Source of the DNA: Desulfomonilaceae bacterium
GTDB taxonomy: Bacteria > Desulfobacterota > Desulfomonilia > Desulfomonilales > Desulfomonilaceae
Direction of reading: 5' to 3'
Length of the DNA: 52,468 nt
Assembly: GCA_031082285.1 (NCBI GenBank)
Contig: JAVHLK010000020.1
Span: 12,027-64,494 of the forward strand
This document shows positions 1 to 52,468 of the stretch, piece after piece (positions within the stretch are counted from its first letter, which is position 1; every line of letters begins with the position of its first letter). Below the pieces are notes generated by a model, which saw only the letters and a program-made list of their open reading frames with translations, was not told the origin of the DNA and made no database searches. The position numbers and the translations under genes were made by a program.

Positions 1-88
1 TAGGGGCGGCCACCTGTGGCCGCCCGGGGCAGGCATCCCGCGCTGAACGCGGGACCCGTCGAAGATCCGGGCAGAGCCCGGGAACGAG
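1..88. repeat. Cluster of three palindromes (REP-like)
   Basis: Three perfect hairpins follow one another. GGGCGGCCAC (4-13) pairs with GTGGCCGCCC (16-25); TCCCGCG (36-42) pairs with CGCGGGA (48-54); CCGGGC (67-72) pairs with GCCCGG (76-81). Segments recur elsewhere in the window: 32-54 matches 19287-19309 at 21 of 23 positions, and 69-88 matches the reverse complement of 52011-52030 at 19 of 20. There is no reading frame and no T-run, so this is a dispersed palindromic repeat cluster, not a terminator. The rest of the stretch up to base 200 shows no gene. Confidence 0.7.
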
Positions 89-200
89 ATGGACGATCCG
101 CAGGCTGTAAAGCCTGTGCCGCGTTGGCATGAACGCTTCCCGCGTATGCAATAACCCCTTGACCAATCAACTCTTCCACAACAGATCGAGGTTTTGACAC

Positions 201-2252
201 ATGACTCTGCTTGAGCCGGCGGACGTACCAATTGCCGGCATACCGGCCTATATCGTCGCACTGATCATCCTCACACTGGCACTGTGCTTTTTCGCATTCG
301 TCATGTACCGGCGGATCGATCTCCTAAGACGGGGGATGCCGGACCCGCGATTCTCGGACATCGGGGAACGCATCAAACTCGCGCTGGTGTATGGATTCGG
401 ACAGTACCGTCAACCCCGGTATTTGGGTGCGGGAGTACTCCACATCTTGCTGTTCGCCGGGTTCATGATCCTGTCGCTGAGGTCCCTCACCCTGATCGGC
501 CTAGGATTCTCGCCGGATTTCCACCTACCCCTCCTTACGGGCTCGGCGGCCTTTGCGTACGAGGTGCTCAAGGATTACGTAGTCCTAATGGTTCTCGCGG
601 TCTGCATCATCTGCATTGTCAGACGAGCCGTGTTCACACCTGCACGCTACGATCACCCGGGAGGCAAGGGTCACGGCAGCGAAGCATACGTTATCCTGGG
701 CCTCGTTTCCGCACTGATGATCACCGACATGGTCTTCGACGGGAGTGCGCTGAAGCAGAACGGGGCCCAAGGCCATGCCCTGTTCTTCCCCGCCGCGAGC
801 ATCGGCGCGCTGTTCATGCCGGAAAAGGGTTCCCAGGCGTTGAACTACCTGCATATCGGCGGGTACTGGGCCCACATTCTCGTATTCTTCGGCCTTCTCA
901 ATTTCCTTCCCATCTCCAAACACTTCCACGTGATTACCGCGATACCCAACGTGTTTTTCTCGAACCTGAACAAAGGGGCGATCAAACCGGTGGAATGCGG
1001 GGTCGACGACTGGATGGAACTCCCCGAATGCGGGGTGGGGCACTTTGAGCGCTTCACGTGGAAACACATTCTCGATTTCTACTCGTGCGCGGATTGCGGT
1101 CGATGTTCGGACAACTGTCCTGCAACTACCGTCGGGCGAACCCTTTCCCCCAAGATGATCAGCATCAAGGCCCGGGATTTCGCATACGAGCATTACCCCA
1201 TATTCGGGGCGGAAAAGGACCGGAGCAAGATCCAATTCACTGGAGACGTAGTCACGGGGGATGAGATCTGGGCCTGCACCACGTGCGGAGCGTGTGAAGC
1301 GGAATGCCCCATACTGATCGAATATATCGATAAGATCGTGGACATGAGGCGGTACCTAATCGACCAGGGCGATGTGCCCCAGTCCCTCCAGAAGCCCATG
1401 CAACAGATTAAGAAAAAGGGGAACGCCTACGGCGGGAGCAAAGCGAAAAGGGCTGCATGGACCAAGGACCTCGAAGGCGTCGAGGTGCGTGAGCTCAAAA
1501 AGGGGGAGGCCGCGGATCTCCTGTTTTTTGTGGACAGCTGCGGATCGTTCGACCCGAGAATTCAGGAAATCAGCAAGTCCTTTGCACGTATCCTGACCGC
1601 GTCCGGTTCGGACTTCGGCATACTGGGGGCCGACGAGACCGATTCAGGCAACGAGATCAGAAGACTCGGTGAGGAAGGACTGTTCGAGCAGGTCTGTCAA
1701 AAGAACATCGCGGCCTTTCTAGAGAGGGACTTCAAGGAGATCGTCACATTCGATCCTCATGCATTCAACACCATACGCAACGATTACCCGGAGAAGTTTC
1801 CCATAGTGCACGCGAGCCAACTGATGGCCCGACTGGTGCGGAACGGGAGGTTGAGCTTCACCGGGGACTACGTGCAGGGCAAGGTCGTAACGTACCACGA
1901 TCCGTGCTACCTGGGCAGGCACAACGGCATTTACGAAGATCCGAGGTTTGTCCTGGGCCGCATTCCGGGCATTCGACTGCGTGAGATGGAGCGTTCCCGG
2001 TCCCGGAGTTTCTGTTGCAGCGGCGGAGGTTTGCTCCTTTGGTACGAGAACGAGCAGGAGCGTGAGCGTATGGGTGAAGTGCGCGTCAAAATGGCCTCCG
2101 AGGTGGGTGCCGAGATCGTGGTCACCGCGTGCCCGTTCTGTCTGATCAACCTGGAGGATGCCATCAAGACCACCGGAAACGAGGGGAAGATGGAGGTCGT
2201 CGATCTCGTGGAACTCGTGGACAGGTCGCTCGGCACGCATGCGCGTGAATGA
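201..2252 (+). CDS. ETF:menaquinone oxidoreductase-type membrane Fe-S protein (HdrD-like)
   Basis: The protein (683 aa) probably takes electrons from the neighbouring electron-transfer flavoprotein and passes them to menaquinone in the membrane. The N-terminal 255 residues carry about five membrane segments (roughly 13-37, 76-104, 122-145, 162-182, 222-250) of the nitrate-reductase-gamma type; H81 and H225 are candidate haem b ligands. Two [4Fe-4S] motifs follow: C296/C299/C302/C306 and C359/C362/C365/C369. Then come two CCG (HdrD/DUF224) domains. The second is complete (C569, C605-C606, C644, C647). The first keeps C447, but the position where relatives have CCGD or CTGD reads DETDSGNEIRR and has no cysteine. 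The etfBA genes follow in the same direction, as in syntrophic fatty-acid oxidisers. The ATG at 201 has a GAGG at 188-191. Family assignment is firm; the electron partner is inferred from context. Confidence 0.88.
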   Translation: MTLLEPADVPIAGIPAYIVALIILTLALCFFAFVMYRRIDLLRRGMPDPRFSDIGERIKLALVYGFGQYRQPRYLGAGVLHILLFAGFMILSLRSLTLIGLGFSPDFHLPLLTGSAAFAYEVLKDYVVLMVLAVCIICIVRRAVFTPARYDHPGGKGHGSEAYVILGLVSALMITDMVFDGSALKQNGAQGHALFFPAASIGALFMPEKGSQALNYLHIGGYWAHILVFFGLLNFLPISKHFHVITAIPNVFFSNLNKGAIKPVECGVDDWMELPECGVGHFERFTWKHILDFYSCADCGRCSDNCPATTVGRTLSPKMISIKARDFAYEHYPIFGAEKDRSKIQFTGDVVTGDEIWACTTCGACEAECPILIEYIDKIVDMRRYLIDQGDVPQSLQKPMQQIKKKGNAYGGSKAKRAAWTKDLEGVEVRELKKGEAADLLFFVDSCGSFDPRIQEISKSFARILTASGSDFGILGADETDSGNEIRRLGEEGLFEQVCQKNIAAFLERDFKEIVTFDPHAFNTIRNDYPEKFPIVHASQLMARLVRNGRLSFTGDYVQGKVVTYHDPCYLGRHNGIYEDPRFVLGRIPGIRLREMERSRSRSFCCSGGGLLLWYENEQERERMGEVRVKMASEVGAEIVVTACPFCLINLEDAIKTTGNEGKMEVVDLVELVDRSLGTHARE

Positions 2253-2259
2253 AGAGTTA

Positions 2260-2276
2260 CCCCGCGGGACGCGGGG
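2260..2276 (+). other. Intercistronic hairpin between oxidoreductase and etfB
   Basis: CCCCGCG (2260-2266) pairs perfectly with CGCGGGG (2270-2276) around a three-base loop. No T-run follows, so it is more likely an mRNA processing or stability element than a terminator. It would let the oxidoreductase and ETF genes share a transcript at different levels. Confidence 0.4.
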
Positions 2277-2352
2277 AGGCCTATCTCACTTAAAGGGAAC
2301 TTCTGCAAATTCCAGTCTATTGGCTGATTCAAGAGAAGCAGTTGGAGGAACC

Positions 2353-3144
2353 ATGGATATCATCGTGTGCGTGAAATGGGTGCCGGACACCTCCGAGGCG
2401 GACCTGGCCATTGCGGGCGGAGCCAAGGACATCAAGAAAGATGACTTGGACCACGACATAAATGACTGGGATCGCTTCGCAGTGGAGGAGGCCGTTCAGA
2501 TCAAGGAAAAGGTCGGCGGCAAGGTTACCGTGGTCAGCGTGGCTCCGGAGGACGCGGAAGAGATGCTCCGGGAGAGCCTTGCCAGGGGAGCGGACGAGGC
2601 GTTTCATCTCTGGGATGATGCCTTTGAGGGGTCCGACGGGTATGCCGTCGCGACGATCCTCGCAAAGTTCATTAAGGACCGTCCCTTTGATCTTATCCTC
2701 ACGGGAACGCTTGCCGACGACGACTGCAGCGGTCAGGTGGGAGGCATGCTTGCCGCCATGCTCGGCGTGCCGAATGCGGTCCTGGTGTCGTCAATCGAGT
2801 TCCTGGACCGCAAAGTCAAGTTCAAGAAGGAACTCGAAGGAGGACTGTACGAAGCAGTCGAGATGGATCTGCCCGCACAACTCTCAGTTGCCACGGGCCT
2901 GAACGAACCGCGGTTCGTCTCCATCCGCGCGGTGCGCAAAGTTGCATCCGCGGAAATACCCGTGATCGATTGCGGCGAATTGGGATTGGATGAGTCTCAG
3001 GTGGGTCCCCAGGGGTCCAAGATCCAGGTTGAAGAGGTTGCCATGCCGCCCGAAGGAGAAGGCGCGGAAATCATCGGCGGCGGGGCCGAAGAAGCTGCCG
3101 GCAGGCTTGCCGAGATCTTGAAGGAAAAAGGGGGTATTGGATGA
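2353..3144 (+). CDS. etfB: Electron transfer flavoprotein beta subunit (first copy)
   Basis: EtfB (263 aa) binds AMP and, with EtfA, forms the soluble heterodimer that accepts electrons from acyl-CoA dehydrogenases. The sequence opens MDIIVCVKWVPDTSEA and contains the family segment GTLADDDCSGQVGGML. It lies 100 bases after the membrane oxidoreductase and overlaps etfA by four bases (ATGA), so the two subunits are translationally coupled. A longer in-frame start exists at 2158, but it would lie inside the previous gene; the ATG at 2353 has a GGAGG at 2344-2348 and gives the usual family length. It differs clearly from the second EtfB at 15698-16477, so the two ETFs are not a recent duplication. 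Confidence 0.92.
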   Translation: MDIIVCVKWVPDTSEADLAIAGGAKDIKKDDLDHDINDWDRFAVEEAVQIKEKVGGKVTVVSVAPEDAEEMLRESLARGADEAFHLWDDAFEGSDGYAVATILAKFIKDRPFDLILTGTLADDDCSGQVGGMLAAMLGVPNAVLVSSIEFLDRKVKFKKELEGGLYEAVEMDLPAQLSVATGLNEPRFVSIRAVRKVASAEIPVIDCGELGLDESQVGPQGSKIQVEEVAMPPEGEGAEIIGGGAEEAAGRLAEILKEKGGIG

Positions 3145-4121
3145 TGACACGGATATTCGTTCTGGCCGAACACCGCCTGCAGAAGCTTCGAGATGCCACC
3201 TGGGAAGCCCTGGAAGCAGGTCGCAAACTCGCCGCGGATTTGGGCGGGGAACTCAATTGCATACTCCTGACGGACAATGCCGCGGGCATGGCCGACGAAC
3301 TGGCAAAGGAATGTCCCAAGGTCCTGGTCGTGGAAGACCCCAAGTTCGAGACCTTCAACTCGGACTCGGCGATGAAAGCCCTTGCCGCAATCCTTTCGGA
3401 CAAGGCTCCGTTCATGCTGGTCATGGGAAACTCCAACTCGATGATGGACTTGGCACCGGGACTCGCGGTGGCGTTGGATGCCGCTCTCGCGACCGACTGT
3501 TTCGCGTTCGAGGTCAAGGACGGCAGACCTGCGGCTTTTCGGCAGATGTACAATTACAAGGTGAATGCCAAGGTCTCATTCAAAGGCGCGGAGAAGATCG
3601 TTGTAACGCTTCGGGGAGGGGCTTTTCCCTTCAGCTCCGGCGGCGGAGCTGCAGGGGCGGTCGAGAAGATCGCGTCTCCGGTGGCCGATGAAGCTCCCCG
3701 CAAGAGGTTTCTCAACTACGTGGAGGCTGAAAAGGGCGATGTGGACATCGCGTCCGCGGACATCATCGTCTCCCTGGGCCGCGGCATCGGCGACGAGCCC
3801 GACATGGAAATCTTCGAGTCGTTGGCCGACGCCATGGGCGGTGTGCTGGCCTGCTCAAGGCCGATTGTCGACAAGAATCTGCTGCCCAAATACCACCAGG
3901 TGGGGACCTCCGGAGTGGAGGTCAAACCCAAGGTGTACCTCGCACTGGGGATCAGCGGCGCATTCCAGCACGTGGGCGGCATCAAGGGGGCTCCCCTGAT
4001 CGTTGCCGTGAACAAGGACGCGAAAGCGCCGATCTTCCGCGTGGCCCAATACGGCATCGTGGGCGACCTCAACGAGGTGGTCCCGGCGTTGGAAGAGAAG
4101 ATCAAGGATCTCAAAGGGTAG
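3141..4121 (+). CDS. etfA: Electron transfer flavoprotein alpha subunit (first copy)
   Basis: EtfA (326 aa) carries the redox-active FAD of the ETF heterodimer. The C-terminal FAD-binding domain is visible in VGTSGVEVKPKVYLALGISG, then AFQHVGGIKGAPLIVAVNKD and APIFRVAQYGIVGDL. The usual QVGQTG motif reads QVGTSG here, a departure from housekeeping EtfA that the second copy does not show. The start overlaps the etfB stop. As the last gene of the oxidoreductase-etfB-etfA cluster, it probably feeds the membrane protein at 201-2252. No clear terminator follows; the next gene converges from the other strand. Confidence 0.92.
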   Translation: MMTRIFVLAEHRLQKLRDATWEALEAGRKLAADLGGELNCILLTDNAAGMADELAKECPKVLVVEDPKFETFNSDSAMKALAAILSDKAPFMLVMGNSNSMMDLAPGLAVALDAALATDCFAFEVKDGRPAAFRQMYNYKVNAKVSFKGAEKIVVTLRGGAFPFSSGGGAAGAVEKIASPVADEAPRKRFLNYVEAEKGDVDIASADIIVSLGRGIGDEPDMEIFESLADAMGGVLACSRPIVDKNLLPKYHQVGTSGVEVKPKVYLALGISGAFQHVGGIKGAPLIVAVNKDAKAPIFRVAQYGIVGDLNEVVPALEEKIKDLKG

Positions 4122-4340
4122 GGAGGGTTCGAGCCCTATTCGCATTGCAGATGCAAACACAAGCGGGGTGAAGGTCCGGGGAGCCGCTCGGTTTTCTCGG
4201 GCCTTGGCCCTGCACTTTTCCGGCGGGCCGGACTCGCATATCCTCGGCACCCCGCCTTCCATCGCCGGAGCCGGCTTCCCTGAGGCTATTGCAGTTTCAT
4301 AGGACCCCTATTAAGGACGCCTGAGGGGTCAAAGATCACA

Positions 4341-4372
4341 AACAAAAGCCGCGCCTTCGACTCTCCCGCGGC
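4341..4372 (-). terminator. Intrinsic terminator of bioB
   Basis: Read on the minus strand, GCCGCG (4372-4367) pairs with CGCGGC (4353-4348) and is followed by TTTTGTTTG. It starts directly after the bioB stop codon. A second inverted repeat (GACCCCT 4303-4309 with AGGGGTC 4324-4330) lies between the convergent etfA and bioB ends and may act from either side. Confidence 0.6.
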
Positions 4373-5365
4373 TCACAGACGAAACCCCGCCTGATGGATC
4401 AGCTTGAGGTCGGTATCCAATGAACGGCCGGAGGTCGTGAGGTAACCGCCGATAATCATGCCGTTGGCACCGGAACGCAATGCCAATGCCTGGAAATCGC
4501 CGAGGTTCCTCTCCCTGCCGCCTGCAATCTTGATGGTGGCCGTGGGAAGAATCATGCGAAAAACGGCAATGGTACGGATGATTTCCATCGGCTCCAACTC
4601 GTCGGCATGCTCCAGGGGGGTTCCCGGTCTGGGGTCGAGAATGTTGATGGGAACGCAGTCCACTCCCAGATCCGCGAGCGTGAACGCAAGGTCCAACCGT
4701 TGAGACGGGGTCTCTCCCAGCCCGATGATGCCTCCGCTGCACGCAGAGAAGCCGGATTCCAGTGCCGTCCGTACCGTTTCGACTCGCCGATCGAACGAAT
4801 GGGTGGAACAAATCGAGGGATAGTGCTCTCGGGAGGTCTCGAGGTTATGATTGTACCGAGTGACTCCGACCGCCGAGAGCCTGGCGGCCCTTCCCTCATC
4901 GAGAAATCCGAGCGACGCATCGAGCGCGATGTCCACTTCCCGGCGAACTCTGTCGAGGGATTCTATCAACGAGTCGAAATCATTGTCCGAAAGCGCGCCG
5001 CCGCTCGTCACCGTGCAGAAACGGGAAGCGCCCGCTTCACGCGCGGCATGAGCGGCCGAGAGAATATCGTCTGCGGTACGCAGCCCGTACACGTCGGCCC
5101 GTCCGTTATGTCGTGCGGACTGTGCGCAGAAGGCACAATCTTCGGAACATCGGCCGGACCGGGCGTTTATGAGCGAGCACGCGTCGAAGCGGTCGCCTTT
5201 GAAATGAATCCGAATCCTGTCCGCGGCCGCGGCAAGCCTCATCATATCGGCATCGGGCGTATCAAGAAGCCGCTCGGCTTCATGACGGAGGATCCGTCCC
5301 CCGGCCTCGAGCCTGTCTTCAACATCATGAATCAGATCTGCATATGTCATGTCTGTCAACGTCAT
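4373..5365 (-). CDS. bioB: Biotin synthase, variant auxiliary-cluster ligands
   Basis: This radical-SAM enzyme (330 aa) inserts sulfur into dethiobiotin, the last step of biotin synthesis. The radical-SAM cluster motif CSEDCAFC supplies C73, C77 and C80. Other family blocks are TRYNHNLETS, CSGGIIGLGE and NILDPRPGTP. The auxiliary-cluster ligands differ from the classical enzyme. Cysteines matching E. coli C97 (C117) and C188 (C209) are present, but the one matching C128 is an aspartate (D149, in LDASLG), and the arginine matching R260 is a lysine (K279). An extra cysteine, C186, occurs in YPSICSTH. This resembles the anaerobe-type biotin synthases described with a larger auxiliary Fe-S cluster. 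The start has GGAGG upstream. No other bio gene is nearby. It diverges from the Hsp20 genes. Confidence 0.93.
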   Translation of the reverse strand: MTLTDMTYADLIHDVEDRLEAGGRILRHEAERLLDTPDADMMRLAAAADRIRIHFKGDRFDACSLINARSGRCSEDCAFCAQSARHNGRADVYGLRTADDILSAAHAAREAGASRFCTVTSGGALSDNDFDSLIESLDRVRREVDIALDASLGFLDEGRAARLSAVGVTRYNHNLETSREHYPSICSTHSFDRRVETVRTALESGFSACSGGIIGLGETPSQRLDLAFTLADLGVDCVPINILDPRPGTPLEHADELEPMEIIRTIAVFRMILPTATIKIAGGRERNLGDFQALALRSGANGMIIGGYLTTSGRSLDTDLKLIHQAGFRL

Positions 5366-5449
5366 GCAAGAACCTCCACCAGATCGTACCTTATACCCCG
5401 AACGGCTTCCGGAAATCCAGAGTTATGCTCTCCTCGGTCGCCGCCCGCC

Positions 5450-5478
5450 TTGACAAGATCGAAATCATACACAATTAA
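5450..5478 (+). promoter_or_regulatory. Possible sigma-70-like promoter for the Hsp20 genes
   Basis: TTGACA (5450-5455) is a perfect -35 box. The -10 position after 17 bases is AATTAA, a weak match. No CIRCE repeat and no clear RpoH -10 (CCCCAT) were found, so how heat shock would control this start is not visible. Confidence 0.3.
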
Positions 5479-5564
5479 GAGACCATAGGCAGTGCGCGGA
5501 AGCATGACGTGTTGCGTTCATACGGATGGAATGCGAGAGCGCCTGCGTGGAAGGAGGTCCGACA

Positions 5565-6026
5565 ATGTACATATGGCGTACCGGAAGAGGTCGTTTGGGA
5601 GGCGAAATCGCCAGGCTGAGGAGGGATATGGACGACCTGGTCGGTGCTCTTGCCGGCGGCGGCAGAACGTGGTTGAGGTCTCCATGGCGAGAGACACGAC
5701 TTTTCCCGTTGCTGAATGTCCGGGAAACTTCGGACGCGTTCATCGTGTCGTCGGAGATTCCCGGAATGAAAAAGGAAGACCTCGAGGTCAAGATCGAGGG
5801 GGATACGTTGAGTCTCCGAGGCGAGCGGCCGCCGGAGACAATCGGCGACGAGGCGAGTTTTCATCGGCGCGAACGCGCGGTCGGTACGTTCCAGCGAAGC
5901 CTGACTCTGCCCGGAAACGTGGACCGGGATCGAGTGAACGCGACCTATCGACACGGGGTGCTCACCGTGAGGCTCTTTAAGGAAACGAAGAGCGCTCCGA
6001 AGGAAATCAAGATTTCGGCCGAGTGA
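5565..6026 (+). CDS. Small heat-shock protein, Hsp20 family (first)
   Basis: This is a cytoplasmic holdase chaperone of 153 aa that binds unfolding proteins without ATP. The alpha-crystallin domain spans about residues 45-145, with LNVRETSDAFIVSSEIPGM, then DLEVKIEGDTLSLRGER and, near the end, the conserved NATYRHGVLTVRL loop. The ATG at 5565 is preceded by AAGGAGGT at 5551-5558; an upstream in-frame ATG at 5526 has no such site. A second Hsp20 gene starts 25 bases after the stop, so the two form an operon and perhaps mixed oligomers. The heat-shock sigma factor follows. Confidence 0.92.
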   Translation: MYIWRTGRGRLGGEIARLRRDMDDLVGALAGGGRTWLRSPWRETRLFPLLNVRETSDAFIVSSEIPGMKKEDLEVKIEGDTLSLRGERPPETIGDEASFHRRERAVGTFQRSLTLPGNVDRDRVNATYRHGVLTVRLFKETKSAPKEIKISAE

Positions 6027-6051
6027 CCGTCCCGCTCAAGGAGGTGTGGAA

Positions 6052-6453
6052 ATGGCGGAAGACACCGTTGAAATTACCCAGAAGGACCAGGTGCCGGCCC
6101 AAGCCGGCGAACCCACATACGAGGGAGCGTACTTTACACCCGCGGTCGACATCTACGAGACGGTCAACGAGATCGTACTTCTCGCCGATATGCCGGGTGT
6201 CGAGGCCGACAATCTCGACGTAGATCTCAACGACGACGAGCTCATAATAGTCGGAAGGGTGAACGCTGTCGACGACGAAGGCGCTGAGTTATTGTCCGAG
6301 TACCGAGTGGGCAACTACTATCGGAACTTCCGGATAAGCGATGTGGTGGATCGGCGGAGCATCAGCGCGTCGTTGTCCGACGGAGTTCTCAAAATAGTGC
6401 TTCCCAAGGCGGCGAAAGCGGTCCCGAGGAAAATCCCCATCTCGGTGGGGTAG
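6052..6453 (+). CDS. Small heat-shock protein, Hsp20 family (second)
   Basis: This Hsp20 chaperone (133 aa) is shorter and more acidic than the first. The alpha-crystallin domain begins near FTPAVDIYETVNEIVLLADMP, continues through LDVDLNDDELIIVGR and ends with ISASLSDGVLKIVLPKA; the C-terminal PRKIPIS resembles the I-x-I tail motif used for oligomer assembly. AAGGAGGT at 6038-6045, six bases before the ATG, decides the start (a GTG at 6046 overlaps that site). Pairs of one longer and one shorter Hsp20 gene are common in Deltaproteobacteria. Confidence 0.92.
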   Translation: MAEDTVEITQKDQVPAQAGEPTYEGAYFTPAVDIYETVNEIVLLADMPGVEADNLDVDLNDDELIIVGRVNAVDDEGAELLSEYRVGNYYRNFRISDVVDRRSISASLSDGVLKIVLPKAAKAVPRKIPISVG

Positions 6454-6547
6454 CCTGGAGGGGTTGTTTTCTTTTCTCGAGAGCCGCGAACCCGGACCGG
6501 ACGGTGATTGCACGTCGGAAGCATTGGATAATCGCTGCGCCAAAGGG

Positions 6548-6576
6548 TTGACAATTGCTTCGTCAATGACTATTCG
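6548..6576 (+). promoter_or_regulatory. Candidate promoter for rpoH
   Basis: TTGACA (6548-6553), a 17-base spacer and TATTCG (6571-6576) lie 70 bases before the rpoH start. The -35 box is perfect and the -10 box matches three of six. This would let rpoH be expressed apart from the Hsp20 genes. Confidence 0.4.
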
Positions 6577-6646
6577 TTAGTCTGCTGGATTGAATTGCGC
6601 GCCGAAGCGGAACGAGTGTATCGTTTCGCCGGCAAGGAGAGAAGGA

Positions 6647-7501
6647 ATGAATTATCCGGTTCCGACCGGCAATTTGGATCAGTTTCTGGCCCAGGTGAGA
6701 TCGATCAAGCCGCTGAGCCCCGAGAGGGAGTACGAACTGGCGGTAAAGTACGTGGAGACCGGCGATGTCGACGCGGCGCAGGAGATGGTGGTTTCCCACC
6801 TTCCTTTCGTGGTCAAGACGGCATTCCAATATCGTCATTACATGATTCCCGTGGCGGATCTCATTCAAGAAGGCACCATCGGATTGATGAAGGCGGTGAA
6901 ACGTTTCGACCCGTATAAGGGCTACCGGTTGGTTTCGTTTGCCGTGTGGTGGATCAAGGCCTACATCAAGAATTACATCCTGAAGTCATGGAACCTCGTC
7001 AAGCTGGGAACCACTCAAGCCCAGCGAAAACTCTTCTTCCGCATAGGGGATATCGGGGAGCATTTCGACAGCGATTCCAGAGACGCTCGTATCAGCGAAC
7101 TGGCCAAGGAACTGAACGTGAAGACCGATGAGGTCATCGAGGTGGAAGCAAGAGTCAAGGCCCGGGAACGGTCCCTCAACGACACCGTGGGAGACGACAA
7201 CGACCTTTCGCCCATTGACCTTCTGGAAGACGGTTCCGCGAACCAGGAAAAGTTGTTGATCGAGCGTGAATCAGAAGACGAACTCGCCCGTTCCACCAGT
7301 AAGGCGTTGAAAAAACTAGATCCCAGGGAACGGTTCATCGTGTCCAAGCGATTCATGGACGATACTCCCTGGACCCTTCAAAGACTGGGAGATCACTTCG
7401 GCACAAGCCGCGAGCGAGTTCGCCAACTCGAAAAACGAGCACTGAGCAAGCTGCGTCGAGAAGCATCTTTGGCATCGGCTCACGCGGCGCTTCCGGCCTG
7501 A
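6647..7501 (+). CDS. rpoH: RNA polymerase heat-shock sigma factor
   Basis: This group 3 sigma factor (284 aa) directs RNA polymerase to heat-shock promoters. Region 2 reads DLIQEGTIGLMKAVKRFDPYKGYRLVSFAVWWIKAYI. The RpoH box follows at about residue 126 (QRKLFFRIGD, close to QRKLFFNLR of E. coli), which separates it from RpoD-like factors. Region 4 with its helix-turn-helix is WTLQRLGDHFGTSRERVRQLEKRAL. The length matches the family. AAGGAG at 6634-6639 precedes the ATG; an upstream in-frame start at 6590 has no ribosome site. It lies downstream of two Hsp20 genes in the same direction. Confidence 0.93.
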   Translation: MNYPVPTGNLDQFLAQVRSIKPLSPEREYELAVKYVETGDVDAAQEMVVSHLPFVVKTAFQYRHYMIPVADLIQEGTIGLMKAVKRFDPYKGYRLVSFAVWWIKAYIKNYILKSWNLVKLGTTQAQRKLFFRIGDIGEHFDSDSRDARISELAKELNVKTDEVIEVEARVKARERSLNDTVGDDNDLSPIDLLEDGSANQEKLLIERESEDELARSTSKALKKLDPRERFIVSKRFMDDTPWTLQRLGDHFGTSRERVRQLEKRALSKLRREASLASAHAALPA

Positions 7502-7854
7502 TCGGGTAAGTTCGGACCGGACCTCCGAAAGAAAGCCGGATCGGTTCCAGGTTGGAAAGACCCGCGTGGTAAGCGTTTACTTCTGCGAGGGAAGTACTTG
7601 ACGACCCATGCGGCAGTGCGTGCGCAGCGAAGCCACGTCGTTGAATCGGCTGCGCGAAAGGAGCGGTTGATTGGTTGCCGGTTTCCTCGTATGTGCCGGC
7701 GTGCCGCGCGGAAGTGAACGAAAATCCGGGGTTACATCATGAATCCAAGGCCGTAGACTCGTTTCCTGCAAGGACTTACCCGTGATGCCGGCCGGGCAAG
7801 GCGTCCTCACTGGTATTGACATTCGCTGCGTGCCGGTTTATCACGGTCAACGAT
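7502..7854. other. Gene-free stretch with one promoter candidate
   Basis: No supported gene or clear terminator is present between rpoH and the DUF1615 gene. The only signal is TTGACA (7816-7821), 17 bases, TATCAC (7839-7844). It would start transcription at about 7851, only a few bases before the ATG at 7855, which has no Shine-Dalgarno sequence. That suggests either a leaderless message or a chance match. Confidence 0.35.
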
Positions 7855-9336
7855 ATGAATGCCGATATCCAATCCCGCCTCCACGGCAGACGTTCTCGTC
7901 GTTCTCTCCTCATCACGGCGGCATTTGTACTCCTCGCCTGGCACCCATGTTGCGGCAGTGCCGGTCTCTCGGGGGATATGATCGTCATCCCGGATCCGCA
8001 AAGTATCGAAAAGAGCAGCGGCAAGCCGGAGGACACTGAGGCGGCGGTTCATAAGGGATGGAACCACGGCGTGGAAGACGCTTCTTCAGCAAACCTCCAA
8101 AGGTCGGAAGGGGATCGAGAGGCAGGCCCTCTTGTCAAGCGACGCGATGAGCTCCTCTCGACCTACGACGCAGCCTGCCGGGAAGAGACCGATTTGATGC
8201 TTCGGGGCGTCAGGGTCATCGATCGGGACGAGGCGGTCCGATGGTTGCAGCGCTTCATTTCTTCTCCGCCGTTCAATTGCCCCGTGAACACCCGGGCTGC
8301 TTGGATCGATGCCGTCATTTCAGCCGTGGAACGGAACAGCCTGCCGATTTGCAAGGAGATTCTCGCTCTGCTCGTGTCCCTTGTCTCCATCGAGTCCGGC
8401 TTCAACGAAAACCCGCCCGCCATCGATCGCTCCAGAGGCGAAGACATGACCTCCGTGTTGGAGAGGGCCGAAAAGGAACTCTTCGACAAAATGGGAAAAG
8501 TGATGTCCGTGCCCCCGGTTCCCCAGGTGTACCGGGCGTACCGAGAGAAATACTATCCAAGAATAGCCGCGTGTGAAACGGAGAGAGATGTCGAAGACGT
8601 GGCACGGTCCATCGTCGAGGATCTCAAGAGCGACGCACAGTCGTTTCCGGACTTTCTCAAGAAAATCATCTTCAAGGAACTCGACAAGGTCAAGAATGTT
8701 GTGCGGACCAAAGGGTCCATGCAACTGAATTTTCCCCTGGCCTGTTATGTCATGGAGCAGCGCGGGGAAACCTATACCCGGGAAGAACTCACGGAATACA
8801 TGTACACGATACCGGGAGGCGTCGATGTGGGCACGGCCGCACTCAAACCCATGTTCGTTCAATACGCCGCCCGATACGCAAGTCCCGGAGATCTCTCGTG
8901 GCTCTTCCTGGTGGGAATGGACTATCACTACGGGCCGTTTTCGAGCCGGAACATGATGGAACAGATCAGATTCCGAGACCTGTCCGGGGTGAAGATCCCC
9001 ATCGACGGTGATTTCCTTCACTACGACGAAAATGGGGAACCACTGGACAAGGATTCTCAGACCCTTCAAGCAGTGACCGCGATTTTTCCTTCAGCTCCGC
9101 GGGAGGCGATCCTGGATGCATTCCTTCTGGAAAAGTTCCCCCATTACATCTACACGGACTTCCATAAGGCCGTTTCAAAAGCGCATCTCGATCGATTCGG
9201 AGAGACCCCCTTCGCGGTGATCGGCGATTTGTGGATGGGAGAAGACGCGCAGATTAAACACGGAGTCATGTGGAAGACTCGTTCGTACTTGAGGAAACTC
9301 GATCGGCTCCTCAACTCGGTACCGTGGGATGGATGA
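7855..9336 (+). CDS. Secreted DUF1615-family protein
   Basis: This protein (493 aa) resembles DUF1615 proteins, which are exported proteins of unknown biochemical role. An N-terminal signal peptide is evident: RRSRRSLLITAAFVLLAW, then a likely cleavage around CCGSAG. A lysozyme-like SIESGFNENP motif occurs where family members have QESGF or similar, which suggests a peptidoglycan-directed (transglycosylase-like) fold, but this is inference. Further family-like blocks are GSMQLNFPLACYVMEQ, PGGVDVGTAALK, DYHYGPFSSRN and KIPIDGDFLHYDENG. An upstream in-frame TTG at 7816 is possible, but the signal peptide favours the ATG at 7855. It may be co-expressed with the next small secreted protein. Confidence 0.72.
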   Translation: MNADIQSRLHGRRSRRSLLITAAFVLLAWHPCCGSAGLSGDMIVIPDPQSIEKSSGKPEDTEAAVHKGWNHGVEDASSANLQRSEGDREAGPLVKRRDELLSTYDAACREETDLMLRGVRVIDRDEAVRWLQRFISSPPFNCPVNTRAAWIDAVISAVERNSLPICKEILALLVSLVSIESGFNENPPAIDRSRGEDMTSVLERAEKELFDKMGKVMSVPPVPQVYRAYREKYYPRIAACETERDVEDVARSIVEDLKSDAQSFPDFLKKIIFKELDKVKNVVRTKGSMQLNFPLACYVMEQRGETYTREELTEYMYTIPGGVDVGTAALKPMFVQYAARYASPGDLSWLFLVGMDYHYGPFSSRNMMEQIRFRDLSGVKIPIDGDFLHYDENGEPLDKDSQTLQAVTAIFPSAPREAILDAFLLEKFPHYIYTDFHKAVSKAHLDRFGETPFAVIGDLWMGEDAQIKHGVMWKTRSYLRKLDRLLNSVPWDG

Positions 9337-9528
9337 CCGGACCTCTCCGGGAGTGCTATTTCTTGACATCCGGGGCCTGTTGTGAGAACCTGCGACGACG
9401 AGAGGGTGACGAACACGACTCTGGATTGAGGGGCATCGTTGTTCCGCGGTGTATGGTTCCGCACGAAGGACGCGTCGTGAAGCGGAACGCGGGTAGATCC
9501 GCAAGAGACGGTCCCCGAAGAGGGTATC

Positions 9529-9792
9529 ATGACCAAGAAGATTGCAGCTCTGACAATTTGCTTCGTCGTCGCGTTCACTCCCACGGCCGCGTTGACGCAA
9601 GCTTCCGGCAATTCGTCGGATTCATCGTACTGGTCGAACCTGGTTCACCAAGAGAATTCCTTGGTGTCGAGCGTGTTGCTCCTGCCGTACTTGGCCGCGC
9701 TCATTCCCGTTCGTCTGATCGACGGGATCCTCTGTCCCAAACCGACAAGTCAGTCCACGATTCCCCCTGCCGCTCATCGCACCCATCACTGA
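9529..9792 (+). CDS. Small secreted or membrane protein, unknown
   Basis: I do not recognise this 87-residue protein. Residues 1-24 form a signal peptide or first membrane helix (MTKKIAALTICFVVAFTPTA). A second hydrophobic stretch, SSVLLLPYLAALIPVRLIDGIL, lies at about 46-67 and contains the only cysteine shortly after. The proline- and histidine-rich tail looks exposed. AAGAGGG at 9518-9524 supports the start. It lies 190 bases after the DUF1615 gene and converges with the lipid-kinase gene, whose stop codon is 29 bases away. It could be a small envelope protein; a chance reading frame is the main alternative. Confidence 0.5.
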   Translation: MTKKIAALTICFVVAFTPTAALTQASGNSSDSSYWSNLVHQENSLVSSVLLLPYLAALIPVRLIDGILCPKPTSQSTIPPAAHRTHH

Positions 9793-9820
9793 CCGAAACT
9801 TCCTCGGTGCGGCCGACTCG

Positions 9821-10702
9821 TCAGACGCTCCGTGCATGGACGATCACGGGAACCGCCGACGGAACCAGTTCAACGACCTGGGGCGTCTCGCCGAAATAGT
9901 CGCCGTCCACCTGAACCGGGATCGATTCGCTTGACCGTATGCGTACCCGACGGCCGGTGATGTGCGTCACGTCGGGGAGTTTGCCCACCAGCCTGAGGAG
10001 CCCTGCCAGGCCGTAGCGTACCAGCGCGACGCGGGATTCACTACGGAAGACGCAGACGTCAAATGTTTCCGAATCGGGTCGAGCACTGTTCCAAAACACG
10101 AAAAGCCCGCCGTAGTGGCGGACATTGAGCACCATTACGTGACGCCCGGTCAGACAGTGTTGCTCGTCGACGATTACCTCCATCTCAACCGGTCGGTATC
10201 TCCTGAACGCTCGCAGCACCGGTCTTACGTATCCGCGATATCCCAGCTTGGTTCGCCCGCGATTGCGGATTTCCTTTGTCACGGCCGCGTCGAAGCCCGC
10301 TCCGACCACCAGTAGGAAGCGACGGCCGTTTATGAGTCCCATGTCAAGTCGCCGCACCGCCCCCTCCTCCAGAACACCGACCAACCCCTGCGTGCTGTTC
10401 GGCAGGTTCAGATCCCATGCCAACATATTGGCCGTTCCAGTGGGCAGGTGAAACAGGGGGATTTCCGAAGGATCCTGCAAGCCGTTGAGCACCTCATTGA
10501 CCGTACCGTCCCCCCCGGCAATCACGAGACGATCGACCGCGGAATCGATACGCGACGCACGACTCCCGGCATCCCCCCGCCGCTCCGTCAGGAACGTCTC
10601 GACCACATGTCCTCTGCGTTCCAGAGCCTGTTGGAACTTGAATGTCCTCTCGCGCGCCCGCCCCCTTCCGGCGGCGGGATTACCGATAATGAGAATGTCC
10701 AT
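9821..10702 (-). CDS. Diacylglycerol kinase-family lipid kinase (YegS/BmrU-like)
   Basis: Members phosphorylate diacylglycerol or related lipids at the membrane with ATP. This one (293 aa) shows the nucleotide-binding block MDILIIGNPAAGRGRA at the start, the catalytic glycine motif GGDGTVNEVLNGL at 63-74 and the LPTGTANMLAWDL segment that follows it in this family. The C-terminal half, with DVCVFRSESRVALVRYGLAGL and VQVDGDYFGETP, matches the beta-sandwich lipid-binding domain. The start has a GAGAG upstream. The exact substrate cannot be told from sequence. It converges with the small secreted gene and has no obvious operon partner. Confidence 0.87.
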   Translation of the reverse strand: MDILIIGNPAAGRGRARERTFKFQQALERRGHVVETFLTERRGDAGSRASRIDSAVDRLVIAGGDGTVNEVLNGLQDPSEIPLFHLPTGTANMLAWDLNLPNSTQGLVGVLEEGAVRRLDMGLINGRRFLLVVGAGFDAAVTKEIRNRGRTKLGYRGYVRPVLRAFRRYRPVEMEVIVDEQHCLTGRHVMVLNVRHYGGLFVFWNSARPDSETFDVCVFRSESRVALVRYGLAGLLRLVGKLPDVTHITGRRVRIRSSESIPVQVDGDYFGETPQVVELVPSAVPVIVHARSV

Positions 10703-11143
10703 GTTCCGGCTCTCAATGAACGTGTCGGACGTGCCCCCATCCCTTGCGAGTCCGAGGTGAACTTTGGGTCGCGGCCGTTCCCAAGTGCCTCGCAGGGTAG
10801 GCTATCTGATAACTCGTTCCGGGAGCAATTTGCAAGCGGGGACTTCCATGCTTCCGCGTGAGGCGGCCGAAATGCCGCCGGGAAGCGGGAAATGGAACCC
10901 CGAATCATTCCTCGGGGTCTGGAGAATTGCGTGCAAAGCACGCGAGCACACAGATTAAGACACTGATACGTGCCTTATGATGACAAAGCCTGGTCGGCAT
11001 CGGCAGTTGCCGCCACGGTATCGGGGAGCGGAGGTCGGTCTCTTCCATCAAATCGCCCGACGGAACCGAATGTGTGCGGATTCCGATCGGGCGGATGGTT
11101 TTCGGGGGAGGTAATGGGAGTTCCACCGGCAAACACAGTTGAG
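10703..11143. other. Gene-free stretch with small hairpins
   Basis: No supported coding sequence lies between the lipid kinase and the beta-barrel gene, both on the minus strand. Two inverted repeats are visible: ACCCCGA (10897-10903) with TCGGGGT (10912-10918), and GCGTGC (10929-10934) with GCACGC (10938-10943). Neither has a T-run, so termination of the beta-barrel transcript here is only possible. Confidence 0.4.
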
Positions 11144-12124
11144 CTAGAAAATGAATCCTGCCTGAATGAAGGCACCATCCATCGTGGTCTTGAACACTTC
11201 GTAGTCCTTGTCCTTGTTCAGGTGGGCATAGCGATAGCCCCCCTTGACGAATCCGAACCGGCCCGCCCTGATGGGGACGATGTAGCTCAATCCGGCTTCC
11301 AGCTCATACCCGTTGTGGTCGTCCAGGAAGGCTACGCCTGCCTTACCGTTGATCGCCAGCGAGTTGCCGCGGAAGTTCCGCAGGCATTTGTTAAGTTCCA
11401 ATCCCAGGACCGCAATGTTCTTGTCGTCGTCCCAGGTCAGGGCTTGCGTGTATCCGAAACCCTGATGGAGCGTCAATTTGTCCTGGATATGCAGCCAGTC
11501 CGCATAGGCCCTGGTGACGCTGTTCGCAGAGCGGGCAATGTCAAAGGAGAGCCCTGCACGATGCTCATAGCGATCCCATTTCGACCGGATCGGGGTCCCG
11601 AAGGTAAATGTCTGCCCCATAAAGACAAACGACTCGGTTCCCTGATTCGTCGCGTCCATGGACATGGGCGTAAACGAGTATCGAATTCCCCATCTCGGAA
11701 GGATCTGATAGCGGGCGTCCACGCTCCAGATCACATTGCCGCTCTTGGAAAGACCGAGATGATCGTCAAAGTCGACCACACTCGGCGGTTCAAAACCGAC
11801 GAAGCGCCCCCCCTTGCTCACCTGGCCCTGCACTCGTGCAAACCAGACGCGGCCGCCGGCCTCAAACTGTCGTTGAGCGGTGGTGGGCAAAAAGCAATCG
11901 AGTCCCCATGCAAACGGGCTGAACCGTTCAAGGCCTCGCAGGCCGTACTCGGGCTTCACCTTGAAGACTTCCGGAGCCTCGGGTTTCACCTTGTAAATGG
12001 GCTTCCTTGCGTTGGTTGGATCGGTTTGAGCGCCGGGTTGGGCATCTTGAGCCCATGCGGCGCCGGCGGTTGCTGCAATGAGCAACACTAATAGAAACAA
12101 GTACTTCCTTGTGTGTCCTAACAT
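11144..12124 (-). CDS. Outer-membrane beta-barrel protein, unknown substrate
   Basis: This 326-residue protein is predicted to form an outer-membrane beta-barrel. The signal peptide is MLGHTRKYLFLLVLLIAATA with cleavage near AWAQ. A proline-rich linker (about 25-55) is followed by alternating amphipathic strands rich in aromatic residues, such as VWFARVQGQV, YQILPRWGIRYSFTP and GLSYIVPIRAGRFGFVKGGYRY. The protein ends in ...GAFIQAGFIF; a terminal phenylalanine is the usual BAM recognition signal. The ATG at 12124 is chosen over the longer frame start at 12190 because GGGAGGG lies just upstream and the signal peptide starts there. Its long AT-rich upstream region with palindromes suggests strong or regulated expression. 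A specific porin family cannot be named. Confidence 0.8.
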   Translation of the reverse strand: MLGHTRKYLFLLVLLIAATAGAAWAQDAQPGAQTDPTNARKPIYKVKPEAPEVFKVKPEYGLRGLERFSPFAWGLDCFLPTTAQRQFEAGGRVWFARVQGQVSKGGRFVGFEPPSVVDFDDHLGLSKSGNVIWSVDARYQILPRWGIRYSFTPMSMDATNQGTESFVFMGQTFTFGTPIRSKWDRYEHRAGLSFDIARSANSVTRAYADWLHIQDKLTLHQGFGYTQALTWDDDKNIAVLGLELNKCLRNFRGNSLAINGKAGVAFLDDHNGYELEAGLSYIVPIRAGRFGFVKGGYRYAHLNKDKDYEVFKTTMDGAFIQAGFIF

Positions 12125-12161
12125 AACACCCTCCCTAAAGGCGCTAGCTTGTTGAGATCGG

Positions 12162-12190
12162 ATGATTAATCTTACGAAATATTTTGTCAA
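12162..12190 (-). promoter_or_regulatory. Promoter of the beta-barrel gene
   Basis: On the minus strand, TTGACA (12190-12185), a 17-base spacer and AATCAT (12167-12162) form a good sigma-70-type promoter (six of six and four of six). It lies 38 bases from the start codon. Confidence 0.6.
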
Positions 12191-12216
12191 GAAAAAAAGT
12201 CAATCTGATCGAAGAT

Positions 12217-12328
12217 TTATTTAAAATAGCTAGAATTCTATTTAAATAACAGGCTTGTTCCCCTTGTATTTCTTCAATATAGACTTGATGTATTTCCTAT
12301 AACAACCCGAATAGTATTCAGAAATACT
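12217..12328. promoter_or_regulatory. AT-rich palindromes upstream of the beta-barrel promoter
   Basis: In an AT-rich patch that contrasts with the GC-rich surroundings, TTATTTAAAATAG (12217-12229) mirrors CTATTTAAATAA (12238-12249) with one extra A. Further up, AGTATT (12313-12318) and AATACT (12323-12328) form a perfect small palindrome. Both lie behind the -35 box of the minus-strand promoter, where an UP element or activator site would sit. The rest of the 12125-12489 gap contains no gene. Confidence 0.45.
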
Positions 12329-12489
12329 GTGACATACCAAGACCGGACCGACAAGTGCCCGGAAACGGGAACCATGATCCCTCCCCGCGACCCCCGGGCG
12401 GGCATTATGATGGGGCAAGAAGCTCCGGTTGCAGCTATCAGACGCGGTAAAAGGAGCCTAATGTGTCGCCGTATTTGCGCCGTGAAGCA

Positions 12490-14499
12490 CTAAGGTCGGT
12501 TGCCGGCGGGTTGGTTGACTTGCCGCAAAGCGGCATCCAGATTGCGTTTGGTGGGAACATCGTCGGGGTTGATTTCGAGGGCCTGTCTGAAATGGGGGAC
12601 GGCCTTGTCCGGTCTTCCCAAGGTTCCCCATATCACGCCCATATCGTTGTGGGATCTCCAGTGGTCCGGTCTGATTTCCAGCGTCCTGCGGAATGAGTCC
12701 ATCGCGGAACGATAGTCCCCCGATCTCATCAGGGCCTTTCCCAGGGCATAGTGTGTTTCGTGGTCTGTCCGATTCAGCTCCGCTGCCTGGCGAAGGAGCG
12801 GGATCGCTGCCGTGTGCCTTCCCACCGCGATGTAGGCTCGGCCCATTTCGTACAACGCCAAAGGGTTTTGCGGGTCTAAAGCTCGAGCCTGCGCAAACCG
12901 ATCAAGAGCTTCCTGCAGGCGGCCTTGCGCCATGAACAGGCGTCCCAGGGCCACATGGGCATCCGAGGACTTCGGGTCGATTTCCAGAGCCTTGTGAAAC
13001 GAGGATTCGGCCTCGTCAAGGTTTCCGAGTGCGGCGTGCGCATTCCCCAGCGAGACCAAGGCGGGGAACGACTTGGGGTCGAGGCTCAGGAGTCTGCTGA
13101 ACTGTTGGAACGCCTCGTGCGGTTTGCCTTGTTGGAGCAGGGACATTCCCAGACTCGTGAGCGCCTGGTGCGTGACGGCACGTTCGCCGTCGTGCGGATT
13201 GGGCGGAAGCGTATCTACGACTTCACGCCAGAACGCGGCCGGGTGGTTCCACAGTTCGGCCTTGGTGGTCGTGACCCACGCGGCAAGGAGGACCATTGCG
13301 GCATACGTGGTCGCAATGCCTGCGGACAAGGCAACGCGTCGAGGCGATGCTCGGATCCTCGTCACCCCGAGCGCGATCACATCGGCTGCAACGAGGAAGA
13401 GTCCGGCCATAGGTAGTATCACCCGGTAGCCGAAGAACTGGTACTGGGGCACGAGAAGGGATTCCGGAAGCAGGCTCGCCAGGAAAAAGATCAGGCCGAA
13501 TCCCGAGAGCGGCCTTCTCCAGAGTAAGTACAGGCCGGTCGTCAAGAGCGCTGCGGTGCCGGCGACCGCGGGCAGGGTGCCGGCCGGATCGAACAGCGAT
13601 GTGGACACGATCTGCGGACTGAAGAGCCTCACGTTGGACGTGAAGGGGATCAGGATCATCTCGAGGTACGAGAACAGTACTCTACATTGCGTCAGAACGG
13701 CCTCGACAAGGGTCAGGCGGCTCTCGGCGTAGTACCGGGCCAGAGTGGCGGTGATGCCGGATGATTCCCCCAAACCGTGAGGACTCTCGAGGAACGAGAG
13801 CATGCCCGCACACGCAAGGCCTACCGCGAGGCAGGTGGCGGCCCTTGCGGCGAATGTCCGCCACGTGTGTGGAAAGAACGCGATTTCCGCCGTGAGGACC
13901 AGCAGGGGCACGACCACGGCATTCTCTTTGGAAGCAAGTGCGAGGAGGAAGAGCAGCGCGCTGCTCGCGTACCCCAACGCGGGGCGGGCCATGCGGCCGG
14001 ACCTCGCGACAAGATAGGCCGCGAGTGATGCCAACGAAAACAGACACGCCAGGAGGGCCATCCTCTGCCAGACGTAGACCACCACATAGGTGTGAATGGG
14101 ATGCACGAGAAACAGCAGCCCGAGCGCGGCCGCGGTCCGGTGAACCGTCTCGCGGTCGAGGCCGGCATGGGCACGCGATATTTCCAGGAGAATACCGATG
14201 AGGAGGACGAGCGTAACCGCGGTTGCGGCAAGGCCGGCCGCATTACAGATACGAAACGGTCTCGGGTTCATCCCTCCGAACAGGTAATTCAGGTAGAACG
14301 TGGTCATGGGGACGGGCCGCTGGGGGAAGATATTGACGGTCTCGGTCAGACCTCGATCGAAGGCGTTCCAGTTCTGGCCGAGACGGGCCGCGGAATCGTA
14401 ATAGAACGGAGCGTTGAAACCGGAATGGTGTACGGCCAGAGCGACGAGGAAATAGACAAGAAAGAGCCAAACCGGCCACAGGCGACGGTACCATTCCAT
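12490..14499 (-). CDS. Membrane GT-C glycosyltransferase-like protein with TPR repeats (TMTC-like)
   Basis: The first 430 residues of this 669-aa protein hold about ten membrane helices (for example WPVWLFLVYFLVALAV, AATAVTLVLLIGILLEI, YASSALLFLLALASKE, GLIFFLASLLPESLLVP). The last 230 residues hold about six tetratricopeptide repeats (ALTSLGMSLLQQGKPHEAF, ALVSLGNAHAALGNLDEAE, AHVALGRLFMAQGRLQEAL and so on). This layout matches TMTC/DUF1736-type proteins: animal members are O-mannosyltransferases, but bacterial members have no proven substrate. The segment NAPFYYDSAARLGQN after the first helix is the likely active-site loop. The start has GGGAAGC upstream. It is a single gene on the minus strand, with no polysaccharide genes beside it. 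Confidence 0.8.
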   Translation of the reverse strand: MEWYRRLWPVWLFLVYFLVALAVHHSGFNAPFYYDSAARLGQNWNAFDRGLTETVNIFPQRPVPMTTFYLNYLFGGMNPRPFRICNAAGLAATAVTLVLLIGILLEISRAHAGLDRETVHRTAAALGLLFLVHPIHTYVVVYVWQRMALLACLFSLASLAAYLVARSGRMARPALGYASSALLFLLALASKENAVVVPLLVLTAEIAFFPHTWRTFAARAATCLAVGLACAGMLSFLESPHGLGESSGITATLARYYAESRLTLVEAVLTQCRVLFSYLEMILIPFTSNVRLFSPQIVSTSLFDPAGTLPAVAGTAALLTTGLYLLWRRPLSGFGLIFFLASLLPESLLVPQYQFFGYRVILPMAGLFLVAADVIALGVTRIRASPRRVALSAGIATTYAAMVLLAAWVTTTKAELWNHPAAFWREVVDTLPPNPHDGERAVTHQALTSLGMSLLQQGKPHEAFQQFSRLLSLDPKSFPALVSLGNAHAALGNLDEAESSFHKALEIDPKSSDAHVALGRLFMAQGRLQEALDRFAQARALDPQNPLALYEMGRAYIAVGRHTAAIPLLRQAAELNRTDHETHYALGKALMRSGDYRSAMDSFRRTLEIRPDHWRSHNDMGVIWGTLGRPDKAVPHFRQALEINPDDVPTKRNLDAALRQVNQPAGNRP

Positions 14500-14667
14500 C
14501 TAGCTTCCCATAACTTCGAGATCCGGTGAAAGGACGACGCGCGTCATACTATCTCAGTATCGTCAGGACGGGAAGATCTTTCGGGATTAGGGGATGCGGC
14601 GGGCGAACGGGAGGTGCGCGGGCAGCCCCGGGTACGGAACTGCCGTGCGCACGTCCATGAATGGAGA

Positions 14668-15648
14668 CTATTCGGCCAGCAAGACCTTGAGTTCTTTGTT
14701 GAATTCCGGGACGACCTTGAAGAGATCGCCTACGATGCCATAGTCGGCTTTGGTGAAGATGGGCGCTTCGGTGTCCTTGTTGATTGCCACGATGACTTTG
14801 GATGACCCCATCCCTGCCAGGTGCTGGATCGATCCGGAAATGCCGCAGGCCACGTAGAGATTGGGCGTCACGGTCTTACCGGTCTGCCCAACCTGATCGG
14901 AATGAGAACGCCATCCCGCGTCCACGGCCGCTCTCGAAGCGCCGACCGTTGCCGTGGGGCCGAAGATGCCGGCCATCTCTTCGAGAAGCGCGTAATCCGG
15001 GCCTCCCATGCCACGGCCGCCGGAGACGATGATTTCCGCCTCAGTGAGATCCACCTTGCCGCTGGTATCCAGCACGAGATCCTTGGTCACATACGTCTTC
15101 CGACCCGCATCGGGCGTAAACGCGATCTTCTCGACGGCTCCGGCCTTGGGGCTCTCTTCGATCTTGAGGACGTTCGGTCTGGCGGACGCCATCTGGGGTG
15201 ATCCGTTCGCCACCCACTCGGCGTAGCACTTTCCCGCATACATGGGTCGCTTTCCCACCAACTTGTTTCCATCGAGTCTGAATGAGATGCAGTCCGCAAT
15301 GGTAGCCACTCCGAGTTTGGCCGCGGTTCTCGGGGCGAGGTCCTTCCCCTGCATGGAATGACTAATCAGAAGTATTTCCGGCTGCTTGTCCTTGGCGACC
15401 TGTGCGAGGGCTTGTGCGAAATATTCCGAATTGTAGGCCTCCAGTTCGGGTGACTCCACCACGAACACCGTGTCCACACCGTATTTGCCCAGTTCCGAGG
15501 CAAACTGCTCCGCCTGGGAACCCATGACCACGGCGCCGAGATCTCCTCCCAATTCGTCGGCCAATTTGCGTCCCGCTCCGGCCAGCTCAAAGGCGGTCTT
15601 CTTGAGTTTCCCTCCCTTGATCTCTCCGTATATCATCACTTTTGACAT
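14668..15648 (-). CDS. etfA: Electron transfer flavoprotein alpha subunit (second copy)
   Basis: EtfA (326 aa) binds FAD and partners the EtfB encoded just upstream. The FAD-binding domain is canonical: SRAAVDAGWRSHSDQVGQTG, LYVACGISGSIQHLAGM, VIVAINKDTEAPIFTKADYGIVGDLFKVVP. Unlike the first copy, it keeps QVGQTG, the motif of housekeeping ETFs that serve acyl-CoA dehydrogenases. The true start is MSKVMIYGE at 15648, with GGAGGTGAAG upstream; the longer frame to 15732 would overlap etfB. It is transcribed after etfB with a 49-base gap. Confidence 0.93.
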   Translation of the reverse strand: MSKVMIYGEIKGGKLKKTAFELAGAGRKLADELGGDLGAVVMGSQAEQFASELGKYGVDTVFVVESPELEAYNSEYFAQALAQVAKDKQPEILLISHSMQGKDLAPRTAAKLGVATIADCISFRLDGNKLVGKRPMYAGKCYAEWVANGSPQMASARPNVLKIEESPKAGAVEKIAFTPDAGRKTYVTKDLVLDTSGKVDLTEAEIIVSGGRGMGGPDYALLEEMAGIFGPTATVGASRAAVDAGWRSHSDQVGQTGKTVTPNLYVACGISGSIQHLAGMGSSKVIVAINKDTEAPIFTKADYGIVGDLFKVVPEFNKELKVLLAE

Positions 15649-15697
15649 TTTGTTCTTCACCTCCGTAGAGCATGCCTTTCTCATGAGTTGAAATCGG

Positions 15698-16477
15698 TTA
15701 GATGACTTTGGCCTCTGAACGAAGCGCCTCAACGACGATCTTTGCCGCCTCGGCGGGTTCCATGTCTTCGTATTTCTTGCCGGCTTTTCTTTCCGGAGGC
15801 ATGGTGTACTCCGTGGGCGCCAACTTCCGTTCGGAAGTGATTCCCAAATCGGCCGCGGTCTTCTTGTCGATCTTTTTCTTCTTGGCCTTCATGATTCCGG
15901 GAAGAGACGCGTATCGCGGTTCGTTCAGGCCCTTCTGCGAGGTGAGTACGCAGGGCAGGGGTACTTCGATCACTTCCTTTCCGCCTTCGACATCCCTTTC
16001 GACGACGGCGGACTGTGTATCATCCGCGATTTCCAACTTGGTGACCAGGGTGACCTGAGGCAGCTGCAGAAGCTCCGCCAGCATGGCGCCCACCTCGCCA
16101 AAGTCATCGTCAATTGCACGGTGGCCGCAGAAGATCAGGTCATATCCCTCTTGACTTGCGGCCGCAGCCAGGACTTGGGCGATCGAATAGGGATCCGCGT
16201 CGTTGAGCGACTCGTCATTCACATGAATCCCCCGATCCGCGCCCATGGCCAGGGCCGTCCGAATGGCTTCAGTGCATCGGTCGGGACCGACGGTAAGGAT
16301 GACCACTTCGCCGGCCTTGAATTTCTCCTTGAGGCGCAGTGCTTCCTCAACGCTGAATTCGTCGTAAGGATTGATGACGTACTTGATGCCGTCGGTCACG
16401 ATTCCAGTCCCGTCCGGTTTGACTTTGATTTGGGTTTCCGTGTCCGGGACTTGCTTGAGACATACCAGTGACTTCAC
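15698..16477 (-). CDS. etfB: Electron transfer flavoprotein beta subunit (second copy)
   Basis: EtfB (259 aa) opens with MKSLVCLKQVPDTETQIKV and contains the AMP-binding-side segments INPYDEFSVEEALRLKE, GHRAIDDDFGEVGAMLAELL and the recognition loop around LPCVLTSQKGLNEPRYASLPGIMKAKKK. This loop is the docking site for acyl-CoA dehydrogenases in typical ETFs, so this copy probably serves beta-oxidation enzymes such as the dehydrogenase at 36001. Translation starts at a GTG (16477), preceded by AAAGGAGGAT. It diverges from the homocysteine genes across an 820-base gap. Confidence 0.93.
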   Translation of the reverse strand: MKSLVCLKQVPDTETQIKVKPDGTGIVTDGIKYVINPYDEFSVEEALRLKEKFKAGEVVILTVGPDRCTEAIRTALAMGADRGIHVNDESLNDADPYSIAQVLAAAASQEGYDLIFCGHRAIDDDFGEVGAMLAELLQLPQVTLVTKLEIADDTQSAVVERDVEGGKEVIEVPLPCVLTSQKGLNEPRYASLPGIMKAKKKKIDKKTAADLGITSERKLAPTEYTMPPERKAGKKYEDMEPAEAAKIVVEALRSEAKVI

Positions 16478-16609
16478 TGAAGATCCTCCTTTCGCGGTAA
16501 CTATTCCTCAGGAAGAGATCCGGACTTATCGATCCTTCCTTGAAAACGGTTCGAGCGGCCTGCTCTCCCATTGCGAGATGCCGCCGACATCACTGGAAAT
16601 GGAGACAAG

Positions 16610-16639
16610 ATTACATAAAATTCGAGTAAAACCTTGCAA
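16610..16639 (-). promoter_or_regulatory. Candidate promoter of the second etfBA operon
   Basis: On the minus strand, TTGCAA (16639-16634), an 18-base spacer and TGTAAT (16615-16610) match the sigma-70 pattern at four and five of six positions. It lies about 135 bases before the GTG of etfB. Confidence 0.35.
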
Positions 16640-16887
16640 GTGTACGCATCGAAGCGTCCTGAGTCAAGCGAATTTCCCGGCGCGCGAGAAATATGGCGTG
16701 TGAGAACTTCTCCACCGGCCGTATGCAAGCCCTTGCATGATCCATCGGTCCCGCTTCGTGACCGCACGTGAGAGGCCCGTATTCTGACGGGTTCACAGGA
16801 CGCCGGGACGCGGTGATGCCCCGCCCCGACCTCCGCAACGGCAGCCCTCGGGTCTCAAGACCGCTCGAACTCGTGGCGGAATGATTC

Positions 16888-16916
16888 TTGACCGGATGAC
16901 TCAAAATGGTTAGAGT
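16888..16916 (+). promoter_or_regulatory. Candidate promoter of the homocysteine operon
   Basis: TTGACC (16888-16893), 17 bases and TAGAGT (16911-16916) match five and four of six positions. If used, it gives a leader of about 375 bases before the HcyBio start. Apart from the hairpin at 17110-17132, the 16478-17299 gap contains no gene that I can support. Confidence 0.4.
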
Positions 16917-17109
16917 GATTCCCTATAACCACCGGGATAGGGGGTGGCCGTGTAGGCGAGCGATGATGAGTATCCGGGGTGACTGCCGGTGCCTGCAAAA
17001 TAATCTCTCATGTTTCCGGTTTGGTTCCATGGCCTCGCGAGGCGGAATCCTGCGGGGATTGCCTTTTGTCGCAAGGTGGGTCCGGATGAGCCTCTCGCTC
17101 ACTTGATTC

Positions 17110-17132
17110 CCGCGTCTCGCGGTGTATTTTTT
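17110..17132 (+). terminator. Terminator-like hairpin inside the homocysteine-operon leader
   Basis: CCGCG (17110-17114) pairs with CGCGG (17118-17122) around TCT and is followed by TGTATTTTTT (17123-17132). It lies between the candidate promoter and the HcyBio start, where an attenuator or riboswitch expression platform would be. The stem is only five pairs, so it could be weak or fortuitous. Confidence 0.35.
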
Positions 17133-17299
17133 GCCGGTCTCCGACGCGATGCAGGGGAGGTCGCGTCGAGCGGGCCGGGACCTTCGTGCTTCGTTGTGCA
17201 TTCGCGGTCGGCACGACCGCCGTCACTCGGGTTGATTGTCAATGCTTCGCAGGGTCGATATTCCGTGCGTCGGGGCGAAGACTCCAGAGGGAGGTGTAC

Positions 17300-18496
17300 A
17301 TGTCGGATTTCAAAGTGAACAAGACTTTCGGGGAGATCAACGAAAAGATCAGGAAAGGCGAGGCCGTTGTGGTCACCGCGGAAGAGATGATCGGCATCAC
17401 GAAAGAAAGCGGCCCGGTAGAGGCTGCACGCAAGGTGGACGTGGTTACCACGGGCACGTTCGGGATCATGTGTTCATCCGGTGCTTTTCTCAATTTCGGC
17501 CACTCCAAGCCGAGGATTCGAGCCTCAAGAGTGCACCTTAACGGGGTCGAAGCCTACGCCGGTATTGCCGCGGTGGACTGCTATATCGGTGCGACTCAAA
17601 CTCGGGAGGACGACCCCCTCAACAAGGTCTTCCCCGGTAGGTTCCGATATGGGGGAGGACACGTCATCGAGGATCTCGTCGCAGGAAGGCAGGTCCATCT
17701 CCAAGCCGAGTCGTACGGGACCGACTGTTATCCGAGCCGGGCCTACGAAGCGTTCATGACTCTGGAGGACTTTCCGGATGCGGTGCTCTTAAATCCCCGA
17801 AACGCCTATCAGAATTACAACTGTGCAATTAACCGGTCCGGCAAGACGATTTACACGTACATGGGCATTCTTAGGCCCGATTGCGTAAACGCCAACTATT
17901 CCACGTCGGGCCAGCTGAGTCCTCTGCTGAACGATCCCTTGTACAAGACCATCGGGATGGGGACTCGCATCTTCCTTGGAGGCGGCGTCGGGTACGTCAT
18001 CGGCGCGGGGACGCAACACAACCCAGGCGCGGAGAGATCGAAGAACGGAGTGGTCATGGGCGGAGCAGGGACCATTTCGGTTCGGGGAGATCTCAAGGGC
18101 ATGTCGTCAAAGTTCTTACGGGGCGCCTCGCTGACCGGATACGGATGCTCGTTGAATGTGGGAATCGGCGTGCCCATTCCCATCCTCAACGAAGAGATGG
18201 CCATGTTCACGTCGGTGTCGGACGACGAGATCTTCGTACCCGTAGTGGACTACGGCTCGGATTATCCGGAGGGCGGCGGATCGGCAATCACTCATGTGAC
18301 CTACGGCAAGCTGCGGACCGGTGAGATCGAGGTGGAGGGCAAGAAGATAATCACGGCCCCTCTGTCCAGTTACTCAGCGGCTCTGGAGATTGCCGGAGTG
18401 CTCAAGGAGTGGATTCGATCGGGAAGATTCCTTCTCGGTGAACCTCAAGAGACTTTGCCTTCCGCGCCTTTTGCGGGCTTCGCAAATCTGCAATGA
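17300..18496 (+). CDS. Homocysteine biosynthesis protein (HcyBio/DUF39)
   Basis: DUF39 proteins make homocysteine from aspartate semialdehyde and sulfide in anaerobes that lack the usual activated-homoserine route, as shown genetically in Methanosarcina. This 398-aa member has the conserved blocks VTTGTFGIMCSSGAFLNFGH (C58) and QAESYGTDCYPSR (C143); these cysteines are the likely sulfur-handling residues by family analogy. It also has GTRIFLGGGVGYVIGAGTQHNPG. It lacks the C-terminal CBS pair found in the Methanosarcina protein. The ATG at 17300 follows GAGGGAGGT; a longer frame to 17186 has no such site. It overlaps the UPF0280 gene by four bases, and a NIL-ferredoxin follows: the complete known gene trio. 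Confidence 0.9.
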   Translation: MSDFKVNKTFGEINEKIRKGEAVVVTAEEMIGITKESGPVEAARKVDVVTTGTFGIMCSSGAFLNFGHSKPRIRASRVHLNGVEAYAGIAAVDCYIGATQTREDDPLNKVFPGRFRYGGGHVIEDLVAGRQVHLQAESYGTDCYPSRAYEAFMTLEDFPDAVLLNPRNAYQNYNCAINRSGKTIYTYMGILRPDCVNANYSTSGQLSPLLNDPLYKTIGMGTRIFLGGGVGYVIGAGTQHNPGAERSKNGVVMGGAGTISVRGDLKGMSSKFLRGASLTGYGCSLNVGIGVPIPILNEEMAMFTSVSDDEIFVPVVDYGSDYPEGGGSAITHVTYGKLRTGEIEVEGKKIITAPLSSYSAALEIAGVLKEWIRSGRFLLGEPQETLPSAPFAGFANLQ

Positions 18497-19254
18497 ACCC
18501 GAGAATCGGATTCGAACCAAGGGCGTACCGGGATTTTGAGGCTGCCGACGGGTTTAAGACCTTCCGGGTTGCGGTCGAAACATCGGACTTGTTCGTCAAG
18601 GCGCTCTCGAACCTCGAGTCGGAAACCGAGCAGCTGATCCGTGAATGCAGGTCCCAGATCGAGGCGGCCATATCTCGGAGACGGGAATTCCTTACGAGCC
18701 TTGAGCCCTTGGACGAGGACCGGGCCGATTCCCCGGTGGTGCTGTGGATGATCCGAGCGGCACGGAAGGCCGGCGTGGGGCCCATGGCCGCGGTGGCGGG
18801 TGCGGTGGCCCACTATGTCGGCAAGGGTTTGCTGGAACGATCCGCGGAAGTCATCATCGAGAATGGAGGAGACCTGTTTATCCACGTACATCGACCGGTG
18901 GTGGTGGGTCTGTTCGCAGGCGATTCCCCATTCAGTGGAAAGATCGGCGTCAAGATCGATCCCACGCCCGTGTCGGTAGGCGTGTGTACGTCTTCGGCGA
19001 CCATCGGGCCGTCGCTCAGCATGGGAGGTGCCGATAGTGCCACCATAGTTTCCCGGGACACGCCGCTGGCGGATGCGGTGGCGACCGCGATGGGAAACAG
19101 GGTGCGAAAGCCGGCCGATCTCAAGCATGCCGTGGAATGGGCCGTACGCATTCCGGGGGTCGACGGGGCTCTGGCGGTCCTAGGGGACAAGATCGCGGTG
19201 TTGGGTGAGATCGAATTGGTTCCCCTCGTTGATGAGGATGTGAAGTGTCAATGA
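18493..19254 (+). CDS. UPF0280 family protein, sulfide assimilation for homocysteine
   Basis: UPF0280 (COG2122) proteins are related to the ApbE flavin-transferase fold; the Methanosarcina homologue MA1715 is reported to support efficient sulfide use for homocysteine. The 253-aa protein shows VGPMAAVAGAVAHYVGKGLL, ENGGDLFIHV and the C-terminal SVGVCTSSATIGPSLSMGGA block, with a cysteine in a glycine/serine-rich setting (the ApbE-like active-site region). The start codon overlaps the stop of the DUF39 gene (ATGA), so translation is coupled. The exact biochemical role of the family is not settled. Confidence 0.88.
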   Translation: MNPRIGFEPRAYRDFEAADGFKTFRVAVETSDLFVKALSNLESETEQLIRECRSQIEAAISRRREFLTSLEPLDEDRADSPVVLWMIRAARKAGVGPMAAVAGAVAHYVGKGLLERSAEVIIENGGDLFIHVHRPVVVGLFAGDSPFSGKIGVKIDPTPVSVGVCTSSATIGPSLSMGGADSATIVSRDTPLADAVATAMGNRVRKPADLKHAVEWAVRIPGVDGALAVLGDKIAVLGEIELVPLVDEDVKCQ

Positions 19255-19258
19255 CTGG

Positions 19259-19368
19259 CAGGGACGCCCGTCCCACGAAGATGACCGGCATCCGGCGCAG
19301 AACGCGGGAGTCCCACGGGTGTGGTTCGAGGTTCGTTACCATCTTCGTAGCCCCGGCCTTTGCCGGGG
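19259..19368. repeat. Mosaic palindromic repeats inside the homocysteine operon
   Basis: GGGAC (19261-19265) pairs with GTCCC (19270-19274). The 23 bases at 19287-19309 match 32-54 of this window with two differences. CCCCGGC (19351-19357) pairs with GCCGGGG (19362-19368). No T-run follows the last hairpin. These elements separate the UPF0280 and NIL-ferredoxin genes by 200 bases. Confidence 0.6.
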
Positions 19369-19454
19369 AGACTGCTCCTCGTCGCCTGGCGTCTTAGCGG
19401 TTTGTCTCTTCCGAGTTCAACACCGCTCAGACCCGAACAGAGAGAGGTAAAGAC

Positions 19455-19898
19455 ATGGCGTCAAGAAACGTTCTTTTGATATTCAAAGCAAACATTATGT
19501 ACAAACCGGTGATTTACCGACTGGCACGGGATTTCGATCTTGTCTTCAACATTCTGGAGGCCAAGATACTTCCCCGCAAGGAGGGGAGGATCCTTCTGGA
19601 ACTTCGAGGAGAAGAGGACCTGATCGACAAGGGAGTGAAGTTCCTCAAGGATCACCAGGTCCTCGTGGAAAACCTGTCCGATCGGGTCTGGAGAGAGGAA
19701 GATCTCTGCGTGCACTGCGGAGCATGCACCGGGCTTTGCCCCACCCAGGCGCTTTACGTCACGCCGCCGGACATGAAGGTCGGCTTTGATGTGAACAAGT
19801 GCGTCGCGTGCGGCATGTGCGGCATTGTCTGTCCGTTCGGCGCAATGAAGGACGTGACGCTCTTCGACCCGTTTGCGGAGAACGCCGTCGGCAAGTAG
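19455..19898 (+). CDS. NIL-domain ferredoxin (2x[4Fe-4S]), homocysteine pathway
   Basis: The 147-aa protein joins an N-terminal NIL domain (about 4-77, an ACT-like ferredoxin fold also found in methionine transporters) to a two-cluster ferredoxin: C85/C88/C91/C95 and C116/C119/C122/C126. Homologues such as MA1822 of Methanosarcina act with the DUF39 protein to reduce or transfer sulfur during homocysteine synthesis. A strong AGAGAGGT precedes the ATG. It has its own 200-base upstream gap with repeats but the same direction as the two preceding genes, so co-transcription is likely. Confidence 0.9.
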   Translation: MASRNVLLIFKANIMYKPVIYRLARDFDLVFNILEAKILPRKEGRILLELRGEEDLIDKGVKFLKDHQVLVENLSDRVWREEDLCVHCGACTGLCPTQALYVTPPDMKVGFDVNKCVACGMCGIVCPFGAMKDVTLFDPFAENAVGK

Positions 19899-20105
19899 GG
19901 CGCGCACGAGGCCGTCGTTCCGTACGAAGACCGGTCCATGCTTGTGTTGCGTTGTTGTCCCGCGGATTTGTACGAGGTCCGGCGGAAGTCCGCCGCCCCG
20001 GTCCCCGGCATGCCTGGAAACAAGACAAATCATCTCACATCGCGGTAGAATCATCGAGGTACGAACCGAGAATGGACCTTCCGCCGATGATGGGAGCGAT
20101 GGGAG

Positions 20106-20642
20106 ATGGAAGTCCGCCCAGTTGACGGCACCGATGACCTTTCCGGGACGACCCCTGCGTTCTGCGTGGACGGCATGCTGGGGAGACTTGCGAAGTGGTT
20201 GAGAATACTGGGGTATGACGCCGAGTTTCCCTGTTCGGATCCCTCGCCTGAAAGAATCTTCATTACCATGAGGAAGTCCGGAGTACGGCCCCCCGCGAGC
20301 GTTCGCCGAGTGCCGCCGGGGCACGTGTGGAAACCCGGCGGAATCTTACTGTCGGCGGACATTCGGCTCACATCCCACGAGACGCTGCATCAACTCCGGC
20401 AGATTTTCGATGAAGCGGGAATCCGCCCGGATCCGTGCCGCTTCCTGAGTCGATGCGTCGTGTGCAATGTTACGGTGAGGTGCGTCACGATCGATCGGGT
20501 TATCGATCGGATTCCCAAGGGGGTCCTGGAAATCACCGAGGAATTTACCGAGTGCCCCCGGTGCGGTCGCGTTTACTGGGAGGGGACGCACCCGATTCGA
20601 ATTCGGACGAGGCTGAAGGAAGCAGGTCTTGACTTGGAGTAA
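20106..20642 (+). CDS. Mut7-C RNase-domain protein with zinc ribbon
   Basis: The family (DUF82) combines a PIN-like nuclease fold with a C-terminal zinc ribbon; it is linked to RNA processing, but bacterial members are untested. In this 178-aa protein FCVDGMLGRLAKWLRILGYD carries the first acidic residue and ILLSADIRL a second. The ribbon is CVVC followed by CPRCGRVYWEGTH. The segment between them, around VRPPASVRRVPPGHVWKPGG, looks about 20 residues longer than usual. GGGAG lies directly before the ATG. It follows the NIL-ferredoxin gene by about 200 bases in the same direction; a functional link is not shown. Confidence 0.8.
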   Translation: MEVRPVDGTDDLSGTTPAFCVDGMLGRLAKWLRILGYDAEFPCSDPSPERIFITMRKSGVRPPASVRRVPPGHVWKPGGILLSADIRLTSHETLHQLRQIFDEAGIRPDPCRFLSRCVVCNVTVRCVTIDRVIDRIPKGVLEITEEFTECPRCGRVYWEGTHPIRIRTRLKEAGLDLE

Positions 20643-20808
20643 ATCCGCAATTCCACGGATCGAGTCGATGCAACCATCGGGCGGCCCTCCGTTGACGCCG
20701 GAGGCGAGCCTCGGACTGTAACGACACGTTTCGAGATCGTTCGAGGAATACCGTGACGCATTTCGTGAAAGGGAGTATCCTGCGGCCGCTGATTCCACAG
20801 AGAGAGCT

Positions 20809-23800
20809 ATGAACCGGGCAAGCAAGACGAAATACTGCTCCGTCACCATTGAAGCGGGCGGGAAACCGGTCGATCTCCAGGACGCGTCGGCAAGTGTCCT
20901 GGGCAGGGCCGTGAAGCGTTCCCCTGAGGAGGTGCGGAAAGCCTTGGAGACCACCGGGATACGGCTTGCCAAAGTGCTGGTAAACAGGGACCTTGAATTG
21001 CTGATTAAGGCTCTCAGAAAGAGCGGCCTCAGCGTGAAGGCCGAACCGATCGACGACGACCGTGAAGCTGCGCGGCACCCGGTGCCGGGGGACAATACCG
21101 TACGGAACAGGTTGGTTCTGCCGTCTTCAGCCAAGGACATCGAGCCGAATTGGCGGAAGGGCGACGTGATCGAGGGAACCTACGAGGTCTTGGGATCTGT
21201 TGCCGGTGGAATGGGGAACGTCTATTTCGTGTATCACCGCTTCTGGAAGATGAAGCTTGCCATAAAGACGCCACAACGTGCCGCGTTGAAGAACGAAATG
21301 CACATCCTCAGGTTCTTGCGTGAGGCCGAATTGTGGGTGGACCTGGGACTTCATCCCAACATTGCGGCCTGTTACTATGTCAGGGTTCTTCATGGGATTC
21401 CTAGACTCTTCATCGAGTACGTTGACGGCGGCGATCTGCACCAGTGGAGAGATCAGAACCGTCTGACCGATCTGTGGACCGTGGCGGATCTCATGCTCCA
21501 GTTCACTCACGGCATGATGTACGCGGAAGAAAAGGGCATGATTCACCGCGATATCAAACCGGCCAACTGCCTGATTTCGCGAGATAAACTCCTCAAGATT
21601 ACCGATTTCGGACTGGTCAAGCGCATTGATGAGGCAGTACCTGAAATGACATCCGAGAATCTCTCTGCCGAGACCACGAGACGCACGGATACCAACGCAA
21701 CGCAGTATGAAGACGGGATCATCGGCTCGCCATGGTACATGGCCCCGGAACGGCTTTCCGAGAAAGGGCGAGACGACATAACATCCGATATCTACTCGTT
21801 TGGAGTAATGCTCTACGAGCTGGCCGTGGGATCGAAACCCTTTAGATTTCCGAACGGTTTCTCCATACAGGGACTCTTCAGGAGGCACCTTCGTGCAAGA
21901 CCGGTGGACCCTTTGTCGATTCGGTCCGATCTGCCGCCAAAGCTTGTTGAGGTGATGCTGACGTGTCTTGAGAAAAAACCGGAGAACCGTTACCCGTCGT
22001 TCGCGGACGTGCGGGTCGCCTTGGAGGCCGCGGTACGCGACATTCGTCCTGATTTGAGGCCCAGACGGGTACCCGGCATGGTCGGCCTGAAGGCCGATTC
22101 ACTGAACAATCAGGCCGTGTCCGTCCTCGATCTCGGAAGGGAAGAGGATGCGCTCCGACTGCTCGAAGATGCTCATTCGGCCAACAACGAACACTTGGAG
22201 ACGGTATACAATCTCTATACGCTGAGGTGGGCGCGGGGCAAGATCTCCGATGAGGAAGTCATTCACCGTTTGGAATCGCTAAGAATCGAAGTGAGGGAAA
22301 CCCCGGACTTCGCCCATCTGATGGGGCTGGTGAGCCTGCAAAGGGGAGACCCGTCTCGTGCGGTGAGATTACTGGAAAAGGCTTGCAAGGAAGCCGACCA
22401 CTACAGAGATCGGTGGAGAAGGTATGACGATGGGCCGAGGGGGTTCGTGCGGTCTCTCGGTTTTATGCCCATAGGAGAGATCGGCCGGCCGGCCGGACAC
22501 ATGAAGTCGGTTCGCTCCATTGCCTTTTCACCGGATGCCAAGACCGCTTTTTCGGTGGGAGAGGACCGCACAATTCGGATATGGGATGTGGACGGGGGAC
22601 GGTGTTTGAAAACCATCCGGACGTTTGCCTTTGCTCCGGTGGCAGGTGCGTTCTCTCCCGACGGTCGCTTTGCGGCCACGGCGTACGGGGACGCGTTCAA
22701 GACGGTGGATCTGTGGGACCTGAAACAGGGGAGCCTCTTCCGAAAGTATGAAGGGATGGGCGCGGTCTGCGTGAAGTTCAGCGACGATTCACGGAACCTG
22801 GTCGCTCTGGATTCGGACGGCCGAATCCGGATCCGAGATCTTAGCTCTCACAAGGTGGTTTGGGAGACAACCGAGTGCCCGACCACGGTCTCCGAGATTG
22901 GTGTTCTCAATGGAGGCGAGGTTATCGTCATCGGAGGGGTCGACGGTTCGCTGCACCTGTGGCGTACGGGGACGGGTGAGCCTTTGTCTCTGCGTGAAGG
23001 ACACAAGGGCCGCGTGACGTTCATCGGCGGTTCTTCCGACGGAAGCATCATCTTAACCGGAAGTGCGGATGAAACCGTGCGACTTTGGGAATCACCCTCG
23101 GGTAAGGGGCTTCATCAATTCAGAGGCCACAGGGGAACCGTACTCCACGCGAGTTTCACCGCGGACGGCAGGTACGTCTTATCCGCGTCCGCGGATGGTT
23201 CCGTCAAGATATGGGACCACCGCTCGGGCAGGTGCTTTCGAACCCTCACGATGCGAGGCGAAGATCTTACAGCCTGTGCGGTGTCATCGACGAGCACGAA
23301 GGTTCTCTGCGGCGGAGCCCGCGGGTCGTTGCAACTCTGGGCTATCGACACGAATTGGTTTTCCCAGAGTTTTCTCGAACCCGCCATATGTCGTCCCCGG
23401 ACTTTTCGGGAACTGAGCATTGTTCACGATGTGTTCAATAATCTCGTGAAGAATTTCAGGACCCATTGGGATCGGGGAGACACGGGAACGGCTCTGAAGG
23501 ATTTCGAGCGCATATGCGGCATGCCGGGATTCAGTTGGTCCCGTGAGGCCGTTCTTATCCGGAATCTGCTCCAGCGTTCGTCGACGCGGGGGCGACTGAA
23601 GTCGGGATCCTTTGTCAGGTCGTTTCACGGGCATAGCGACGCCGTGGTCTGCGTGCAAGGCGGACCGGACAGCTTGACGTTGCTTACGGGAAGCCTGGAC
23701 GGGACGGCGGTTCTTTGGGACGTTGTCTCCGCTCGCAAGATCAAGCAGTTCAATGTAGGTTCTCCCGTGCGAAAAGTCCGCTTCCTTTCTCGCATCAAGA

Positions 23801-24510
23801 GCATTCTCACCTGGAGTGAAGATACGGTACTTCGCGTGTGGGATTTTGAAGCAAACCTCCTGAGAGAAATACCCGATGTGTGTCTTCCGATTGCACTGAA
23901 CTCCGGGAGCACGGAAGCGGCCGCGATGTCGCGCGACGGTCGGCCGTTGCGCATGGATTTGGAGAGGCTTGAACACGCGAAAAAGGGTCTTCCCATCAAA
24001 GCCGATGAATTCGTCGGGTTCTCCGACAACCTCGATTCCGTGTATACGATTAAGGGAGGTACCCGCATTCAACGTTGGTCCGCGTTCAACGGCCGCAACG
24101 AAGCATCGTTGCGCGATCTGGGGCTCAGAATCACGTCGGTCAAACCATCGGCTCTCAACCAACGAATGGTTGCCGGAATGGAAACGGGTGAGATCGTTAT
24201 TTACGTTTTGGGTTCCGGGGTCAACGTCGCCACGTTGCGCGGTCATACCGCCGCGGTGAGAGCACTCGACTCGAGCCCGGATTCCCGATATTGGATTACG
24301 GGTTCCGATGACTGTTCCGTGAGGCTCTGGGACCTGGAAGACGAGCGATGTCTCGTGGTCCTGGAGGGCCACGCTTCACCCATAACGGGCGCAAGTTTCT
24401 TCCCGAACGGGACCATGCTCGCCAGTGCCGGCAACGACGGCATCGTTCGACTGTGGGGTCTGGAATGGGAAATCACCGCGGTTTGGAAAGGCTCTGCGTC
24501 CATTACCTAG
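20809..24510 (+). CDS. Ser/Thr protein kinase with TPR region and two WD40 propellers
   Basis: A 1233-residue Hanks-type kinase. Residues 1-85 form a small helical domain (ASASVLGRAVKRSPEEVRKAL...). The kinase domain covers about 125-410: a glycine loop GSVAGGMGNVY, the ATP lysine K153 (AIKTP), HRDIKPAN at 246-253, DFG at 266-268 and APE at 312-314, all intact. TPR-like helices follow (about 425-545). Then come seven WD40 repeats, a linker of about 90 residues beginning SQSFLEPAICRPRTF, and a second set of about seven (the third degenerate): two predicted beta-propellers. No membrane helix is seen, so it is probably a cytosolic signalling scaffold. AGAGAG precedes the ATG. A membrane zinc-ribbon protein gene follows within 170 bases. 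Confidence 0.9.
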   Translation: MNRASKTKYCSVTIEAGGKPVDLQDASASVLGRAVKRSPEEVRKALETTGIRLAKVLVNRDLELLIKALRKSGLSVKAEPIDDDREAARHPVPGDNTVRNRLVLPSSAKDIEPNWRKGDVIEGTYEVLGSVAGGMGNVYFVYHRFWKMKLAIKTPQRAALKNEMHILRFLREAELWVDLGLHPNIAACYYVRVLHGIPRLFIEYVDGGDLHQWRDQNRLTDLWTVADLMLQFTHGMMYAEEKGMIHRDIKPANCLISRDKLLKITDFGLVKRIDEAVPEMTSENLSAETTRRTDTNATQYEDGIIGSPWYMAPERLSEKGRDDITSDIYSFGVMLYELAVGSKPFRFPNGFSIQGLFRRHLRARPVDPLSIRSDLPPKLVEVMLTCLEKKPENRYPSFADVRVALEAAVRDIRPDLRPRRVPGMVGLKADSLNNQAVSVLDLGREEDALRLLEDAHSANNEHLETVYNLYTLRWARGKISDEEVIHRLESLRIEVRETPDFAHLMGLVSLQRGDPSRAVRLLEKACKEADHYRDRWRRYDDGPRGFVRSLGFMPIGEIGRPAGHMKSVRSIAFSPDAKTAFSVGEDRTIRIWDVDGGRCLKTIRTFAFAPVAGAFSPDGRFAATAYGDAFKTVDLWDLKQGSLFRKYEGMGAVCVKFSDDSRNLVALDSDGRIRIRDLSSHKVVWETTECPTTVSEIGVLNGGEVIVIGGVDGSLHLWRTGTGEPLSLREGHKGRVTFIGGSSDGSIILTGSADETVRLWESPSGKGLHQFRGHRGTVLHASFTADGRYVLSASADGSVKIWDHRSGRCFRTLTMRGEDLTACAVSSTSTKVLCGGARGSLQLWAIDTNWFSQSFLEPAICRPRTFRELSIVHDVFNNLVKNFRTHWDRGDTGTALKDFERICGMPGFSWSREAVLIRNLLQRSSTRGRLKSGSFVRSFHGHSDAVVCVQGGPDSLTLLTGSLDGTAVLWDVVSARKIKQFNVGSPVRKVRFLSRIKSILTWSEDTVLRVWDFEANLLREIPDVCLPIALNSGSTEAAAMSRDGRPLRMDLERLEHAKKGLPIKADEFVGFSDNLDSVYTIKGGTRIQRWSAFNGRNEASLRDLGLRITSVKPSALNQRMVAGMETGEIVIYVLGSGVNVATLRGHTAAVRALDSSPDSRYWITGSDDCSVRLWDLEDERCLVVLEGHASPITGASFFPNGTMLASAGNDGIVRLWGLEWEITAVWKGSASIT

Positions 24511-24679
24511 CGGGCGGCTTTGAACCGCGGTCGCGGATCGAGACCGCATTAGACCTTTGGGTTGCGCGGATCTTGACGCGGGCGGGTGCATCGAGCAAGA
24601 TGAGGACGCAAGGCCGGTCTCTGCGGCTTCCAGGCCTTTCCCTCCATCGAGGTTTTTCAAACGTCCGGGGTGAGCGCTC

Positions 24680-25585
24680 ATGGCAAAGCTCAAACACAAA
24701 CACAAAGTCAATGCGAAGAATTTTGTAAGTGATTATCGTGCCGGCAAGAGCGACACGGAACTCATGGACTCATATAACCTCAGCCGCAGAGGACTGGACA
24801 AGCTGCTCAAGATGCTCGTGGACAAGCATCTGCTCTTTTCTTCAGAGTTGAAGCCGGGCGGAACCTTTTCTTCCACCGAGATTCAGCCCGCGCCCGAGTT
24901 CGATCGGCCGGATTCGAGACCTCGACACGGTCTCATGAATGAGCCCGGGCGAGACCCCGTGACCGACCCGCCGCGCACACCGGCTGACCCCGAGACAAGG
25001 AGTCCCGTCGACTCGTCGCAATGCGTGCAGTGCAATGCCCGCGTGACCGAGAGAATGTTGATCTGTCCGGAATGCGGTCACGTATTGCCGGGAGAGGAAA
25101 GGTGGTCCAAGGTTGAACCGAAGAAACGGTTTCTGGACCGAGTTCCTCCCAAAGTCTTGGGGACGATGGTGGCCCTGCCCATCGCCGTCGCGATGGTCTT
25201 CGTGTTCAAAGACATAATCATCCCCATGACCGAGAATACGATTGAGAAGCGGGCAAAGGCCGCTCAAAGCGCTCGGTCGTCGAAAGCGAGCGATCCCGGA
25301 CTCGTGAGCCGCCGCGTGCACATCGACCCCGAGAAGGCTATGGACGGTATGGTGGAACGGTTGATCGCATCGAAGGTTCTTGCGCATGTGAACGAGGACC
25401 TGACCGTGTTCCACGTAGGATCCGCGTGGTGGCTCATGTCGGGCGACGATCGCCTGGAGATGCTGGACGGCTTGAGAAAGGTCATGACGACGTCGTTGGG
25501 TGAATTCGAGCTGGAGTTGTTGGATTCATCGGGTGGATTCGTCGCGTGGGTGAATCAGGATTCCGTGGAATTGTATGCCGATTAG
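24680..25585 (+). CDS. Membrane-anchored zinc-ribbon protein with HTH-like N-terminus, unknown
   Basis: I do not recognise a named family for this 301-aa protein. Residues 10-55 (NAKNFVSDYRAGKSDTELMD, then SYNLSRRGLDKLLKMLVDKH) look like a helix-turn-helix module. A proline-rich linker leads to a zinc ribbon with C115/C118 and C129/C132 (CVQC...CPECG). One membrane helix follows at about 158-178 (VLGTMVALPIAVAMVFVF). The last 120 residues would then be periplasmic and include SAWWLMSGDDRLEMLDGLR, suggesting a small sensor domain. It sits just after the WD40 kinase and may be its membrane partner or substrate; this is inference from position. GGTGAG precedes the ATG. Confidence 0.65.
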   Translation: MAKLKHKHKVNAKNFVSDYRAGKSDTELMDSYNLSRRGLDKLLKMLVDKHLLFSSELKPGGTFSSTEIQPAPEFDRPDSRPRHGLMNEPGRDPVTDPPRTPADPETRSPVDSSQCVQCNARVTERMLICPECGHVLPGEERWSKVEPKKRFLDRVPPKVLGTMVALPIAVAMVFVFKDIIIPMTENTIEKRAKAAQSARSSKASDPGLVSRRVHIDPEKAMDGMVERLIASKVLAHVNEDLTVFHVGSAWWLMSGDDRLEMLDGLRKVMTTSLGEFELELLDSSGGFVAWVNQDSVELYAD

Positions 25586-25627
25586 CGAACGGACGGTCCG
25601 GGCGACGCGATCTTGTTGAGCCGCGCA

Positions 25628-27889
25628 TCAACGCGAGCCGGAAGGTCGGCTCTCACCGACATCTCCCATGAGTTCCCCCCAATCACGGGTAAACTGGTAG
25701 ATCTGTCCCAGCCCGTACAGGGAGAGCGTCGCGAAAATCGTCTGATCGGGATCCTTTATTCGGCCGGTCACGGGATCCTGTTCCCGTACCTCCGAGTAGC
25801 GCAACAGGATACTCCAACAGCGTGGGTGGTAATTCAAGCCGATACTCGTGAAATATGAGAAGTCGAATTGGTGCGTGTACTGCGTTTCAACGAAGCAGTC
25901 GAGATCCGAGGTCAGTTTCATCTGAAGATTGACGTTCGTCTGTCTGTTGAGATCGGTTTTCTTCTCATCCTCTATGAACTGGTGCAACACTCGCATCGTG
26001 TCGCCTCTGTGGTCCATAAGCCCCAGCTGGACACTGTACCTCCTCGCACGGTTTACGACCGGGTCGTACTCCGCTTGAGCGGTAAGATCCAACAGCGTGT
26101 GAGGTCGGATGGTAAGTTCCGCTTGAGTGGCGGTCAACCTCGAGGGATCGAATTCCTGGAGCCCGATTGGGTCGTCGGTACTCGTCGGCTTGGAGAAATC
26201 GTACCCCTGAGACACAATAAAAGTCATGAAGTCCAGATATTCGCCGGACCCTAAACGTCCGGTGAGTGTTTGGCGCATTTCCGCGGTCAGTAGACTCATC
26301 CGATCCAATCGGTCCTGCTCGTCGAATTGGGGGTACATCTGGGGTTTGGCGAACGGCCGATACGTCCAGGCAAATCGCGGGCGAAACGTGTGTTTGATCC
26401 TTTGGAAGCCCAGGAACGAGCCTCCATACACCGTATTGAGGTCCGTGAACAGATCCGCGTCGATCTGGTAAAGATCCGTGCGAACCGTGGTGACGGAACT
26501 GAGGCTCTTGTCCCGTACGTAGTAGTCGGCCATGTAGGCTTTGGCAAAGTAGGTCATGGACGGTTCCATTTTCAGGTACCGTCCCAGTGCGATGGGAAAG
26601 CTCAAGCGAGTGTCGGCCTGAACCCGACTGCCCAGCCATCTCTCATGCAGAATGGGTGAGTAGAAGTGATCGTACACCACGTTGGAACTGACATAGAATG
26701 GGGTAAACGGAATCCGACTGTTGAAAAGCGTCCCCGTTATGATGGGGAGATTCTGCACGGTGAGCGCATTGTCCGGAAGGTCCAAGTTGTCGAAATGCCG
26801 TGCCTCGGCCTGGAACAGGAAGTTGTTGGTCTGTCTGTACAGGACCGCATTGGACTCGAGATACCTCACCCTGAGTCTTCTGTCGAACCGGCCTCCCCAG
26901 AACTCGAAATAGTCGCGATCCGACACCCAGTTGCCGTTGACTTTCAACCTCAGCCAATCCGCGATCTCTTGATCGTGTCGCAGGGTTACGTAAAAACGGT
27001 GACTTTCCGGATCCGACTCCGGACCGTACTTCCAGTCGTAGGTGTATTCGCCGTAGAATCGTCCCTGGAGGTTTTCGTACGGCATGTACCTGAATTCCAA
27101 GGATGCCTGAAGAGCCCTCTTGGAGCAAATCCGCGGGACGAGCGTCGCGTCCATGGAGGGATTGATGTTGATGAAAAAGGGAAAACGAACATCGAACCCC
27201 CGGAAGCTGCTGCTGGCGAAGGTAGGCATGAGAAATCCGGTCTGCCGCTGCCGTTTGGCGGGATATATGAGCCATGGGATGTACAAGACCGGAATGTCCT
27301 TGACGTAAAATACCCCGTGCGTCAGCGTGCCGTACCCTTCCAACGTGACGTCCAAGTCCCGACCGGTAATGCGCCAATCGGGCGTGGCTCCGTCACACGT
27401 GGTGAAACTCCCCTTTTGTATCCGGTACGTAGAGTCCCCCACCTTTTCGAGCTTCTCCCCCTCAAGATAGATGTTGTTGCGCGTCAACAGCAGCTTGCCG
27501 TTGTACAGAACCCCCGTCGAGTCCCTCAGCCGGAGGGTGAACTTTTCCGCTTCAACCACGTCGCCGCCCATACGTACGATGACGCCCCCACTCGCTGCGA
27601 GTTCACCCGAATCCGCATTGTAACTGACCGTATCCGCGCGCAACTTGGTGTTTCCCTGGCGCAGCGTCACGTTGCCCCGAACGGTATAGGTGTTGGTTTC
27701 CTTACTGTATGAGAGCCGGTCCGCGTTGACTTCGATAGGAATGTCGGTGGGGAAAACACCCATCTCTTGAGGGTTGCCGTTGGTGCGTGACGGTCCCTGG
27801 GGAGATGTGGGTTGAGCATGCCCCGCGGCGACGAGCGAAAAGCAGATGGCCGCGACGGCTGCAAGCCGGGCTGCTCGACGTGCAACCAT
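25628..27889 (-). CDS. lptD: LPS-assembly protein LptD
   Basis: LptD is the outer-membrane barrel that, with LptE, inserts lipopolysaccharide into the outer leaflet. From the chosen start the protein has 753 residues: a signal peptide (MVARRAARLAAVAAICFSLVAAGHAQ), an OstA/LptA-like domain (IPIEVNADRLSYSKETNTYTV, then RGNVTLRQGNTKLRADTVSY) and a large LptD barrel domain containing IPWLIYPAKRQRQTGFLMPTF and RGFDVRFPFFININPSMDATL. An ATG at 28084 would add 65 arginine-rich residues before the signal peptide; neither start has a strong ribosome site, and I prefer 27889 for the signal peptide. It lies downstream of folC on the same strand. Confidence 0.88.
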   Translation of the reverse strand: MVARRAARLAAVAAICFSLVAAGHAQPTSPQGPSRTNGNPQEMGVFPTDIPIEVNADRLSYSKETNTYTVRGNVTLRQGNTKLRADTVSYNADSGELAASGGVIVRMGGDVVEAEKFTLRLRDSTGVLYNGKLLLTRNNIYLEGEKLEKVGDSTYRIQKGSFTTCDGATPDWRITGRDLDVTLEGYGTLTHGVFYVKDIPVLYIPWLIYPAKRQRQTGFLMPTFASSSFRGFDVRFPFFININPSMDATLVPRICSKRALQASLEFRYMPYENLQGRFYGEYTYDWKYGPESDPESHRFYVTLRHDQEIADWLRLKVNGNWVSDRDYFEFWGGRFDRRLRVRYLESNAVLYRQTNNFLFQAEARHFDNLDLPDNALTVQNLPIITGTLFNSRIPFTPFYVSSNVVYDHFYSPILHERWLGSRVQADTRLSFPIALGRYLKMEPSMTYFAKAYMADYYVRDKSLSSVTTVRTDLYQIDADLFTDLNTVYGGSFLGFQRIKHTFRPRFAWTYRPFAKPQMYPQFDEQDRLDRMSLLTAEMRQTLTGRLGSGEYLDFMTFIVSQGYDFSKPTSTDDPIGLQEFDPSRLTATQAELTIRPHTLLDLTAQAEYDPVVNRARRYSVQLGLMDHRGDTMRVLHQFIEDEKKTDLNRQTNVNLQMKLTSDLDCFVETQYTHQFDFSYFTSIGLNYHPRCWSILLRYSEVREQDPVTGRIKDPDQTIFATLSLYGLGQIYQFTRDWGELMGDVGESRPSGSR

Positions 27890-28125
27890 TCGAGCGGACG
27901 CCCATCCTGAGCGACGTCGGGAGCCACGTACGCGCGGTGTAGACGCCTTGCCGACGGACGCTGCATCGGAAGACGCGTCTCGATCCTTCCGAGTCTTCCG
28001 ATACGGAATCCCGGAGTCGCCACATGTGACACAACCTGGCAACCCAGATCTCAAACCAGATACCTTTTCCGAGTTCGACCGCATTACAAGGCCGTCTCCC
28101 CGGCACGAACCGGTGTCGACACTGC

Positions 28126-29424
28126 TCAGGCGTCATCCACTCCGCACGCGAGACGGACCGGACCGATCATGTACAGTGACCCGGCTGCAAGAACGACGTC
28201 ATCAGGGGCCGCCCGCCCCATCAATCGTTCAAAACCGGCCGGAATACTCGGAGCGGTCTCCACCGGAATACCCATGGACTCGACTATCGCGGCAAGCACC
28301 TCCGGGTCAAGGGAACGATCGCCCTGCGGTCGCACACAGACGACCTCTGCGGCCGCCGGTGCGATAATTCGGGCAAGCTTGTCGTAATTCTTGTCCTTGA
28401 GGAGCCCGAGCAGCAGCAACGGACGTACGCCCGGATAGAGAGTCCTGAACGCGTTCTTGAGCAATCTCATCCCTTCGGCAGTGTGAGCGCCGTCGATAAG
28501 GACGTCGGGGCGGCGCCTGAGGGTCTCGAACCTGCCCGGAAATCGACCGTTCTCAATCCCCCGTCGCACTGCGGGCTCGGGTATGTCGTAACCCTGAACA
28601 ACAAGTTCTTCGGCAACCGCGACGGCCAATGACGCATTCTTCATCTGGTACCCGACGGGTCTGGGAGGAGTCAACCCGTCCAGCGTCCATCTCTCGGACT
28701 CGTACCTGAACCGGTCGGGACCTGTTCGTATGCCTCGAAAATCTCTCCCGAATTCCCGTACGCGCGATCCACGTTCCGCTGCTGTGCCATGAATCACATG
28801 TCGTGCGTCGCGGCGTGCCGCACCGGTGATCACGGGGATCCTCTCCTTGATGATGCCCGCTTTCTCTCGGGCCACCGAGGCTATTCCCACGCCCAGGTAG
28901 TCCTCGTGTTCCCGAGAAATGTCGGTGATTACGGTGACGGCGGGCCGCGTCGTGTTGGTCGCGTCAAGCCTGCCGCCCAGACCCACCTCGATGACGGCCA
29001 CTTCGGGCCGTGCCTTGGCGATGCAATCGAATGCCACCGCGGTCGTGAACTCAAAGAAGGTGGTGCGATCGGGGTCGTACACTGAGCGGACTCGTTCGGT
29101 GGACTCGACTACCGCCTCCTTCGATACCTTTGCCCCGTCAATTCTGATCCGCTCTCGGAAGTCGTTCAGGTGTGGCGAGGTGTACAGCGCGGTCCTCAAT
29201 CCGGCTTCCCGGAGTATCCAACTCACAAAGCAAGACGTGGACCCCTTGCCGTTGCTGCCGGCAACATGGACTACGGGAAAGGTCAGCTGAGGATTGCCCA
29301 TCCTTTCAAGCAAAAGGCTGATATTTTCCAGGCCCAGAAGAATCCCGAATCGCTCGAGTCCGTACAGGAACTTCACCGTTTCGTTGTACTGTTCTTCCTT
29401 CGTCAGTTCCGAAGGTGCGAGCAT
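28126..29424 (-). CDS. folC: Folylpolyglutamate/dihydrofolate synthase
   Basis: This ATP-dependent ligase (432 aa) adds glutamate to folates, and in many bacteria also joins dihydropteroate to glutamate. The Mur-ligase-like P-loop VHAGSNGKGSTS is given here as VAGSNGKGST at about residues 54-63, followed by LYTSPHLNDFRERIRIDG, EVGLGGRLDATN, DISREHEDYLG and the C-terminal DGAHTAEGMRLL block. A GGAGGC lies seven bases before the ATG. It precedes lptD on the minus strand, a gap of 236 bases from the preferred lptD start or 41 from the longer one. No accD lies beside it. Confidence 0.92.
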   Translation of the reverse strand: MLAPSELTKEEQYNETVKFLYGLERFGILLGLENISLLLERMGNPQLTFPVVHVAGSNGKGSTSCFVSWILREAGLRTALYTSPHLNDFRERIRIDGAKVSKEAVVESTERVRSVYDPDRTTFFEFTTAVAFDCIAKARPEVAVIEVGLGGRLDATNTTRPAVTVITDISREHEDYLGVGIASVAREKAGIIKERIPVITGAARRDARHVIHGTAAERGSRVREFGRDFRGIRTGPDRFRYESERWTLDGLTPPRPVGYQMKNASLAVAVAEELVVQGYDIPEPAVRRGIENGRFPGRFETLRRRPDVLIDGAHTAEGMRLLKNAFRTLYPGVRPLLLLGLLKDKNYDKLARIIAPAAAEVVCVRPQGDRSLDPEVLAAIVESMGIPVETAPSIPAGFERLMGRAAPDDVVLAAGSLYMIGPVRLACGVDDA

Positions 29425-29613
29425 CCGTACGCCTCCAGAGGGAATCGCCGCGATAAGGACCGCATAATACCAATACCTTATCCCACATGCAATAATTCAA
29501 CACACCGCATGGGACGGACCGGCGTCGACAGAACAGGAAGACTGTGTCGTCGTTGCGGTCACGGCAGTCCCGTGCCGGTTTCCCCTGGTTCCGTGGCGTG
29601 CTCCTTTCATTCG

Positions 29614-30573
29614 TCAGAGGGCTTCTCCCAATTTTGATATCATTGCGCTCCAATGCGATTTATCTTGAAAAATCACGAACCGGCCTCCGAGTCCCACCAT
29701 CTTGTCGTGCATTCGACGGCGTTTCATCTTGAATTTTTCCGCCAGAAGTTCCGCGTGCTTTCGCGGCTTGGTCATGTGGACCGTCCCGACGATCTTCATG
29801 CCGGGATTATTCTCCAGAAGCGCGGGCACGGTGAACAGCACGTCCTTATCAAACCAGCAATCGAAGTAGGCCATCTTACTGAGTTTGGACTTGAAGACAT
29901 CGGCGTACGGGTCCCCTTTGGGGCTCCTTGCCAGCCAACTCCCCACCGCGTCCAACACCCGACCGCCTCCGGAAAAACCCGCCAGGGTTACCGTGGTGTC
30001 GCCTTTCGCAATGTGTGGAAACGAGGTGCGAAACGATCTGAAGATGCGGTTCACGGTCTTCATGAGGCGCTCGGGCCGGTCCCCGTCCTCCGGCATGAGA
30101 AATCGCCACCGATTCTTGCCCCGTTCCGGACCCGAGACGTACGGCGTGTCCACAAAGCCCACAAAGAGAAAGGGTCGATCGGGTCTCTTCGCGGCAAGCT
30201 GTTCGAGTTCCTTGCGAAATGCGAGGTAATAGTCCTTGGAATGCATGCCGTGGAAATAAAGAATCAGTTCGACATCCTTGAACTTGCGAAAATCATAATC
30301 GCCCACGATCCAAATGTGTCGCATGTCCTCGTCCCAAGGCGGAACACGCCATTTCTGATAGGGTACCGTGCCGGACGGCGAACTGATGATTCCGCGGGAT
30401 TGGTTCAAGACCGGAACCGTCGCCACTTGGGTCACATATGGTGAGTGCGAAATAAGCGTACAGGAGCATGTCAGCAGGAGGGGGCCGAGCACGAGCAGCG
30501 CGGTCAAGCGGAACCGAAATAGAGATGCCGGCCTGGTGTGGAGTCGTCCGTCCTGATCGCCATAGAGACACAT
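29614..30573 (-). CDS. Putative secreted or lipoprotein alpha/beta hydrolase
   Basis: This 319-residue protein has a hydrophobic N-terminus (LTALLVLGPLLLTCSCTLI) with two cysteines that could serve as a lipobox, though the motif is imperfect. The body contains VELILYFHGMHSKDYYLAF and TLAGFSGGGRVLDAVGSWLA, a GxSxG-type nucleophile elbow typical of alpha/beta hydrolases, and a late histidine in SHWSAM. The substrate is unknown. A GGAGGG is placed about 13 bases before the ATG, rather far. It sits after the GSCFA gene on the same strand with a 59-base gap, so the two may work together on an extracytoplasmic or cell-surface compound. Confidence 0.65.
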   Translation of the reverse strand: MCLYGDQDGRLHTRPASLFRFRLTALLVLGPLLLTCSCTLISHSPYVTQVATVPVLNQSRGIISSPSGTVPYQKWRVPPWDEDMRHIWIVGDYDFRKFKDVELILYFHGMHSKDYYLAFRKELEQLAAKRPDRPFLFVGFVDTPYVSGPERGKNRWRFLMPEDGDRPERLMKTVNRIFRSFRTSFPHIAKGDTTVTLAGFSGGGRVLDAVGSWLARSPKGDPYADVFKSKLSKMAYFDCWFDKDVLFTVPALLENNPGMKIVGTVHMTKPRKHAELLAEKFKMKRRRMHDKMVGLGGRFVIFQDKSHWSAMISKLGEAL

Positions 30574-30632
30574 GGGGATGAAAATCCCTCCGTACGGGAT
30601 TTCCCTCCCCCATATGCGGCAGATTCTATCAG

Positions 30633-31628
30633 TTAATCGGGACTGTTGTCAACAAACCGTGAGGGCAAGGGATACTCTTCCCTGCGGTAGTGCTCGAAGA
30701 ATCGGTGCATGATGAAGTTCACGGTCTCTTGATTCACGTGGAAATTCTCCCGGCCTTCAGTGAAGACCGAACGGCCCATGAGTGGACGGTAGATTGCGGC
30801 CATTTCATAGGCCGGAAAGTAGAAGACGTTTTGGTGAGCGTGGGCGAACTCATCGACCGCAGCCCTGAGCGTGGATTTCGAATTGCAGCTGGCGCTGATC
30901 ACGTCACAGTCCTTGCGAAAGGTTGCCCACAGGTGCACCGGCGACACGGTAACGACTATGTCGCACCCGGGGTTGTTCTCTCTCATGATTTCGTGAATGC
31001 GTTCAAGATTGGCCAGATTCTCCGCGTACCTGCTCACTCTGAACCGGTACCGGGTCATGTCCCCGCGCTCGTTGACGTAGGGACCGGCCGGCAGGCAGAT
31101 TACCGATCCGTCGCGACGATCCTCCCAGATCTCCGTGAGGCCTAACGTCAGAATCAGCACTTCGGCCCGCTGAAGTGCGCGGCGGGAGCACTCCACATGG
31201 TGCTGAAAATCCTTCTCCGCCTCGTCACGCGACCCATAAAGGATGATTCGGCGGTACGGATCCTGAGTTATCCCGGATTCGGGAGCCGTCCACCATCGGT
31301 GCTCGGGCGACCAGTTTTCAAACGTGTACTCAAAGATCTGTCGCATGGAAAAGGTATTGTAGAGCCGTTCCCATGCCGCACTGGCATGTTTGGATGCCGG
31401 GTGGTCCGTCTCCTCGCAAATGTAGGAAAACCCCTCTCTCAAGAGCACGGTCTTGATTTCTCGCGCGAAACAAGACCCCATGGACGCGATGAGGGTCTCT
31501 CGACCGATTCGCAGACCGGGATTCTCGGGAAGAGGATATGTTCCGTCAACCGGGGGGTTGTCGTACGACCCCGGCCAAACCTGCCAAGGCTCAAAACTGT
31601 GGACGGGATGAACGTCGGAACGTGCCAT
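30633..31628 (-). CDS. GSCFA family protein (SGNH-hydrolase-like)
   Basis: GSCFA proteins are named after a conserved motif seen here at residues 51-55 within LIASMGSCFAREIKTVL. The serine is in the position of an SGNH-type esterase nucleophile, and VLILTLGLTEIWED and VTVSPVHLWATF fit the other blocks of that fold. The family has no established substrate. The protein (331 aa) shows no signal peptide. The ATG at 31628 follows GAGAAAGG; a TTG nine codons upstream is less likely. It lies between apgM and the hydrolase-like gene on one strand, with a 135-base gap to apgM. Confidence 0.85.
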   Translation of the reverse strand: MARSDVHPVHSFEPWQVWPGSYDNPPVDGTYPLPENPGLRIGRETLIASMGSCFAREIKTVLLREGFSYICEETDHPASKHASAAWERLYNTFSMRQIFEYTFENWSPEHRWWTAPESGITQDPYRRIILYGSRDEAEKDFQHHVECSRRALQRAEVLILTLGLTEIWEDRRDGSVICLPAGPYVNERGDMTRYRFRVSRYAENLANLERIHEIMRENNPGCDIVVTVSPVHLWATFRKDCDVISASCNSKSTLRAAVDEFAHAHQNVFYFPAYEMAAIYRPLMGRSVFTEGRENFHVNQETVNFIMHRFFEHYRREEYPLPSRFVDNSPD

Positions 31629-31763
31629 GGTACCTTTCTCAATGGGCTGAGGCAAAATTCGCCGGTTCTTTCGGCCGCGGGAAAGCAGTGCGCCATCGTT
31701 CGCGGCCCGCCGCTCCCGACCTCTCCGGATCTCGAACCGCTCCCGTGAAACGGAATCGAAACC

Positions 31764-32981
31764 CTACGCGCCGAACTTCGCCTGCCGCAACGCATGCGCG
31801 GTGATCAGCGGCATCAGGTCCGTCGCGTTGAATTGCCCGAGAGCACCGAGCAGGCATTGACTCTCCCCGAAGCCGGTTACCTGGGGATTGGTACGCGAGA
31901 CCCCCGGAGCCCAGAAAAGCACCGGCACGGGATGCCAACTATGCGATTTCAGCACGGCCGGGGTGGAGTGATCTCCCGTCACCACCAGGACGTCGGGCTT
32001 CAAGGACAGGACGCGTGGAATCACGCGGTCCACCTTTTCGATTTCCGCGACCTTTGCATCGAAGTCTCCGTCTTCGCCTCGACTGTCCGTGTACTTGTAG
32101 TGCACGAAGAAGAAGTCAAAGGAATCCCATTCGCTCTTGAGCGCGGCCAACTGGTCGTCCAGGTCGGCCAATCCGTGAACCTGGTGCATTCCCACGAGGC
32201 TTGCCAACCCCTTGTACATCGGGTACACGGCCAACGCCGCGGCCTTGAGCTTGAAGACATCCCCAAAGGCGGGGAGTCCCGGAGCACTCGCCCAGCCGCG
32301 CAGTGTTACCATGTTTGCCGGGTGCTCGTCCTTGATGCGTTTCTTCACCTCGGCCACCCATTGGTTGACCAAACTTGCGGTACGGGAAGCTTCCGCGGAC
32401 CCGTCCTGAGCCTCTACGACGAGCGGCTTCATCCCCACTTGCTGCGGATCGGTTTCGTTGAGCGAGGACGATAAGCCGGGAGCCCTTAAGATGAGAACGA
32501 AGCGGTAGTCCTGGACCGGTTTCACGATGAGTTCCACGTCCGGCAACGTGATGTCCTCGATGAGGCGCACCATGCGAGCGCATTCCTCCGTGGAAATACG
32601 GCCGGCGCGACGATCCGTTATGGTGCCCGTGGCGTCTACCGTGCAGAAATTTCCGCGAGCGGCCACGTCTTGATCGGTGAGACTCAAACCGATTCCCACC
32701 GCCTCCAACGCGCCCCTGCCGATGAGATACGTGAGAGGGTCGTACCCGAAGAGCCCCAGATGACCGGGTCCGCTGCCCGGTGATACCCCGATTCGCACCG
32801 TGTGCATGAGACCCAGCATACCCTCGGTCGCCAGTCGATCGAGATGTGGAGTCCGAGCGGCCTCCAGCTCGGTCGGGCCGCCCGATTCCCGAGGCAGTCC
32901 TCCCAATCCGTCCATCACCAGGAGAACAATTTTCGTGGTGCCGCTCCGAGTCAGACGACTCATCAGGCTCAGATCGGTCAT
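31764..32981 (-). CDS. apgM: 2,3-bisphosphoglycerate-independent phosphoglycerate mutase, archaeal type
   Basis: ApgM interconverts 3- and 2-phosphoglycerate without 2,3-bisphosphoglycerate, in glycolysis and gluconeogenesis. The 405-aa protein belongs to the alkaline-phosphatase superfamily. The first metal aspartate is D24 in VLLVMDGLGGLP; SPGSGPGHLGLFGYDP carries the likely serine nucleophile; KVDRVIP and VVTGDHSTPAVLKSHSWHPVP give the remaining metal ligands. The archaeal-type enzyme is common in anaerobic bacteria. AAGGAGGT precedes the ATG at a good distance. Confidence 0.92.
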   Translation of the reverse strand: MTDLSLMSRLTRSGTTKIVLLVMDGLGGLPRESGGPTELEAARTPHLDRLATEGMLGLMHTVRIGVSPGSGPGHLGLFGYDPLTYLIGRGALEAVGIGLSLTDQDVAARGNFCTVDATGTITDRRAGRISTEECARMVRLIEDITLPDVELIVKPVQDYRFVLILRAPGLSSSLNETDPQQVGMKPLVVEAQDGSAEASRTASLVNQWVAEVKKRIKDEHPANMVTLRGWASAPGLPAFGDVFKLKAAALAVYPMYKGLASLVGMHQVHGLADLDDQLAALKSEWDSFDFFFVHYKYTDSRGEDGDFDAKVAEIEKVDRVIPRVLSLKPDVLVVTGDHSTPAVLKSHSWHPVPVLFWAPGVSRTNPQVTGFGESQCLLGALGQFNATDLMPLITAHALRQAKFGA

Positions 32982-33019
32982 AGTGCAACACCTCCTTAAC
33001 GTCTTATGTCACATCGCGT

Positions 33020-33060
33020 CCGTGGGGGGCAGGCAGCCCGCGTCGAACCCGACGGTCGAC
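33020..33060. repeat. Degenerate copy of the dispersed palindromic repeat
   Basis: The segment GGGGGGCAGGCAGCCCGCG followed by TCGAACCCGACGGTCG resembles bases 26-60 of this window (GGGGCAGGCATCCCGCG, then CTGAACGCGGGACCCGTCG) but is diverged. It lies between apgM and the small gene at 33106. Confidence 0.4.
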
Positions 33061-33105
33061 GCGTTCGCGTATCGGTTCAGGCTCGTTGTGCCTGTGCGCC
33101 CGATG

Positions 33106-33408
33106 TCATAGCGGCTCGTACCCCTCCCGGAGCCTTCCGCCGGGGAGTGCCCTGAGACGGGGGCGTCGTGCCGTCAAGCCTGCCTCGCGGAGCGCCCTGC
33201 GAAACCGCGGCATGTAAATGAGCTCGAAGACATGGTTCGTGCCGGGGAAAAGCGCCTGAGAAAGCCCGCGCACCCCCTCAATAAGCTTCTCCGCTTCGGA
33301 TTGGGTCGTGGGATGGGTCATCAGATACTGTATCAACAAATCCGCTGAAATGCGCAGTCGCCGGATGCGCTTGTTTTCTTCCGTGATCGGTTCGTCTCCC
33401 GTCTGCAT
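33106..33408 (-). CDS. Small conserved-looking cytoplasmic protein, unknown
   Basis: I do not recognise this 100-residue protein. It is basic, mostly helical and has no membrane segment or cysteine. An ENKRIRRLRISADLLIQYLM helix is followed by QSEAEKLIEGVRGLSQALFPG and a C-terminal arginine-rich tail (RRALREAGLTARRPRLRAL). The strong GGAGGAG located seven bases before the ATG argues that it is really translated. It is transcribed toward apgM, about 125 bases away, and may lead that operon. Confidence 0.65.
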   Translation of the reverse strand: MQTGDEPITEENKRIRRLRISADLLIQYLMTHPTTQSEAEKLIEGVRGLSQALFPGTNHVFELIYMPRFRRALREAGLTARRPRLRALPGGRLREGYEPL

Positions 33409-33663
33409 TGTCTACTCCTCCGGACAAGAGAATACCTGATTTGCCGAGACAAACAAAGCGTTCGCTCGACGACCGATCCATTCCGTGACGCGCTGCAGTC
33501 CGACGTTGGGGGAGCGAAACGATGAAGCAACATCTCATTATTTCAGCAGTCAAATCAACGAGATTGCTCCGTCCAGCGGTCCGCGGGGGACACGCATTGA
33601 CACGATGGTGGTTGAATTCTTGCGTCGCGCGTGTGAATGGTTATGAATGGCGAGCGGTTTGAA

Positions 33664-33692
33664 TTTACACGGGCGTGCGCCTGTGCTAGCAT
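33664..33692 (+). promoter_or_regulatory. Promoter for the UbiA-family gene
   Basis: TTTACA (33664-33669), a 17-base spacer and TAGCAT (33687-33692) with a TG two bases upstream (extended -10) match the sigma-70 pattern well. It lies 47 bases before the start codon. The rest of the 33409-33738 gap shows no gene. Confidence 0.55.
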
Positions 33693-33738
33693 CATGCACC
33701 GTAGGAATCCGGAAAAATGAGGAGAAGTCAACCCATCC

Positions 33739-34620
33739 ATGAGTTTTCTAAAAGCGATGTTTAAACTTATGAGGCCAACCCAGTGGATAAAGAATACATT
33801 TGTGTTCATGCCACTGGTTTTCAGCGGGCGGCTCCTGCAATTTGACGACGCGGCAGGCGTCCTTGGGATGTTCGTGGCCTTTTGCCTTGCTTCCTCTGCA
33901 ACTTACGTCCTGAACGACTACCTGGATATGGAACAGGACCGGGCCCATCCTCTGAAACGAAAACGTCCCCTGGCCTCCGGCGAGATCAATCCACGTCACG
34001 CCCTGGCCGTCATGGCACTCCTCACCGGTGCGGTCTTCGTCACTGCAGCGGTTCTCAAAGCCCCGCTCATCTGCTCTATCCTCTTGGCGGGATATATGGT
34101 TCTCCAGGTGATGTACTCCCTCGTACTCAAGAACATCGTGATCCTGGACGTCCTCGGCATCTCGGTGGGATTCCTCATAAGAGTCTTTGTGGGAGCCGCG
34201 GTAGTCAACCTGACCGTCTCCAGTTGGCTGGTCCTGTGCACGTTCGCCGTGGCCATCCTCCTCGCTCTCGGCAAGAGGCGACACGAGGTGGTCATTCTGA
34301 ACAGCGAGGCGGCAAATCACCGACCCGTGCTGGAAAATTACAGCGTTCCGTTGCTGGACCAACTACTCCAGGTGGTTACCACGTCAACCTTTATCTTCTA
34401 TTGCCTCTATTCCGTGCGAGGCAATCCGGAGACCGGTTTACGGTCGGAATGGATGATGTTCACCATCCCACTGGTAACATACGGGATTTTTCGTTATATG
34501 TACCTCATTTATCATAAGGAAGAAGGCGGTTCCCCGACCGCGCTCCTGTTGACGGATCCTCCGCTGCTGATCTGCTCGATTCTGTGGTTGACGGCGTGTA
34601 TCGCCATTATGTACTTTTAG
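33739..34620 (+). CDS. UbiA-family prenyltransferase, decaprenyl-phosphate phosphoribosyltransferase-like
   Basis: The closest match by motif is to decaprenyl-phosphate phosphoribosyltransferases, membrane enzymes that move a phosphoribosyl group onto a polyprenyl phosphate. The 293-aa protein opens with LMRPTQWIKNTFVFMPLVFSG and carries the first aspartate motif NDYLDMEQDRAHPLKRKRP (N59, D60, D63, D67). About eight membrane helices follow. The second motif region lies around LDVLGISVGFLIRVFVGAAV. It is not linked to quinone or arabinan genes, so the acceptor and donor are uncertain. An AGGAGAAG lies about 12 bases before the ATG. The next gene encodes a small membrane protein. Confidence 0.8.
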   Translation: MSFLKAMFKLMRPTQWIKNTFVFMPLVFSGRLLQFDDAAGVLGMFVAFCLASSATYVLNDYLDMEQDRAHPLKRKRPLASGEINPRHALAVMALLTGAVFVTAAVLKAPLICSILLAGYMVLQVMYSLVLKNIVILDVLGISVGFLIRVFVGAAVVNLTVSSWLVLCTFAVAILLALGKRRHEVVILNSEAANHRPVLENYSVPLLDQLLQVVTTSTFIFYCLYSVRGNPETGLRSEWMMFTIPLVTYGIFRYMYLIYHKEEGGSPTALLLTDPPLLICSILWLTACIAIMYF

Positions 34621-34687
34621 TGTGAGGTAACAGTCATGGGTTCCGCCCCGGACCCGCGGAGCACGGGCGCAACGACGGGAAGGAAAA

Positions 34688-34990
34688 ATGCGAAAGACAT
34701 TCTTGTATGTTGCCTATTTCTGCTTTCTCGCTGCGCTCGGCATACTGCTGGGGTGCTATATCCATGCCGTACGCGTGAACCAGACCACGGTCATGAGCGG
34801 CGTGGCCTTTGTGCGGGAGCTGCCGTACGGGGAGCTCATCGTCGGATATACCGAGACGATGGTCTTCTCATATCAGGAACGAAAAGCCCTCGATAAGTTC
34901 CGAAAAGAGCATGAAGGCAAGATCGAGATCGATCCCAAGGTGCTTGAACAGCAGAAGAAGCTGTTCGGTGCCGACCCCGACAGACCGTGA
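34688..34990 (+). CDS. Small single-pass membrane protein, unknown
   Basis: The 100-residue protein has one N-terminal membrane helix (FLYVAYFCFLAALGILLGCYI, about 5-25), then a hydrophilic region rich in charged residues (YQERKALDKFRKEHEGKIEI) that is likely helical. GGAAGGAA directly before the ATG supports translation. It follows the prenyltransferase by 67 bases in the same direction and may be its accessory subunit. No family is recognised. Confidence 0.6.
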   Translation: MRKTFLYVAYFCFLAALGILLGCYIHAVRVNQTTVMSGVAFVRELPYGELIVGYTETMVFSYQERKALDKFRKEHEGKIEIDPKVLEQQKKLFGADPDRP

Positions 34991-35226
34991 CGCCGAAGTG
35001 TCTTTCGTGTGTCGCACATGAGCCCATTCACCGGCCCGGGCGGTCCTCGCCGCGACATTACTCCATATAATTAATACGTGATAACAGTAATATACCTCTA
35101 AATCTAAAACCATAACTTGACAATCGCGCGTCGGCATGTTACCGCTTCCCCCCGATGCCTTTGAGGCATGGATGCCTGCCGGCAGCCCGATCAATCGACC
35201 TACCCCGTACGCGACAGGGAGCCAAT

Positions 35227-35688
35227 ATGAAAGTGGACAAACCCGCCCAGGAACACGACGAAACATACATGCCCGGAGAATTCGGCGAAAACTATCGGTT
35301 TCTCAGTACGCTCATCACATGCAAGGAAAGGAACAACTGTGCAGCAGAGGGACTGGACGAACTGTTGGGCGAGCAATTCCGCCGCATCAGGGGAAAATTG
35401 AATCGACGGCAAATGAGCATTCTCAACCAGTATTTGAAAGGCGGGGAAGGACAGGACGAAGAGTCCGTTGCACCGCCCGTTCCTGCGGAGTTGGAGGCGT
35501 CCATACGGATCAGAAAAAGGTCGACATGGCTGCCGTGGGAGGCCGAAGCGATCCGGAAGATTGAGCGGTGGCGGGGAGACATCGATCTTATCAAGCGCTG
35601 CTGGACGCAGGAATTGCCAAAAGTACCCAAATCCAAGAGCCTCCCGGAGATTCCGGGAAGCCCGGTCGACTCCCGGGGCACGCAATGA
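35227..35688 (+). CDS. Cytoplasmic hypothetical protein
   Basis: This 153-residue protein is not recognised. It is charged and mostly helical (LDELLGEQFRRIRGKLNRRQ, then MSILNQYLKGGEGQDEES; EAIRKIERWRGDIDLIKRCW) with three cysteines and no membrane segment. The ATG at 35227 has GGGAG nearby; a longer frame from 35155 starts in a low-quality context. An AT-rich patch with a perfect TATAAT (35066-35071) lies upstream, but no good -35 box matches it. Confidence 0.6.
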   Translation: MKVDKPAQEHDETYMPGEFGENYRFLSTLITCKERNNCAAEGLDELLGEQFRRIRGKLNRRQMSILNQYLKGGEGQDEESVAPPVPAELEASIRIRKRSTWLPWEAEAIRKIERWRGDIDLIKRCWTQELPKVPKSKSLPEIPGSPVDSRGTQ

Positions 35689-36000
35689 CATCCCCGGCAA
35701 CCCCCTCCTTTTTCATTGACGTAAACAACATCAAGCAGGTAAGTATACAGTTCGGGAAGGAATAGTCCCAACTCACATACGAATGGATGCCGTTCGGATT
35801 TCGAAGCGGGCGGGTCGCAGCGGGGGGCGTCCGAATCGGGTTTCCGGTAGGAGAAGGCCGAATGTGCCGCAGTTTCATCGGAGAGGCCCGTCGGAGTAAC
35901 GGTGTGTGCATCTGCGAGCGGTGCGTCTTGGTCGTTCGGGCGTCCGGGAGTTGGCTCGCCTCAACGTCGTTCGAGTTCCCGAGGCCACGGGAGATATCTT
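35689..36000. other. Gene-free stretch before the acyl-CoA dehydrogenase
   Basis: No supported coding sequence is present. A TTGACG is visible near 35717 but has no good -10 partner. Nothing else stands out. Confidence 0.4.
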
Positions 36001-37167
36001 ATGGATTTCAAACTGACTGACGAACAGCGACTCATACGAAAGGCCGCGCGGGATTTTACCGCGAAGGAACTGGCCCCGAACGCGAGAGAATGGGAAGAGA
36101 AGCACATCTTTTCCAGGAAAGTATTTGAGAAAATGGGGCAGCTGGACTTCACCGGTCTGTATGTGCCGGAGGAATACGAAGGGACGGGCGTGGGACGTCT
36201 GACCGCGGCGCTGATCTTCGAAGAGATCGCGAAGGGGTGTTTTGCCACCGCGGTGTACCTGAGTGTCCACAACATGGTGACCAACCTCATTTACCAGTAC
36301 GGCGACGAAGAGCAACGGGAGCGTTGGGTGAAGCCGCTCGCGTTGGGCGAGAAGTTGGGAGCCTATTCTCTCACGGAAGGGGAGGCCGGCTCGGATGCGG
36401 CCGCACTGAGCACCTCCGCGGTCAAGACCGACGGCGGGTACGTGCTCAACGGAACCAAGTTGTACGTGACGAGCGGCGGGGTGGCCGACGTCTACGCGGT
36501 GATGGTCCGCACCGATGAGGCCCAGAAGCAGAAGGGCATCAGCGCGGTGGTCGTGGAGAAGGGCACACCGGGCTTCACATTCGGTCCTCACGAGCCCAAG
36601 ATGGGGCTCAACGCGTCGCCCACGACCGAGCTCAACTTCAATGATTGCTTCATCCCCAAGGAGAACTTATTGGGAAGTGAAGGTCGCGGCCTGAACATGG
36701 CCCTGACCGCGTTGAACGGAGGACGGGTGAGCATAGGGGCCTGTTCCACGGGTTTGGCCCAGCAGGCTTTGGACTATGCCGTTGCCTACGCGCAGAAGCG
36801 GCAGCAGTTCGGGCGGTCGATCTTGTCCTTCCAGGGTCTGCAATTTCTCGTCGCGGATCTCGCGACGGAGATTGAAGCCGCGCGCCTCCTTGTCTATCGG
36901 GCCGCATCCCTGATGGACCTGGGAGAACCCTGCGTCATGGAGGCAGCGATGGGCAAGCGCTTCGCAACGGACGCGGCCATGCGCGTCACCACCGAGGCGG
37001 TTCAGATCCTCGGGGGCTACGGGTACATGAAGTCCTACCCCGTGGAAATGTACATGCGCTCCGCCAAGGTGGCTCAGATTTTCGAGGGCACGAACCAAAT
37101 CCAGAGGATTGTGATCGCACGGGAACTGTCCAAGTACAAGGGGGGCAAGAGACCGGATTCGTACTGA
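36001..37167 (+). CDS. Acyl-CoA dehydrogenase, isobutyryl/short-chain type
   Basis: This FAD enzyme (388 aa) oxidises an acyl-CoA at the alpha-beta bond and passes electrons to ETF. The N-terminal domain has MDFKLTDEQRLIRKAARDF; the middle has the FAD/substrate block LGAYSLTEGEAGSDAAAL; the C-terminal domain has the catalytic glutamate E362 in IFEGTNQIQR. ALNGGRVSIGACSTGLAQ and CFATAVYLSVHNMV resemble isobutyryl-CoA dehydrogenases more than straight-chain ones, suggesting branched-chain acid oxidation (inference). GGGAG precedes the ATG at 36001. It is adjacent to a cupin regulator and far from the ETF genes. Confidence 0.88.
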   Translation: MDFKLTDEQRLIRKAARDFTAKELAPNAREWEEKHIFSRKVFEKMGQLDFTGLYVPEEYEGTGVGRLTAALIFEEIAKGCFATAVYLSVHNMVTNLIYQYGDEEQRERWVKPLALGEKLGAYSLTEGEAGSDAAALSTSAVKTDGGYVLNGTKLYVTSGGVADVYAVMVRTDEAQKQKGISAVVVEKGTPGFTFGPHEPKMGLNASPTTELNFNDCFIPKENLLGSEGRGLNMALTALNGGRVSIGACSTGLAQQALDYAVAYAQKRQQFGRSILSFQGLQFLVADLATEIEAARLLVYRAASLMDLGEPCVMEAAMGKRFATDAAMRVTTEAVQILGGYGYMKSYPVEMYMRSAKVAQIFEGTNQIQRIVIARELSKYKGGKRPDSY

Positions 37168-37325
37168 TTCCGTCCTGTCTCACCCGCGTCGACAAATGCG
37201 ATCGATCCTCGTTTCTCGCGGTGAATCGGCACGTGCATCTCGACCTTGCATCGGCCCGCTGCGCGCTGCTCCATCAGCGGGCGTACCACGTGCTTCCGCA
37301 AACCAGGCCGTACAGGAGAAGGGTT

Positions 37326-37868
37326 ATGGCAAGAAAACCCAAGGCTTCTCAGAGCCTCGGAGAAAGGGTCCGGGCCATGAGGAAAAGGCTCAATTTGGAC
37401 CTCGACCAACTGGCCGAAAAAACGGGATTCAAGGCCGAGTACCTTGAGAAGGTCGAAGAAGGCAAGATCGCGCCGCCGGTCGGCACGCTGATCCAGATAT
37501 CGAGGTCGCTGTCCGTGGACTCTTCCGCGCTCCTCGCCGAGGGCAAGATGGAAGAGCGGAGGCGCAGTTACCGCAAGAGAACAAAAGCGTACTCCTACAA
37601 GAACCTCACCCCCGACGCGGAAGACAAACATTTGTGGGCTTACCTCGTCACCCTTGACCCGAAGAAAGAGCACGAAATGGTCGTGTATAGACACGAGGGC
37701 GAGGAATTCGTCTATGTTCTGGAGGGGCGCGTCGAGATTACGGTGGGAGAGGAGGCCACAGTGGTGAAGAAGGGCGGAAGTATCCACTTCAATTCCGCTA
37801 TGGCGCACAATTTGAAGAACCTGAGCACGAAGCGGACCAAGCTTCTCGTGGTGGTGTTTACTCCTTAG
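37326..37868 (+). CDS. XRE-family regulator with cupin sensor domain
   Basis: The 180-residue protein combines an XRE helix-turn-helix at about 10-62 (LGERVRAMRKRLNLDLDQLA and EKTGFKAEYLEKVEEGKIAP) with a C-terminal cupin (about 110-180): HEMVVYRHEGEEFVYVLEGRVEITVGE and GGSIHFNSAMAHNLKNL. Such proteins usually repress or activate a neighbouring catabolic gene in response to a small molecule. Position makes the acyl-CoA dehydrogenase its likely target. AGGAGAAGGG precedes the ATG at 37326; the frame extends upstream to 37221 without a good start. Confidence 0.88.
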   Translation: MARKPKASQSLGERVRAMRKRLNLDLDQLAEKTGFKAEYLEKVEEGKIAPPVGTLIQISRSLSVDSSALLAEGKMEERRRSYRKRTKAYSYKNLTPDAEDKHLWAYLVTLDPKKEHEMVVYRHEGEEFVYVLEGRVEITVGEEATVVKKGGSIHFNSAMAHNLKNLSTKRTKLLVVVFTP

Positions 37869-38171
37869 AAGTACACGAAGTTGCCGTTGTTCTCGTGCGA
37901 TGGGGAGCCCGTCGCGGAGTATGCGAGCGCGTGCGAGGCACGGCGGATATCCCAGTGAATTAGTATATAATAGTAAAACCGATACCTTAGAAAAAATTAT
38001 GGGACACAAGGAAATTCCGGAACTTTTCTTGCACGCTCGTGTCGTAAAAGACAAGGGTTATGTGAACAGCGATTCCACACTCTCAAAATTATGCCGCATC
38101 CTGGCAGCCCGTGCGGCGAGACTGCGGGGTCGCAGCAACGCACGATAACCCATATCCATACCTCCTTTCAC
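37869..38171 (+). other. Unassigned stretch between an orphan TATAAT and a terminator
   Basis: A perfect TATAAT lies at 37966-37971 in an AT-rich patch, but no good -35 box is visible. An intrinsic terminator starts at 38172. A short frame inside (ATG at 38000) has no ribosome site. The 200-base interval could encode a small RNA or be the 3' trailer of the regulator gene. Confidence 0.3.
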
Positions 38172-38201
38172 GCCCCGAGCCCCTCTCGGGGCTTTTTTTT
38201 T
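38172..38201 (+). terminator. Strong intrinsic terminator
   Basis: GCCCCGAG (38172-38179) pairs perfectly with CTCGGGGC (38185-38192) around a five-base loop and is followed by nine T residues (38193-38201). It isolates the SDR gene downstream from the regulator side. Confidence 0.9.
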
Positions 38202-38263
38202 GCCCGATGGTTTGCTAGACTCGGTATCCTTGCCATCACTATGAGGAATTTCAAGGAGGAGTT

Positions 38264-39016
38264 ATGAGACTGGCCGGGAGATCGGCTGTTGTGACCGGTA
38301 GCAGCAGAGGGGTAGGAAGTAATGTGGCGCTGGCGTATGCCGCGGAAGGCGCGGATGTCCTGATCAATTACAGTTCCAGCGAGGGGCCCGCTCTGGAACT
38401 GGTGGAACGGATCCGGTCCATGGGGAGAAAATCGACGGCCGTTAAGGCGGACGTGGCTTCCAAGGCCGATGTGGAGAACATGATGGCCACGGCGAAAGAA
38501 ACCTTCGGGCGTTTGGACATTGTGGTGAACAATGCCGGCTTCACGCGGCCCGCGATGTTGCACAAAATGTCGGAGGGAGACTGGGACGCGGTGGTCGACG
38601 CGCACTTGAAAGGCCCGTTTCTCTGCGTTCAGGCCGCGTTCCCGTATTTCAAGGAGCAGAATTACGGAAAGGTCATCAACGTCAGTTCGGTTGCAGGCCT
38701 TGTGGGCACCGTGGGCCAGGCGAACTACTCGGCCGCAAAGGGCGGAATATTGAGTTTCACCAAAAGCGTGGCCCGGGAGCTCGCGCGGTACAACGTCTGT
38801 GCCAACGTGATATCTCTGGGAATCGTTGAGACGGATATGACCGAGAAGATCCGGAGCGACGAAAAACTTCGCGATATTTACATGAACCGTATTCTGCTCA
38901 AGAAGTTTGCCGCAGCACAAGACATCACCCCCGCGTTTGTTTTTCTCGCTTCCGCAGAAGCCGACTACATCACCGGTCAGGTGCTGTGTGTGGACGGCGG
39001 GTACGGAATGATCTGA
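38264..39016 (+). CDS. Short-chain dehydrogenase/reductase, FabG-like
   Basis: This NAD(P)-dependent oxidoreductase (250 aa) has a Rossmann fold. The cofactor loop TGSSRGVGSNVALAYA, the NNAG motif (IVVNNAGFTRPAM), the catalytic serine (VINVSSVAGL) and the YxxxK pair (NYSAAKGGILSF) are all present, followed by FLASAEADYITGQVLCVDGGYG. The pattern fits 3-oxoacyl-ACP or 3-hydroxyacyl-CoA reductases; the substrate is not decided by sequence. AAGGAGG sits seven bases before the ATG. It is a single gene behind a terminator; fabG as a symbol would be too specific. Confidence 0.9.
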   Translation: MRLAGRSAVVTGSSRGVGSNVALAYAAEGADVLINYSSSEGPALELVERIRSMGRKSTAVKADVASKADVENMMATAKETFGRLDIVVNNAGFTRPAMLHKMSEGDWDAVVDAHLKGPFLCVQAAFPYFKEQNYGKVINVSSVAGLVGTVGQANYSAAKGGILSFTKSVARELARYNVCANVISLGIVETDMTEKIRSDEKLRDIYMNRILLKKFAAAQDITPAFVFLASAEADYITGQVLCVDGGYGMI

Positions 39017-39146
39017 GACGCGGCATGGACAGAGGCAGGAACGGTTCGGTGCCGCGCACGACTTGGGGATTGACTCAGGTCGACATTCCGCGGGTGAAGG
39101 CTCCGAGTCTCTCAAGAAAGTGTCGTGGAATGCGCCAAAAAAAAAC

Positions 39147-39175
39147 TTGACTTGCCCCAAGGCTTTTGTTAGAAA
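39147..39175 (+). promoter_or_regulatory. Candidate promoter 1 upstream of the proline-rich pair
   Basis: TTGACT (39147-39152), 17 bases, TAGAAA (39170-39175), preceded by a run of nine A. It lies about 300 bases before the first proline-rich gene. Confidence 0.45.
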
Positions 39176-39346
39176 TCGTTGACACTAATAACCTCCTGAA
39201 TGGACTGTCAGATCCGTGACGGACGCCGTGAGCGTCGGGCCGTAGATTGTTTCTCGGCGCAGGAGGGGATGTGAGATTTGAGTGTGTGACCGTTCCTGAA
39301 AGGGGCGGAAGAGGCGGCCAAGGAACCGTCAAGCAAAAAAAATAGC

Positions 39347-39375
39347 TTGACATTCCACGGTTGATTTGATACCAA
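39347..39375 (+). promoter_or_regulatory. Candidate promoter 2 upstream of the proline-rich pair
   Basis: TTGACA (39347-39352), 17 bases, TACCAA (39370-39375), also preceded by an A-run. Its -35 box is exactly 200 bases after that of candidate 1. Apart from these boxes and the hairpins below, the 39017-39474 gap has no gene. Confidence 0.4.
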
Positions 39376-39379
39376 AAAT

Positions 39380-39422
39380 ACATTCCGGAATATATCGGAT
39401 CATCATCCGGGAATGTTTTTTT
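39380..39422 (+). terminator. Terminator-like hairpin in the leader of the proline-rich pair
   Basis: ACATTCCGG (39380-39388) pairs with CCGGGAATGT (39407-39416) with one bulged C, followed by a T-run up to 39422. It lies between the two candidate promoters and the gene, so it may attenuate transcription from promoter 1 or, if promoter 2 is used, form the 5' end of the message. Confidence 0.5.
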
Positions 39423-39428
39423 ACGGGT

Positions 39429-39448
39429 CTCCCGAAGATGTTCGGGAG
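39429..39448 (+). other. Perfect 8-bp hairpin just before a ribosome binding site
   Basis: CTCCCGAA (39429-39436) pairs with TTCGGGAG (39441-39448) around GATG. It ends 11 bases before the AAAGGAGG of the first proline-rich gene, so it could protect the message or control translation. No T-run follows. Confidence 0.55.
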
Positions 39449-39474
39449 GAACTGTTGAAAGGAGGATTGAGGGT

Positions 39475-39972
39475 ATGGTTAAACGTTTGTTTCTTCTGAG
39501 CCTTTTGGTTCTCGCTCTGTGCGGTGCTAGCGTGGCGGTATCAGTTGCAGGTGGTCCTGCCGGTGCCCCGGCTTTCATGCCGCCTCCTCCAGGTCCCCCG
39601 CCTATCTGCGGACCTGCTCAAACCGCGTTCTCATCGAAGAAGGAAGTCATCACCCCGGTGCCTGCTCAGCTGCGCAGAGTTCGGGTGGTCGCTCCTTATT
39701 TGGCTGGTGTTGCGTGGCCGCGCACGCCTATCGTGTTCAATATCAACCCCCAGACATATCCCGATTCCATTGGGACCGGTCGGTATGAGTGGTTGGTGCC
39801 GGTGGTGGAGATTCAGCACGAGCATTTCGACACGTTTCCGGATCCTTGCTGCAAGGACCACAAGGTTCCCCGCTGCGTGTACGTGAAGGCCAACTATGTG
39901 AAATGCAAACCTGCGTGCGGACCCGTTCCGATGGCTCCGCCTCCCCCGATGCCCGCCAAGGTGAAGAAGTAG
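39475..39972 (+). CDS. Proline-rich secreted protein, unknown (first of pair)
   Basis: I do not recognise this 165-residue protein. Residues 1-25 are a signal peptide (MVKRLFLLSLLVLALCGASV, cleavage near AVSVAG). The mature protein begins with a proline/glycine run (FMPPPPGPPPICGP), has a beta-like middle (RTPIVFNINPQTYPDSIG, then RYEWLVPVVEIQHEHFDTF), five further cysteines (PDPCCKDHKVPRC, KCKPACGP) and a proline-rich, lysine-ended tail. The paired cysteines suggest disulfides in the envelope. AAAGGAGG precedes the ATG, and the leader-to-start region is nearly identical to that of the next gene, with which it forms an operon. Confidence 0.7.
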   Translation: MVKRLFLLSLLVLALCGASVAVSVAGGPAGAPAFMPPPPGPPPICGPAQTAFSSKKEVITPVPAQLRRVRVVAPYLAGVAWPRTPIVFNINPQTYPDSIGTGRYEWLVPVVEIQHEHFDTFPDPCCKDHKVPRCVYVKANYVKCKPACGPVPMAPPPPMPAKVKK

Positions 39973-40057
39973 GCTGCCGCGCCTTGTGAGAGGGTGGTTG
40001 AGAAAAAGAAGTAGAGTTCCTCAGATATAATGAGTTTGTCGAAAGGAGGATGAGGGT

Positions 40058-40432
40058 ATGGTTAAAAAGCTAGGAATTCTCGGATTCATCCTGGTCGTCG
40101 TGGCTGCGGCGGGCATGGTATGGGCCGGGACAAATATGGGTGCAATTCCCGCTCCCACGCCGATGGTGATGCCGGCTTCCGCTCCCGCTTGTGGACCGCT
40201 TGGTTGTGCTCCCATGCCGGCCCCGGTAGTTGCTCCGCCAAAGGTGAAAATGGCCCCCAAGAAACTGACCACCTCCATTCAGGTCAATATGCAGTATCCT
40301 GCGCCCACGCCGCCCCCCATGCTGTGCGGCCCCGGCGACGGCTGTAATCCGCCTCCCATTCCCGTGGCGGTTCCTATGTGGAGATTCATCGTTCCTTGGC
40401 CCCCCTTCGTTTACTATCTGCCTGTCGACTAA
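40058..40432 (+). CDS. Proline-rich secreted protein, unknown (second of pair)
   Basis: The 124-residue protein has a signal peptide (MVKKLGILGFILVVVAAAGM, cleavage near VWAG), then a proline/alanine/cysteine-rich body (ASAPACGPLGCAPMPAPVVAP; MLCGPGDGCNPPPIPV) with four cysteines and an aromatic C-terminus (MWRFIVPWPPFVYYLPVD). The CGP and PPP motifs and the shared start MVK(R/K)L link it to the previous protein, but the middle sections do not align. The GAAAGGAGGATGAGGGT upstream is almost the same as for the first gene. A perfect TATAAT lies at 40026-40031 without a good -35 box. A terminator follows. Confidence 0.7.
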   Translation: MVKKLGILGFILVVVAAAGMVWAGTNMGAIPAPTPMVMPASAPACGPLGCAPMPAPVVAPPKVKMAPKKLTTSIQVNMQYPAPTPPPMLCGPGDGCNPPPIPVAVPMWRFIVPWPPFVYYLPVD

Positions 40433-40459
40433 CAGGACGTTAGGTGCGAATATTATGAA

Positions 40460-40481
40460 GCCCCCATCCGGGGGCTTTTTT
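40460..40481 (+). terminator. Intrinsic terminator of the proline-rich pair
   Basis: GCCCCC (40460-40465) pairs with GGGGGC (40470-40475) around ATCC, and T residues run to 40481. The stem extends by two A-T pairs. Confidence 0.88.
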
Positions 40482-40507
40482 ATTCTCAACCCAGGATTCC
40501 CCCTCCC

Positions 40508-41245
40508 ATGATCGTTATCCCTGCGATTGATCTGAAAGACGGCAAGTGTGTGCGCCTGAGGCAAGGCAGGATGGATTCCTCGACGATTTTCAACGACGAT
40601 CCCGCCGCGCAGGCAAGGCAATGGCAAGACTACGGCGCGTCGCGCATCCATGTCGTGGATCTCAACGGATCCATTGACGGGCGACCGGTGAATCTGCAAT
40701 GTATCAAAGACATCGTCGAGGCCGTCAACGTTCCGGTCCAGTTGGGCGGCGGCATCAGGGACAAGCAAACCGTGAGGTCGTACCTGGAAATCGGCGTCGG
40801 CGTGGTGATTCTCGGCACCGCGGCCGTCAAGGAACCTGAGAAAACCGTTGAGATATTGACGGAATTTCCCGGCCGCATCGCGATCGGCATAGACGCGCAA
40901 TCCGGGAACGTTGCGGTACAAGGATGGACCGAATCCACCGATATCAAAGCTTCCCGGCTCGCGGCGCGCTTCGAGGCCGCCGGTCCCGTCGCGTTCATCT
41001 ACACCGACATTGAAAGAGACGGCATGATGACGGGGCCGAATATTCACGCCACCAGAGACTTTGCCTCGGGAACCTCCGTCCCCGTAATCCTCTCGGGGGG
41101 CGTGTCCGCCTACGCGGACATAATTGCCGCGCTCCCCCTTGAAAAGAGCGGAGTGATTGGCATTATAACCGGTAGGGCACTCTACGAGGGAGCCATCGAC
41201 CTGCGAGAAGCCATACGAATAGCGGAAAACAGAGATGCTCGCTAA
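40508..41245 (+). CDS. hisA: Phosphoribosylformimino-AICAR ribotide isomerase
   Basis: HisA catalyses the Amadori-type isomerisation in histidine synthesis. The 245-aa protein is a beta/alpha-barrel with two phosphate-binding half-motifs. The first catalytic aspartate is D8 ([14 protein letters not shown]); the second lies in [39 protein letters not shown] and [13 protein letters not shown] are typical. The ATG lies 27 bases after a terminator and has no clear ribosome site or promoter of its own. It overlaps hisF by 11 bases. Confidence 0.95.
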
Positions 41246-42008
41246 GAGAATCATTCCTTGCCTGGATGTGAAAGACGGAAGGGTCGTCAAGGGCGTCAAC
41301 TTCGTCAATTTTCGAGACGCGGGGGACCCTGTGGAAAATGCACGATTCTACGACGAAGAAGGTGCCGACGAACTCGTGTTCCTGGACATCACGGCTTCTC
41401 ACGAGAAGCGCAGAATCATCCTCGATGTGGCGGCGCGCACCGCGGAAGAGGTCTTCATGCCGTTGACCGTGGGGGGCGGCGTGCGAACCACGGCGGACAT
41501 ACGAGATCTGCTCAATGCAGGAGCCGATAAGGTGTCTCTCAACACTGCAGCGGTTCACAACCCTGAGATCGTCCGGGAAGCGTCCTACATGTTCGGCAGC
41601 CAATGCATCGTGGTTGCCATCGATGCGAAGAAAACCGGCAAGACTCCTTCCGGCTTCGAGATTTCAGTCCATGGCGGGAGGACCATGACCGGCATCGACC
41701 TCCTGAAGTGGGCGAAACAAGCGGAAGAGTTGGGTGCCGGCGAGATTCTCCTGACGAGCATGGATGCGGACGGAACCAAGGACGGGTACGACATTCCCAT
41801 GACCCGCGCCGTGACCGACACCGTGGGAATTCCCGTGATAGCCTCCGGCGGCGCGGGCACCCCTCGGCACCTGAGAGATGCGGTGGTGGAGGCACACGCG
41901 GATGCGGTGCTTGCAGCTTCCATATTCCACTACCGGGAGATATCGGTGCGGGAACTGAAGGAGTACCTGGCCGCCGAGGGCATACCGGTGAGACCCCGGC
42001 CGGGTTGA
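41235..42008 (+). CDS. hisF: Imidazole glycerol-phosphate synthase, cyclase subunit
   Basis: HisF uses ammonia from HisH to close the imidazole ring, giving IGP and AICAR. It is a 257-residue barrel with D11 ([14 protein letters not shown]) and the second catalytic aspartate in [37 protein letters not shown] and [16 protein letters not shown] are diagnostic. It overlaps hisA. No hisH, hisG or hisI lies in the window, so the histidine genes are split. The chain ends with PVRPRPG, slightly longer than usual. Confidence 0.95.
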
Positions 42009-42414
42009 GACGTGTGACGGAAACGTCCTGCGGGGCCTCGGTGAGGTGCGCCGTACCCCGCATCCTTGACGGCACCTGCCTGAATGAGCGGTCGGAATGG
42101 TCCGCACGATCGTACGTGCCGATGAGTTCATGAGCAACCCGTGAGATCACAAGAGGTCGCCTCACGTGAAGGCCGTGGCGGCCCCGTAGACCGTTCGGCC
42201 CGGCATCCCGGGTCGGGAGAATCATCCCAATCGAGGGCCGCCCGCAATGTGGGAAGGGCTTCATTGTTGGGCTTGTCGCCCCATGAAGGACCCCAACACG
42301 GTCACGGCCCGGCGGGAGGCTTTCGTACGGGATTCAACTTCCGGACCACCCCGGCAACATGACGCCGGCCGGCACGACCTGCCTACCTTTGACGCTCACT
42401 TGAAGAGAGAGCCA
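42009..42414. other. Gene-free stretch before mutS2
   Basis: The mutS2 reading frame is open back to 42247, but codon quality and family length place the start at 42415. No promoter, terminator or structured RNA could be supported in this stretch. Confidence 0.45.
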
Positions 42415-44763
42415 ATGAACGATGATTCGCTTTCCGACATAGTCGACGACGGCATACGGTCTCTCGAACTTCCCGCGGTTCTTGAAGAAACGGCCGGGTA
42501 CGCGCACTCCGTTCCCGGTCGTATGGAAGTCCTGGGCGCAACGCCGGAAACGAGCCTCGAACGAATCCGGGAGGCTCTGGATCTTGTTCAAGAGATGCTC
42601 GAAGTGATAGGGCTCGACAAGCAGCCGGCATTTGGAGACCTGGTTCCGTTGGAAGGCGTCTTCTCCAGGCTCGAGCATTCGGCCGGCATTCTTGACTCGG
42701 AAGAGCTCCTTGCCGTCAGGGATGTCCTGGCTCTGTGCGAACGCGTCAAGGATCGCCTGGAGAGACTGGGCGAACGGTACCGGCTTCTGAGAAGTCATGC
42801 CGCGGAAATCGTTGCGTTGGAAACGCTGAGGTCGCGAATAGACCGGGTGTTCGATCCTCATGGGACGATCAAACCGACGGCAAGTCGTCGCCTGATGGAG
42901 ATTCACGATCGTACCCGATCCGTACGCCTGCGCATCAACAAGAGTCTCGAGCGTCTTGTCAATGACCGCGATCTCGCTCGAATCGTTCAGGAAGACTACA
43001 TTACCATGCGCAACGACCGGTACGTGATCCTTCTGCGGCCGGAATTCAAGGGCATGCTCGACGGCATCGTACACGATCATTCGCGAAGCGGGGCATCCGT
43101 GTACGTAGAGCCGCTGGACGTGGTTGACCTGAACAATCAGGTTGCATCACTGTTGGACGAGGAGAGGGAGGAAGTTCGGCGAATTCTCGACGAATTGACC
43201 CAAGAGGTCCGTTCGCTGCGTGAGGTGATCGAGGAGAATTACCGGGTTCTTGCCTTTCTCGACGCGTTCCGGGCCCGGGCATTGTACGCGAAGGCAACGT
43301 CGTCGATCATGCCGGAAATCGACGGGAATGGATTTCGAATCCTCGGGGCTCGGCACCCGCTTCTGCCCTTAGGCGGAGAAGCCGAAGTGGTGCCGATGGA
43401 CGTGATTCAGGATGAGTCCACATCCGCGACCGTGATCAGCGGGGCCAACATGGGCGGGAAGACGGTAGCCCTCAAGATCGCCGGTCTTTTTCCCCTCATG
43501 GCTCGCTGCGGTATTCTCTTGCCGGCCCGCGAGGGCACCAGGATTCAGCCCTTTGCACGCATCATGGCCGACATCGGCGACGAACAGGACATCAGGAACC
43601 GGGTTTCCTCGTTTTCAGGCCACATGGTCAGGATCAAGGCCATTATTGACGCGGCAGGGCCGGGAGACCTCGTGCTCCTGGATGAGTTGGGCGGGGCCAC
43701 CGACCCGGAAGAAGGCGGCGGCCTTGCCATGGCGATTATCGACCGGTTGATCGCGGCGAAGGCCCGCGTAGTGGTGACGACCCACCTGACCAATCTCAAG
43801 GCCTATGCGTTGTCCCGGTCCGATGTCCGAAATGTGAGTGTCGAATTTCACCCGACATCGCTGATGCCCACGTTTCGTCTCCTGTACGACCTTCCCGGAG
43901 AATCGCATGCCATCGAAACCGCGGAGCGGATCGGTATGGACCCGGAGGTCATCGCTTCTGCAAGACGCTACGCGGACAAGGCCGCGGGCGGCGGTTCGAG
44001 CTTGATCGAAAGCCTCCGGAACAAGCTGTCGGAAGTGGAGGCTCTTCGCGATGATCTGGCCGAGACCCGGCGATCGCTTGAGGCGGAAATCGAAAAGGTC
44101 CGGTTGGATCACGAAGGAGTCGTGGAGGAATTTCGCGCGGCCGCCGGGGAGATGATGCGCAACGCGGAAAGACAGATTGCCGACTTGCAGCGTTCCGTCA
44201 AGGAGGGGCGAACGAAGAGCGGCGCGAAGCCTCGAGAGACCCTTGCGGCCATCAAGAGAGGCATTGTGGAACAACTCGGCACCCCGCTCGAGCGGCCGGT
44301 TCAGGTGCCTGAAGTGGGGCGGCGGGTAAGGGTCAATTCGCTCGGAAGAATCGGTACGGTAAGGACCGTCCTTGACGGTGGGAAGGTCGAAGTTGCCGCG
44401 GGCAACATCACCATACGAGCGGATGTCGAAGATCTGGATCTCCTGAATGACGTACCGGATGAAAAAAAACCTTCAAAAAAGAGACTGATTGGGGTAGAAA
44501 TCCCCATTGCACAACCGAAGTGGGAAATCAACGTGATCGGGTTGCGCGTCCACGAGGCTGTCCCGATCATCGAAAAGGCGTTGGATGAGGCCCTCCTCGG
44601 GGGATTGGCCACGGTGAGCATCGTTCACGGAAAAGGTACGGGTAGACTCAAGAAGGGGGTTCGGGACCACCTGACGGCTCATCCGCTTGTAAAAAGCTTT
44701 CATTCCGGAAGCAGCGAGCAGGGAGGCGAGGGCGTCACGGTGGTGGAACTCCGTTCCGAGTAA
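42415..44763 (+). CDS. mutS2: Endonuclease MutS2
   Basis: MutS2 lacks the mismatch-recognition domain of MutS; it works in control of recombination or in ribosome rescue by splitting collided ribosomes. The 782-residue protein has the core/clamp domain, the Walker A motif GANMGGKT at 343-350, Walker B LVLLDELGGATDPEEGGG, then a coiled-coil region (about 525-610), a KOW-like segment around VRVNSLGRIGTVRTVLDGGK, and a C-terminal Smr nuclease domain from about 705 (INVIGLRVHEAVPIIEKALDEAL; VHGKGTGRLKKGVRDHL). The start is set by the normal family length and AGAGAG upstream. Confidence 0.93.
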   Translation: MNDDSLSDIVDDGIRSLELPAVLEETAGYAHSVPGRMEVLGATPETSLERIREALDLVQEMLEVIGLDKQPAFGDLVPLEGVFSRLEHSAGILDSEELLAVRDVLALCERVKDRLERLGERYRLLRSHAAEIVALETLRSRIDRVFDPHGTIKPTASRRLMEIHDRTRSVRLRINKSLERLVNDRDLARIVQEDYITMRNDRYVILLRPEFKGMLDGIVHDHSRSGASVYVEPLDVVDLNNQVASLLDEEREEVRRILDELTQEVRSLREVIEENYRVLAFLDAFRARALYAKATSSIMPEIDGNGFRILGARHPLLPLGGEAEVVPMDVIQDESTSATVISGANMGGKTVALKIAGLFPLMARCGILLPAREGTRIQPFARIMADIGDEQDIRNRVSSFSGHMVRIKAIIDAAGPGDLVLLDELGGATDPEEGGGLAMAIIDRLIAAKARVVVTTHLTNLKAYALSRSDVRNVSVEFHPTSLMPTFRLLYDLPGESHAIETAERIGMDPEVIASARRYADKAAGGGSSLIESLRNKLSEVEALRDDLAETRRSLEAEIEKVRLDHEGVVEEFRAAAGEMMRNAERQIADLQRSVKEGRTKSGAKPRETLAAIKRGIVEQLGTPLERPVQVPEVGRRVRVNSLGRIGTVRTVLDGGKVEVAAGNITIRADVEDLDLLNDVPDEKKPSKKRLIGVEIPIAQPKWEINVIGLRVHEAVPIIEKALDEALLGGLATVSIVHGKGTGRLKKGVRDHLTAHPLVKSFHSGSSEQGGEGVTVVELRSE

Positions 44764-44978
44764 TGATACGGCTCTTGCTTGAAGTACTTGTCGAAAGGTC
44801 TAGGGCATGATATTGGAATTCCGGCGGTTTGTGGCAACCTATTCGTGAGCGGTCGCCCCGGTCGGTCGTGGACCTGCAATTGCGAAGCATTGGGGCATCG
44901 GTCCGTTGTGTTGCGACCCGTGGATGTGCAAGGGGAGCGAATCTTCCAACTTGTGAGAGGTGAAGACGACTCGAGTAC

Positions 44979-46748
44979 ATGAGAATATCTGAGGCAAAAA
45001 TAGCTGAAGTGGCCGGCGCCGCCGATATCGTGCACGTCATATCAGGGTACGTGACATTGAAGAAGGCCGGCAAGGACTACCGAGGCGTGTGCCCTTTTCA
45101 CGGCGATACGGATCCCTCGTTCTATGTGTCCCCCCAGAAAGGCATATTCAAGTGTTTCGGGTGCGGAGCGGGCGGCCGCGTCTTCCATTTCATCATGAAG
45201 ATGGAGAACGTGTCGTTTGTTGAATCGGTTCGAATGCTTGCCGCACGCTACGGCGTCCCTTTCCGGCTGGAGGAGGGAAGGGGCCGTCCCCCGGATGAAC
45301 GAGACCGCCTGGTACGAGCCCTCAACAGTGCGCAAAGCTACTTCACACAGAATCTGAAGAGGAATTCTGCAGCCGGGGAGTATCTGACGAATCGGGGAGT
45401 GCCGGACGAGTGGATCGACCGCATTGGGTTTGGATTTGCTCCGGATTCGTGGGAGGGCATGGCGGATCACCTGCGTTCGGTGGGGGTCGACCACAGGGAC
45501 GCAACTTTGGCGGGTCTGATCAAGTCGAGGGCCTCCGGCGGCCATTACGACGTTTTCCGGTCCAGGATCACCGTACCCATAACCGACCTGAACTCGGCCA
45601 TTGTGGCCTTTGGCGGACGCATACTCGGACCGGGCGAACCGAAGTATCTGAACTCCCCGGAATCGCCGGTTTTTCAGAAAAAGAATACTCTGTACGGCCT
45701 GGATGGGGCGCGTGATTCGATACGCCGAGAAGGCTTCATCGTCGTCGTGGAAGGGTACTTCGATCAGATTTCGCTCATGATCGGGGGAGTTGAGAATACC
45801 GTCGCTCCATTAGGCACCGCGTTGGGCGCCCATCAGGTGCGTCTCATGAAGAGGTTTTCCGAGAATGTCATCACCGTCTTCGATGGGGACGAGGCCGGTT
45901 TGAGGGCCGTGAAGCGATCCATCCCGGTGTTCATCGCTCAAGGGATCGAGCCTCGGTGCGTAATCCTGAAGGAAGACAAGGACCCGGACGAAGCCGTTCG
46001 AAGATTGGGAGGCGACGGGTTCCGTGACCTGCTGGACGCCGCGGAGAGCATGGTGGACTTCCTGCTCGGCAGCATTCAGGCACAATACGATCTGGGCACC
46101 CTTTCGGGCAGAAATCTGGCCCTCGAAGAGTGCTTACCGGTGCTCCGGGAGATTGCCGATTCCAAAGAGCGGGATTATCTTATAGAGAGGTTTTCGTCAC
46201 GGATTCGTGTGAGAGAGGAGCGGTTACGCAGAGTACTGTCCGCCGGGAAACACAAGCGGCGAGATGATGGTCCAAAGCCGGTCGGAGCCATGAGTCTGTT
46301 TGACCTTCCCGCAGACGAGCGGAATGTGGTGAGAGGCATGCTTCTCAGGGAAGGGTTCATCGACAGAGTGCTCGAAGCCGGCGTAATCAAGGACATAGAC
46401 CACGCGGTTCTTCGTACGCTTGCGGAGATGATGGCGGGCTTTCGTAGAGATCACGGCGTCTTTGACTCGATGTCGTTCTTCGACTCTTTGCACGATCAGG
46501 ACCTTGCCGCTTTGGTGGCCGGCTGGCTGCACCCAAAACGAGAGGAGGACGATCTGAGGCCCGATGTGGAACCGGACGTGGACGGCGATCTTACGTTGGA
46601 TGAGTCAATGGACAGAATACGTGGGAGAAAGCTGATACGGCGCAAGGAGGAGATCCAGGAAAGGATGAAACGCTGCCCTCCCGAGGGAGAGGAGTTCGGT
46701 TCATTGTGTAGGGAACTCCTGGCAATAGGAAAGCGTCTCGGTAAATGA
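44979..46748 (+). CDS. dnaG: DNA primase
   Basis: DnaG makes RNA primers at the replication fork. The 589-aa protein has an N-terminal CHC2 zinc finger (C38, H41, C59, C62 in CPFHGDTDPSF...CFGCGAGG), a primase core with RIGFGFAPDSWEGM, and a TOPRIM domain in which VVVEGYFDQISL supplies the glutamate and VITVFDGDEAGLRAV the DxD-type acidic pair. The C-terminal third is the helicase-binding domain. It is followed by rpoD after about 200 bases, as in the macromolecular synthesis operon, but rpsU is absent. The ribosome site is weak. Confidence 0.95.
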   Translation: MRISEAKIAEVAGAADIVHVISGYVTLKKAGKDYRGVCPFHGDTDPSFYVSPQKGIFKCFGCGAGGRVFHFIMKMENVSFVESVRMLAARYGVPFRLEEGRGRPPDERDRLVRALNSAQSYFTQNLKRNSAAGEYLTNRGVPDEWIDRIGFGFAPDSWEGMADHLRSVGVDHRDATLAGLIKSRASGGHYDVFRSRITVPITDLNSAIVAFGGRILGPGEPKYLNSPESPVFQKKNTLYGLDGARDSIRREGFIVVVEGYFDQISLMIGGVENTVAPLGTALGAHQVRLMKRFSENVITVFDGDEAGLRAVKRSIPVFIAQGIEPRCVILKEDKDPDEAVRRLGGDGFRDLLDAAESMVDFLLGSIQAQYDLGTLSGRNLALEECLPVLREIADSKERDYLIERFSSRIRVREERLRRVLSAGKHKRRDDGPKPVGAMSLFDLPADERNVVRGMLLREGFIDRVLEAGVIKDIDHAVLRTLAEMMAGFRRDHGVFDSMSFFDSLHDQDLAALVAGWLHPKREEDDLRPDVEPDVDGDLTLDESMDRIRGRKLIRRKEEIQERMKRCPPEGEEFGSLCRELLAIGKRLGK

Positions 46749-46952
46749 GGCCGCGAGTCTTCAAGGACGGGATGGAGAGTACGCTGCAGGAGTGTGTTCG
46801 GCTCCGAAGGGAACTATCGGCCTTCCCCAAAACAGGGGAAGACGGATTCCGATTCCCGCAATTCGAACACCCTTGTTCCGAATTCAGGCACGTCGACCAC
46901 GTGCGTGGAAGGAACGAGGGGCACAACAATACCGCTGAGGAGAAGTCCGTTT

Positions 46953-48731
46953 ATGGCTAATTCAAAGACCAACTCGGAATTCAAAGAACTGTTCGACCTG
47001 GCTCGGACGAAGAAATATCTGACGTATGACGAGATCAACCGGCACATGCCTGCGCATGTTGTCGGTGCGGCTCAAATCGACGAAGTCCTTATGAGGATGA
47101 TGGCCGAACACGATGTGGAACTCGTAGCCTCGGAGAAAAAGATCCCGGTCTCGGACAAGAGAGCCAAGAGAATTGACGACGAGAAGAGCGACGACGACGA
47201 GGAAGACGAGATCCCCGCAGACCCTGAATCGGTGGTTCGAGGAAACGACCCGGTAAAGATGTACCTGCACGAGATGGGGTGCGTATCCTTGCTCACCAGG
47301 GAAGGGGAAGTGGAGATCGCAAAACGAATCGAGACGGGAGAACAACAGGTTTTCTCGGTCATTATCGGTTGCCCGGTGACCATCAAGGAAGTACTTGCAC
47401 TGGGTGAGAAGCTTCAAAAGGGCAGTATACGACTCAAAGAGGTCATCCGCGGTTTGGACGACGAAGAAGTGCCGGACGGCGACGACTCGAGCCACATCGA
47501 ACGGGTCATGAAACTCATTGAGGAGATGAGGGAGTACGATTCGCGGTACAACGCCCTTTCGGCAAAGCAGATCTCGCTCATCGAGGCAGGGTCCGAGCAG
47601 GAAATCGAAGAGATCGACCGGGAAATGAAGGCTTGTCGGAATCAGGTCGTGGAGTGTTTGAGGAACATCAACCTCAACAGCAACATGATCGAACACATAG
47701 CCGGCAAGCTCAAGTTCCTCGTTCAGAAACTGGATGCCGTGCATGACGAACTACGGGCCGTTGAGTATGAATTGAAGACGCCGCTTCCCGAGGCCATAGA
47801 GCGCGTCCAACACCTCGCTCACATGGTTGAGGAAGGGAAGTCCCTCAAGAAACTCACTCATCTCTCGCCGCAAAGGGTGATGGACCTGGTAGGCAAGCTT
47901 GAACACGGCTTGAGGAGAATCGAACGGATTCAGGCCGAAGCGGGGATCGACGAGGAGCATCTGAGAGATGCTCTTGCCAAATGTCAGGAAGGCGAACGGG
48001 TCGCCACGAGAGCAAAGAGCGAGCTGGTGCAGGCCAATCTTCGGCTGGTCGTCAGCATCGCCAAGAAATACACCAACCGTGGGCTCCAGTTCCTCGACCT
48101 GATTCAGGAAGGCAACATCGGATTGATGAAGGCGGTGGACAAGTTCGAGTACCAGCGGGGATACAAGTTCAGCACGTATGCGACGTGGTGGATCCGGCAG
48201 GCGATCACCAGGGCCATTGCCGACCAGGCAAGGACCATACGTATTCCCGTTCACATGATCGAGACCATCAATAAGCTTATTCGCACGTCGAGGTACCTTG
48301 TTCAGGAATACGGTCGCGAACCGACCCCGGAAGAGATCGCGGACAAGATGGAATTCCCCCTGGAAAAGGTACGTAAGGTCCTGAAGATCGCCAAGGAGCC
48401 CATCTCCCTGGAGACGCCCATCGGCGAAGAAGAGGATTCACACCTGGGTGACTTTATTGAAGACAAGAAGATCCTCTCGCCCTCGGAAGCGGTCGTGGGA
48501 ATGAGCCTCACCGAGCAGACCAGGAAGGTCCTTGCCACGCTCACCCCCAGAGAAGAAAAGGTTCTCCGTATGCGTTTCGGAATCGGAGAGCGTGCCGACC
48601 ACACATTGGAAGAGGTGGGACAGGATTTCGACGTCACCCGCGAACGCATCCGGCAAATCGAGGCCAAGGCCCTGAAGAAGCTGAGACATCCATCCAGGAG
48701 CAAGCGTCTGCGGCCGTTCATTGAAGGGTGA
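46953..48731 (+). CDS. rpoD: Primary sigma factor RpoD (sigma-70)
   Basis: This is the housekeeping sigma factor (592 aa). Region 1.1 is at the N-terminus (about 10-75), followed by an acidic linker ([18 protein letters not shown]), region 1.2 ([21 protein letters not shown]), a non-conserved region, then region 2 ([40 protein letters not shown]), region 3 and the region 4 helix-turn-helix ([25 protein letters not shown]). GAGGAGA precedes the ATG at 46953; the frame is open 53 codons further upstream without a family match. A terminator follows at 48860. Confidence 0.96.
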
Positions 48732-48859
48732 CGCGTTCGAATACCCTTCTGAGACGGAATGCATTGCCGGCGCGCAGCCGGCCGGCGTTTGGTTGAAACT
48801 CGAGAGAATAAGGGGTCTGCAGGAACGCGGACCCCGCCGAAACTTGTGAAACGGATCAG

Positions 48860-48887
48860 AAAGGCGGCCAACGGCCGCCTTTCTTGT
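48860..48887 (+). terminator. Terminator of rpoD
   Basis: AAAGGCGGCC (48860-48869) pairs perfectly with GGCCGCCTTT (48873-48882) around AAC; TCTTG follows. The T-tract is short, but the ten-pair stem is strong. The remaining 48732-49199 gap holds only this hairpin and the repeat at 49018. Confidence 0.75.
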
Positions 48888-49017
48888 GCGCGGCGACAAG
48901 ACATGGACCGCGGCCGAACCTCCGCCCGTTGTGTGACACGTGAGTGCCGGAGATGGTATATTATAGTAGTTGCCAAGAGGTCTTTCCGAAATTTGCATGT
49001 CCGTGTCGTTCCCGGGC

Positions 49018-49062
49018 AAATCCCCCCAGCCCCCTTTGGCAAAGGGGGAGTAAGGGGGATTT
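49018..49062. repeat. Nested palindromic repeat element
   Basis: An outer pair, AAATCCCCC (49018-49026) with GGGGGATTT (49054-49062), encloses an inner pair, CCCCCTTT (49030-49037) with AAAGGGGG (49041-49048). Elements of this kind are dispersed in many bacterial genomes. It lies between the rpoD terminator and the MEMO-family gene. Confidence 0.7.
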
Positions 49063-49199
49063 CTCTGTACAAAGCCCGGGAACCGGACTTCAATTATCGG
49101 TAATTTCTTTTGGCAATGGCTATAGTATGTCGCCGACCGAAGCCGCACGCCGGCAGCTGGAACGGGAAGGAAAGATCATGGAGAAGGTAAGGAAGAACC

Positions 49200-50444
49200 A
49201 TGCACGCGGACAGGAATGACAAGCCCAAGCTCAGGCACGTGGAGCCGGTGCAGATCGTGCACGAGGGACGTCAACTGGTTGGATTGAAGGATCCGCTCAA
49301 ACTGACCGATCGGATGCTTTGCTTCAGCATGGACGCCTTGCCGCTTCTGGCCATGCTGGACGGAACGCATTCCCTTCTGGATATTCAGGCGAGCCTCTCG
49401 GCGCGGTCCGGCCGGCTCGTGTTCTTCGACGACGTCAAGGAGATCGTGGAACGACTCGACGATGCAGCCCTTCTGGAAGGGGATCGGTTCAAGGCCGCGT
49501 TCGCCCGACTTGTGGAGGACTATAGAAAGCAGCCCTGCAGGCCGTGCTCCCATGCAGGCATGAGCTACAGTGTGGATCCCGACGAACTGCGCGGCGAACT
49601 CCGCTCCTTTTTCGATGCCGACGGCGGTCCGGGATTGCCCGACTTCTTCACCGATGAGCGGCGTCCCATTGGATTGATCGCGCCGCATATCGATATTCGC
49701 GCCGGCGGCCCCTGCTTCGCACGAGGGTATCACGCACTTGCGTCGGGGCAACCTTCCGACGTGTACGTGATCCTCGGCACCGGACATGCCGGCGTGGAAG
49801 GGATGTTCACCGCATGCTCCCTGGACTTCCAAACACCCCTGGGAATCGTGAGGACCGATCGAGAGCTCCTCGGACGTCTTGGCGAAGCGCTTGGGCGAGA
49901 TCCGGCCGAAGAGGAAATCCTGCACGCGCATGAACATGTGATCGAGTTCCAATTGGTGTTTCTTCAGTATCTGCTGTCGGACCGACACGAGTTCACCATA
50001 TTGCCGGTCCTCTGCTCCTTGTCGCACCACATCTTTGACGACAGGCAAGAAAACGAGGTCCTTCGAGACCGGTTTCACGAGTTTTGTCGGGCACTGAAGG
50101 CCGTGTGTGCCGAGAGTTCCAAGCGTGTCTGTTTCGTGGCCAGCGCGGACCTCGACCATATCGGGCCTCGTTACGGAGACTCCTTTACCCCGCACAAGGG
50201 AACCGTGGACGAGGCCCTGGAGAAGGACAATCAAATTCTTCGACACCTGGAACGAGTCGATGTTCGGTCGTTTATCAGAGATGTGGCTCTGGACAACGAC
50301 GCGCGACGTATTTGTGGATTTTCGCCCATCACCACGATGCTTCATTGCATCGATGCGACGACGGGGAATCTCTTGAGTCTGGACCACGCGCAGGTCGACA
50401 ACCGTAATTCCTTTGTCAGTTTTACGTCCATGATCTTTCATTAA
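49200..50444 (+). CDS. amrB: AmmeMemoRadiSam system protein B (MEMO family) with PqqD-like N-terminus
   Basis: MEMO-like proteins share a fold with dioxygenases and are found with an AMMECR1 protein and a radical-SAM enzyme; their reaction is unknown in bacteria. In this 414-aa protein, residues 1-115 form an extra domain (MDALPLLAMLDGTHSLLDIQ, then DDVKEIVERLDDAALLEGDRF) resembling PqqD peptide-binding modules. The MEMO part, from about 150, has GLIAPHIDIRAGG, VILGTGHAG, HEHVIEFQLVFLQYL and FVASADLDHIGPRYGD. The usual SSDFxH-type block reads ASADLDH, without the cysteine of animal MEMO1. A CxxC (PCRPC) sits between the domains. The other two system genes are not in the window. A GGAAG precedes the ATG. 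Confidence 0.85.
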   Translation: MHADRNDKPKLRHVEPVQIVHEGRQLVGLKDPLKLTDRMLCFSMDALPLLAMLDGTHSLLDIQASLSARSGRLVFFDDVKEIVERLDDAALLEGDRFKAAFARLVEDYRKQPCRPCSHAGMSYSVDPDELRGELRSFFDADGGPGLPDFFTDERRPIGLIAPHIDIRAGGPCFARGYHALASGQPSDVYVILGTGHAGVEGMFTACSLDFQTPLGIVRTDRELLGRLGEALGRDPAEEEILHAHEHVIEFQLVFLQYLLSDRHEFTILPVLCSLSHHIFDDRQENEVLRDRFHEFCRALKAVCAESSKRVCFVASADLDHIGPRYGDSFTPHKGTVDEALEKDNQILRHLERVDVRSFIRDVALDNDARRICGFSPITTMLHCIDATTGNLLSLDHAQVDNRNSFVSFTSMIFH

Positions 50445-50485
50445 CGTCTCCATACTCTGCTTGGGATCCCTGTCCGGAGGACCGT

Positions 50486-51994
50486 ATGAAGCGCTGTGTG
50501 TTCGTCGTAATTCCCATTCTGGCGATTACGTTCCTGATGACTGACGGTCGGGCCCAACCGACCGACTCTACTATCGAAACCCAGGTCCTGAGGGTCTTTG
50601 CCACCACGAGATCGGGGTACTATCACAAGCCGTGGAAGAGTCCCGATTTCCGTCACGTGAAGGGAAGCGCGTTCTTCTTCAAGGACGACGAACTTTTCCC
50701 CGGTGAACGGGGACTCATCCTTACCAACGCGCATGCGGTATCCATGGGCCAGAGCATAAAGGTCTCCAACGGGAGAGAGAAACAGCGTTACGACGTAAAT
50801 CTCCTGGGAGTGTGCGACTCGGCCGATTTCGCGGTGGTCAAGATGGAAGCCGACCAACTCGAGCTTTACGAGCGCCGAAACGGAAAAGTCGTGCCGTTGG
50901 AACTGGGAAACAGCGATCAACTCCGGGTCGGCCACAAGGTGCTCGGCTGGGGCTATCCTCTCGGCGGCGAGGGTATCAGCAAGTCCGAGGAGGGCGAAAT
51001 CAGCCGGATCGAAGTGAACAGGTACGCGTATTCCGGCGACCGGTGGCTCATGGTTCAGGCGTCGATGCAGCAGAACCGGGGCAACTCGGGAGGACCCGTG
51101 CTGAAGGACGGAAAAGTCGTCGGTATTTCGTTTCAGGGAATACGGACCAGCGACAGGATCAACTACTTCATTCCCATAAACCTGGTCAAAAGGCTCGTCC
51201 CCGCGCTCGGCGACCAGGCCCGGATTCCGCAATGGCACTATCTGGCACAGTCCATGTTCCCGAGACTGAAGGACTACTACGATCTGGACGCTGATCACGG
51301 CGGAATCCTGGTCGATTATGTGATCCCCGGCGGCGGTCCCCACGCCTTCGGCTTGCGCGATGGAGATATTCTGCTTGAAATGGACGGTCACGAGATTGAC
51401 AACTTCGGGGACATCTTCTTTGAAGAGATCGGTCAGAGAGTGTACTACGGGGAGATTCTCAACCGCAAACTCGTGGGCGACCCGCTTACCGTCAAGGTGA
51501 TTCGAGCCGGTGAAGTGAAGGAGATCACCGGCGTCGTGGGAGAAGGACTCCCGGAACTCGTGCCCAGGATATTCTCCGCGCCCAACTACTTCATCTTCGG
51601 CGGCATCGGTTTCGTGGAATTGACCCTCAACTGCATCGACAACCTGGGGAAGGCGGGAGAACCCTTCAGAGCCAAATTTGCATCGGAATTCCCGGAAAAG
51701 CCGTATCAGAAAGTCGTCATCATCTCAGAGATCTTTCCCGAATACGGCCTCGTCGACACCACTCCCTTTCTCAAAAAGGTTGAAAAGATCGATGGGGAGG
51801 ACGTGTTGAACATCATCGACCTGTACGAGAAGATCCGATCGCTCCAAAAACAAGGCAAGAAAAAGGTCGCGCTGGAAGTCGCCGGACGCCTTGTGCTGCC
51901 GCTGGACATTAAAGGCGCGGAGGAACTGGACAAGGACATCAAGGAAAGATACGGCATTCTGTACATGAAGACGCCGGGAGGATTCCGGAAATAG
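50486..51994 (+). CDS. Deg/HtrA-like serine protease with PDZ domain
   Basis: This is a periplasmic trypsin-fold protease of 502 aa. Signal peptide MKRCVFVVIPILAITFLMTD is followed by cleavage near GRAQ. The catalytic triad is intact: H83 (LTNAHAV), D114 (DSADFAVVKM) and S201 (NRGNSGGPV). A PDZ domain covers about 265-355 (VDYVIPGGGPHAFGLRDGDILLEMDG). The C-terminal 140 residues form a second PDZ-like unit (YGLVDTTPFLKKVEKIDGED). The layout is closer to plant-type Deg proteases (DEG9/DEG2-like) than to E. coli DegP. GGAGG precedes the ATG. It lies 41 bases after the MEMO gene, so they are likely co-transcribed. Confidence 0.9.
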   Translation: MKRCVFVVIPILAITFLMTDGRAQPTDSTIETQVLRVFATTRSGYYHKPWKSPDFRHVKGSAFFFKDDELFPGERGLILTNAHAVSMGQSIKVSNGREKQRYDVNLLGVCDSADFAVVKMEADQLELYERRNGKVVPLELGNSDQLRVGHKVLGWGYPLGGEGISKSEEGEISRIEVNRYAYSGDRWLMVQASMQQNRGNSGGPVLKDGKVVGISFQGIRTSDRINYFIPINLVKRLVPALGDQARIPQWHYLAQSMFPRLKDYYDLDADHGGILVDYVIPGGGPHAFGLRDGDILLEMDGHEIDNFGDIFFEEIGQRVYYGEILNRKLVGDPLTVKVIRAGEVKEITGVVGEGLPELVPRIFSAPNYFIFGGIGFVELTLNCIDNLGKAGEPFRAKFASEFPEKPYQKVVIISEIFPEYGLVDTTPFLKKVEKIDGEDVLNIIDLYEKIRSLQKQGKKKVALEVAGRLVLPLDIKGAEELDKDIKERYGILYMKTPGGFRK

Positions 51995-52010
51995 TGCCGG
52001 CAGGTTCCAC

Positions 52011-52181
52011 CTCGTTCCCGGGCTCCGCCCTGAGCATGTCCCATATCTTCTTGCCGGCACCGCGAATCGGCTGACGACAGGCGAACCGATTCGCGGTGCT
52101 GACCGACCAGTGCCCCGTAGGGGCTCACCGCATGTAGGGGCAGGTCCCTGTGCCTGCCCTCTTCAACGGGTTTCAACCCGT
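52011..52181. repeat. Dispersed palindromic repeats, first group at right end
   Basis: CTCGTTCCCGGGCTCCGCCC (52011-52030) is the reverse complement of 69-88 with one difference. TGTAGGGGCAGG starts a 27-base unit ending in TGCCTGCCC (52133-52159). ACGGGTT (52166-52172) pairs perfectly with AACCCGT (52175-52181). The region has no coding capacity I can support. Confidence 0.6.
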
Positions 52182-52383
52182 GGAAGGGAGCTCGGGGAAT
52201 GGGAGAAGAACCCCCGCGTACAGGTGAAGACTTCAATTTGACAACCGTGGTACACATGCGTCGTAAGGGTCCGTCACAGAATGAGACCTGCGGCTACGTC
52301 GTTCACCGAGCGATCGTCTCGACCCGGCACTGAAGAACGTGTCTCAAAACTCAAATGTACGGTCAAGTCGTGGTACGCCGCGG

Positions 52384-52455
52384 TGTAGGGGCGGGTTTTA
52401 CACCCGCCCGATTCTGGGTACTCGATTGCGGGCGGGTATAAAACCCGCCCCTACA
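52384..52455. repeat. Long inverted repeat, MITE/REP-like
   Basis: A 27-base arm (52384-52410, beginning TGTAGGGGCGGG) and its inverted copy (52429-52455, ending CCCGCCCCTACA) match at 26 of 27 positions around an 18-base spacer. The arm start is shared with the unit at 52133 (TGTAGGGGC) and with base 1 of the window (TAGGGGC). Each arm can also fold on itself. No transposase gene is near. Confidence 0.75.
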
Positions 52456-52468
52456 GAGGTCTGCACCA

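Follow-up and report, generated by a model that had tools for sequence, protein, structure and literature searches.

A Shared Start Block Marks Seven Genes for Small, Putatively Exported Proteins in Desulfomonilaceae

Genes A and B, two neighboring genes on a 52,468-nucleotide stretch of Desulfomonilaceae DNA (the window, by whose positions features are given), are real genes, and on sequence grounds they are members of a family-restricted set of seven genes (A–G), each of which begins with a common ribosome-binding and start block. We give middling credence, neither strong nor slight, to the reading that A–G are Desulfomonilaceae-specific, co-regulated, Sec-exported structural proteins of an envelope layer; a structural role is suggested by their composition, single-copy conservation, and taxon range.

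The A–B Locus

Gene A encodes a protein of 165 amino acids and gene B one of 124 amino acids, with a gap of 85 bases between the two genes. The initial annotation had these coordinates right, as well as the common MVK(R/K)L start. The two genes and their start blocks are as follows.

39457..39483, + strand: Shine–Dalgarno (SD)/start block of A, GAAAGGAGGATTGAGGGTATGGTTAAA, exceeding the block of B by one base
39475..39972, + strand: gene A; signal peptide at about residues 1–25 (by inspection); mature part with 21% Pro and 6 Cys
40041..40066, + strand: SD/start block of B, GAAAGGAGGATGAGGGTATGGTTAAA
40058..40432, + strand: gene B; signal peptide at about residues 1–23 (by inspection); near-invariant C-terminus PPPIPVAVPMW(K/R)FIVPWPPFVYYLPV

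The pair is flanked upstream by a short-chain dehydrogenase (SDR) gene (38264–39016) and downstream by hisA (40508–41245), which is followed by hisF and mutS2 (Pfam) and by an ORF that we take to be dnaG-like. Both genes are under purifying selection, with a median dN/dS of 0.128 for A (66 of 136 genome pairs, those with dS 0.05–1.5, the remaining pairs being excluded) and 0.157 for B (93 of 136 pairs, the remainder again excluded).

The family sample comprises 18 genomes, the 5.6 Mb host genome (G000) and 17 others. B is found in all 18 and A in 17; in the 18th (G009), the contig stops beside B. Both genes are single-copy per genome. Whether the pair is always adjacent, a question raised by the initial annotation, can be answered in the affirmative for the A loci of 16 relatives wherever contigs allow. 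Among these loci, 15 show the SDR gene upstream and 15 show hisA downstream, and the two exceptions (L011 and L015) are contig ends. One of the relatives, G005, is Desulfomonile tiedjei DSM 6799 (its contig 2 opens with 4000 bases that match NC_018026.1 at 100% identity), which also has A–B between the SDR gene and hisA.

Single-sequence searches of 99 genomes gave zero matches to B outside the family. Two weak extra-family matches to A in the same genomes, one in G055 (E 1.2e-4, inside an 891-aa frame) and one in G090 (E 6.3e-4, with an in-frame stop), were judged to be composition-driven. A profile of A matched 2 of 247 genomes of the phylum, both of them members of Desulfomonilaceae, and no plasmid record was matched by A in a tblastn search. 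In the literature that was searched, no paper was recognized as treating these genes, which is a statement about that search and not a claim that they are absent from print.

A Start Block Common to Seven Dispersed Genes

A and B have a ribosome-binding/start block of 26–27 bases in common. When the 26-base block was searched for with up to 3 mismatches, further copies were found in the own genome, and family-wide searches led to the same dispersed sites. The pattern AAAGGAGG-N4..8-GGTATGGT has exactly 7 matches in the own genome and none in a reversed control, against a chance expectation of about 0.01 (hand arithmetic from 16 fixed bases, 5 spacings, 2 strands, and 5.6 Mb); the block, of which the initial annotation had noted the like upstream bases in A and B, is therefore far above chance. 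The same annotation had described a duplicated start region: the sharing by A and B stands, but the region is wider than the pair and extends to seven genes of the genome.

Six of the 18 family genomes together contain 37 pattern matches (G000, 7; G003, 7; G004, 5; G005, 5; G006, 7; G008, 6) and none in the reversed control. By position, all 37 are starts of the seven protein families A–G. In the own genome, each of the seven blocks starts a small protein with an export signal (A–G), and six of these proteins contain Cys. Among 297 genomes of the phylum, the two family members have 12 matches, and 6 of the 295 non-family genomes have a single match each, on unrelated ORFs (reversed control, 1); outside Desulfomonilaceae the block thus occurs at about chance level. 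Two of these six extra-family matches (L155, L156) start export-like proteins with a CISCH motif, which are cytochrome-like.

The block could in principle be an ordinary strong SD sequence joined to a common signal-peptide start and kept after duplication, the functions of the proteins being unrelated. The block is indeed partly consensus SD, and the mature parts are without detectable relation to one another (see below), but across 11 genera, and in seven genes that are unlike one another, the bases of its spacer and codons are conserved, a pattern that duplication by itself would not maintain, and its near-chance level outside the family also argues against this explanation, which we consider unlikely.

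Families C to G

C and D form a second tandem pair carrying the start block, adjoining genes that we take to encode a MoxR-like ATPase and a VWA-like protein (five genomes; L052:5096-7218, L088, L091, L093, L099). E is a short relative of the D N-terminus and is adjoined by an ORF that is presumably REP-associated-transposase-like (L053:2184-2603, − strand; G000:C281); a mobile element may thus have moved or spread E. F sits between what we assume to be a LeuC-like gene and a GMP-synthase-like gene. G is a protein of 206–224 amino acids that is very rich in Cys and Pro (L140:2023-2640, − strand; L141, L142, L143). Its CPPP/CGPP runs are long and its C-terminal W is conserved; C likewise ends in W, homology between the two being undetected.

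Among the 18 family genomes, 16 have F, 12 have D at full length, and 5 have partial matches of the E type; C was seen, outside any systematic search, in 13, and G is present in 4 of the 6 genomes of the pattern count (G000, G003–G006, G008). The 99-genome searches gave zero matches to D and F outside the family. C–G are like A–B in the SD/start block and the signal-peptide start, and C, D, and F also in a hairpin shortly before the SD, whereas they differ from A–B in their neighbor genes and in mature parts that are not detectably homologous.

Predicted Export and Composition of the Mature Proteins

The signal peptides that the initial annotation had given to A and B were recognized on inspection as well and are of the Sec type, with a positive start, a hydrophobic core, and small residues at −3/−1 as expected for signal peptidase I. 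The cleavage site, also by inspection, is of the type S-x-A↓GG in many A proteins and V-W-A↓xT in most B proteins. Lipoproteins, which would have a lipobox with a conserved Cys at +1, were considered and rejected. Many of the A proteins show LALC at residue 16, with L at −1, and the Cys is replaced by M or T in those of G001 and G010; the leader of B is without Cys. The signal peptides point to export of A and B and, together with composition, to a location in the envelope or at the surface, and the envelope component envisaged by the initial annotation is plausible on these grounds.

The mature parts of all seven proteins contain 11–27% Pro, and six contain 3.9–8.3% Cys, E having none; the corresponding averages over 29 long ORFs of the window are 4.7% for Pro and 1.2% for Cys. 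Mature B has 27% Pro and 4 Cys, and its aromatic/proline tail is almost invariant across relatives. The Pro and Cys richness and the CGP/PPP motifs of A and B were correctly described at the outset, and the view of both proteins as unfamiliar has likewise held: A–F gave nothing above cut-off in curated families (Pfam, NCBIfam), A, B, and G gave no match in a PHROGs search, and profiles of A and F had 0 sequence matches in the PDB. AlphaFold models of A and F have mean pLDDT values of 41.6 and 40.8, too poor for a fold search and in line with either disorder or shallow alignments. A reading of A–G for multihaem cytochrome c found no CXXCH motif.

Profile comparison aligns the signal peptides only, those of A with B, C, and F, and that of C with D. 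When the mature parts alone were compared (A, B, C, D, F, and G; 15 pairs), the pairs A–B, A–C, A–G, B–C, and B–G exceeded the best of 30 column-shuffled controls, at a probability of at most 5.5% and E-values of about 0.007–0.1, and homology is not claimed from them. The mature parts of the set are accordingly treated as not detectably related at the level of these profiles.

Chlamydiae have cysteine-rich, cross-linked proteins of the outer envelope. A and B, which may be likened to these, would share with them small size, export, Cys richness, and a capacity to stiffen the envelope, and differ in the lack of a Pfam match, the variable number of Cys, the dominance of proline, and the phylum. 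Across relatives, the Cys count is 2–7 in A and 3–6 in B. Such poor conservation argues against both an obligate metal site and a fixed pattern of disulfides, and because the number varies and E has no Cys at all, the data do not call for a layer built by disulfides.

The same residues bear on a second explanation, in which A–G are secreted metal- or thiol-binding proteins whose Cys bind soft metals or buffer extracellular sulfide or redox stress, which would be useful to a sulfate reducer. The Cys content of 4–8% in six of the seven mature parts fits this function, as do the CC and CGP motifs in the sequences of the set, and one MAG that carries the genes is sulfate-reducing and oxygen-exposed according to its description (PMC11451228). 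However, a metal site should be conserved more strictly than is seen here, where most Cys are unconserved (the A protein of G010 keeps 2) and E does without them, and there is no Pfam match over the cut-off; metal or thiol binding is rather improbable as the function of the set.

Promoters, Leader RNA, and Terminator

The initial annotation had remarked on dense control elements and a terminator, and conservation in the relatives bears this out for P1, P2, H2, and the start block, with a hairpin at 40457–40478 after B. The elements other than the start blocks are listed here.

39140..39175, + strand: distal promoter P1; A-tract, TTGACT at 39147–39152, TAGAAA-type −10 near 39170
39335..39375, + strand: proximal promoter P2; A-tract, TTGACA at 39347–39352, 17-nt spacer, TACCAA at 39370–39375
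39381..39422, + strand: leader hairpin H1; located where the transcript is predicted to begin, with a U-run after it, stabilizer-/attenuator-like
39428..39449, + strand: leader hairpin H2; separated from the SD downstream by about 8 nt
40024..40032, + strand: GATATAATG element between A and B; GATATA(A/G)TG in 17/17 genomes, the first G differing in one
40457..40478, + strand: terminator-like hairpin after B; 9 pairs and a T-run

The A-rich stretch and TTGACT of P1 lie at −296 to −329 from the ATG of A in 17 of 17 genomes, and the TTGACA of P2 and the start block are present in all 17 aligned A leaders. A consensus promoter scan flagged neither promoter of A; both emerged from the 17-genome footprint. 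Transcription probably starts near 39382. In the A–B intergenic regions of the 17 genomes, no conserved −35 accompanies GATATAATG, which may be an element of the RNA or the −10 of a promoter.

Covariation in the leader hairpins was assessed on the 15 distinct rows of the 17 aligned leaders. H2 covaries by this measure: in 4 of its 7 pairs both bases change while still pairing, a result reached by 0 of 500 shuffles. H1 is near-invariant, and since 7 of its 9 pairs never vary, covariation is uninformative for it. The whole A leader, folded as a single sequence, is mildly better than shuffles (z −1.63); an Rfam search gave no gathering-score match in the leader and two sub-threshold matches, both outside it. 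The leaders of C, D, and F have conserved TTGAC-type promoters, and each has a hairpin just ahead of the SD. These hairpins differ in sequence and show few both-side changes (0, 2, and 1 pairs, respectively).

Tandem A-tract promoters and strong SDs suggest high expression. Codon adaptation is low for A (0.643) and B (0.613), on a measure that is powerless here (ribosomal-protein genes 0.719, background 0.711).

A Possible Envelope Layer

For A–G as proteins of an envelope layer, the following course may be proposed. Each gene of the set would carry the start block (SD, spacer, and ATG-GTT-AAR) on its own conserved leader, and the shared block would keep translation of A–G in step, leading to balanced synthesis. 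A-tract promoters of the sigma-70 type, in tandem for A, would drive strong transcription, and the leader hairpins may stabilize the mRNA or keep the SD open. After removal of the signal peptide by signal peptidase I, the Pro-rich and possibly disordered mature chains would assemble into a lineage-specific layer, either periplasmic or on the cell surface, in which the invariant aromatic/proline tail of B may serve as a docking or assembly motif. Given the low pLDDT of the A and F models, no fold supports this assembly. C, D, E, and G are absent from the matches of some family genomes, which counts against an envelope layer, and the low codon adaptation of A and B was also weighed against it, by a measure without power.

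A panel of secreted proteins made behind one leader, acting as effectors between bacteria or as bacteriocin-like peptides, would account for unrelated mature parts that have their start and signal region in common, but A–B have no immunity-like gene beside them (their flanks are SDR and hisA), evolve slowly under purifying selection with invariant stretches instead of diversifying, and are single-copy per genome, which makes this explanation very improbable indeed.

The envelope layer can also be tied to a particular structure. The collar of Desulfomonile, described in one source as a cell-wall invagination that is the hallmark of the genus (PMC7773648), is an envelope feature specific to its lineage, and A–B are present in that genus (D. 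tiedjei). It is conceivable, and highly doubtful, that A–G build the collar and are made in fixed proportions, with a single trans-acting regulator, either RNA or an RNA-binding protein, reading the block. Taxon range alone fits; the collar shares only its taxon with A–G, and nothing beyond taxonomy ties the two directly.

Significance

Unrelated, putatively exported proteins that have one start block and occur in one family, including its type species, are candidates for a lineage-specific surface structure. A bioreactor metatranscriptome that covers BA410, a Desulfomonilaceae MAG carrying A–B (locus L043, JARLHM010000040.1), has been published (PMC11451228). If the link to the collar were true, a morphological puzzle would be opened to genetics, and the shared block would offer a test case for the translational coordination of dispersed genes.
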